Positions 1 through 43,256 of a stretch of 43,256 bases of DNA are shown here, in pieces. The notes beneath the pieces were generated by a model. That model saw only the letters and a list, made by a program, of their open reading frames with translations, did not search any database and had not been told where the DNA came from. Numbering within the stretch: position 1 is the stretch's first letter; each line of letters starts with the position of its first letter. The position numbers and the translations under genes were made by a program. Origin of the DNA: an uncultured Bacilli bacterium. Its GTDB lineage: Bacteria; Bacillota_I; Bacilli_A; RF39; UBA660. Where the stretch lies: assembly GCA_947626535.1 (NCBI GenBank), contig CANQSO010000004.1, forward strand, positions 1 through 43,256, written 5' to 3'.

Positions 1-260
1 TTACCTCACTTTTTTACTTTTTCTATATACTAATTATACCAAAAAAGTACGATAAAATCGAGGATTACAGCCAATTTCTAATGGAAAAAATTTTAAAATG
101 TCAAGCTCTAAAATGGGCTATTTTTTGTCTCTGAAACAATATTTTTTATTCAAAAAAATTTATGTATAATTTTTCTTTAAAACCCATTTTTAAGCTTATA
201 TAGCAACATTTATATCTTGCTTAATCATTTTTGATGCCATTTTTTCACTTGACATTCATT

Positions 261-383
261 ATTTTTTTTTACATTTTTTGACGTGGCCGTGAATAGTAAC
301 ATTATTTTCGTTACTAGATTGTTCATAAGAGATAATTTTTTTTACATTTTTTGACGTGGCTGTGAATAGTAACATTATTTTCG
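261..383. repeat. Two direct copies of a ~40-bp element (acattttttgacgtggc[c/t]gtgaatagtaacattattttcg), 73-bp period
   Basis: Copies at 271-310 and 344-383 differ at one base; each is preceded by a T8-T9 run. Confidence 0.95.
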
Positions 384-424
384 AAGATTATAAGTTATAA
401 AATTAATACCATTTTATATTTACA

Positions 425-1777
425 TTATAATAATTCAGTCATATATATTGGGATATATAAAATACCATTTTCTTCTTTTAAATCTTTTGTATGAATAATT
501 ATTGCTTTATCTAAATAATCATTATATTTTTCTTTTAATTTATTTAATGAAGAATACTTATATCTTTTACTAGATTTTACTTCAATTGGAACAATATTAT
601 GTTTAGAAGTAATCTTATTAGCAGATATTAAAAAATCAATTTCCATTGTACTATCTGAATCATTTCGATTATTTTTGGAAAAAAAGTATAATTTTCGACC
701 ATTACTTACTAACATTTGAGCTACAATATTTTCAATTATCATTCCTTCATTAAAAGACAGATTATCAAATAATATTTTTTTATAAATTTCATCATTTATT
801 ATTTGTTTCTCATTGAAAGTCATAGTAAGTAACAAACCGGTATCTAGAAAATAACATTTTAAACTATTATCATTAATTCTTTGTCCTAAACCAATATTAG
901 GCTCAGTTGTATTATAAGCAATGTTAATTAAAGAAGCATCAGAAAGCCAATAAAATGCTCCTTCGTAATTTCTATATCTTGCTGTGTCATCTAAAACTGA
1001 TAAATTAAACTTTTTTTCATGTTTTTGAAGTTGAGAAGGAATTGTATCAAAAATTTGTTCAACTTTTAAATTTAATTCATCAGCATGTTTTCTAATATCT
1101 TCACGATATAAGTTTATAATATTTCTTTTAATTTTATCAGTAAGTTGAAAATCTCTTCCATTACGATATTCATTAACAGCTTGAGGCATTCCTCCTACAA
1201 TTAAATATTCTTTAAAATAATCCATTGCTTTACGATGTAGAGCTTGACCTAAAGGTTTTTTATTATTATAGCATTCTCTTATATAATCCATTAAAGTTAT
1301 ATTCCCCATTGCCCATAAAAATTCTTCAAAATCCATAGGTGTCATTTTAATTATTTCTTCTTCAGAAGGAATTAAGATATCCTTAACATTTTTTTTGATA
1401 GATATTAAAGAGCCAGTTTCAATATAATCATATCTACCATCCATAACTAAATGTTTAATAGCTCCTCTAGCTTTAGGACAAAACTGAATTTCATCAAAAA
1501 TAATTAATGATTCTTTTTCATATAATTTTGTTTCATAGTATTCTGATAAATAAGTGAATAAATAATCAAGATTATCTAAGTAAAGCGAAAACAATTTTTT
1601 AATTTCATCGGAAACTTTAGAAAAATCAATTAAAATAAAAGACTTGTAATTTTCTTTAGCAAATTCTAAAGTAATATAGCTTTTGCCAACCCGTCTTGCT
1701 CCTTCAATTAATAGAGCACTTTTTCCTTTGCTTTCTTCCTTCCATTTTAAAATTTCATTATATATTTTTCTTTTCAT
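425..1777 (-). CDS. ATP-binding protein, AAA ATPase with DUF4143-type C-terminus
   Basis: Walker A-like IEGARRVGKSYI, Walker B-like SLIIFDEIQ, C-terminal nuclease-like EIDFLI...IPIEVKSSKRY. Confidence 0.85.
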   Translation of the reverse strand: MKRKIYNEILKWKEESKGKSALLIEGARRVGKSYITLEFAKENYKSFILIDFSKVSDEIKKLFSLYLDNLDYLFTYLSEYYETKLYEKESLIIFDEIQFCPKARGAIKHLVMDGRYDYIETGSLISIKKNVKDILIPSEEEIIKMTPMDFEEFLWAMGNITLMDYIRECYNNKKPLGQALHRKAMDYFKEYLIVGGMPQAVNEYRNGRDFQLTDKIKRNIINLYREDIRKHADELNLKVEQIFDTIPSQLQKHEKKFNLSVLDDTARYRNYEGAFYWLSDASLINIAYNTTEPNIGLGQRINDNSLKCYFLDTGLLLTMTFNEKQIINDEIYKKILFDNLSFNEGMIIENIVAQMLVSNGRKLYFFSKNNRNDSDSTMEIDFLISANKITSKHNIVPIEVKSSKRYKYSSLNKLKEKYNDYLDKAIIIHTKDLKEENGILYIPIYMTELL

Positions 1778-1810
1778 ATCAAAATTCCTTTCTAATTATT
1801 AATATTTTAA

Positions 1811-1909
1811 CACGAAATCAAAAATAACAAAATACTTATTTTGCACGAAATCAAGATTAATAAAGTGCCAAATTTGCACGAAATCAAAAATAATAGCCAT
1901 TTTCGTTGA
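1811..1909. repeat. Three direct repeats beginning cacgaaatca, 33-bp period, upstream of the ATPase gene
   Basis: cacgaaatca at 1811, 1844 and 1877. Confidence 0.9.
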
Positions 1910-1937
1910 CTATTATTATTTTTTGTATTTTAAAGTT

Positions 1938-2507
1938 CTATTTTTTTACTTTTTTTAAAATGTTTAGAAATTGTTGTTGCAAAAAAGGCTTTGTAAATTT
2001 TTCTTCCAGTAATAGAACGGTATTTTTATATCTATTATAGGCATTATTGTAATTACCTTGTAAAATTTGTTTAACAGAATAAAGGACTATTGTTTCATAA
2101 ATATAATTATATATAGTATCAGCTTGTTCAGTTTTATTTATTGTTTCAACAATTACAGGCGCAACAGAATAGTAATGTTTAATATCTTCCTCGGATACAT
2201 ATTTATCCCTAAACCATCTTAATACTTTTAATTCGTAACAATTATCGTCAAAATTTTCTTTTAAATGTCTCATACATGCTGTAGTTAAATAACAACTTGT
2301 ATCAGTTTTTGATGTTTTGCCATCTGGTCCATGTTCTACAATTTGTCCTTTACCAGTATCGGTATTAATATTAATATGGATAGCTGAATGGCCTTTTTCT
2401 GAAGGATTTTTATCATATATAGAATATGATGAATTTGATTCATTACCAGTCATCTTAGAATAATGACCATCATCGTGTTTATAGCCATATTTATCTTTCT
2501 CACCCAT
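1938..2507 (-). CDS. CFI-box-CTERM-like domain protein
   Basis: Motif SCYLTTACMRHLKENFDDNCYELKVLRWFRDKYV. Confidence 0.6.
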   Translation of the reverse strand: MGEKDKYGYKHDDGHYSKMTGNESNSSYSIYDKNPSEKGHSAIHININTDTGKGQIVEHGPDGKTSKTDTSCYLTTACMRHLKENFDDNCYELKVLRWFRDKYVSEEDIKHYYSVAPVIVETINKTEQADTIYNYIYETIVLYSVKQILQGNYNNAYNRYKNTVLLLEEKFTKPFLQQQFLNILKKVKK

Positions 2508-2779
2508 TATATTTTTCCCTCCTTTATCTTTTGCTCTAATATAAATTCAAATGCATAAAATTCATTACTGATATGGTCAGTTATTAATGAAAAAGTATTA
2601 TCAATATTTAATTGATAAACTAAATTAGAAATTTCTTTAACATTTTCTAAATCAATTTTTTCTTTTAATTTTATAATACTATTTTCTAAAAAATTGATAT
2701 CAACATTATTTAAATTATATTTGTTTGCTTTTTTAATTTCGTTAATATCATTAAGAATATTATCTAAATGTTCTATCAT
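2507..2779 (-). CDS. Small hypothetical protein, overlapping the CFI-box gene
   Basis: 90-aa ORF immediately upstream of the CFI-box ORF, sharing position 2507. Confidence 0.6.
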   Translation of the reverse strand: MIEHLDNILNDINEIKKANKYNLNNVDINFLENSIIKLKEKIDLENVKEISNLVYQLNIDNTFSLITDHISNEFYAFEFILEQKIKEGKI

Positions 2780-2801
2780 AATTTAATTCCTTTCAATATA
2801 T

Positions 2802-5738
2802 TTAATCTTCTAATTTTACACTAACAATTTTAGATACACCTTTTTCTTGCATCGTTATGCCATATAGAGTATCAGCATATTCCATTGTTCTTTTCTTATG
2901 AGTAATTAAAATATATTCACTCTTAGCTTTTTGTTCTTGTAAGTACTTACCAAAAGTATCAACATTAGCTTCATCTAGTGCTGCTTCTACTTCATCTAAG
3001 ATACAAAATGGTACTGGAAAAACATTTAAAATAGCAAATAATAAAGCAATAGCTGTTAAAGTTTTTTCACCACCAGATAAAAGCACAATATTATCAAGTT
3101 TTTTACCTGGAGGTTCCGCAACAATTTCAATTCCAGTCTCTAAAATGTTATCAGGTTCAGTTAGTTTTAACATTCCTCTTCCACCTTTGAATAAATCTTT
3201 AAAGACAACTTCAAATTCTTTAGAAATTAAATCAAAAGTTTTAGTTAAGCGTTCAACCATCTTTTCATCCATTTCTTTAATAATACTTTCTAATTCTTCA
3301 ATAGCTAAAACTAAATCTTCTTTTTGACTACTTAAAAATTCATAACGTTCATTAATACGGTTAAATTCATCAATACTTCCTAAGTTAACCATTTTATAAT
3401 TACTTAATTTAGTTTTTAACATTTTAGCATTTTCTTTAGCTAAGTCATAATCCATATCTAAAATATAAGTAACTTTAGCTTTATCAAAAGTAATATGATA
3501 TTCTTCACTTAAATGATTTAAAAGATAATCCATTTTAATATCAATTTTATTTTTTCTAATTTCTAATTCATTTAAATCATTAATAATAGTGTGTAATTCG
3601 GTATTTTTCTTTCGATATTCTAATTCTTCTTCAGCTAATTTACTTGCTAAATCACTTTTTTCTTTTCTTAAATTTCTAATTTTAGTATTAGTTAATTCTT
3701 TTTTGGTAGCTATATCTTTTTCTTTAGCAAGTAGTTTTTCGATTTCTTTTTCAATTCCCCCATTTTTTAGAGTATCAGTTCTTTTTAAACTTTGAACGGT
3801 ATTTAATAAATCTTTTTCAATATTAGCTAACTTTTCTTTTAATTCATTTACTTCTTTAGTTAAAACATAATGATTATTTTGAACTTCTAATCTTTTAGTT
3901 TCTAATTCTTCTAATTCTTTTGCTAAACTATCATTATTTTTATTTAATTTATTTTTTTCTTCTTGTAAGATTTTTAATTCGGTTTCTTTCTTTTCTAATT
4001 CTAATTTATCATTTAAAGAATTATTAACTTTAATTGTACCACCACTGATACTACCACCAGCATGAGTAATTTCACCATCTAAAGAAACAATTCGATATTT
4101 ATAATCTAATTTTTTAGCTAACTCATTCATTGCATTCATATCTTTGGTAATTAAAACATTTCCTAATTGATTTTCAATGATATTTTGAAATTCACTATTA
4201 TAAGAAATTAAATCAGAAGCAACACCTATAAAACCAAGACATTTTTGGGCAACTTTAATAATATCTTCGCTTACTTTACGACCTTTAATGACATTCATTG
4301 GAAAAAAAGTTACTCGTCCTAAATGGTTATCTTTTAAATAATTTATAGCATCTTTAGCATTTAATTCATTTTCTACAACCACAAAATTAGTAGAACTAGC
4401 TAAGGCTACTGAAATAGCTAAACTATAATCATTTTTAACCTCAATTAATTTACCAATAGTTCCTTTAATACCTTTTAAACGGGGATTATGTAAAATATTT
4501 TTAACAGCAACAGGCATATTATTATCTTCTAAAATATTATTTTTTAAAATTTCTATTTTATTTTCTAATAAAACTTCTTCTCTAATTTTATTTTGATAAA
4601 CTAAATCATTATTTCTTTTTTTATTATTTAATAAAAGACTTTTTTCATCAATACTTCCTAATTCATTATTAATAGTATTTAAATTATCTTCTTTTTCTTT
4701 TAAATTAAAAGTTACTAAAGATTTTTCTTTTTCTAAATTAGTTTCTTTTTCTTTATTTAATAAATATTCTTCATCTACTTTTGTTTCATCAACCGCATAT
4801 TTTTGTCTTTCTAAAATAAGATTTTTTTCACTTTCAATATTAGCTAATTTTTCAGTTAAACTAGTATATTCTTCATTTAACTTTTCTATTTCTTCTTCTA
4901 TTTCTAAACTTCTCGTTTTATAATTTTCTAATTTACTACTATCTAAAGTATTTTCTGATTCAATATTTAATTTTTCATTTTCTAAAGTTTTTCTTTTTCT
5001 TTCTAATTCTTCTAATTCTTCATGATTTTTTTTAATATCATAAGTAGTTAGGGAACGATCAATTTCTTCATATTCATTTAAAAGGGCTAGATAAGTTCTG
5101 GCTTCTTCACTTTGTTTTTTTAAAGGTTCTAAATTAACTTCTAACTCATCAATTACTAAATCAACTTTTTCTAAATTATCTTTAGCTTTTTCTAATTTTC
5201 TTAAACTTTCTATTTTGCGATTTTTATATTTTAAAACTTTACTAGCACTTTCTAGAATAACTCTTCTTTCTTCTGGTTTAGCAGTTACAATTTTTTCAAT
5301 GCTTCCTTGACTAATGATGTTAAGTGAATCACTACCTATACCACTATCTAAAAAAAGACTAGTTACATCTTTTAGGCGAACTTTAGCATTATTAATATAA
5401 TATTCATTTTCCCCAGTTTTATATAATATTCTTTTTACTTCAACTGTTTCTAAATCGGTATTTAAAAAATGGTCAGTATTATCAAATTCTAAAGCTACTT
5501 CGGCTCTTTTTAAACCACTTCTTGATTCACTACCAGCAAAAATAACGTCAACCATTTCTTTAGAACCACGTAAACTTTTAACTGATTGTTCTCCTAAAAC
5601 CCATCTTACAGCATCAACTATATTACTTTTTCCTGAACCATTAGGTCCGACAATAGCCGTTATATTACTTTTTAATTCTAAATCAATTTTATCGGCAAAA
5701 GATTTAAAACCATTAATTCTAATACTTTTTAATTTCAT
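2802..5738 (-). CDS. smc: Chromosome segregation protein SMC
   Basis: GPNGSGKSNIVDAVRWVLGEQS Walker A, hinge GIKGTIGKLIEV...GRVTFFPMNVI, signature LSGGEKTLTAIALLFAI, Walker B FCILDEVEAALD. Confidence 0.97.
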   Translation of the reverse strand: MKLKSIRINGFKSFADKIDLELKSNITAIVGPNGSGKSNIVDAVRWVLGEQSVKSLRGSKEMVDVIFAGSESRSGLKRAEVALEFDNTDHFLNTDLETVEVKRILYKTGENEYYINNAKVRLKDVTSLFLDSGIGSDSLNIISQGSIEKIVTAKPEERRVILESASKVLKYKNRKIESLRKLEKAKDNLEKVDLVIDELEVNLEPLKKQSEEARTYLALLNEYEEIDRSLTTYDIKKNHEELEELERKRKTLENEKLNIESENTLDSSKLENYKTRSLEIEEEIEKLNEEYTSLTEKLANIESEKNLILERQKYAVDETKVDEEYLLNKEKETNLEKEKSLVTFNLKEKEDNLNTINNELGSIDEKSLLLNNKKRNNDLVYQNKIREEVLLENKIEILKNNILEDNNMPVAVKNILHNPRLKGIKGTIGKLIEVKNDYSLAISVALASSTNFVVVENELNAKDAINYLKDNHLGRVTFFPMNVIKGRKVSEDIIKVAQKCLGFIGVASDLISYNSEFQNIIENQLGNVLITKDMNAMNELAKKLDYKYRIVSLDGEITHAGGSISGGTIKVNNSLNDKLELEKKETELKILQEEKNKLNKNNDSLAKELEELETKRLEVQNNHYVLTKEVNELKEKLANIEKDLLNTVQSLKRTDTLKNGGIEKEIEKLLAKEKDIATKKELTNTKIRNLRKEKSDLASKLAEEELEYRKKNTELHTIINDLNELEIRKNKIDIKMDYLLNHLSEEYHITFDKAKVTYILDMDYDLAKENAKMLKTKLSNYKMVNLGSIDEFNRINERYEFLSSQKEDLVLAIEELESIIKEMDEKMVERLTKTFDLISKEFEVVFKDLFKGGRGMLKLTEPDNILETGIEIVAEPPGKKLDNIVLLSGGEKTLTAIALLFAILNVFPVPFCILDEVEAALDEANVDTFGKYLQEQKAKSEYILITHKKRTMEYADTLYGITMQEKGVSKIVSVKLED

Positions 5739-5745
5739 ACTTCAC

Positions 5746-6402
5746 CTACTTAGCTCTTTTTTGATAGGCTGCAAAAGCTGCTTGTTGCTCAGCTTCTTTT
5801 TTACTTTTACCAGTACCCCTACCATAAACAATTCCATCAATTACTACTTCCATAATAAACTCTTTATCATGAGCTGGACCACTTTCACTAACTAATTCAT
5901 AAGTTAAACTCTTTCGATCAGTTTGAACAAGCTCTTGAAGTAAAGTTTTATAATCTCTTAAAAAATGTGTATCTCCTTTAATAAAAGGCAAGATTATTTC
6001 TTCAGCATAACGTTTAGCAACATGAAATCCACAATCTAAGTAAATCGCGCCTAAAACACTTTCAAAAACATCAGCTATAATGGTGTCATTAACGTCTTTT
6101 TTCTGACCTTTACCAACTAAAATATATTTATCTAAACCAATTGTTTTAGCATATGTTGCTAAAGCTTTTTCACAAACAAAACAAGCTCTTTCTTTACTCA
6201 TTGCCCCTTCTTTTAAATCAGTATGTAAATAAAAATATTCACTGGTAATTAGTTGTAAAACCGCATCGCCTAAAAACTCTAAACGTTCATAATTTTTAGT
6301 ATGACGTTCATTGGAATAAGAACTATGAGTAAAAGCTTCAAGCATCAATTTTTTATTTTTAATTTCTATGTGATATTTTTTAAAAAATTCATCGAAGTTC
6401 AT
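5746..6402 (-). CDS. rnc: Ribonuclease III
   Basis: NYERLEFLGDAVLQL signature and C-terminal dsRBD (GTGKSKKEAEQQAAFAAYQ). Confidence 0.97.
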   Translation of the reverse strand: MNFDEFFKKYHIEIKNKKLMLEAFTHSSYSNERHTKNYERLEFLGDAVLQLITSEYFYLHTDLKEGAMSKERACFVCEKALATYAKTIGLDKYILVGKGQKKDVNDTIIADVFESVLGAIYLDCGFHVAKRYAEEIILPFIKGDTHFLRDYKTLLQELVQTDRKSLTYELVSESGPAHDKEFIMEVVIDGIVYGRGTGKSKKEAEQQAAFAAYQKRAK

Positions 6403-6528
6403 CTCGTCACCACTTTCCTAAATATTATACTATGTATAACTTAAAATGTAAATTAAGGAAATAAAAACTTCATCACAAATCGTTTTACAAATAAAGATAA
6501 ATATAGTAAAATGTTATTGGGTGGTTAG

Positions 6529-6750
6529 ATGAAAAAGGCCCTTATTTTTTTGATTAAATGTTATCAAATTACCCCTCTTGCTAGTCATAGTTTTTGTAGA
6601 TGCACTCCAACTTGTAGTAACTATATGATTGAAGCAATAGAAAAATATGGGTGTTTAAAAGGATTAAAATTAGGGATTAAGCGTATTTTAAAATGTAGAC
6701 CAGGTGGTATTTATGGATATCAACCTTTAGAATGGAGTAAAGAAAAATGA
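6529..6750 (+). CDS. yidD: Membrane protein insertion efficiency factor YidD
   Basis: [37 protein letters not shown]. Confidence 0.95.
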
Positions 6751-7607
6751 AAAAATTATTTTATAGTGTGATATTATTTAGTTTACTGTTTATTACAAGT
6801 GGTTGCTTTGATTGGAATAACTTAGATAATGCCACAATTTATACAACTGTATATCCAATTGAATATTTAGTTGAAAATTTATATTCTAATTATAAAAGTT
6901 CTAGTTCAATATATCCGCCAGGAGCTGATGTCGTAAATTACTCACTTACTGATAAGCAGGTTTTAGATTTTAGTAAAGGAACTTTATTTGTTTATAATGG
7001 TATAACTAATGAAAAACAAATTGCTAAATCATTTATTAATAAAAATAAACAAATGAAAATAATTGATGTTGCTCAAGGATTAAAATATACTTATGGGGTT
7101 GAAGAATTATGGCTTAGTCCAAGTAATTATTTAATGCTTGCTACTAATTTTAAAAACAATTTAGAAAAATTAGTTGGTAGTAAATATACTAATGATGAAA
7201 TTGAAGCTAAATATCAAGAGTTAGAAGAAACCTTATCAATAATGGATGCTGAAATAAGGAAAATCGCTACACTTGCTAAAGAAAATAATTGTAATACCTT
7301 AGTTGTCACTAAAAAAATCTTTAAATTTTTAGAAAATTATGGCTTTAATATTATTTGTTTAGAAGATTATGAAGAAAATTCAGCTAACTTAAATGTTTTA
7401 AAAAGCAACTTTAGAAATGGGACTTATAAATACCTATTTAAAAGAAATGATGAAGAAAATAATGAAGTTATAGAAGATTTAAAAAAGAATTATAATGCAA
7501 ATGTTTTAGATATTAATATGATGAATACTTTAACAAATGAAGAAAGCACTTATTTAACTATTATGAATGAATTTGTAACTGATCTAAAAAATGCAACTAA
7601 CTCATGA
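6747..7607 (+). CDS. ZnuA/adhesin-family-like substrate-binding lipoprotein with degenerate metal site
   Basis: Lipobox LFITSGC; fold motifs [43 protein letters not shown]. Overlaps the yidD stop by 4 nt. Confidence 0.75.
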
Positions 7608-7608
7608 A

Positions 7609-7637
7609 AAAAAACTTCCATATGGAAGATTTTTTTT
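7609..7637 (+). terminator. Probably bidirectional intrinsic terminator between convergent genes
   Basis: aaaaaaCTTCCATATGGAAGattttttt: 14-bp perfect palindrome flanked by A and T runs. Confidence 0.85.
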
Positions 7638-8538
7638 ATTTGTTTTCTAAAGACTTAATTTCTTCTTTAGTTAAACCTGTAAAATTTACTATCTTATCAA
7701 TTGGTTCATTTGCATCTAACATTTTCTTAGCAATTTCTAAGCTATTACTTTTTTTACCTTGTTCAATTCCTTGTTCAATTCCTTGTTCAATTCCATCCTC
7801 TTTACCATTATTATAGACCATTTCTTGGTCAAGCTTCTTTTTGTCATAATATAATAATTCATCTAAGTCATAACTTAACTTTTCAGCTTCTTTTAAAAAT
7901 TCTCTCATAAAACTTCCCTCTTCATATAATTCATATAATATATTTTTATTATTACACACAAATATATATAATGACTTTTCTAATTCATCTGTAATATTAT
8001 TATAGCCTAACTTTTCTAAATATTCAAGATTTATATCAATATAATGTATTCCTAAATTTCTTGGCATTAATAAATTTTTTTCAATCATTTCACTTTCATA
8101 AATAAATTTATTTTGACCAAAATAATCAAATCCATCAATATTAATACTATACACTTCTTTCAAATTTTTATAATCACTGTTAGGTAATAAATCTCTTAAA
8201 TATAAACAACATACATAAGAAAAATTTTTCTTAGATAAACTTTTATAATCGCTATAATTTATTTCTAATGAAATATAAATTTTATCATTTTCATATACTA
8301 AATCAGCTTCAGAATTAATATTTTTATCATTTAAAGCTATTTGGGGATGCATTATTTTAAAATCTCTTTTAAGGTTTTCTATGGGAACCTTTATTACTTT
8401 ACTAATTATTAGATATAACAAATCTTCACTGGCTTTAGAACCATTAGTAAATAACTTCTTAACAATTCGATCACTTAACATATAAAATTTTTCCTTTTTA
8501 TTCTCTTCTTTTTCATCAATAACTTCGTTTTTCATCAA
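7636..8538 (-). CDS. Rpn-family recombination-promoting nuclease / PD-(D/E)XK transposase-like protein
   Basis: N-terminal LSDRIVKKLFTNGSKASEDLLYLIISKVI, DLVYENDKIYISLEINY core, C-terminal GIEQGIEQGIEQG repeats and TGLTKEEIKSL. Confidence 0.7.
   Translation of the reverse strand: MMKNEVIDEKEENKKEKFYMLSDRIVKKLFTNGSKASEDLLYLIISKVIKVPIENLKRDFKIMHPQIALNDKNINSEADLVYENDKIYISLEINYSDYKSLSKKNFSYVCCLYLRDLLPNSDYKNLKEVYSINIDGFDYFGQNKFIYESEMIEKNLLMPRNLGIHYIDINLEYLEKLGYNNITDELEKSLYIFVCNNKNILYELYEEGSFMREFLKEAEKLSYDLDELLYYDKKKLDQEMVYNNGKEDGIEQGIEQGIEQGKKSNSLEIAKKMLDANEPIDKIVNFTGLTKEEIKSLENK
7757..7792. repeat. 12-bp in-frame tandem repeat (ccttgttcaatt x3) encoding GIEQ
   Basis: Three perfect units inside the Rpn-like ORF. 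Confidence 0.95.
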
Positions 8539-8692
8539 ATTAATCCTCTCCTTCCATGTTGCTTGAAAAACATTTAAAATTTAAGAACTTTCCATAGAAT
8601 CCTCCTCTCACAAAAGGTAATCTAATTTACCTTTCTACTAATATATTACCTATAAGGGTATCGATTTCCTTTTTTTTAGGTTAAAATGAAGC

Positions 8693-8727
8693 AAAAAAAA
8701 TATGTGCAATTTTGCACACATCTTTTT
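8693..8727 (-). terminator. Intrinsic terminator downstream of the small ORF, possibly bidirectional
   Basis: Minus strand TGTGCAA-AA-TTGCACA followed by TATTTTTTTT; plus-strand side also has T6. Confidence 0.8.
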
Positions 8728-8745
8728 TACTATTAACAATTAAAG

Positions 8746-8829
8746 TTATTTATCTATTTTAGATGAATTAATACAACAAAATAAATCTAAAATAAAAACT
8801 AAAATAAAAAAGAATACAATTATTTTCAT
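8746..8829 (-). CDS. 27-aa hydrophobic small ORF, MKIIVFFFILVFILDLFCCINSSKIDK
   Basis: Not in the supplied ORF track. SD-like AGGTGA 7 nt upstream of ATG; one hydrophobic helix; terminator follows. Confidence 0.55.
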   Translation of the reverse strand: MKIIVFFFILVFILDLFCCINSSKIDK

Positions 8830-8873
8830 ATATTAATCACCTATTTAATTATATGAAATAATTATTACTCTTT

Positions 8874-9329
8874 TTAATTAACAGGTCTAATTATTTTAAA
8901 TAAATTATAAATTAGACAACCTAAAATAGCTCCACAAAAATCAATTAGAACATCCATTGCTTGAGGACTTCTTCCTCCAACAAAAGATTGATGAAATTCA
9001 TCACTTATAGCATATAATAGACAAAAAATTGATACAATAATAAATTCTTTTTTAGTAATTTTATAATATTGCTTTATTAAATTAATTGTTAATAAAGCTA
9101 AGATTAGATATATACTAAAATGACCTAATTTGCGAATGAAAAATTTACACCAAGGTGTTGATAGGGAAATATGAAATATATTTTCAAACATTTTTAATAT
9201 ACCATTGGAAACCCCACTACTAGACTCACCATTTTGAGATGAAAAGAAAAAGATTAAAAGAAGCCATCCAATAAATAAAATCCAAGCTAATATTTTTTTT
9301 CTATTCATCAGGTGTTTCCAATACTTCAT
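8874..9329 (-). CDS. VanZ family protein
   Basis: IFFFSSQNGESS, KLGHFSIYLILALL, AISDEFHQSFVGGRSPQAMDVLIDFCGAILG. Confidence 0.9.
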   Translation of the reverse strand: MKYWKHLMNRKKILAWILFIGWLLLIFFFSSQNGESSSGVSNGILKMFENIFHISLSTPWCKFFIRKLGHFSIYLILALLTINLIKQYYKITKKEFIIVSIFCLLYAISDEFHQSFVGGRSPQAMDVLIDFCGAILGCLIYNLFKIIRPVN

Positions 9330-10773
9330 TTAATTTAGCAATTGCTTCAGTTACAGTTTCCATTTTTGGTTCCATTACATATAAGTTTTGATTAGGATAA
9401 CTATAAGTCGGTAACATATTCCCACTACCATCAACATTCTTAGTTTCAATATGCCATGAACGCATATCATCTAATTGCATTTTAACAAGACTAGTTATAT
9501 CATCAGAAGTTAAATTTGTTTCAAAAGTTCCATCTAACGCTCCTAAAATACTATTATAATTATTAATAATTGTGCTTGAACTTGTTACTTTATCAATGAT
9601 TAAGCTAATTACTTGTTCCTGATTTTCACCACGATGACGATCTCCTGTGTCATAAGCATGACGTTCTCTAGCAAAAGCAAGAGCACAAGCACCACCAACG
9701 TTATTTAAACCTGGGTAGAATGTACAGCTATGATTTGTCCAACAATTAAAGGAATAATCTACATCAGAATTAATACTTAAACCTCCAATAGCGTCAACTA
9801 AATTAACAACAGCATTAAAGTTAACTCTTAAATAATAAGGTATTTTAATTTCTAATAAATCTTCAATTGTGGCCATGGAAAGTTCTATTCCACCTATTGT
9901 ACCTGAATGAGTTAATTTATCTTTTAATCCTTCAGTTCCATGAAGTTGAACATAATAATCTCTTGGAATATGTATCATTAAAATATTTCTAGTATTAGGA
10001 TTAATTGCTAAAATAATATTTACATCGCTTAAACTTCTAGAAGGTAAATAATTACTTCTAGTATCTATTCCACTTAAATATAAGACAAATGGCTCTTTTG
10101 TAACATCAATACCAGTATCTGTAACTCTTTTTTCAGTAGTTATTGTAACCGTATCTAAAACTTTAACTTTTTCTTCGTATTCATCATCAACTTCTATTTT
10201 AGCATCATAATTACCTGAATTAACTATAGCAATTAATTCTGTATCTTCTTTTACTTCATCCATTAAACTTACAATATCATCAACGTATTCAATATTAACA
10301 CTTACTTTACGTTTAATTGCTCCTTCATATTCTGTTAAATCTTCTAAATCTTTAAATGTTTTTACTGTATGATCTTTAATATCTTCTAATTTTTCATAAG
10401 AAGAATTAGCATTAACTAAAATATTATAAACATTAGTTTCAAAATGAGCTCCTAAATTGCTTCTTAAAAATGATATCGTGTCATTAATTTGATAAATAGC
10501 ATATCCTTCAATAAGCATGAATAAAACGGCAAAGATATCAAGAGCAATTAAAACAACTTTTTTAGTGTGCTTTTTAAAAACAATTAAACCATGAATACAT
10601 CCTAAAATAATTAAAACAATTACTACGGAGATAAAATATTTAAATGGTAAAATATTAGCATCAAAAATAAAATATCCTAATACAAGCATTAGGATAATTG
10701 ATAATCCCCATATAGCTTTGCTAGCAACAACATATTTCAAACTTTTTTTCTTTTTTCTTTTTTTATTTTGCAT
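9301..10773 (-). CDS. LytR-CpsA-Psr (LCP) family protein, probable wall-glycan ligase
   Basis: YLSGIDTRSNYLPSRSLSDVNIILAINPNTRNILMIHIPRDYYV; FARERHAYDTGDRHRGENQEQVISLII. Confidence 0.92.
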   Translation of the reverse strand: MQNKKRKKKKSLKYVVASKAIWGLSIILMLVLGYFIFDANILPFKYFISVVIVLIILGCIHGLIVFKKHTKKVVLIALDIFAVLFMLIEGYAIYQINDTISFLRSNLGAHFETNVYNILVNANSSYEKLEDIKDHTVKTFKDLEDLTEYEGAIKRKVSVNIEYVDDIVSLMDEVKEDTELIAIVNSGNYDAKIEVDDEYEEKVKVLDTVTITTEKRVTDTGIDVTKEPFVLYLSGIDTRSNYLPSRSLSDVNIILAINPNTRNILMIHIPRDYYVQLHGTEGLKDKLTHSGTIGGIELSMATIEDLLEIKIPYYLRVNFNAVVNLVDAIGGLSINSDVDYSFNCWTNHSCTFYPGLNNVGGACALAFARERHAYDTGDRHRGENQEQVISLIIDKVTSSSTIINNYNSILGALDGTFETNLTSDDITSLVKMQLDDMRSWHIETKNVDGSGNMLPTYSYPNQNLYVMEPKMETVTEAIAKLNEVLETPDE

Positions 10774-10848
10774 TTTACAACCTCTTTTCTAGAAGATTAT
10801 ATCATGAATTAATAAGAAAGTAAAACTCCGGCCAAATTCAAAATTATT

Positions 10849-12111
10849 CTACATTTTTAATGTTGTAATTGGTACAACGTAAATGCCATCTTCTCTTTGA
10901 TATGCAATTTTTCCAGCAGTTAAAATCATTAAAAATGATGGTTTTTTCATTTTATCTGTATCAATAACTTTTTCTAATTTCAATAAATTTTTAGCAGCTT
11001 CTTCAATAGATTCATCGGAACCAATTTTTATTTCAACCGCTCCCCAATTTCCATTTTTTAGATGAATAATTGCATCACATTCTAAACCAGATTTATCTCG
11101 ATAAAAAAATACATCACCATTTATACAATCAGCATAAATTTTTAAATCTCTTAAACATAAAGCTTCAAATATAAGTCCAAACGTGTTAAAATCCATTAAT
11201 AAATCTTTGTCACTTGCTCCTAAAGCTGCTACAGCTAATGATGGATCAACAAAGCATCTTTTATTTGTCGTACGAATATCAGTTTTACTTCGTAACTTTG
11301 GTTTCCATGCCATTACATCATCTATTATGTATAGTTTAGATAAAGCATTTAAGTAATCAGCAATTGTTTTTTCAGAAATTTCAGCATCATTATATAATGT
11401 ATCTTCCTTAATTGTAGTCAAATTAGCTGTAGTACAAATATTTCTTGCAAGACTTTTTAATATTATTCTTAATCTTGTAGGATTTCTAGTAATTTCGTCA
11501 ACTGTATTAATATCATTTGATATTACTGATTCTAAATAATCACTTGCTATTATTAATGCTCCTTCATTATCTGCAGTTAAAGAATCCGGCCAACCACCTC
11601 TTGCACATAAAAAAGCAATATCTTCTAATTCTTTATCAGAATAACCATTTATTTTTTTTTGATTAAATAAATCTTCTAATGATACTTCACCTGTAGAATC
11701 ATTTGATTCATAAAGGCTCATTGTTCTCATAAATAATTTAATTATTCTTCCTGTACCAGTATGTTTCGGTTGTTCTTTTCTAGGAGTTGCAGAACCTGTA
11801 AGTATATATTGATTTTTTAAACCAGTATTATCTATATCATAACGAATTGCATCCCAAAGCATTGGAGCGTCTTGCCACTCATCGATTAACCGTGGTTTTT
11901 CGCCAGTTAACAATAAGTCTGGACGAGTTTGGGCTATTTCCAAATTATTTTTTCTTGTTGATGGATTTTGTAGTTCTAAATAACTTTTAGCAATTTGCTT
12001 AGCAGTAGTTGACTTTCCACACCATTTTGGACCTGTTATTAATATAGCTCCATATAATTTTAAACGTTTAGTTAAAACACTATCCATTATTCTTGGCATA
12101 TACTTTTTCAC
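10849..12111 (-). CDS. ATP-binding protein, AAA ATPase with DUF4143 domain
   Basis: ILITGPKWCGKSTTAKQ Walker A, RLIDEWQDAPMLWDAIRYDID, YILTGSATP, C-terminal LECDAIIHL...GAVEIKIG. Confidence 0.92.
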   Translation of the reverse strand: MKKYMPRIMDSVLTKRLKLYGAILITGPKWCGKSTTAKQIAKSYLELQNPSTRKNNLEIAQTRPDLLLTGEKPRLIDEWQDAPMLWDAIRYDIDNTGLKNQYILTGSATPRKEQPKHTGTGRIIKLFMRTMSLYESNDSTGEVSLEDLFNQKKINGYSDKELEDIAFLCARGGWPDSLTADNEGALIIASDYLESVISNDINTVDEITRNPTRLRIILKSLARNICTTANLTTIKEDTLYNDAEISEKTIADYLNALSKLYIIDDVMAWKPKLRSKTDIRTTNKRCFVDPSLAVAALGASDKDLLMDFNTFGLIFEALCLRDLKIYADCINGDVFFYRDKSGLECDAIIHLKNGNWGAVEIKIGSDESIEEAAKNLLKLEKVIDTDKMKKPSFLMILTAGKIAYQREDGIYVVPITTLKM

Positions 12112-12169
12112 TTATATCATCCTCTCATTAAATAAAATATACCATATTTTTTAAATAAAGTATAGCTTT

Positions 12170-12231
12170 ACTTCCGAGTTTGGCACGTTTTTACTTCCGA
12201 GTTTGGCACGTTTTTACTTCCGAGTTTGGCA
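12170..12231. repeat. 23-bp tandem repeats (acttccgagtttggcacgttttt), 2.7 copies, upstream of the DUF4143 ATPase
   Basis: Units start at 12170, 12193 and 12216, without mismatches. Confidence 0.97.
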
Positions 12232-12263
12232 AAAGTTAAATAAGAGGCTGCTGAATAATTTAA

Positions 12264-13133
12264 TTATTGTAGAGTTTTTTGAAGTTTTAATACTTCTTGT
12301 TCAGTTAAACCTGTAGTTTTACATATAATATTAAAATCAACTTTTTCATTTAATAGATTTTTTGCAACTTTATTTAAACTTCGTTCTTCACCACGTTTTT
12401 CACCAATTTTTATACCACGTTCTTTTCCAATTTTTATACCACGTTCTTCGCCAATTTCTTCATGTTCTCTGGCTTTCCATAATTCTCGATCAAAAAGTTC
12501 TTTTGTTTCTTCATCATTTAAAAAATCTTCTAAACATTGGGTTATACTCATAAATACTTCATCTCCTTTCGCTATCTTTTTCATTTCTTCAATACTTTTA
12601 GCATTAAATAATTTTAAATATTTACTTAATCTATCACTTATACCAACATTATAATTTTCTTCTGTTACATTGTCAAGACATAGTATAAAGATTAAATAAT
12701 CATCTCTTAAAACATCATATTTACCATTCTTATAATTTAATAATCCATATTTATTAATGATATCTTTAACATTGCATTCCTTACAAATATTTAATTGTAT
12801 TACCTTTTTTGGTTTATATTTTTTACCTCTTTTTATCTGTGTTCCATAAAGCCTGGACGCATACTGCTTACTTTTCTCAACATTACTATTTTTAAAATTT
12901 TTATATGCCTCTAAATTATAGATAACATTATTAAATTCAACAACTATATCACCTCTTATAGATTTATCATTATATTCTGTTTTAGGTAATACATCTTCAC
13001 TTTTTAGTTTTAGATTTTTAAGTTGATATCTTTTATTAAAAAAAGTATTAATAAAATCAAGAATAAATTCTTCTTTACTAAAAATATAATTGAATACAAT
13101 ATCGTTATACAATGGTTTAAAAAATTTTGACAT
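12264..13133 (-). CDS. Rpn-family / PD-(D/E)XK nuclease transposase-like protein
   Basis: FKPLYNDIVFNYIFSKEEFILDFINTFF, RGDIVVEFNNVIYNLEAYK, repeated GIKIGKERGIKIG C-terminus, TGLTEQEVLKLQ. Confidence 0.75.
   Translation of the reverse strand: MSKFFKPLYNDIVFNYIFSKEEFILDFINTFFNKRYQLKNLKLKSEDVLPKTEYNDKSIRGDIVVEFNNVIYNLEAYKNFKNSNVEKSKQYASRLYGTQIKRGKKYKPKKVIQLNICKECNVKDIINKYGLLNYKNGKYDVLRDDYLIFILCLDNVTEENYNVGISDRLSKYLKLFNAKSIEEMKKIAKGDEVFMSITQCLEDFLNDEETKELFDRELWKAREHEEIGEERGIKIGKERGIKIGEKRGEERSLNKVAKNLLNEKVDFNIICKTTGLTEQEVLKLQKTLQ
12391..12457. repeat. 24-bp imperfect tandem repeats within the Rpn-like ORF, encoding (K/E)ERGIKIG
   Basis: ccacgt at 12391, 12415 and 12439; ccaattt at 12403, 12427 and 12451. 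Confidence 0.85.
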
Positions 13134-13315
13134 CTACAATCCCCCATATTAAGAAAGAAATTAACCGATTATTACATTTAAACAAGTTTAAAATGTTTTT
13201 TCGTCTTTCTTAAGTTTGCTATTATAAACCAAGACATCTAAGAAACTTGTCGGATTAAGTCGTATTTTTATGATTTTAAACCACTTCTTTTTTATTAAAA
13301 AAAATAGTATTACTA

Positions 13316-14053
13316 CTATTTAAATTTTCTTTCTAATTTCATAAATTGTTTATAGTCATCAGCATTATAATTTCCTAATAAAGTACAATAATCTTCAGGA
13401 GTAGTAACTTTAATATTACCATTATTACCATGAACAATATGACATTTAATACCATTTTTAAACATTAATCCACATGAATCAGATATTCCTTCATAATTAG
13501 GATTAATTTTTCTTTCTTTTAAATGCATATTATATATATCATTTAAATAAAAACATTGGGGAGCTTGGGCTGTATACATTAAATTTCTAAAAGGCATTTT
13601 TTCTACAGTCTTATCATCTAAACTCATAATAGGTGTTTCAAAACAAGGAATTACTGTAATGGCACTTCCATAATATTTAACATCATTAATGCATTTATTA
13701 ATAGTTTCATCACTTACTAATGGTCTTACTCCATCATGGATTAAAACAATGGCATTTTCATTTTCTTTTTTTATTTCACTAAGAGCTAGAAAAATAGAAT
13801 CTTGTCCACTTTTTCCACCAGGGAAAACTTTTTTTACTTTTGAAATATTATATTTAGTGACTAATTGTTTTAATAATTCTACTCCTTCTAAAATACAAGC
13901 TACATATATTTCATCAATATTCTCATTAATTTCAAATAATCCTAAAGTATGAATTATAATTTCTTTTCCTTGGATTTTTAGAAATTGTTTAGGTATTTCA
14001 CACCCCATTCTTTTACCCGCGCCACCAGCAAATATAACGACAATATTTTTCAT
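13316..14053 (-). CDS. IspD/TarI-family cytidylyltransferase
   Basis: VIFAGGAGKRMGCEIPKQFLKIQGKEIIIHTL; VLIHDGVRPLVSDETINKCI; IKVTTPEDY. Confidence 0.88.
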   Translation of the reverse strand: MKNIVVIFAGGAGKRMGCEIPKQFLKIQGKEIIIHTLGLFEINENIDEIYVACILEGVELLKQLVTKYNISKVKKVFPGGKSGQDSIFLALSEIKKENENAIVLIHDGVRPLVSDETINKCINDVKYYGSAITVIPCFETPIMSLDDKTVEKMPFRNLMYTAQAPQCFYLNDIYNMHLKERKINPNYEGISDSCGLMFKNGIKCHIVHGNNGNIKVTTPEDYCTLLGNYNADDYKQFMKLERKFK

Positions 14054-14067
14054 ATCATGTAACTCCT

Positions 14068-15636
14068 CTAACGTTTAAATTTAAATGTTCTTTCTAATGT
14101 TAACCATTTTTGATCTTTTTCACTTAATGATAATGGTGTTCCATCTTCTAAAGTATAATTACTAGCTACGGCATTACCAGGATAATTACCAACAACTTCT
14201 GGCCAAGCTATATTAATATTTGGATCATTCCAAGCAAGACCACTTTCATCACCAGGATGATAAAAATCTGTACATTTATAGCAAAATTCTGCAGTATCAC
14301 TTAAAACTAGAAAACCATGGGCAAAACCTTCAGGAATATAAAATTGTTTTTTATTTTCGGCCGATAATATAACTCCATACCATTTACCATAAGTATTACT
14401 ATCAGCTCTTAAATCTACAGCAACATCAAAGACTTTACCATTTATTACTCTTACAAGTTTTCCTTGCGGATATTCTTTTTGAAAATGTAACCCTCTTAGA
14501 ACACCTTTTTTAGAACAACTTTGATTATCTTGAACAAAATTCATATTCAAGCCAAAACTTGCTAAATCTCTAGCATTATAGGTTTCCATAAAATATCCCC
14601 TATCATCACCATGAACAGTAGGCATTATTTCATATAATCCTTCAATTGGACATTTACTAACACTAATTTGACTCATTTTATCACTTTCCTTTTCTTTTTT
14701 TATATTTAATTCTTTTAAATACCTTTTAACGGCGTCTTGCCAATTTGGTAAAGGTTCAAAACCTTTTTCTTGTAATTTACTTGTATCTAAACGACTATTT
14801 TTAGGTCTTTTAGCTAAAGTAGTTCCATATTCTTCAGTAGTAACTGGCGTAACTTTAGTGTTTATTCCAGCTTCTTGATATAAATACTTAGTTAAATCAT
14901 ACCAAGAAATATATTCTCCTTCATTAGTAGCATGATATATTCCGTATTCTTCCTTTTCGGACATATCAAGCAAAAGACGGGCTAAATCTTTTGTATAAGT
15001 AGGTCTTCCAATTTGGTCATTAACAACTTTTACTTCATCATGATTTTTAGAAACATTTATCATTGTCTTTAAAAAATTTTTACCATTTATACCAAAAACC
15101 CAAGATATACGAACAATATAATATTTATCTAAACATTGTTTTACCGCATCTTCGCCTAAAGCTTTACTTACTCCATAATAATTTAAAGGAAAAGTAGTTG
15201 CATCATCAGGATGCCAAGGCTTATTTTCTAAACCATCAAAGACATAATCAGTACTTAAATATATCATTTTAGCATCAAGATCATGACAAATTTTTGCTAA
15301 ATTTTTAGTGCAACTATAATTACTATCAAATACTTCTTTTTTATTTTCTTCTTTTTCAGCATCATCAACTTTAGTCCAAGCTGCACAATGAATAATAACA
15401 TCAGGATTTATTTCTTTTACTTTTTCTTCTAATGAAGTAAAATTTAATAAATCTAGTTTTAAGTATGAGTCTAAATTATACTCATCTTTTCTTCCACAGC
15501 CTACAACTTCATAACCTCTTTTTAAACACTCTTTATAAACATCGTATCCTAATTGTCCAGTAACCCCAGTAACTAAAACTTTCATTTTCGACTCCTTTGT
15601 AGATTTTACTAGTTTTAATAAATATAATTTTATCAT
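14068..15636 (-). CDS. Fused dTDP-4-dehydrorhamnose reductase (RfbD) - dTDP-4-dehydrorhamnose 3,5-epimerase (RfbC)
   Basis: N-terminal MKVLVTGVTGQLGYDV...YLSTDYVFDG...YGVSKALGE; C-terminal HGDDRGYFMETYN...GVLRGLHFQKEYPQGKLVRVINGKVFDVAVDLR...FYIPEGFAHGFLVLSD. True start is probably the internal MKVLVTG. Confidence 0.9.
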   Translation of the reverse strand: MIKLYLLKLVKSTKESKMKVLVTGVTGQLGYDVYKECLKRGYEVVGCGRKDEYNLDSYLKLDLLNFTSLEEKVKEINPDVIIHCAAWTKVDDAEKEENKKEVFDSNYSCTKNLAKICHDLDAKMIYLSTDYVFDGLENKPWHPDDATTFPLNYYGVSKALGEDAVKQCLDKYYIVRISWVFGINGKNFLKTMINVSKNHDEVKVVNDQIGRPTYTKDLARLLLDMSEKEEYGIYHATNEGEYISWYDLTKYLYQEAGINTKVTPVTTEEYGTTLAKRPKNSRLDTSKLQEKGFEPLPNWQDAVKRYLKELNIKKEKESDKMSQISVSKCPIEGLYEIMPTVHGDDRGYFMETYNARDLASFGLNMNFVQDNQSCSKKGVLRGLHFQKEYPQGKLVRVINGKVFDVAVDLRADSNTYGKWYGVILSAENKKQFYIPEGFAHGFLVLSDTAEFCYKCTDFYHPGDESGLAWNDPNINIAWPEVVGNYPGNAVASNYTLEDGTPLSLSEKDQKWLTLERTFKFKR

Positions 15637-15725
15637 GATAAAAAGTATCTAATTTTTATAATCATTTCTATTATAATTTTAAAAATTAACTCTTTTATCT
15701 TCTTAATTATAAAATAGATTTTATT

Positions 15726-15748
15726 AAAAAACAAGGTTTTAAGCCTTG
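15726..15748 (-). terminator. Intrinsic terminator overlapping the stop of the acyltransferase gene
   Basis: Minus strand CAAGG-CTTAAAA-CCTTG followed by TTTTTT. Confidence 0.7.
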
Positions 15749-16776
15749 CTCAACTTCTTAACTCTTTTAGGAATTTTAATATGAGATAAAATTATATTTA
15801 AGATTTTAGCCAAAATTATACTTACAATTATAAATGCAATATCACAAATAAATGTTGTACTTATTTTAGTGGGCTTTATCTTTAAAAACTCTTGTACAAC
15901 ATGCATAAGTACAATATGCATTACATAAATTTCTAATGTAAATCCTCCTAAATAATTATAGAATTTTTTTATTATTTTTAAATCAAACAATTCAAAAATA
16001 ATATTTAATACAAATACCACTCCAACAGATGCTAAACCTAAATATATTCTTAAAAAAATAGTTGAATAAATTTTAAAAAAAGAAATTTTATTTAATACAA
16101 AAAATAACGGTCCATAGCTAAATAAAAGTAATAGAAACAATATATATATATTTTGTTTAATTGGCTTTTTTTCATAAACATTAGGTCCTAGCAACGCTCC
16201 AACAATAAATATAGGAATTCTTGTCAAACATATTTCGTATTTTATAAATAACGAGTTACTATAAGTACAAAATATAAATATAAATAAGATATAAATCCCT
16301 AATCCAATTATTATTAGCTTATATTTTTTTTCATTTAAAAACTTATATATTACCGGATATATAAAATAACATATTAATATGCACATTAAAAACCAAAAAG
16401 AATTTAATTGTTTTCTAGAAAAAGTAATTTCATGAAAGAAAGCATTAACATTATGACCCCAAAAAATATATCTAATAATCATATATGGTACACAGAATAA
16501 TATATATACTTTTAAAATTTTAAAAATTCTTTTTTTTAGGAATTCTTTTTTATTATTAGATTTCTTTAATGAAAAATAAGAACAAATACCAGCCATTAAT
16601 AAAAAAATTTCCACTCCAATATTTCCGCTTTTACATATATAAACACTTATCCAATTAAAATTAATTGTTTTAAAAATTTGAAAAAGATGAAATATAATTA
16701 TCCAAAATATTGAAAAGCCATATATTTCATTTCGATATTTACTTAAATTACCCCAATTAAATATATCCTTTTTCAT
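15739..16776 (-). CDS. Acyltransferase 3 family membrane protein
   Basis: YGFSIFWIIIFHLF...GNIGVEIFLLMAGICSYFSLKKSNNKKEFLKKR; polytopic; C-terminal LEIYVMHIVLMHVV. Confidence 0.85.
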   Translation of the reverse strand: MKKDIFNWGNLSKYRNEIYGFSIFWIIIFHLFQIFKTINFNWISVYICKSGNIGVEIFLLMAGICSYFSLKKSNNKKEFLKKRIFKILKVYILFCVPYMIIRYIFWGHNVNAFFHEITFSRKQLNSFWFLMCILICYFIYPVIYKFLNEKKYKLIIIGLGIYILFIFIFCTYSNSLFIKYEICLTRIPIFIVGALLGPNVYEKKPIKQNIYILFLLLLFSYGPLFFVLNKISFFKIYSTIFLRIYLGLASVGVVFVLNIIFELFDLKIIKKFYNYLGGFTLEIYVMHIVLMHVVQEFLKIKPTKISTTFICDIAFIIVSIILAKILNIILSHIKIPKRVKKLSKA

Positions 16777-16781
16777 ACTTA

Positions 16782-18296
16782 CTACTTCCTTCCAATAATA
16801 TTTTTAAAAAAATTCCTAACATAAGCAAACTCTTCTTTGTAAAAAATTATACTTATTAATAAATATAGTATCATAAAAATACTGGTATATAAAACTCCAT
16901 GCAAAATCCAATTTATTAATGTTACTTCTTTAATTGGTAAATAAATTAAGCAAATAGCTAAGCCAATGGCAGTTGCTATTCCAAATAGCAATAATTTTTT
17001 TAAAAATATATTAATATTTCGATTAATTAAATTTTCTTTTAAATATACCACATGATAAATAGTTCTATAACTCATTGCCACTAACGTTCCTATTGCTACA
17101 CCAATTAAACCATAAGCATTTACTAGTATTACTGATAACACAATATTTATAATAGCTTCAATATAAGCATGTTTTTTAATACTTTTAAATTTACCTGCCG
17201 AATATGCTAAGTTCACAAAAGGCTCTTTTAAACAGAACACAGCCTCAGATAATAGTAATATAATACCAAATAAAGGTTGATAATAATTAACATCATTAAT
17301 ATTTTTAGTATATAAGGAAACAAATGAAGTAACTAGTAATGAACCAACTGTAAATAACAAAAAGGTTACAAAAAAAATGATATATTCATAAAAATTAAAC
17401 ATTTTATTCAACTCTTCTTGATTATTTTTAGCATATAATTGTCCTAAAGTAGGAATAATTCCACTAGACAAAGAAGTAATTAACGCTTTAATACCATTAG
17501 TTACTAAACTATATACACTATAAATAGAAACTATTTTTAAATTGGTAAAAAAAGTTAAAATTGTAATATCAGTATTTTTGTGAATAAAAGTTGCAATACT
17601 TATGCTAAATCCATCCCATCTACTCTTTAAAACATTTTTATCTTCTTTGACCTTTTTATCAATTTTAAAATATTTTTTAATATAATAATGATATATTATT
17701 GGTTGCAATAAATAAACTAAGGCACTTACAAATTTTAAAAAGTGAATTGATGGAAAAAATCTAATTAAAATTGCAAAGATAACCGTATTTAAAATAATTA
17801 AAGCAATTTGGCTTATGGAAACAATGTATACTTTTTTGTCAGCATTTAATAATAATTTCCAAGATATTGAAAAATTATATTGAATAAATAAATTAATTGC
17901 TAATATTAAAGTTAAAGTAAAAACATATTCAAAAGTAAAAGATACATTAAAAATAATTGGATATAAAATAGCTACCCCTAAAGCATAAAATATAAATATC
18001 GTTGCTAATTTTTGATAAAATTTTTGAGTAGTTTTAATTACTGAATTAATTTTAGCATGATTTTTGTCATATAAAGGTTTATATAAATTAGCTAATATTA
18101 CCGAAGATAATCCCCCTTCTAAAATTGTTACATAATTCAAAAATTGATTTAAAGAAGATATTAAGCCATTAACTTCGGATCCAAAATTTTTTAAAATTAG
18201 TCTTGGAATAATAAAACCACTTACAATTGTAACTAATTGCAATAATAAACTAGTAAAAGCATTCCAAAAAGTTATCGATTTAATTTTTGATTTCAC
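16782..18296 (-). CDS. Polysaccharide flippase, Wzx/MATE-like oligosaccharide exporter
   Basis: FWNAFTSLLLQLVTIVSGFIIPRLILKNFGSEVNGLISSLNQFLNYVTILEGGLSSVI. Confidence 0.88.
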   Translation of the reverse strand: MKSKIKSITFWNAFTSLLLQLVTIVSGFIIPRLILKNFGSEVNGLISSLNQFLNYVTILEGGLSSVILANLYKPLYDKNHAKINSVIKTTQKFYQKLATIFIFYALGVAILYPIIFNVSFTFEYVFTLTLILAINLFIQYNFSISWKLLLNADKKVYIVSISQIALIILNTVIFAILIRFFPSIHFLKFVSALVYLLQPIIYHYYIKKYFKIDKKVKEDKNVLKSRWDGFSISIATFIHKNTDITILTFFTNLKIVSIYSVYSLVTNGIKALITSLSSGIIPTLGQLYAKNNQEELNKMFNFYEYIIFFVTFLLFTVGSLLVTSFVSLYTKNINDVNYYQPLFGIILLLSEAVFCLKEPFVNLAYSAGKFKSIKKHAYIEAIINIVLSVILVNAYGLIGVAIGTLVAMSYRTIYHVVYLKENLINRNINIFLKKLLLFGIATAIGLAICLIYLPIKEVTLINWILHGVLYTSIFMILYLLISIIFYKEEFAYVRNFFKNIIGRK

Positions 18297-18320
18297 TTAA
18301 TAATCCTCCTTTCAATTTAC

Positions 18321-20333
18321 TTAATTATTTTTATTTAGATAGGAAATATTCATTATGTGAGCAATTTGCTCTTTTTTTGGTGGTAATTTCATATAATCAC
18401 CATAAAGATTATGTAAATAATAATCCCAACAAGAAAATGTTTTAACTTTCATTTTTTCAAAATCAACTTTAACTATTTTATCAACTTCACTTTTTAACAT
18501 TTTTTCTTTAGGACCATAACCCCATGCAATCCCACCAACATATTTAACTTTTTCATAAGGGTATTTTAAACATAATTTATTAATTCTTTTTACATAAAAT
18601 TTTTTAGGTAAAAAATCAACAAAAAATTTTACAAATGGTTTTAAAATTTTTTCAATTTTAGTTTTAGATCCTTCTATTACTCTTTCATCTTTAAGTTTTC
18701 TTATCATCAATAACTTGCGCCAAAAAATTGATTTTTGAAAAATCCTTTTGGTTTTTCGATCACTTTCTGGCAAACCGTCTAAAGGGAAAACATCAATCCA
18801 CATATGAGTATCATATTCATCTAATGAATTATATCTTTCCATAACAGTATTTAAATTGTATATTTTGCAAAATGGGTCATTTAAATTTCCTAATTCAAAG
18901 GAATGAACATCTAAAGATTCATCAATCTTTTTAGTTAAAGCAATACTTTGCAGTTTCATATAATCTGGTCTAGGCATTAAAATATCAACATCATCATCCC
19001 AAGGAATAAAACCTTTATGCCTAATCGCTCCAAGTAAAGTTCCTCCACATACAAAATATGTAAGTTGATTTTCATCAAAATATTTTATGATTTTTTTTAG
19101 CATATTTTTTTCTTCTTTTTGAATTTCCTTAAGAGATAAGCCATCATTTGTTTTTTTATTTTTATTTATTGAAATAAAATGAACTAAAATTTCAGAAAAC
19201 TGTAATAGAAAAATATTTACTGATATTTTTGTTAAATGAGGATCTATTAAAGAATGGATAAATATTATAATTAATAGCAAATTTGAAAAATCATTTTTAT
19301 TTTGATGATTATATTCTACTAATTTATAAAATAACCACAATAATAGTAAAATAAATACAGAACCAAAATTAAGCAATAAGTTTATGTATGAATTATCGAC
19401 ATAATTCATAGCACCCTTCTTAATTTTCATTTTAATATCGTAATTAGTTACCCAATCAATATTACGACCAAATAAATTAATTGGATAAGATTTTATGGCA
19501 TTATTTTGCAGATATATTCGACCACTAAAAGTTTTATTAACTTTAACCATAAATTCATTTTTAGGATTATACATTAAACTAATTGTTACACTAAAAATTA
19601 TTAAAAGCAAAGGTATAAGCTTAGCAAAAAAAGTTATAATTTTATTAATTTTATGGTGATACTTTTGTAAAATATTATATGCCATTGTTAATACTATTAA
19701 AATTATCGAAGAATATAGTCCATTTCTTGATGCAGTGACTAAGTAAAATATAAAACTAACTGATGTTAAACCTATGTAATCAACTGCTTTCAAATTTTTA
19801 TTTTTTAAAAACACAAATAACAAACATATGCCCCAAATGTAACCAGCAATACTTGGAGGATATTTAAATCCTAAAGCATATCTCGTAATAGTACCTCTAG
19901 CTGATACATAATTTTCTATTACGCCAAATAATGATAAAACAGCTATTACACTAATAAGAATTATTTCAGCAATAAATAATTTTTTAACAAATTCTTTAAA
20001 AGGAATATTTTTAGCACCAACAATTAAAATAAATAACTGCAAAAAATATCTATTTCCACAGAAAAATGCAATAAATAATAAATAAATAAACAAAATAAAT
20101 AATGTACCAAAAGTTCTAGATGTATATTTAGAAATATCACAAACTAATATTTTTATCATCACTAAAAAAACAGCTAAATATTTTAATAATGAAAATATTG
20201 TTCCATATTGAACTGCTAAAACGCTATTATCATCTAAAATAAAAGCTAAAATAAACAATATAGTTGAATAAGTATAAATATTATTACTATGCTTTTTTAT
20301 AAAATTACATATTGAGTTAAATAACTTTTGCAT
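18321..20333 (-). CDS. Fusion of Wzy-like O-antigen polymerase/ligase (N-term) and LicD-family transferase (C-term)
   Basis: ~370-aa polytopic N-terminus; C-terminal LSLKEIQKEE...YFVCGGTLLGAIRHKGFIPWDDDVDILMPRPDY. Confidence 0.85.
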   Translation of the reverse strand: MQKLFNSICNFIKKHSNNIYTYSTILFILAFILDDNSVLAVQYGTIFSLLKYLAVFLVMIKILVCDISKYTSRTFGTLFILFIYLLFIAFFCGNRYFLQLFILIVGAKNIPFKEFVKKLFIAEIILISVIAVLSLFGVIENYVSARGTITRYALGFKYPPSIAGYIWGICLLFVFLKNKNLKAVDYIGLTSVSFIFYLVTASRNGLYSSIILIVLTMAYNILQKYHHKINKIITFFAKLIPLLLIIFSVTISLMYNPKNEFMVKVNKTFSGRIYLQNNAIKSYPINLFGRNIDWVTNYDIKMKIKKGAMNYVDNSYINLLLNFGSVFILLLLWLFYKLVEYNHQNKNDFSNLLLIIIFIHSLIDPHLTKISVNIFLLQFSEILVHFISINKNKKTNDGLSLKEIQKEEKNMLKKIIKYFDENQLTYFVCGGTLLGAIRHKGFIPWDDDVDILMPRPDYMKLQSIALTKKIDESLDVHSFELGNLNDPFCKIYNLNTVMERYNSLDEYDTHMWIDVFPLDGLPESDRKTKRIFQKSIFWRKLLMIRKLKDERVIEGSKTKIEKILKPFVKFFVDFLPKKFYVKRINKLCLKYPYEKVKYVGGIAWGYGPKEKMLKSEVDKIVKVDFEKMKVKTFSCWDYYLHNLYGDYMKLPPKKEQIAHIMNISYLNKNN

Positions 20334-20348
20334 TTCAATCGCACCTTT

Positions 20349-21251
20349 CTATAATTTTAGATCGACAAAAATATGAGCTTCTATATCGTTTTTAGATGGC
20401 AATTCCATATAATTACCATACATATTTTTTAAATAACCATCATAATCTTTAGCAACAGGAAATTTATACTTTTTTTCAAAATCAAATAAAATTGTTTTAC
20501 AAAATTTATCTCTTTCATACATTTCCTTAAAAAAGTGGTTGCGTCCAGTAGGTACTGTAACATATCTTGATTTATTATTCTTACACATGGCATTTACTTT
20601 ATTCCAAGCATGAGTCATTGTATCTAAAGAGATCCATGATAAAAGACGACCTATATTAACCTTAAACTTAAAAGTTTTAGATAATTCTTTATCTTCTTTA
20701 ACCATATCTAAATAAAAATCTTTGTTTTTATAAAAATTACGACAAGATAAAAGAAAACCAAAAACATAAGATAAAAAACCATGTAAATATCTTAAAGGGA
20801 CAAAATTATAAGTATTTTCAATTATAAAAATATCAATATAAACCCCAGCTTCTTCATTTTCCATATCTTCTCTTGCTCGATAAATAGTTCCTTTTTTTCT
20901 TACTCTAGCAAAACCTAAACCATAATTTTTAGTTTTTTCTGGAGTATGTAACCAATATTTATCACCAAACTCTTTTAAGAAAACCGTAGAAAATTTTTCA
21001 TAATCTTTTCTAAGCATATTTATATCAAAATCATCATCCCAAGGAATAAACCCATGATGTCTTACGGCACCTAAAGCACTTCCTCCTCCTAAATTATAAT
21101 TAAGATGATATTTTTGACAAACAAAATTAATATCATCTGCAATTTCTAATATAGTTTTTTGTAATTGTTTTAATTGTTTATCACTTAATTTTTTTAAATT
21201 TTTATTTTTATTATTCAAACTTTTAAAGGCACTTACTGTTGATAATCCCAT
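20349..21251 (-). CDS. LicD family nucleotidyltransferase-fold protein
   Basis: YNLGGGSALGAVRHHGFIPWDDDFDINMLRKDYEKF. Confidence 0.92.
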   Translation of the reverse strand: MGLSTVSAFKSLNNKNKNLKKLSDKQLKQLQKTILEIADDINFVCQKYHLNYNLGGGSALGAVRHHGFIPWDDDFDINMLRKDYEKFSTVFLKEFGDKYWLHTPEKTKNYGLGFARVRKKGTIYRAREDMENEEAGVYIDIFIIENTYNFVPLRYLHGFLSYVFGFLLSCRNFYKNKDFYLDMVKEDKELSKTFKFKVNIGRLLSWISLDTMTHAWNKVNAMCKNNKSRYVTVPTGRNHFFKEMYERDKFCKTILFDFEKKYKFPVAKDYDGYLKNMYGNYMELPSKNDIEAHIFVDLKL

Positions 21252-21270
21252 CTTTGCACTTCCTTTTTAT

Positions 21271-22371
21271 TTATAAATTTTTAACTAATTCTAAAGCCGC
21301 TTTAATTACTTTATCCATATCATAATATTGATAATTTCCTAATCTTCCTCCAAATATAACACGTTTTTCCTTTGAAGCTAATTTTTTATATTCTTCATAA
21401 AGCTTAGAATTTTTTTCATCATTAATTGGATAATAAGCTTCATCACCTATATGCCAATCACTTGGATATTCCCTCGTGATAATTGTACCATGACAATCAT
21501 TAAATTCAAAGTGTTTATGTTCAATTACCCTAGTATAAGGTATTTCTCTATCAGTATAATTTATAACAGCATTACCTTGATAATTATCAATATTTTCTAA
21601 TACTTCATTTTCAAATTTTAAACTACGATATTCTAAATTACCTAATTGATAGTCAAAATATTCATCAATCATTCCTGTATATAAAATTTTATCAGCTAAA
21701 GCATTATATTTTTCTTTTTCTTTTAAATAATCGACATTTAACTTTACATCACAATGTTCAAGCATTTTCTCAATAATAACATTGTAACCTCCAATAGGAA
21801 TACCTTGATAACGGTCATTAAAATAATTATTATTAAATGTAAATCTTACTGGTAATCTTTTAATAATAAAGGCTGGTAAATCCTTACAATCCCTATTCCA
21901 TTGTTTTTCAGTATAACCTTTAACTAGTTTTTCATAAATATCACGGCCAACTAAACTAATAGCTTGTTCTTCTAAGTTTTGTGGTTCTCTACCATTAAGT
22001 TCTTTTTTCTGTTCTTCTATTTTTTTCTTAGCATCATCAGGCGTTATAACGTCATCCCATAGTTTAGTAAAAGTATTCATATTAAATGGCATATTATAAA
22101 GTTCTCCTTTATAATTAGAAATTGGACAATTTATATAATTATTAAATTCACAAAACTGATTAACATAATTCCATATTTCTTTATCTGATGTATGGAATAT
22201 ATGAGCTCCATATTTATGAACATTAATACCATTTATATTTTCACAATATATATTTCCACCAATATGATTTCTTCGATCAATTACTAAAACTTTCTTACCT
22301 TTTTTAGACATTTCATAAGCAAATGTTGTTCCAAACAATCCTGCACCAACTACCAAATAATCATATTTCAT
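21271..22371 (-). CDS. glf: UDP-galactopyranose mutase
   Basis: YLVVGAGLFGTTFAYEMSKKGKKVLVIDRRNHIGGN; YGAHIFHTSDKEIWNYVNQF; FGGRLGNYQYYDMDKVI. Confidence 0.97.
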   Translation of the reverse strand: MKYDYLVVGAGLFGTTFAYEMSKKGKKVLVIDRRNHIGGNIYCENINGINVHKYGAHIFHTSDKEIWNYVNQFCEFNNYINCPISNYKGELYNMPFNMNTFTKLWDDVITPDDAKKKIEEQKKELNGREPQNLEEQAISLVGRDIYEKLVKGYTEKQWNRDCKDLPAFIIKRLPVRFTFNNNYFNDRYQGIPIGGYNVIIEKMLEHCDVKLNVDYLKEKEKYNALADKILYTGMIDEYFDYQLGNLEYRSLKFENEVLENIDNYQGNAVINYTDREIPYTRVIEHKHFEFNDCHGTIITREYPSDWHIGDEAYYPINDEKNSKLYEEYKKLASKEKRVIFGGRLGNYQYYDMDKVIKAALELVKNL

Positions 22372-22373
22372 AA

Positions 22374-23150
22374 TTAAAAACTCCCATCATATTTTTTCTT
22401 AAAAAATTTGGCTTTTAAAAAACTAGTACCTTTCTTCCACCAATTTATTTTTTCCATATAGATAAATGGCACTTCCTTATATTTATAACCTTTATAATCT
22501 AGCCATACATCTAATAATCTTTCACTTACTCTTCCATAAAATCTAGCATGAAAAGAATCATAATTATTATTTTTCATTTTCTTTTCTAATTCAAATAAGA
22601 TATCAAATAACCAATTACAATATTCATCTAAATATTCTTTTTTCATAATAAACATATTAAATGCATGCATACTTCTTTTTTTCATAACTTTATTTACACT
22701 ATTAAGATATTCAGGATATTTTTTTGCAATTATTTTAATGGTTTCATCTAATGTTTCAATATGCATAGTATGCTTATAATGATTGTAAATGGTTTCAATC
22801 CAATATTTTCTTTTTTTAGGCACGATAATATCATAATCACTTAAATATTTTTGTAATTCATTTTCAGTTAAAATTGATTCAAATTTATTTTTATTTTTTT
22901 TCTTTGATGCAAAATATCTTCGATAATGGACTAAACCAATGTAATCAGCATCAAGATTTTTCCAAGCCCAATAAAGACCTGTTAATTCACAAAAATAAGG
23001 ATTTTTTTTAGATATATTTTTACCAGTATTATCTTTTTGAAAACCTATATCTTCTTTACCTTCTGCTCCAACATGAAGTGGTAAATACATTTTTTCTTTT
23101 GGCATTTGATATTTTTTATGGGCTGCAATAATTATTTTAATACTTTTCAT
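22374..23150 (-). CDS. DUF4422 family glycosyltransferase
   Basis: IKIIIAAHKKYQMP...YLPLHVGAEGK...NPYFCELTGLYWAWKNLDADYIGLVHYRRYF. Confidence 0.92.
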   Translation of the reverse strand: MKSIKIIIAAHKKYQMPKEKMYLPLHVGAEGKEDIGFQKDNTGKNISKKNPYFCELTGLYWAWKNLDADYIGLVHYRRYFASKKKNKNKFESILTENELQKYLSDYDIIVPKKRKYWIETIYNHYKHTMHIETLDETIKIIAKKYPEYLNSVNKVMKKRSMHAFNMFIMKKEYLDEYCNWLFDILFELEKKMKNNNYDSFHARFYGRVSERLLDVWLDYKGYKYKEVPFIYMEKINWWKKGTSFLKAKFFKKKYDGSF

Positions 23151-23163
23151 ATATTCTTTCCTT

Positions 23164-24209
23164 TCAATTCAAAATTTTTTTAAATAATGGTAATTTAGCC
23201 AATATAACAGAAGTAATAAGTGATAAAACAAACGCATATATATAAAAAGCAATTTCACCAACAAATATTGGAAGTACAATTGGATATAAATGAACACCTT
23301 TATTTAACAAGTTAATCCAAAAACAATGAACTAAATAAATGGTAAAACTATATTTTGAAATAATATTAATGAATTTATTTGGTTTTATCTTTATTTTTTC
23401 AGTAGAAAATAATTTCACTATAGCCATTGTTTCTAAAATCATAAATGCACTTACTTGAGAATTATAAACATTAAAATAACAACATAAAAAGTAACCAATT
23501 GTGCCAATAATTCCACCAATATAAAGATACTTTTCTTTAATAATATTTGTACAAGTAATATAATAACCACATAAATAGATAAAAATAAAATTTAATCCTT
23601 CTAAATAAAATGTTGAAATATTTAATTTAAAAATTTGATTTATTGTAGGAACTAAAGTTGATAGTATTAATAAACAAATTAATGTAAATTTTACTTCTAT
23701 CTCACTAGAATATTTAACAATTTTTTTTAATAATGGTGTCAAAATATAAAGTCCTATTAAACAATACAAATACCACATATGTGACCAAGCATTTCCTTGT
23801 ACTAAATTACTAAGTGCAGTTAATATAATGTTTATTAAATTTTTATCAGTGCTTGATATATATGATTCAATAAAAGCAAATGTTAATCCAAATGTAGCTA
23901 AAACTAAAAGCATTCGTTTAATATATGTTTTAATTTTATCAAGAGTAACTTCTTTTTTTGGATTTAATAATAAACATCCTGTTATCATAATAAAACAGGG
24001 AACAGCAAATCGAGTTATTGTTCTTAAAAAAACAAAATCAAGTAACCATCTATCTTTGCCTAATACCCCCCCCCCATATAAATTACATTATTTACAATAT
24101 TAATATTTTCAGCTTGTATCCATCCTTCAATCACGTGAATCATAATAACTGCTAAACAAGCAATAGCTCTTAAAGATACAATCCATTCAATTCTTTTTTC
24201 TTTCTTCAT
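23164..24209 (-). pseudogene. Acyltransferase 3 family protein, frame disrupted at a G10 tract (candidate phase-OFF allele)
   Basis: ATG at 24209 gives MKKEKRIEWIVSLRAIACLAVIMIHVIEGWIQAENINIVNNVIYMGGGY* (stop 24062-24060). The other frame continues VLGKDRWLLDFVFLRTITRFAVPCFIMITGCLLLNP to 23164. G10 = plus-strand C10 at 24066-24075. Confidence 0.9.
24066..24075. repeat. Homopolymer C10 (G10 on coding strand), putative contingency tract
   Basis: taata-cccccccccc-atata. Confidence 0.97.
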
Positions 24210-24217
24210 TTATTCAC

Positions 24218-25213
24218 CTACTCTATTGTATATTTTTGATTATTAGATTGAAGTTGAATATAAGTATTACCATCATTTAATTTTACTTCTTCGCCATTAG
24301 GATATGTATATATAGTTTTTGATTTTCGATTTTCTTTTGACCATTTAATTGGAGTTGCATAACCATTTGTAATATACATACCTTCTCCACTACCAACTGT
24401 TTCTAATTCCCAATAGTAATTATCACTAGCCATTCTAGTATTTATTTTTTGAATAATAATATTTTTAGCTGTATATTGTTCTTTAGTTAAATAATCAATA
24501 TGTTTGTTGCCATTTACACTTCTTAAATAAAGCTTTTTATCACTGTCATATTCATAAGAAGTATTAGATACATTAGAAGATGGAATATATATTTTATTAG
24601 CAACTTCTCCACTATCATTTAAATTAACTTCTTGCAAAGAATAATTTAAAACTAAGCCTTTATCAGATGTTAGGGAAAAACCTTTTTCTTTAGATAAATC
24701 TCTTACTTTTTGAATACTTGTATAACCAGTATGTTCTATTGCTAAATTAAGAGGATTTTCTCGCCAAAAAGCTGAATCATATAAACCATTTAAGCTTTCA
24801 ACATTAAGAGATCTTATTTGATCTTTAGCATAATGGCTCCAGCCCCAATGAACAAATATAGCATCTTGTTCAAAAACATAATCTAAAAAATTATGTCTTG
24901 CACTTCTAATTGTTCCTACTTTTAAATCATCGATATCTTTATAAAAAGCAAGCAATCTTGTCATGTTACCTTCAACTGGTATTTCATAAACCATATAAGC
25001 TTTTTGTAATCCTTGTTGAACTTTTACAGCAACTGTAGCATTATTAACTACAACAGCAAATGGTCTAGTATTAGAATTTACATCAACAATATCAATTTTT
25101 TCTTTAACCGGAATAGCTTCTTCTACTTCCGGTGATTCGACAATTGGTTCTTCTTTTTTCCCACAACCACAAAAAATAAACAAAATGAAAATTAAACTTG
25201 CAATTTTTTTCAT
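24218..25213 (-). CDS. DUF3048 (YerB-like) lipoprotein
   Basis: Lipobox IFCGC; NTRPFAVVVNNATVAVKVQQGLQKAYMVYEIPVEGNMTRLLAFYKD; VGTIRSARHNFLDY. Confidence 0.9.
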   Translation of the reverse strand: MKKIASLIFILFIFCGCGKKEEPIVESPEVEEAIPVKEKIDIVDVNSNTRPFAVVVNNATVAVKVQQGLQKAYMVYEIPVEGNMTRLLAFYKDIDDLKVGTIRSARHNFLDYVFEQDAIFVHWGWSHYAKDQIRSLNVESLNGLYDSAFWRENPLNLAIEHTGYTSIQKVRDLSKEKGFSLTSDKGLVLNYSLQEVNLNDSGEVANKIYIPSSNVSNTSYEYDSDKKLYLRSVNGNKHIDYLTKEQYTAKNIIIQKINTRMASDNYYWELETVGSGEGMYITNGYATPIKWSKENRKSKTIYTYPNGEEVKLNDGNTYIQLQSNNQKYTIE

Positions 25214-25863
25214 TTTGCACCCTCCTTTTTTATAACCGCAAAAATAGTATCAAAAATAATTTGTAAATCTAATAAAACACCACAATGATCTATGTAATAT
25301 AGCTCCATTTTTATTCGCTCTTTATAAGAAATATTGTTTCTTCCATTACTAGCCCAATAACCTGTTAAGCCCGGACGCATAGATAAAAATTTAGCTTTCC
25401 TTTTACCATAATATTCTACTTCATCAGGAACAACTGGTCTAGGTCCTATTAAAGACATATCCCCAATTAAAATATTTATAAACTGAGGAACTTCATCTAT
25501 TGAAGATTTACGTAAAAAATTACCTATTTTTGTTATTCTTGGGTCATTATCAATTTTACGATCTTTTAAATATTCTTTTCTTTTTTCCGGATTTTCTTTT
25601 AACCATTTTTCTAATATTTGATCTGCATTAGGAACCATTGTTCGAAACTTAAATATTTTAATAATTTTACCATTTTTACCTAATCTCTTTTGACGATAAA
25701 AAATACTATTAAAATCACCTGTACAAATAAAAACAATTTTAATAATAATAGTAAGAGGAATTAAAAAAACAATTCCTACTAAACTACAAATAATATCAAA
25801 TATTCTTTTAAAAAATAAATATATTTCTTTCTTTATTTTATATATATTGCCTTTTTTTTTCAT
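25210..25863 (-). CDS. Undecaprenyl-phosphate sugar-phosphate transferase (bacterial sugar transferase family)
   Basis: FKRIFDIICSLVGIVFLIPL; IFKFRTMVPNAD; FLRKSSIDEVPQFINILIGDMSLIGPRPVVPDEVE; RPGLTGYWASNGRNNISYKERIKMELYYIDH. Confidence 0.96.
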   Translation of the reverse strand: MKKKGNIYKIKKEIYLFFKRIFDIICSLVGIVFLIPLTIIIKIVFICTGDFNSIFYRQKRLGKNGKIIKIFKFRTMVPNADQILEKWLKENPEKRKEYLKDRKIDNDPRITKIGNFLRKSSIDEVPQFINILIGDMSLIGPRPVVPDEVEYYGKRKAKFLSMRPGLTGYWASNGRNNISYKERIKMELYYIDHCGVLLDLQIIFDTIFAVIKKEGAK

Positions 25864-25986
25864 AAATTCACCTAAATGCTTCTACATTATTACTACATAT
25901 ATATTGTAACATTAATAATTAGCTAGTTCAAGAACATTCTATGCTTATTAATTTTTTGTTAATTATAAAAAGCAAACTAATATTTT

Positions 25987-26967
25987 TTAACTACTTTTTT
26001 CAATAGAGCGAATTTTTTCATAATAATTATTAATTAATTGATACCAATTTTGATAATTAACATCATACCGATGGTCAACCAAATTATAATTATCTTTTAT
26101 ATATTTTCCAACTTGAGTAGTAGTTTTTCTTGCCCCCAAATAATTTAAATGATCTCCAGCATCAACTGTGTCAGCTTTCCAATCTATATTTGCAATATTA
26201 TCAATATTTAAATCAAAATAAGATACATTATTTTTTTTAGCAAGTAATTCTATAGCATTATGCTTAGCATAAGTCCATTCAATATAACTTGGTGTACTTA
26301 CAAATAATACTTCTATTCCTCTTTTTTGGCATTCATTAATTATTTTATTTATATAAAAAACATTTTCAATGTTAATATCAAATATTTTATCAGTACTTTG
26401 CTTTTCATAATATTTATTAACAGACTTAATATTATTTCTAATTAAATATCCTTTATATTTATCACTATAGGTATATGATTTATCACTTAATAATAAATCT
26501 TTCTTAGTTAAATGTTTCCAACGATTATGATATTTAAATATTGCCAAAAAATTTTCTAATTTATTATTTAAAATTTCATTATATTTCATTTTGCGAAAAA
26601 ATAAATTACAATCTAAAACTACCATTTTAAGATTTTGATTTTTCATTGTTTTCTTTAAGAAATCCCAAGATTCAAATAATTTTTGACCTGCTGTACTTGT
26701 TACATATGAAGCTATACCATACTCATTAAAAAGTTGTAATGGTGAAATACTACTATATAGCTCTGAATCACCTAAAAATAATATATCAATTGTATTTTTA
26801 GGTTCTCCTAATATTCCATTGGCTTCTAAAGATCTTATATCATAACTTTCTAAATTATCTTTCGGTTCAAATACTAATGATAAGAAGGCTAACATTCCTC
26901 CTAATATTGCAATAAAAACTATTGGTTTAATAATATTTTTCATTTTAGCCTCCTTAAAAATCTGCAT
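25987..26967 (-). CDS. Membrane-anchored SGNH/GDSL-like protein (DltD/AlgX-like position)
   Basis: N-terminal TM; IDILFLGDSELYSSISPLQLFNEYG; C-terminal DAGDHLNYLGARKTT. Overlaps the MBOAT gene. Confidence 0.75.
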   Translation of the reverse strand: MQIFKEAKMKNIIKPIVFIAILGGMLAFLSLVFEPKDNLESYDIRSLEANGILGEPKNTIDILFLGDSELYSSISPLQLFNEYGIASYVTSTAGQKLFESWDFLKKTMKNQNLKMVVLDCNLFFRKMKYNEILNNKLENFLAIFKYHNRWKHLTKKDLLLSDKSYTYSDKYKGYLIRNNIKSVNKYYEKQSTDKIFDINIENVFYINKIINECQKRGIEVLFVSTPSYIEWTYAKHNAIELLAKKNNVSYFDLNIDNIANIDWKADTVDAGDHLNYLGARKTTTQVGKYIKDNYNLVDHRYDVNYQNWYQLINNYYEKIRSIEKSS

Positions 26968-28543
26968 ACATTGGTTCTACGGGAATATATAATCCGCCAT
27001 AAGCTCCAAAAATAATAACATATAAAACTAAAGCATAATAAATCATCCAACGAATATATATCGGTTTTTTAGCAATTTTTTCTCTAATATTAATTCCTTT
27101 TTCTTTTATAATGCTTATAATAAAAACAATTAATAAAGTTATTCCAATTATAATTAATTCATAATTAAATAATTTTAAAGCATTTAAAGTTTTCCAATTT
27201 AAACTACTTATGTTAAATTCAGTAAAGATTTTTTTAAACATAACTAAACCAATTTTTAAACTTTGCGCCCTAAAGAAAAGTTCCCCAAAAATAACAAAAA
27301 TAGTTGTTTTAATAATTCTTATAGCTTTTATAAAAAATTGTTCAGGATTTATATGACATATTTCGTAAAAATTATTTATTGCTGGATTAAAAATATTAGC
27401 CATTAATATAAGAGCAAAATGATAAAAGCCAAAGAAAACATAATGATAAGCTGCCCCGTGCCATAAACCATTACATAACCAAACTGTACCTAAAGCAATT
27501 GTTCCAGCAACTAAAGGGCCAAAATGATTACCTATTTTCTTTCGTAAAGAATTAGTTATTTTTCTAGACATTTTGCTTAAAGAAATAGGATAAAAGATAT
27601 AGTCTTTAAACCATGTTCCTAAAGTAATATGCCATCTACTCCAAAATTCTGAAATATTTTTTGAAAAAAATGGTTGACGAAAATTCTCTGGTAATTTTAT
27701 TCCAAATATTTCACCAGTACCAATAACAATATCAATTATACCTGAAAAATCCATATATAACTGAATCGTATATAAAATGGCTCCAAGCAAAAGAATTACT
27801 CCACCATATTTGTCATAACCGTTAAAAATTAATTTAACAGGCGTATTTAATCGGTCCGCTATAACTAATTTTTTTAATAAACCATAACATATTCTTTGAA
27901 TACCAAAACACATATTATGATAAGTTATTTTCTTTCCTTCATATAAATTTTCAGCTGTATCTTCATATCTTGATATAGGTCCTTCCATAATTTGTGGGAA
28001 GAAAGCTAAAAATAAAGCTAATTTAAATAAGTTATTATCGGCTTTTATCTTACCTCGATAAACATCAACTAAATAAGAAATTGCTGAAAAAGTATAAAAA
28101 GATATACCTATAGGCGCAACTAAATTAGATAATTTAAATTTTAAATTAATCTTAAACAAAGCTAAAAGATGATTAATATTTACACCAATAAAAGCCATAT
28201 ATTTAGTTAAAGTTATCATAATCATTAAAATTAAAATACCTAAAAATAAAATGCCTTTTCTTTGTTTTAAATATTTTAACTTAATTTGTTTTTTTTCTTC
28301 TTTATCTAAATCTTTAATTTGTTCTTTTTCTTCTTTTTTATTGGCATCCAACCATATGCCAAAATGATGAATACATAATGTTGCTAATAATAAATAGACA
28401 AGTAGTTTACCACTTAAAGTATATATAAAAATATAACTAGCTATTAATAAAATAAATGGTCTTTTTTTCTTGCCAACAAGTTGATAAATTAACATTACCA
28501 ATGGCAGAAATAATATCAAGAAAGTTAATTCAAAATATTGCAT
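26954..28543 (-). CDS. MBOAT family O-acyltransferase (DltB/AlgI-like)
   Basis: LVAPIGISFYTFSAISYLVDVYRGKI; FFPQIMEGPISRY; NISEFWSRWHITLGTWFKDYIFYPIS; WLCNGLWHGAAYHYVFFGFYH. Confidence 0.95.
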   Translation of the reverse strand: MQYFELTFLILFLPLVMLIYQLVGKKKRPFILLIASYIFIYTLSGKLLVYLLLATLCIHHFGIWLDANKKEEKEQIKDLDKEEKKQIKLKYLKQRKGILFLGILILMIMITLTKYMAFIGVNINHLLALFKINLKFKLSNLVAPIGISFYTFSAISYLVDVYRGKIKADNNLFKLALFLAFFPQIMEGPISRYEDTAENLYEGKKITYHNMCFGIQRICYGLLKKLVIADRLNTPVKLIFNGYDKYGGVILLLGAILYTIQLYMDFSGIIDIVIGTGEIFGIKLPENFRQPFFSKNISEFWSRWHITLGTWFKDYIFYPISLSKMSRKITNSLRKKIGNHFGPLVAGTIALGTVWLCNGLWHGAAYHYVFFGFYHFALILMANIFNPAINNFYEICHINPEQFFIKAIRIIKTTIFVIFGELFFRAQSLKIGLVMFKKIFTEFNISSLNWKTLNALKLFNYELIIIGITLLIVFIISIIKEKGINIREKIAKKPIYIRWMIYYALVLYVIIFGAYGGLYIPVEPMYADF

Positions 28544-28545
28544 TT

Positions 28546-28779
28546 TTAATCTTCCTCTTGTAATTTTTCAATTAATTTTAACATATTATCTACAGAATTA
28601 AAATTAGCTGGAATAATTTCAACAGTTGGAATGACTATATCAAATTCATCTTCTAATTCAGCAACTAAAGATAAAATTGATAATGAATCTAAATAATGTT
28701 CATCAATTAAAGTATTAAGATTTTCATAATCAACCCCAGGTTTAATATTCTCTAATATTTCTAATAAATCGTTTCTCAT
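28546..28779 (-). CDS. Acyl/aminoacyl carrier protein
   Basis: YLDSLSILSLVAELEDEFDIVIP: phosphopantetheine-site DSLS and helix II. Confidence 0.9.
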   Translation of the reverse strand: MRNDLLEILENIKPGVDYENLNTLIDEHYLDSLSILSLVAELEDEFDIVIPTVEIIPANFNSVDNMLKLIEKLQEED

Positions 28780-29951
28780 AATTTTACCTCTCCTTCATAA
28801 TTGGGACAATTAATTTTATAACTATTAATGGTATCCCTTACTAATATTTTTTTATCACTTATTAATACAACTTTAGGCATATCTCTACTTAAAAATAAGG
28901 CAATACCTTCTGTTATTGAATAAGCTCCAACATTTTTAAAAATAAAAACGTCATCAATCTTTAATTTTGGTACTTCTAATTGTTTTACCAAAATATCATT
29001 TGTTGTACATAGTGAACCACATAAGTTTACTATTTCTTTATTTTTTTCTTTATTATTAATTATTTCATAATCTGGTATTTTCATAGCCATTGTTTGACCA
29101 TAGTATACTAAATGGTTTATTCCACCATCTAAGATTGCATATTTTTCTTTTTTATTTTCTTTTAAATCAATTACCTTTGTACAATAATAGCCACAACTAG
29201 CTACTAAACTTCGACCAATTTCTAAAATAATTTTTTTATCAGAAAAATATTTATTTAAAATGTCATTAACTTCTTTTAAAAAATTTACTTCATCAAATTC
29301 TTCTTTAAAATAATATATTGGCAACCCAGGACCATATTCTAATTCTGATAAAGTAATATGATAATTATTTTCTATCTTTAAAAATAATTCTTGTAAGTAT
29401 AAACATTCTTTTTCAATTCTTTTTAAGGAATGCTTTTGAGTTCCAGAAAAATATTCAATTCCAATAATATTTAAATATGAATTCTTTTCTTCAAAAATTT
29501 TATCTAATTTGCTTTCATCAATTCCAAATTGATTGCCACTTGTTATTCTAATTAAAATATCAATATTGTTTTGATAAGTATTACTTAGTTCATTTAATAA
29601 TTTAAATTGTTCATATGATTCAATAGTATATCTACCAATCTTTTTTTGACTTTTAAAAATATTATCAAATTCAAGTTTATTTTTATTAACACCTGATAAA
29701 ACTAATTTAGAAGAATCTATCTTTAATTTATCACAAATTTGATATTCACCATATGAACATACTTCAACTCGTTCTATATCATTAATTATTTCTTTAATAA
29801 CAAATGAATTAGCTTTAATAGCATAACAAATATCCATTTTTTTAAAAATTGATTTTAAATATTTAATTCGTTCTTTTATAATATTACAATCATAAATAAA
29901 AAGTGGCGTATTATACTTTTGAATAAGTTCTTGCATTTTTACCTCCTTCAA
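28776..29951 (-). CDS. Fold-type III PLP enzyme, DAP/ornithine decarboxylase-like
   Basis: TPLFIYDCNIIKERI...CYAIKANS (PLP Lys); EVCSYGEYQI; LEIGRSLVASCGYYCTKVIDLKE; NLCGSLCTTNDIL; FKNVGAYSITEG. Confidence 0.88.
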   Translation of the reverse strand: MKEVKMQELIQKYNTPLFIYDCNIIKERIKYLKSIFKKMDICYAIKANSFVIKEIINDIERVEVCSYGEYQICDKLKIDSSKLVLSGVNKNKLEFDNIFKSQKKIGRYTIESYEQFKLLNELSNTYQNNIDILIRITSGNQFGIDESKLDKIFEEKNSYLNIIGIEYFSGTQKHSLKRIEKECLYLQELFLKIENNYHITLSELEYGPGLPIYYFKEEFDEVNFLKEVNDILNKYFSDKKIILEIGRSLVASCGYYCTKVIDLKENKKEKYAILDGGINHLVYYGQTMAMKIPDYEIINNKEKNKEIVNLCGSLCTTNDILVKQLEVPKLKIDDVFIFKNVGAYSITEGIALFLSRDMPKVVLISDKKILVRDTINSYKINCPNYEGEVKL

Positions 29952-31473
29952 TCATTTCCAACAAATATTTTCGATCAATTTTACCATTTTTATTTAATTT
30001 AAATTCTTCAAGTTTAACAAAGTTTGTTGGTATCATATAAGGAGGAACTTTTAATTTTAATTCATTAATTATATCCTCTTTAGTAACATCGCCTATATAA
30101 AAATTATACAGTCGCGATTTTTTTTCATAAAAAATTGTTACTGTTCTTTTAATATTTTTAATTTTAGATATTTCACGATCAATTTCCTCTAATTCAATTC
30201 GATGACCCATATATTTAATTTGAAAATCTTTTCTTCCTAAGAAAACTAAATTCCCATCTTCATCATATTTTCCTAAATCACCGGTTCGATAGATTAATTC
30301 ATGATATTTATTATTTAAAGGATTTTGAATAAATGAGGTAGCCGTTTGAGAAGGAAAATTATAATAACCAAGGGCTAGGCATGAACCACTGACACATATT
30401 TCTCCAATAGTTGTACCCCCGACCCTAGGAGATATTAGTTCATTAGTTTCCACATTAAGAAGAAATACTCTTTCATTTTTAAAAGGCTTACCAATTGGAA
30501 TATATTCATCATAAGTTTTTTGACGGTCAATAATATGATATGTACAATTACAAGTTATTTCTGTTGGTCCATAAACATTAACAAATGTTGCATCTGGTAA
30601 TTTATCCATCCACATTTTTAAATGTTTTAAAGGCATTACTTCACCACTAAAAATAATTTTATTAACAGTTTTAGGAACTTTATATTCTAAGCCATGAAAA
30701 GTTGTAATTAAGCATAACGCTGATACAGCCCATATCATCGTTGTAATATTATTAGCAACAATGTAATCTAATAAATTAGTAGGCATTGAAAAATATTTTT
30801 TTGGAACAATTACTAAAGTTGCTCCAACAAAAAAAGTTGAATAAATATCTTTAACAGATACATCAAAATCAAAAGGAGCTTGATTAGCAATAATATCTTT
30901 TTCATTAATATTAAATTCATTAGTAAAAACATTAATAAAATCAATTATTGAACGATGACCAACTACTACTCCTTTAGGAACACCAGTTGAACCTGAAGTA
31001 AAATTAATATAAACAGGGTCTAAATCTATTTTTTGTTCTTTAATCGCATTAAGTGTTTCATTATCTATTTTGCCAACTAATAAATCATCAACTAATAAAA
31101 TTGTACAATCTTCAAATATTTCTTTACATTGTTGATAATTTTCTTCATTAGTTATGACAATTTTACTTTCTAAAACATTAATAATTTGATTTATTCTACT
31201 TTTAGGAAATTCTAAATTAACTAAACTATAGCAACCACCTGCATATAAAATACCAAAGAAAGTTTCTAAAGTTTTTATTCCTTTATCCATATAAACCATT
31301 ATTGGTTCATTTATTGAAATTTGACTAATTAAATTTGTTGCTATTACTTTAGATGTTTTTAATAAATCTTGATAAGTTATTTTTTCGCCTTCCTCAATAA
31401 CGGCAATTTTTTTAGCATATTTTTCACAATTTAATTCTAAATAATCTGTAACAAACTTCATTTTACTCACCAC
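29911..31473 (-). CDS. AMP-forming amino acid adenylation domain protein (DltA-like)
   Basis: INFTSGSTGVPKGVVVGHRSI; NVYGPTEITCNCTYHII; YRTGDLGKYDEDGNLVFLGRKDFQIKYMGHRIELEEI; LNKNGKIDRK. True start probably internal MKFVTDYLE. Confidence 0.93.
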   Translation of the reverse strand: MVSKMKFVTDYLELNCEKYAKKIAVIEEGEKITYQDLLKTSKVIATNLISQISINEPIMVYMDKGIKTLETFFGILYAGGCYSLVNLEFPKSRINQIINVLESKIVITNEENYQQCKEIFEDCTILLVDDLLVGKIDNETLNAIKEQKIDLDPVYINFTSGSTGVPKGVVVGHRSIIDFINVFTNEFNINEKDIIANQAPFDFDVSVKDIYSTFFVGATLVIVPKKYFSMPTNLLDYIVANNITTMIWAVSALCLITTFHGLEYKVPKTVNKIIFSGEVMPLKHLKMWMDKLPDATFVNVYGPTEITCNCTYHIIDRQKTYDEYIPIGKPFKNERVFLLNVETNELISPRVGGTTIGEICVSGSCLALGYYNFPSQTATSFIQNPLNNKYHELIYRTGDLGKYDEDGNLVFLGRKDFQIKYMGHRIELEEIDREISKIKNIKRTVTIFYEKKSRLYNFYIGDVTKEDIINELKLKVPPYMIPTNFVKLEEFKLNKNGKIDRKYLLEMIEGGKNARTYSKV

Positions 31474-31589
31474 TTATTAACTTGCTAAAAATAATATAGC
31501 ACAAATATAATTTCTGTTCAAGTTTTGGCAAAAATTAATTTTACATTTATTTAAGAGAATGTTAAACTTAAAACAAGTGGTGAATAAAA

Positions 31590-31946
31590 ATGATGAATGT
31601 AGGAATTGATTTAGTTAAAATAGAAAATATAAATAAGTTAAAAAAACTAGAAAAAGTTTTTACTAAAAATGAATTAGAATACATATCTAAGCATAATTCT
31701 TTAGAAACAATTGCTGGATTATATGCTTCTAAAGAAGCAATGCTTAAATCTTTAAAATTAGGAATTAGTTCTTATGAACTGTTAGACATTGAAGTAAGAC
31801 ATGATGAAAATAATGCTCCTTATTTAACTTTTTATGGCAATTTAAAAAAGAAAATTGTCAATGAACAACTTTCTTTTAGTCTTTCTATCTCTCATGATGG
31901 AAAATATACTATAGCAATTGTTATAAATTATAAAAATAATATTTAA
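31590..31946 (+). CDS. acpS: Holo-ACP synthase (4'-phosphopantetheinyl transferase, AcpS type)
   Basis: VGIDLVKIENI; YASKEAMLKSLKLGI; SLSISHDGKYTIAIVI. Confidence 0.93.
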   Translation: MMNVGIDLVKIENINKLKKLEKVFTKNELEYISKHNSLETIAGLYASKEAMLKSLKLGISSYELLDIEVRHDENNAPYLTFYGNLKKKIVNEQLSFSLSISHDGKYTIAIVINYKNNI

Positions 31947-31954
31947 TTTTATTC

Positions 31955-33538
31955 TTACATTATTTTATTTAATGTAATATTAGATTCATTAATATTTAAG
32001 ATATAATCAATATTATTATTTAAATCACTAATATAAACATTATTTATTTTACTTTTTTTATTACTTCCACAATCTATATTTATAAGATATTTTTTATCTT
32101 TTTTCATTGCCTCATTTTTTAATTTATTATATTTATCACTATTAAATGGTACTGATTCATATATTCCTCGATTAAATAGTAAATTAAGATATCCTCTAAC
32201 ACTATTAGAACTTGTTAAAATACTATTTTCATAGTTATAATTTGATTTAATATAGTCAGCTATTAAATTATTTCTAGCCGTATAATTAAAATCAGAAACA
32301 TACTCATTTTTTTTATAAAGATAATTGTTGCAATTTAAAATAGCCATAAATATAGCAAAAATTAAAATATAAGTAGCAAAAAACTTATCATTTTTATTTT
32401 GTTTAGTAATTGTAATTATTATTAAAAATAATAAAATAATTAAAATAAAGATAACTTTTAATCTATCAAAACTATATACAGTAGCATGCTGCATTAATAA
32501 AAAATTTTCTACAATAATAAATGAAAAAAATATAATTGGATATTGATATTCCTTTAATAATATCCAAAATTTTTGACGATAATTTTTTAAAAGCAATATC
32601 GTAATTAATAAAATACTTATTAAGAATATCAAATATTTATATGATAAAATATATCCTTTGAATAAATCATAAAAACTAGCTATTTTTAAAACTGTATTTC
32701 TAGCAAAGAAGCGATTATACATTGCCTTAATAACAACAGAAAATTCAATATTTAAAAGATAATGGCCAATAAATAGAAATAAGGAAATTATAGTAAGAAT
32801 TCCTACTATCACAGACTCTTTAAAACAATTTAAATTTATTTTTTTATTTTTCTGATAATTTTTAATAAACAGTAAAATCATAAAAGCCCCATTACTTATA
32901 AATCCAGTCCATTCAACATAAGGCAAAATTAAACATAAAATATAAAACAATATCTTATTTTTTCTATTTTGATCATAATTTAAAAAAGTAAGAAAATGTC
33001 CCAATAATAAAACTTGCATAATTGAATGAATCCAATAAATAACACCTTGAGAATGCATAACTTCCATTTGAAACAAATAAATTAAAGAAGTTAAAATAAT
33101 TATAAAATTTTTAGATAAATATTTTGAAAATAATTTAATCATTAATTTAATTGTTAAGAATAATGATAATATTAAAATTATACTATTAAATACATATAAA
33201 CTATATTCATTAATTGGTAAAGAAAATAATTTTATAAACAAATAGGGACATACAAATCCAACAGCTGAAAATGATGTGTAGTAATAATTACCTTTAGAAT
33301 CTTTAACTGTTGCTCCCCAAGATATATTTTTATCTTCTTCATTTCCTAGTGAAACAATCGGCAAAAATTTATGAATACTTAAAGGTGTCTCATCATATGC
33401 TTTGATAGTTAATAAAGTGTGATATGTAGCATCGTTATTTTTATAAGATTTGTTTTCTTTTGGAATTCTTAATAATATTCCAATTCCTATTAAAAGCACA
33501 ACTAAAATATAAATGAAATTTTTTTTAATAAACTGCAT
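31955..33538 (-). CDS. Polytopic membrane protein, GT-C glycosyltransferase-like
   Basis: ~10-12 hydrophobic segments; short soluble C-terminus; glycan-locus context. Confidence 0.55.
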   Translation of the reverse strand: MQFIKKNFIYILVVLLIGIGILLRIPKENKSYKNNDATYHTLLTIKAYDETPLSIHKFLPIVSLGNEEDKNISWGATVKDSKGNYYYTSFSAVGFVCPYLFIKLFSLPINEYSLYVFNSIILILSLFLTIKLMIKLFSKYLSKNFIIILTSLIYLFQMEVMHSQGVIYWIHSIMQVLLLGHFLTFLNYDQNRKNKILFYILCLILPYVEWTGFISNGAFMILLFIKNYQKNKKINLNCFKESVIVGILTIISLFLFIGHYLLNIEFSVVIKAMYNRFFARNTVLKIASFYDLFKGYILSYKYLIFLISILLITILLLKNYRQKFWILLKEYQYPIIFFSFIIVENFLLMQHATVYSFDRLKVIFILIILLFLIIITITKQNKNDKFFATYILIFAIFMAILNCNNYLYKKNEYVSDFNYTARNNLIADYIKSNYNYENSILTSSNSVRGYLNLLFNRGIYESVPFNSDKYNKLKNEAMKKDKKYLINIDCGSNKKSKINNVYISDLNNNIDYILNINESNITLNKIM

Positions 33539-33547
33539 AACTTCCTC

Positions 33548-33892
33548 CTATATTGCTAAAATAATTACGCCGGTAATAATAATAAATACACCAACTATTT
33601 TTTTTAAACTTATTTTTTCCTTTAAAAATTGATAAGAAATAATTAAAGTCCAAATATAAGTTATTGAAGTCATAGGTAAAACAAGAGAATAATCTAAATA
33701 TTTTAATAAATAAATATTTAATACTGCTGATAATAAATATAAGAAGCCTCCTAAATAAAGATTATAATTTTTAATAAGGTCTAATATTTTTTCACTCTTT
33801 GAAGCCTTTTTTAGAAAAAATGAAGCTATCGCACCAATTAAAGTCATTACAATTAGTAGTAGATAGTATTTAATCATTATCTCCACCTCCAA
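33548..33892 (-). CDS. EamA/SMR-type 4-TM transporter (ArnE/F-like subunit)
   Basis: YLLLIVMTLIGAIASFFLKKASKS...LPMTSITYIWTLIISYQFLKEKISLKKIVGVFIIITGVIIL. Confidence 0.75.
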   Translation of the reverse strand: MEVEIMIKYYLLLIVMTLIGAIASFFLKKASKSEKILDLIKNYNLYLGGFLYLLSAVLNIYLLKYLDYSLVLPMTSITYIWTLIISYQFLKEKISLKKIVGVFIIITGVIILAI

Positions 33893-34220
33893 TTAAAATG
33901 ACACCAATAATAATAATTATAATACCTATAAAATCATACCAAAATATTTGTTCTTTTAAAATTAAAGATGCTAAAATAATTGTAAAAATATAATTAGCAC
34001 TTAACATTGGTTGTAAAACCGATAAACTTCCAAATTTATATGCATAAAGCATTAATAAAGCCCCTATTCCATACAAACCAAAACCAATTATTAAATACAA
34101 AATATTATTATCAACTGATAATTTCCAAAACAATTGTCCTAAACATACACAAAAAGAAGATAATAACATTATTATTATTCCTTTTTTATTTTTTCTTAAT
34201 GATTCAATCATTAGTATCAC
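33870..34220 (-). CDS. EamA/SMR-type 4-TM transporter (second ArnE/F-like subunit)
   Basis: LGQLFWKLSVDNN...VLQPMLSANYIFTIILASLILKEQIFWYDFIGIIIIIIGVILIG; overlaps the next gene by 23 nt. Confidence 0.75.
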   Translation of the reverse strand: MILMIESLRKNKKGIIIMLLSSFCVCLGQLFWKLSVDNNILYLIIGFGLYGIGALLMLYAYKFGSLSVLQPMLSANYIFTIILASLILKEQIFWYDFIGIIIIIIGVILIGGGDND

Positions 34221-35640
34221 TCTTTCTAAATTTTATTTTACTCATAATTATTGATATAAAATTAAAAAATATTGATAAATCTAAAATAAAACATAAATAT
34301 AATGATGGATAAAAATATCTAATTTCAAATGACTGAGTATTTATAATATAGGCCCCATAATAAAATACGGATAGCAAAAAGATAAATAGATAATAATTTG
34401 TTTTTTTATCCTTTTGCTTTTTACTTACAAATATAGCCAAAATAGTAAGAAGATAAACTATCCATGGTCTTCGTATCACAAAACCAAATAATTCATTAAA
34501 CTTATCATAACTCTTTACAAATAAAACTCTCATTTTACTATCACTAAAATTATATTTTTTCATTATATTCCAACGATTATAATTATATTCGGCATAACTA
34601 ATTTTTTTAACAATCCCTAAAGTTTTTAAAGTAAAATTTCCTTTTACTTTAAAATATGTTAATGGTTCTTTTATTATTAAATTAATATATTTACTTAAAA
34701 TAATTTTAGAATTACCTTCCTTAGAAAGATTTTCTTTATTTATTTTACTTTCAAATAAGGAATTAACTGAACCTTCTGCAGATATCTTTAATGCTTCTTC
34801 TGTTGAACCACTCCCACCTATTTCATCTAAATAATTTAAATAATTTTGTTTTTTTCCATCGTCTAAATGTTGAATAACACTTATAATTTCCCAAGCAAAA
34901 CCAGCTGAAACACTAGACATAATTTTAATATTTAAAATCATTGGTAGTAAAAAAGTTAATAAATATCCAAACATTAAACTAAAAGTTGTAAGTAATTTTA
35001 ACTTTTTATCTACCTTTAATTTATAAACATAAAATAATAATACTGGAATAACGGTAAATGCATTAGCACGATAACCAAACATCATAAAAGAGAAAAAAAT
35101 TATTAAGCCAAATTCTATAATTTTATCAAATACACTTTTATTAATTTTTATCATATCTAATAACAATATTAAATAAACTAAAGCCGCGACACATAAAATA
35201 GAAGCTTCATAATAAACAGAAACACAATATATTAACGGGCTTAATGTTAATATTATATATTTTGCTTTTAAGTAACCCTCCCCCCCATTATTTAACTTTT
35301 TACATAATAAAAAAGTAGCCTGAAAAAACATAAATGCTTGAAAAACGGTATATGAAGCAATATTACCTGTAATAACTTTAAAAAATTCCATAAAAAACGA
35401 TGGTACAACAGTTAGCCAACAACTGACATTTATTAAATTTCTTTGTCCATTTAAAATCATTTTTAAACATTTACCAATTGTTAAAGACATATTATATCTA
35501 CTATATGAATCAGAATACCATATTCCTGGATATGTTATTAAAGTACATAATATTGCTAAAAATAAACTGCCAATAATTATATTTTTATTATTTTTAATTT
35601 TTTGAATATAAAAACTTTTTTTTATGCTGTTCATAATCAA
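34204..35640 (-). CDS. Polytopic membrane protein, GT-C/DUF6020-like
   Basis: ITYPGIWYSDSYSRYNMSL; multiple TM segments; contains a G7 tract in frame (NNGGEGYLK). Confidence 0.55.
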   Translation of the reverse strand: MIMNSIKKSFYIQKIKNNKNIIIGSLFLAILCTLITYPGIWYSDSYSRYNMSLTIGKCLKMILNGQRNLINVSCWLTVVPSFFMEFFKVITGNIASYTVFQAFMFFQATFLLCKKLNNGGEGYLKAKYIILTLSPLIYCVSVYYEASILCVAALVYLILLLDMIKINKSVFDKIIEFGLIIFFSFMMFGYRANAFTVIPVLLFYVYKLKVDKKLKLLTTFSLMFGYLLTFLLPMILNIKIMSSVSAGFAWEIISVIQHLDDGKKQNYLNYLDEIGGSGSTEEALKISAEGSVNSLFESKINKENLSKEGNSKIILSKYINLIIKEPLTYFKVKGNFTLKTLGIVKKISYAEYNYNRWNIMKKYNFSDSKMRVLFVKSYDKFNELFGFVIRRPWIVYLLTILAIFVSKKQKDKKTNYYLFIFLLSVFYYGAYIINTQSFEIRYFYPSLYLCFILDLSIFFNFISIIMSKIKFRKSDTND

Positions 35641-35646
35641 GTACTC

Positions 35647-36579
35647 CTAATTTAATTTATCTATAGATTCAATTAGATAATTAGTTTTCTTAAAAATTAA
35701 ATTTAATATTAATGATAAATATTTAATAATAATAGCATAAATCAAAAATACTCCTGTAAATCCAAAAGACATAAATAACATCGTTGATGCCCAACCTTCA
35801 ACAGTTTGTTTAGTAAAAAATGTTACTAAAGTATAAATACTTACAAAGATACTAAATAAGAACATAATCATTGTTAAAATAATGGTAGCTTTATAACTAA
35901 CATCTGTAAATAATATCAACGCATCAAAAGCATTTTTACCACGTTCTCTTTTTAGTTGTTTATCAATTTTTAAATTATTTGTTTTAGTTTGTTTATAATA
36001 TATTGAAGTTATTTTTAAACCGCAATTTGCTTGAATTGCTTTACGATAAGGAATTGTTTTATTCATAGCATTCATTCGATTAATTGCTCTTCTTGAAACA
36101 ATTCTAAAAGTTTCGGTATCAATTTTATATTGATAATTTGAAAATTTATTAAACAATTTATAAAATAATGTTGAAGATTTTTTTCTTTTGCCTTTACTAC
36201 TTGTATTAACAATATCATAACCTTCTAAAGATTTTAAATATGTTTCAAAAATTAAATCTAAATTATAATCAATATAAACCGAATCAAATTCATAAACAAA
36301 ATCTCCTATTGCTAAATCAACACCAGCATTCATAGATAATTCTAAACCTTGATAATAACTCATATTAATAACACTAACTGTAGCATTATTAACATTTTTA
36401 GCAAATTCTTTTATTTCATTTAATGAATTATCAATAGATTCATCATTAACAAAGATAATCTCATACTTTAAAAATTTATCTTCTAATACTTTATTTAATT
36501 TTAAAGCAAAATCTTTAATTATTTTTTCATTATTTCGAACATATACAACCGCTGAAATAAAATTTTTTTCTTTATTCAT
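35647..36579 (-). CDS. Glycosyltransferase family 2 with two C-terminal TM helices (GtrB/DPM1-like)
   Basis: ISAVVYVRNNEKIIKDFALKLNKVL...YEIIFVNDESIDNSLNEIKEF...MSYYQGLELSMNAGVDLAIGDFVYEFDS; C-terminal TM pair. Confidence 0.88.
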   Translation of the reverse strand: MNKEKNFISAVVYVRNNEKIIKDFALKLNKVLEDKFLKYEIIFVNDESIDNSLNEIKEFAKNVNNATVSVINMSYYQGLELSMNAGVDLAIGDFVYEFDSVYIDYNLDLIFETYLKSLEGYDIVNTSSKGKRKKSSTLFYKLFNKFSNYQYKIDTETFRIVSRRAINRMNAMNKTIPYRKAIQANCGLKITSIYYKQTKTNNLKIDKQLKRERGKNAFDALILFTDVSYKATIILTMIMFLFSIFVSIYTLVTFFTKQTVEGWASTMLFMSFGFTGVFLIYAIIIKYLSLILNLIFKKTNYLIESIDKLN

Positions 36580-37694
36580 TTTAACACCTCATCTAAATCA
36601 TATACGGTATTTATTTTACCAGATAACACACTTATAAAAGTAGGATTAGTACTAAATTTTTTGATAACTGTTGGTCTTGAATCATCAATTTCACTAGCTT
36701 TTAGAATTGGTTTCATTGAAAATAATGAGCCAACATATTCAAAACCAAATTCCTCTTTTAAATATTTTTTAGCTAAATTAGACATGTAAGGCCATGCACT
36801 TTGAGGTTTATGTGGACACTCATTACAATTTCCAAGTTTTTTAGGACTACAATAATTATTTTTTAAATTCTTTTGACATTCAAAAGTTGGACAACTATCA
36901 TACGATGTTTTATGCGGAGTAAAAGTTACACTTGTTAAAGAATGATATCCTGTTTTACCAAATGGCATGATTGAAAAGAAAGGACCATCCATTACAGTTA
37001 TACCAACATTTTTAAATTTTTCTGAAACAGTACATAAAATAATTTCACATAATTCATATTTAATTTTAAATGGTTCAAATCCTAACATTTCATGAATTTG
37101 ATTAACACTTGCATAAGTAGCATTTAAAATATATCCACTTTTATATATACCAGTATTAGTTTTAATATCATAAGTAGTTTTATTTTTTTTAATATCTGTT
37201 ATATCTTCATTAAATTTAATTGTTACATTTTTATATTTTTTAATTTCTTTCAAAAAATAATCTTTTAATATCTGGGCATCATAAGTATATTCTTTGGTAA
37301 GAAAAGCTCCATCACACATTCCTTCTTTAAAATATTTATTTGTATTTACTTCATCACACATTATATTAGCATTTTCACAAAATTTTTTAAATTGTTTAGC
37401 ATCAGTCCAAGAAAATTTAGAACTTGTAGCATAAACTTGATCAAAACTTGATAGGATAGAAAAATCATAATCCTTATTAAATCTTTCAAAATAATGTGCA
37501 GATTTAATTGCCGTAGAATAACTTCTAGGATAATGATAGCCCATATGAACTCTTGCTTGATTAATATATGTTGCTCTTTTAAAAGCATTATCCTCTTTTT
37601 CTAAAACTAAAACTTTCTCACCTTTCTTACCACAATATAAGGCTGCATATAAACCATAAATTCCAGCTCCTATAATAATTTTATCGTACTGCAT
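36576..37694 (-). CDS. FAD-dependent (DAO-type) oxidoreductase with Cys-rich insert
   Basis: YDKIIIGAGIYGLYAALYCGKKGEKVLVLEKE; insert CPTFECQKNLKNNYCSPKKLGNCNECPHKP. Confidence 0.85.
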   Translation of the reverse strand: MQYDKIIIGAGIYGLYAALYCGKKGEKVLVLEKEDNAFKRATYINQARVHMGYHYPRSYSTAIKSAHYFERFNKDYDFSILSSFDQVYATSSKFSWTDAKQFKKFCENANIMCDEVNTNKYFKEGMCDGAFLTKEYTYDAQILKDYFLKEIKKYKNVTIKFNEDITDIKKNKTTYDIKTNTGIYKSGYILNATYASVNQIHEMLGFEPFKIKYELCEIILCTVSEKFKNVGITVMDGPFFSIMPFGKTGYHSLTSVTFTPHKTSYDSCPTFECQKNLKNNYCSPKKLGNCNECPHKPQSAWPYMSNLAKKYLKEEFGFEYVGSLFSMKPILKASEIDDSRPTVIKKFSTNPTFISVLSGKINTVYDLDEVLK

Positions 37695-37697
37695 AAT

Positions 37698-38525
37698 TCA
37701 CCTCTTATTGTTTTCTTCTATATTTTTTACGTCATATTGATGAAATAAGTTTTTAACTAATATTTTCATTAAATTTGAATTTCCTTTTATAGGACTAATT
37801 TTAGTCGGAGTAGCTTCATTTTTAGGATATTCTCTTTTTACAGGTATTTCACAAGTTTTCATTTTTAATTGGTCAGCTTTAACTGATAAATAAGCTAATA
37901 ATTCATAAGTAACAAATATATCTCTTAATGGTTGAACATTTTCATTTTCTAAATATTCTTTGGAATAAGCTCGAAAATTATTAGTGGTGTCTGTATACCA
38001 TTTGTGGGCAGCCAAAGATATTATTGGTGCATGAATAAAACGAACTGATAAATATCTAATTACTGGTGTATTAATAGCTTCTCCACCTTTAATAAAACGT
38101 GACCCTTGAACAAAATCATAACCCTCTTCTAATTTTTTAATAAATTTTGGAACATCTTCAATACTATCTTTATTATTACCATCAATTGTTATAATTCCAG
38201 AGTATCCTCTTTGTAAAGCATAATAAATTCCCATCCTTAATTGAGCACCTTGACGTCCTTCTCCCGTTTTTATTAATAAGGTGTTTACCCCATATGATTT
38301 TAATAATTTATCGTCAGTGCTACCATCACTTGATTTTCCATCGCAAATAATTATATCAACTAAAGAATCAATATTTTTATTTTTAGCTCTTTCTAATTCT
38401 TTTTTTATTCTGTCTCCTTCATTTAAAATTGGAATTAATAAACAATATTTATTTTGCTTTTGACTATATTCTTTGATTGTAAAATCAGGAACACCATTAA
38501 TATTCTTTTTTTCCATAATCTTCAC
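37698..38525 (-). CDS. Glycosyltransferase family 2
   Basis: YCLLIPILNEGDRIKKELERAKN...DIIICDGKSSDGSTDD...IITIDGNNKDSIEDVPKFIKKLEEGYDFVQGSRF. Confidence 0.9.
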   Translation of the reverse strand: MKIMEKKNINGVPDFTIKEYSQKQNKYCLLIPILNEGDRIKKELERAKNKNIDSLVDIIICDGKSSDGSTDDKLLKSYGVNTLLIKTGEGRQGAQLRMGIYYALQRGYSGIITIDGNNKDSIEDVPKFIKKLEEGYDFVQGSRFIKGGEAINTPVIRYLSVRFIHAPIISLAAHKWYTDTTNNFRAYSKEYLENENVQPLRDIFVTYELLAYLSVKADQLKMKTCEIPVKREYPKNEATPTKISPIKGNSNLMKILVKNLFHQYDVKNIEENNKR

Positions 38526-39308
38526 CTATAATTCTAAAACATATTCTAACACGTCCATGATATTTTTTAAACTAGTTTGCTTCATTTCAATTGAAACAAT
38601 TTTATCGTATTTTTGTTTTTTTAAAATTGCAAATAATTCTAAATGAAGATGATTCTTTTTAATAATTTCTAAATTAGGTTCACTAATATGAATATGATTA
38701 ATTAAATCAAGATTTTCTTTAATAATAGTTAATTTTTCATTATTAGCTATTACCGTTCCAAAATCATAATTAATTTTAACACTAGGCAAATTAATTTCTT
38801 TAACAAAATCTAGAGCTTCTTTAGTAGTATTTAAAAAATTAGTATTATAAATAGTAGGATTAGGTTCTAGAGCAATTACAACATTATAATCTAACGCAAA
38901 AAGCCCAATATCTTTAAAAAAATTTAAAGCTATAGCATAATCTTTTTCATAATTATCCATATTTCGATTTTTAGGATTACCAAACACTAAATTTTGACAT
39001 CCTATAGCATGGGCAAATAAAATAGCTTTTTTAGTATATTCTACTAACATTTGATAATTTTCTTCACTAGCAAAAATGTTTTCTTTTTTGCCAAACCAAA
39101 TTGATTGCATAGACACAATATCTAACTGATAATTACTTTTTAATTCTTGAGCTATTTTTTTAGCTTCATCTAAATGATCATAAGGATCTTTTTCAATTAT
39201 TCTTGTTGGAGCAATTTCTAAAGATGTAATATTATTTTCTTTTAAATAATTATACATTATATTATCATCATCTTTAGTCCAAGCAATATTAGAAATGGCT
39301 AATTTCAT
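38526..39308 (-). CDS. Sugar phosphate isomerase/epimerase (TIM barrel, xylose-isomerase-like)
   Basis: LAISNIAWTKDDD...ITSLEIAPTRI...LVFGNPKNR...ALEPNPTIYNTNFLNTTKEALDFV...INHIHISEPNLE. Confidence 0.9.
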   Translation of the reverse strand: MKLAISNIAWTKDDDNIMYNYLKENNITSLEIAPTRIIEKDPYDHLDEAKKIAQELKSNYQLDIVSMQSIWFGKKENIFASEENYQMLVEYTKKAILFAHAIGCQNLVFGNPKNRNMDNYEKDYAIALNFFKDIGLFALDYNVVIALEPNPTIYNTNFLNTTKEALDFVKEINLPSVKINYDFGTVIANNEKLTIIKENLDLINHIHISEPNLEIIKKNHLHLELFAILKKQKYDKIVSIEMKQTSLKNIMDVLEYVLEL

Positions 39309-39316
39309 TACTATCC

Positions 39317-40276
39317 CTACTTTCTTTCTAAAACAAATTTTTTAATATCTTCTAAAACATAATCTTTATCATAAATATAACCATTCTGGCCATTAAACAC
39401 TTTTGCATACTTAGTTTTAAAATTATAATTAGGAATAACATTACTAATTTCATTATTAAAATCTTTAGCAAAAAGATAATAATATAATTCTTTAATAGTT
39501 ATTGGTTCTGTAGCTACATTTAAAATTTTAATATCATGTTTAATAACATCTAAAATATGTCCCCATAAGTTAGCCAAGTTATAAAATTGAAATGAGCCTC
39601 TGCTATCAGTAAAATTTAAAGCTGAAAAACCTAAATCATTAAAAACTTTTTTTAATTTTTTTTGTTCTTCATTTGTTAAATCACGACACTTATAAAAACC
39701 ATTATCAATCTTAAAATAATATTTAGCTAGTTCACTATTTTGTAATAATAATTCTTCATATTTATTTTCTTTTAACATACTAGGAATAATATTAATTAAA
39801 TCATAAATAAAATTTTTCTTTAAATTTTTACCATACAAACCAGGAAGTCTAATAATATGATAATCATAAATATTGTTAATAACCCAATCTTCTAAATATT
39901 TTCGATTTTTACCATATGCATCTTTACTTACTTCAAACATAGTTTCTTCATCAACATTTACTGGATTATCATAAACATCAATAGTTGAAATTAAAACCAA
40001 TTTTTTGGGATTAATTTTTTTAATATTTTCTATAGCATTTAAGATAATTTTAAAATCTTCATCAGGATTAGCATTAGCAATAAATTTTTGAGCTGGTATT
40101 CCACAATAAACTAGAAGATCAGGATTTAAATCAAAAGCTTCATTAATATTTTTAGAATTAAAACACTGAGTAAACTGATGTTGGGCATTAATATTCGAAC
40201 CAACAAAACCTGTATAACCTACTAAAAATTCTTTCATAACTTGCCTCTTTTCTATAAGAATAAATTTTTTTATCAA
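39317..40276 (-). CDS. NAD-dependent epimerase/dehydratase-like protein
   Basis: FLVGYTGFVGSNI; LVLISTIDVYDNPVNVDEETMFEVSKDAYGKNRKYLEDWV (Y-x3-K); true start probably MKEFLVGYTG. Confidence 0.85.
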   Translation of the reverse strand: MIKKFILIEKRQVMKEFLVGYTGFVGSNINAQHQFTQCFNSKNINEAFDLNPDLLVYCGIPAQKFIANANPDEDFKIILNAIENIKKINPKKLVLISTIDVYDNPVNVDEETMFEVSKDAYGKNRKYLEDWVINNIYDYHIIRLPGLYGKNLKKNFIYDLINIIPSMLKENKYEELLLQNSELAKYYFKIDNGFYKCRDLTNEEQKKLKKVFNDLGFSALNFTDSRGSFQFYNLANLWGHILDVIKHDIKILNVATEPITIKELYYYLFAKDFNNEISNVIPNYNFKTKYAKVFNGQNGYIYDKDYVLEDIKKFVLERK

Positions 40277-40343
40277 TACTTTTATATTTTATCATTTCTA
40301 AAAATGTTTAACAACATATAGTATTTAAAAATCGAGGAATTTA

Positions 40344-40402
40344 AACACCACTGAACCCATTTAACACCACTGAACACCACTGAACACCGCTGAACACCAT
40401 TG
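40344..40402. repeat. 10-bp tandem repeat array (aacaccactg and variants), about 5 units
   Basis: Units at 40344, 40363, 40373, 40383 and 40393, with one degenerate spacer (aacccattt). Confidence 0.9.
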
Positions 40403-40425
40403 GTCAGCTCTGGTCTGCTCTTATT

Positions 40426-41304
40426 TTATTTTTTTATCATTTCTAAAAATGTTTCACAACATCTATTAAAATAATTTTGTTTTAAACATATAATACCAAA
40501 ATCCCTTTTAGGAATTTTTGGTATTACATTTAATTCATATAATTCTTTATTATTTAATTCTTTTAAAACATATTCTTTAGTTACTACTCCTACTCCATAA
40601 CCTATTTTAGCAAATTCAATTAATAAATTAGAAGATGCTGCATCAATAACACTATGTAAAGTAACATTATTTTCTTTACAATATTTTTCAATATAATCTC
40701 TTGAACTAGATGGTTGTTTTTGCATTAAAATTGGTAATTTAACTAAATCTTTTAAATTAAGTTTTTGATTTATTAATTCATGATAATCTTTACTTACTAC
40801 AAATATATCTTCTAAAGTTCCTAATTTTTGATACCATAAATCATCGGTTATTATTAAAGGAAATTTATTAATTATAAAATCAATATTTCCCTTTTTTAAA
40901 TCTTCTTTTAATTTACTTGTTGGATCAGTACTAATCTCAAAATTAACATTTGGATAGTCTTTATGAAACATTTTTATATAAGGCATTAAAAAGTTTTTAG
41001 CTAAAGTTGTACTTATACCTATTCTAATTGTTCCTACTAATAAATCTTGACCATCTTTAATTTTTTGAGTTGCTTTAGAAAGTAAATTTAAAGCTTCTTC
41101 TATATCATTATAAATTAAATTACCTTCTTTAGTTAAAATAACGCCTTTTTGATTTCTAATAAATAATTTACAATTATAAATACTTTCTAATTTTTTAATT
41201 TGTTTAGTTATTGCTGGTTGAGAAATATGTAATTTTTCACTAGCTTTTGAGATATTTTTAGCTTTTGCCACTTCATAAAATAAATTCCACAAATCTAAAT
41301 TCAT
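40426..41304 (-). CDS. LysR family transcriptional regulator
   Basis: LWNLFYEVAKAKNISKASEKLHISQPAITKQIKKLESIYNCKLFIRNQKGVILTKEG. Confidence 0.95.
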   Translation of the reverse strand: MNLDLWNLFYEVAKAKNISKASEKLHISQPAITKQIKKLESIYNCKLFIRNQKGVILTKEGNLIYNDIEEALNLLSKATQKIKDGQDLLVGTIRIGISTTLAKNFLMPYIKMFHKDYPNVNFEISTDPTSKLKEDLKKGNIDFIINKFPLIITDDLWYQKLGTLEDIFVVSKDYHELINQKLNLKDLVKLPILMQKQPSSSRDYIEKYCKENNVTLHSVIDAASSNLLIEFAKIGYGVGVVTKEYVLKELNNKELYELNVIPKIPKRDFGIICLKQNYFNRCCETFLEMIKK

Positions 41305-41394
41305 TATAACCTCCTGTTATATTAACTATAAATAATATATATTTTTATTATATTTTTAATTGTGATATATTGTCAATAGAAAGAGGTAGTTGGT

Positions 41395-42036
41395 ATGGAA
41401 GTAAAAAAAGATTTAGAAATTAAAGATATGTATCATTTTTTAGAAACTTATTGCGAAAAAAAGCATTATGAAAATGCTTTAGTTGCCCTGCCTTTTGCTA
41501 GGGAAGTTCATAAAGAACAAAAACGTTTAGGTGGAGAACCATATATAATTCATCCTTTAAGTGTTGCATTCTTTTCAATAGGCATTGGACTTGATTCTGA
41601 TAATATTATTAGTGGTTCATTATTACATGATACGATTGAAGATCAACATGCTAATTTAGATTTAATAAATATTACTTATGAAATTAAGCATATTGTTAAT
41701 TTACTTACTTTCATTAAAAATACAAATCTCAGTAAAGATATTGCATTAAAAAATTATTATGAAAATATTAAGACTAACTGTGATGCCATCATAATTAAAT
41801 TAATTGATCGAATTCATAATTTATCAACAATGAATAATGCCTTTTCTTTAGAAAAAATGAAAAATTATATTATTGAAACCCAAAAATATGTTATACCTTT
41901 AGCTGATTATGCTAAAAATCATTATCAAAACATAACTAATAAATTATGGTTATTAAAATTTTATTTAACGACACTAGTTAATACTACTGATTATGTGATT
42001 AATGAAGAAGAAAAATTAATTAGGAAAATATGCTAA
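41395..42036 (+). CDS. HD-domain (p)ppGpp-hydrolase-like protein (SpoT/Mesh1-like, no synthetase)
   Basis: HKEQKRLGGEPYIIHPLSVA; GSLLHDTIEDQ; IIKLIDRIHNLSTM. Confidence 0.85.
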   Translation: MEVKKDLEIKDMYHFLETYCEKKHYENALVALPFAREVHKEQKRLGGEPYIIHPLSVAFFSIGIGLDSDNIISGSLLHDTIEDQHANLDLINITYEIKHIVNLLTFIKNTNLSKDIALKNYYENIKTNCDAIIIKLIDRIHNLSTMNNAFSLEKMKNYIIETQKYVIPLADYAKNHYQNITNKLWLLKFYLTTLVNTTDYVINEEEKLIRKIC

Positions 42037-42094
42037 TTATATTTTATTATCTATTTTTTTAAATTTGACATAAAATATTATAGGAAGTGGTTTT

Positions 42095-42349
42095 ATGTAT
42101 CCAGGAAGAACTTTAACTTTAACAAGTATGATAGGAAGAATAAATAGAACTTTAAATTTTGCTAATCAAGTTATACCCTTATATATGAAAGCCAAACCAA
42201 TGGTGAAAAATGCTAAAGATGCTTTTAAAGTTGCCAAAGTTTTTATGGAAAAACCAAAAGTAACAACAAAAACAACTAAAATAATTGAAACCCCAATAAA
42301 AAAAGTAGAAACCAAAATTCCTACTAATAAGCCTGTATTCTTTCAATAG
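42095..42349 (+). CDS. Small YqfQ/VrrA-like protein
   Basis: MIGRINRTLNFANQVIPLYMKAKPMVKNAKDAFKVAKVF resembles the YqfQ core; Lys/Thr-rich tail. Confidence 0.4.
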   Translation: MYPGRTLTLTSMIGRINRTLNFANQVIPLYMKAKPMVKNAKDAFKVAKVFMEKPKVTTKTTKIIETPIKKVETKIPTNKPVFFQ

Positions 42350-42360
42350 GATTTTTTTAT

Positions 42361-42471
42361 TCATTTTTTAGCATATATTCCTTTTTTACCTTGAAGTTTT
42401 AAAACTTCACTTTTTAAAATTTTATCTTCTTTTGTTCCTGTTAAATTTAAACTTTTCATTTCTTGTTCCAT
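42361..42471 (-). CDS. 36-aa small ORF, MEQEMKSLNLTGTKEDKILKSEVLKLQGKKGIYAKK
   Basis: Open reading frame only, downstream of the frameshifted gene; no homology recognised. Confidence 0.25.
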   Translation of the reverse strand: MEQEMKSLNLTGTKEDKILKSEVLKLQGKKGIYAKK

Positions 42472-42488
42472 ACCCAAAACATTAGTCT

Positions 42489-43207
42489 TTACATTAATTT
42501 CTTATCACCTAAATAATCAATATTATTCTTTTCACATGATTTTATTATAGAACCATTTTCTTCAAAACCATTGTTTTTAAATATTTGCAACAATTTCATA
42601 CATTTTTCTTCAGTTTCATAAGTATAAGTTTTTGATTCATCGCTTGTGCTTAATTCTATAAAATATAATGGTTCAAATGGTTCACATTCTTTAGTAATCT
42701 TTTCATTTCTGCTTAATGATAAAGAACTTAAATTTTCTAGAAATTTTTCTTTTGTATCAAATGTTTCCAAATTATGTTTTAGAAAACCTGCTTTTAAAGT
42801 AAAGTAAGATTTTTGTTCTTGATACAAAGTTAGCAATTCGCCTCCATAGTTTTCAATACTACTTTGAACATTTTGTAAAATTTCTTGACATTTTGCTAAG
42901 TTTTTAAATCCCATACCCAATATTGGATTATACAAATTAAATTCAAAACTTGATATATAAGATTCATAGTTTTTACAATTTTCTGATGATGAATATGCAT
43001 CAAACAATTCTGGATCTTCAGCTGAAATAGTATCACTTGATATTATTTCACTTTTATAATCATTTATATCAATTTCATTAGAGAATATTTTACATAATCA
43101 CTATCTAGTGTCGTTTCATCAAGCATTTCTAAATTGATTGTATAATCTGCATTGTCTTTTTCTTCTTCTATTTCAACATTTAAACATGCTGTATTAACAA
43201 CATTTTA
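42489..43207 (-). pseudogene. Uncharacterised protein, frame-disrupted and probably 5'-interrupted by an intron
   Basis: Main ORF extends upstream in frame to a TGA at 43098-43100. An overlapping frame (NVVNTACLNVEIEEEKDNADYTINLEMLDETTLDSDYVKYSLMKLI*) covers the upstream part, so the frame changes between about 43064 and 43100. Confidence 0.55.
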
Positions 43208-43256
43208 TCGAGTAGAAGTATGGGTCACCCCATACAACCCTCTCAGAACTGGACGT
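43208..43256 (-). mobile_element. 3' terminus of a group II intron (DV 3' half plus DVI), continuing off the right edge
   Basis: Minus strand ACGTCCAGTTC-TGAGAGGG-TT-GTATGGG[GTGA]CCCATAC-TTCTACTCGAT: DV-like 3' strand, then a perfect 7-bp stem with GNRA loop. Exact intron/exon boundary not determined. Confidence 0.6.

Follow-up and report, generated by a model that had tools for sequence, protein, structure and literature searches.

D-alanylation is the textbook Gram-positive route to positive charge of the cell envelope, and the responsible dltABCD(X) system combines an adenylation (A) enzyme, a carrier protein holding the aminoacyl donor, an MBOAT and an SGNH-like protein. Lipid A glycylation by AlmE/AlmF/AlmG attaches glycine to lipid A and is not known to involve an MBOAT or a PLP enzyme. 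Its component AlmE is a DltA-like A enzyme that serves envelope decoration (PMC11253843). PatA/PatB and other MBOAT-SGNH O-acetylation pairs use acetyl-CoA; PatA transfers the acyl group onto a tyrosine of its own, located in a C-terminal FXYXXF motif that is also borne by DltX, and MBOAT/SGNH pathways other than Dlt have no carrier protein (PMC12148441). Stand-alone A enzymes and carriers working with a PLP decarboxylase are known from VinN/VinL/VinO, which load 3-methylaspartate first and decarboxylate it second, and from the FlvN system, which uses aspartate (PMC11284099). These systems supply macrolactam starter units to polyketide synthases and have no MBOAT/SGNH genes. The PLP enzymes of the BtrK and SbnH subfamily decarboxylate side-chain-conjugated amino acids, with BtrK (butirosin) acting on an acylated carrier to convert glutamyl-S-BtrI into gamma-aminobutyrate (GABA)-S-BtrI and SbnH acting on citryl-diaminopropionate (PMC7857480).

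The window studied here, i.e., the whole stretch of 43,256 nucleotides that was analysed, comes from an uncultured Bacilli bacterium of the family UBA660 and contains a Dlt-like cassette (Table 1). Its five ORFs lie on the minus strand in the positions and with the overlaps of the original prediction, as a check of the coordinates confirmed, and neighbouring genes of the block overlap or leave gaps on the scale of a few bases up to a few tens of bases. The A enzyme exceeds the cut-off for AA-adenyl-dom (330.6 bits; cut-off 317.4). Flanking the block is a gene for an AcpS phosphopantetheinyl transferase that the original prediction did not name. A scan for promoters and terminators was uninformative (101 promoter-like sites versus 95 expected).

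Table 1. Coordinates of the cassette genes, the flanking AcpS gene and the MBOAT C-terminal motif in the window.
Feature	Coordinates	Strand	Family assignment or motif
Adenylation enzyme (A), 520 aa	29911..31473	-	TIGR01733 above cut-off
Fold-III PLP decarboxylase, 391 aa	28776..29951	-	PF02784/PF00278
Stand-alone carrier protein (ACP), 77 aa	28546..28779	-	PF00550; phosphopantetheine Ser32 in LDSL
MBOAT acyltransferase, 529 aa	26954..28543	-	PF03062; catalytic His362 in NGLWHGA
Putative acyl-shuttle hexapeptide PMYADF at the MBOAT C-terminus, Tyr526	26957..26974	-	Motif conserved across homologues
SGNH-like transferase, N-terminal membrane anchor	25987..26967	-	Ser68 in GDS, D269...H273; motifs only
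AcpS phosphopantetheinyl transferase, 118 aa	31590..31946	+	PF01648 (47.3 bits) and TIGR00516 (64.4 bits), both above cut-off

The cassette resembles dltABCD(X) in its A enzyme, carrier, SGNH-like protein and carrier-bound aminoacyl donor as well as in an MBOAT related to DltB, but differs in its additional PLP enzyme, another pocket code, a fused shuttle motif without DltX and an AcpS of its own. Membership in canonical dlt operons is ruled out because the cut-offs for DltA (TIGR01734; 291 bits versus 559.85, rounded to 560), DltB (TIGR04091; 176.8 versus 375 bits) and DltC (NF003464; 28.7 versus 68 bits) are all missed and the gaps flanking the cassette hold no DltX-like ORF (at least 20 aa, FXYXXF). 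The exosortase-A-associated trio likewise pairs an AMP ligase with a PLP decarboxylase, but the scores of the window proteins (196 versus a cut-off of 592 for TIGR03098 and 155 versus 478 for TIGR03099) rule out membership here as well, and we know of no MBOAT-SGNH pair in that trio.

A contig scan with a single PLP sequence as query gave no match, but scanning GTDB species genomes with an alignment of the PLP enzyme yielded 241 relatives, of which the best 80 were retained. Among the loci of these best 80, 77 contain the complete set of five genes and three are truncated at contig ends, so that the gene order is no product of chance; the order A-PLP-ACP-MBOAT-SGNH is kept in 74 of them, and the PLP gene occurs without its partner genes only at contig ends. 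The prediction of a Dlt-like cassette for acylation from a carrier, with the PLP enzyme as an integral part, is supported. The block, which the original prediction had set against canonical dltABCD, thus recurs in no fewer than 80 species with sequenced genomes. These are mostly bacteria of the gut and rumen and belong to the Bacilli, the Clostridia (Lachnospiraceae, Oscillospiraceae, Eubacterium, Acetobacterium, Catenibacillus) and one Eggerthellaceae; DltA is above cut-off in none of 25 cassette genomes. Within UBA660, a close PLP orthologue is present in 13 of 193 genomes including that of the window and missing from more than 90% of the sister genomes. All 12 relatives (50% to 59% identity) share the gene order of the window, with one locus truncated at a contig end, and four further genomes of the family have only distant PLP homologues (26% to 33%) in other gene surroundings. 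Across the host phylum, the PLP family is found in 15 of 392 genomes; each of the nine distant loci that were opened carries all five genes, several in the permuted order MBOAT-SGNH-A-PLP-ACP. That the association survives gene rearrangement is good evidence for a joint function of the cassette genes. Pairwise distances of the A enzyme, PLP enzyme and MBOAT correlate at 0.82 to 0.86 over 73 loci (0.84 for A-PLP and 0.86 for PLP-MBOAT), to which shared ancestry contributes. The cassette and its strict gene association are secure, and a literature search covering open-access papers found no description of such a gene combination.

The cassettes of the relatives lie in unrelated surroundings and most copies stand alone, so that the earlier tie to a capsule locus is rejected as a general feature. 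The window's own cassette sits inside a polysaccharide region with LicD, UDP-galactopyranose mutase and sugar-phosphate transferase genes, which is not the case in other genomes. Genes for a response regulator and a histidine kinase adjoin the cassette in some lineages, which is consistent with envelope-stress control. The AcpS gene is divergent from the cassette in the window and convergent downstream of the SGNH gene in most UBA660 relatives. AcpS is present in 10 of 11 cassette genomes of this family, with the cassette copy as the sole one in six, and was not found in cassette genome G153 (96% complete). Nine of ten UBA660 genomes without the cassette lack an AcpS-type phosphopantetheinyl transferase, and the tenth has an FkbH-type MBOAT cluster. 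Carrier-protein chemistry seems to arrive together with cassettes of this kind, and Ser32 of the carrier is invariant among homologues.

The best NCBIfam match of the PLP enzyme is lysA (182 bits), as would be expected of an ordinary DAP decarboxylase encoded by chance in an envelope operon, but we consider the probability of this explanation, which the original prediction had named as its own refutation, to be negligible. The match lies below the cut-off (297.9, rounded to 298), as do the cassette copies in all 25 genomes tested; none of the 13 UBA660 cassette genomes, which are small, has dapB above cut-off, and several Clostridia with the cassette possess a separate lysA-like gene. The PLP enzyme further has V282 and T316 in place of the Arg of RPxxY and the Glu of CExxD in LysA, which we take to be mDAP-binding residues, and the gene is absent from the great majority of sister genomes (see above). 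Scores, missing dapB, separate lysA-like genes and lost residues together rule out an ordinary lysA.

The features of the PLP enzyme point instead to the BtrK-related decarboxylases. Its Schiff-base lysine is K46, and C315 in GSLCTTND is the decarboxylase Cys of a GxLCxxxD motif that is near-invariant in 73 homologues. BtrK (7ru7) is the top Foldseek PDB match of the enzyme model, and the enzyme shares the motifs GxLCT..D and FL[SG][RH]..P with BtrK and SbnH but not with LysA. K347 and H379 of SbnH are located at the distal group of the substrate (PMC7857480), and by our reading these residues would fall in the two motifs shared with the cassette enzyme. However, identity to BtrK is only about 26%, the cassette enzymes lack approximately 15 residues of an active-site loop just ahead of QFG, and in a phylogenetic tree they form their own clade (support 100/98) beside neither BtrK nor LysA, so that a BtrK-like action would be an analogy.

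The specificity code of the A enzyme was read by alignment onto GrsA positions (in brackets) as D204 (235), V205 (236), K208 (239), I247 (278), I274 (299), S276 (301), V300 (322), C308 (330), N309 (331) and K498 (517). Across members, this code is D V K [ITV] [LIMF] S [LVI] C N K, with D, V, K, S, C and N invariant in 73 homologues plus nine distant ones, and we know of no substrate assignment for such a DVKxxSxCN-K code. D235 would read an amino group and K239 would suit a second carboxylate, suggesting a pocket for an acidic amino acid; with such a code either of its carboxyls may be the one activated, and K239 could be neutralised by the adjoining conserved Asp of FDFD. The code of two sister cassettes without the PLP gene (A-ACP-MBOAT-SGNH; loci L117 and L125) is SMSYLALDIK, in which the amino-binding Asp is missing, and that of a near-DltA enzyme is DLAVICTFAK. 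Presence of the PLP gene therefore goes with a pocket for an amino group and probably, at K239, for a second carboxylate. In VinN, a conserved Asp serves the beta-amino group, position 301 is taken by S299, and the beta13-beta14 loop is one residue shorter (PMC11253843). The cassette enzyme shares the Ser at 301 with VinN (S299), and its Val at 236 is the substitution obtained by selection in a beta-specific TycA (PMC11253843), but the loop keeps its DltA-type length in sequence alignments and the positions of VinN K330/R331 are occupied by C and N. With the loop unshortened, aspartate or glutamate could also be recognised by the alpha-carboxyl.

The only solved structural relative of the MBOAT is DltB (88 bits), and His362 in NGLWHGA is invariant among homologues. 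The MBOAT is not of the DltB type. A C-terminal P[IML]Y[AV]x[FY] hexapeptide is found in 78 of 79 homologues, and judged by this motif the protein is a PatA-like MBOAT whose fused acyl-shuttle tyrosine stands in place of DltX. The first residue of the hexapeptide is Pro rather than Phe in most members, and Phe is found in the distant loci L140 to L142 (FIY/FVY). As in PatA/PatB-type pairs, an MBOAT with its own putative shuttle tyrosine has an SGNH partner (PMC12148441), but the donor in the cassette would be carrier-bound. The SGNH protein has no Pfam, NCBIfam or PDB profile match and is assigned as such by gene position and by its motifs, the GDS serine near the N-terminus and a D...H near the C-terminus, which are invariant in ten relatives. 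It also has a hydrophobic N-terminal anchor.

Taken together, we infer the substrate, its decarboxylation on the carrier, the order of steps, the modified polymer and the benefit for the cell as follows. AcpS would arm the carrier, and the A enzyme would activate an acidic amino acid, most likely L-aspartate via its beta-carboxyl, and load it onto the carrier. The PLP enzyme would then act on the residue while it is bound to the carrier, in the manner of BtrK and VinO, and decarboxylate it to beta-alanyl-S-carrier. The MBOAT would pass the beta-alanyl group across the membrane onto Tyr526 of its own C-terminal PxYAxF motif, from which Ser68 of the SGNH protein would take it and attach it by an ester bond to a glycan or teichoic-type polymer outside the cytoplasm, which would thereby gain positive charge. 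A substrate with two carboxyls is needed because the decarboxylated product must still be thioesterified, and aspartate and glutamate are the common candidates that remain because small-genome members lack the DAP pathway. Since alpha-decarboxylation would occur on the carrier, loading has to proceed via the side chain, a mode with precedents in VinN/VinL/VinO, FlvN and BtrK (PMC11284099, PMC7857480). Of the unusual substrates envisaged originally, an omega-amino acid fits best, while an amine is impossible because the thioester requires a remaining carboxyl and a D-amino acid is disfavoured because the PLP enzyme has the fold and the catalytic Cys of a decarboxylase. The substrate had also been thought to be made by the PLP enzyme ahead of loading, but loading probably precedes decarboxylation, and the conversion of the amino acid probably takes place on the carrier, ahead of its export. 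We give a little less than an even chance to the reading that the cassette is self-contained and serves to make and export an aminoacyl ester for an envelope polymer, with aspartate converted to a beta-alanyl group on the carrier.

A Lys at position 239 is typical of Glu-activating domains, which would fit on-carrier decarboxylation of L-glutamate with GABA as the decoration. This is the BtrK reaction, and BtrK, which makes GABA-S-BtrI from glutamyl-S-BtrI (PMC7857480), is the closest solved structure to the PLP enzyme. We nevertheless regard this variant as unlikely on chemical grounds: GABA readily forms pyrrolidinone when bound as a thioester or aryl ester, the relay passes through three activated stages of the ester or thioester kind, and no protecting ligase is encoded in the cassette. 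Because GABA would be prone to cyclise as a thioester and as tyrosyl and seryl esters and beta-alanine would not, aspartate is preferred over glutamate.

About as improbable is an order of reactions in which the PLP enzyme acts first on the free amino acid and the A enzyme then loads the finished omega-amino acid. IdnL3 decarboxylates free beta-glutamate in this way ahead of loading by IdnL1 (PMC11284099), and the gene order A-PLP does not fix the order of reactions. However, a product without a second carboxylate has no need of the invariant Lys at 239, and the PLP motifs match those of enzymes acting on conjugated substrates. We give still less credence to the PLP enzyme being a racemase or epimerase and thereby the source of the D-amino acid for a D-Asp/D-Glu (or D-Ala) version of Dlt. 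Dlt does use a D-amino acid, alanine racemase belongs to the same PLP fold, and both D235 and the full loop length are retained in the A domain, like in alpha-amino-acid enzymes, but the Pfam matches are to Orn/DAP/Arg decarboxylase families and not to alanine racemase, the decarboxylase Cys is near-invariant (see above), and we know of no racemase in the subfamily of the PLP enzyme.

The cassette would constitute a second, independent route of envelope amino-acylation beside D-alanylation. A carrier-bound donor combined with a fused shuttle would be an exception to the reported rule, by which MBOAT-SGNH systems whose shuttle motif is fused work with acyl-CoA and without any carrier. The fixed pocket code and the PLP-less sister cassettes as natural controls make the substrate and the order of steps directly testable. 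With slightly less confidence, the cassette may represent a widespread and so far undescribed beta-alanine pathway of the envelope, with side-chain loading of aspartate, on-carrier decarboxylation, MBOAT export via its own tyrosine and an ester more stable than that of D-alanine. For chemical reasons, the decoration is probably the more stable of the two: if the product is beta-alanine, its ester should withstand hydrolysis better than D-alanyl esters, and this would have a bearing on the resistance of commensals to cationic peptides.

Two sister cassettes lack the PLP decarboxylase gene and retain the order A-ACP-MBOAT-SGNH (L117 and L125; Table). The code of their adenylation pockets, SMSYLALDIK, is without the amino-binding Asp, which suggests that their donor may be a non-amino (hydroxy) acid. 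Two other cassettes (L108 and L112) carry an extra MBOAT-SGNH pair between the PLP and carrier genes, and here one donor possibly supplies two acceptors. In some lineages, an OmpR-type response regulator and a histidine kinase are recurrent neighbours of the cassette (L143, L145, and about 14 further loci). No AcpS-type transferase was detected in genome G153 (96% complete) despite its complete cassette.

The second fold-III PLP decarboxylase of the window's own genome adjoins a gene resembling a PALP-type (cysteine-synthase-like) enzyme, an arrangement that recalls SbnA/SbnH-type pairs. Inside the window, the paired half-size EamA genes are arranged like heterodimeric small multidrug-type exporters.

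Features of the window and compared loci (L numbers, local coordinates)
Feature	Location
522-aa protein, RmlD (dTDP-4-dehydrorhamnose reductase) and RmlC epimerase domains in one chain	window 14068-15636
Pair of neighbouring EamA transporter genes, each half-size (products of 114 and 116 aa)	window 33548-34220
Second, distant fold-III PLP decarboxylase (contig C5)	L115:2300-4439
MBOAT-SGNH/FkbH-like cluster (example)	L122:4106-9599
OmpR-type regulator and histidine kinase beside cassette	L143:12017-14027
Same	L145:11004-13263
Complete cassette in G153	L018:6612-12043
PLP-less cassette	L117:5036-9035
PLP-less cassette	L125:5346-10162

The window organism's bacterial family also harbours MBOAT-SGNH pairs with canonical FxYxxF C-termini (L118-L122, L124, L126, and L127). 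These pairs cluster with genes for an FkbH-like HAD protein, for proteins of the MaoC or glyoxalase type, and for an SDR; AcpS is frequently present too. The clusters apparently constitute another carrier-dependent route for polymer acylation, perhaps transferring a glyceryl or hydroxyacyl group.
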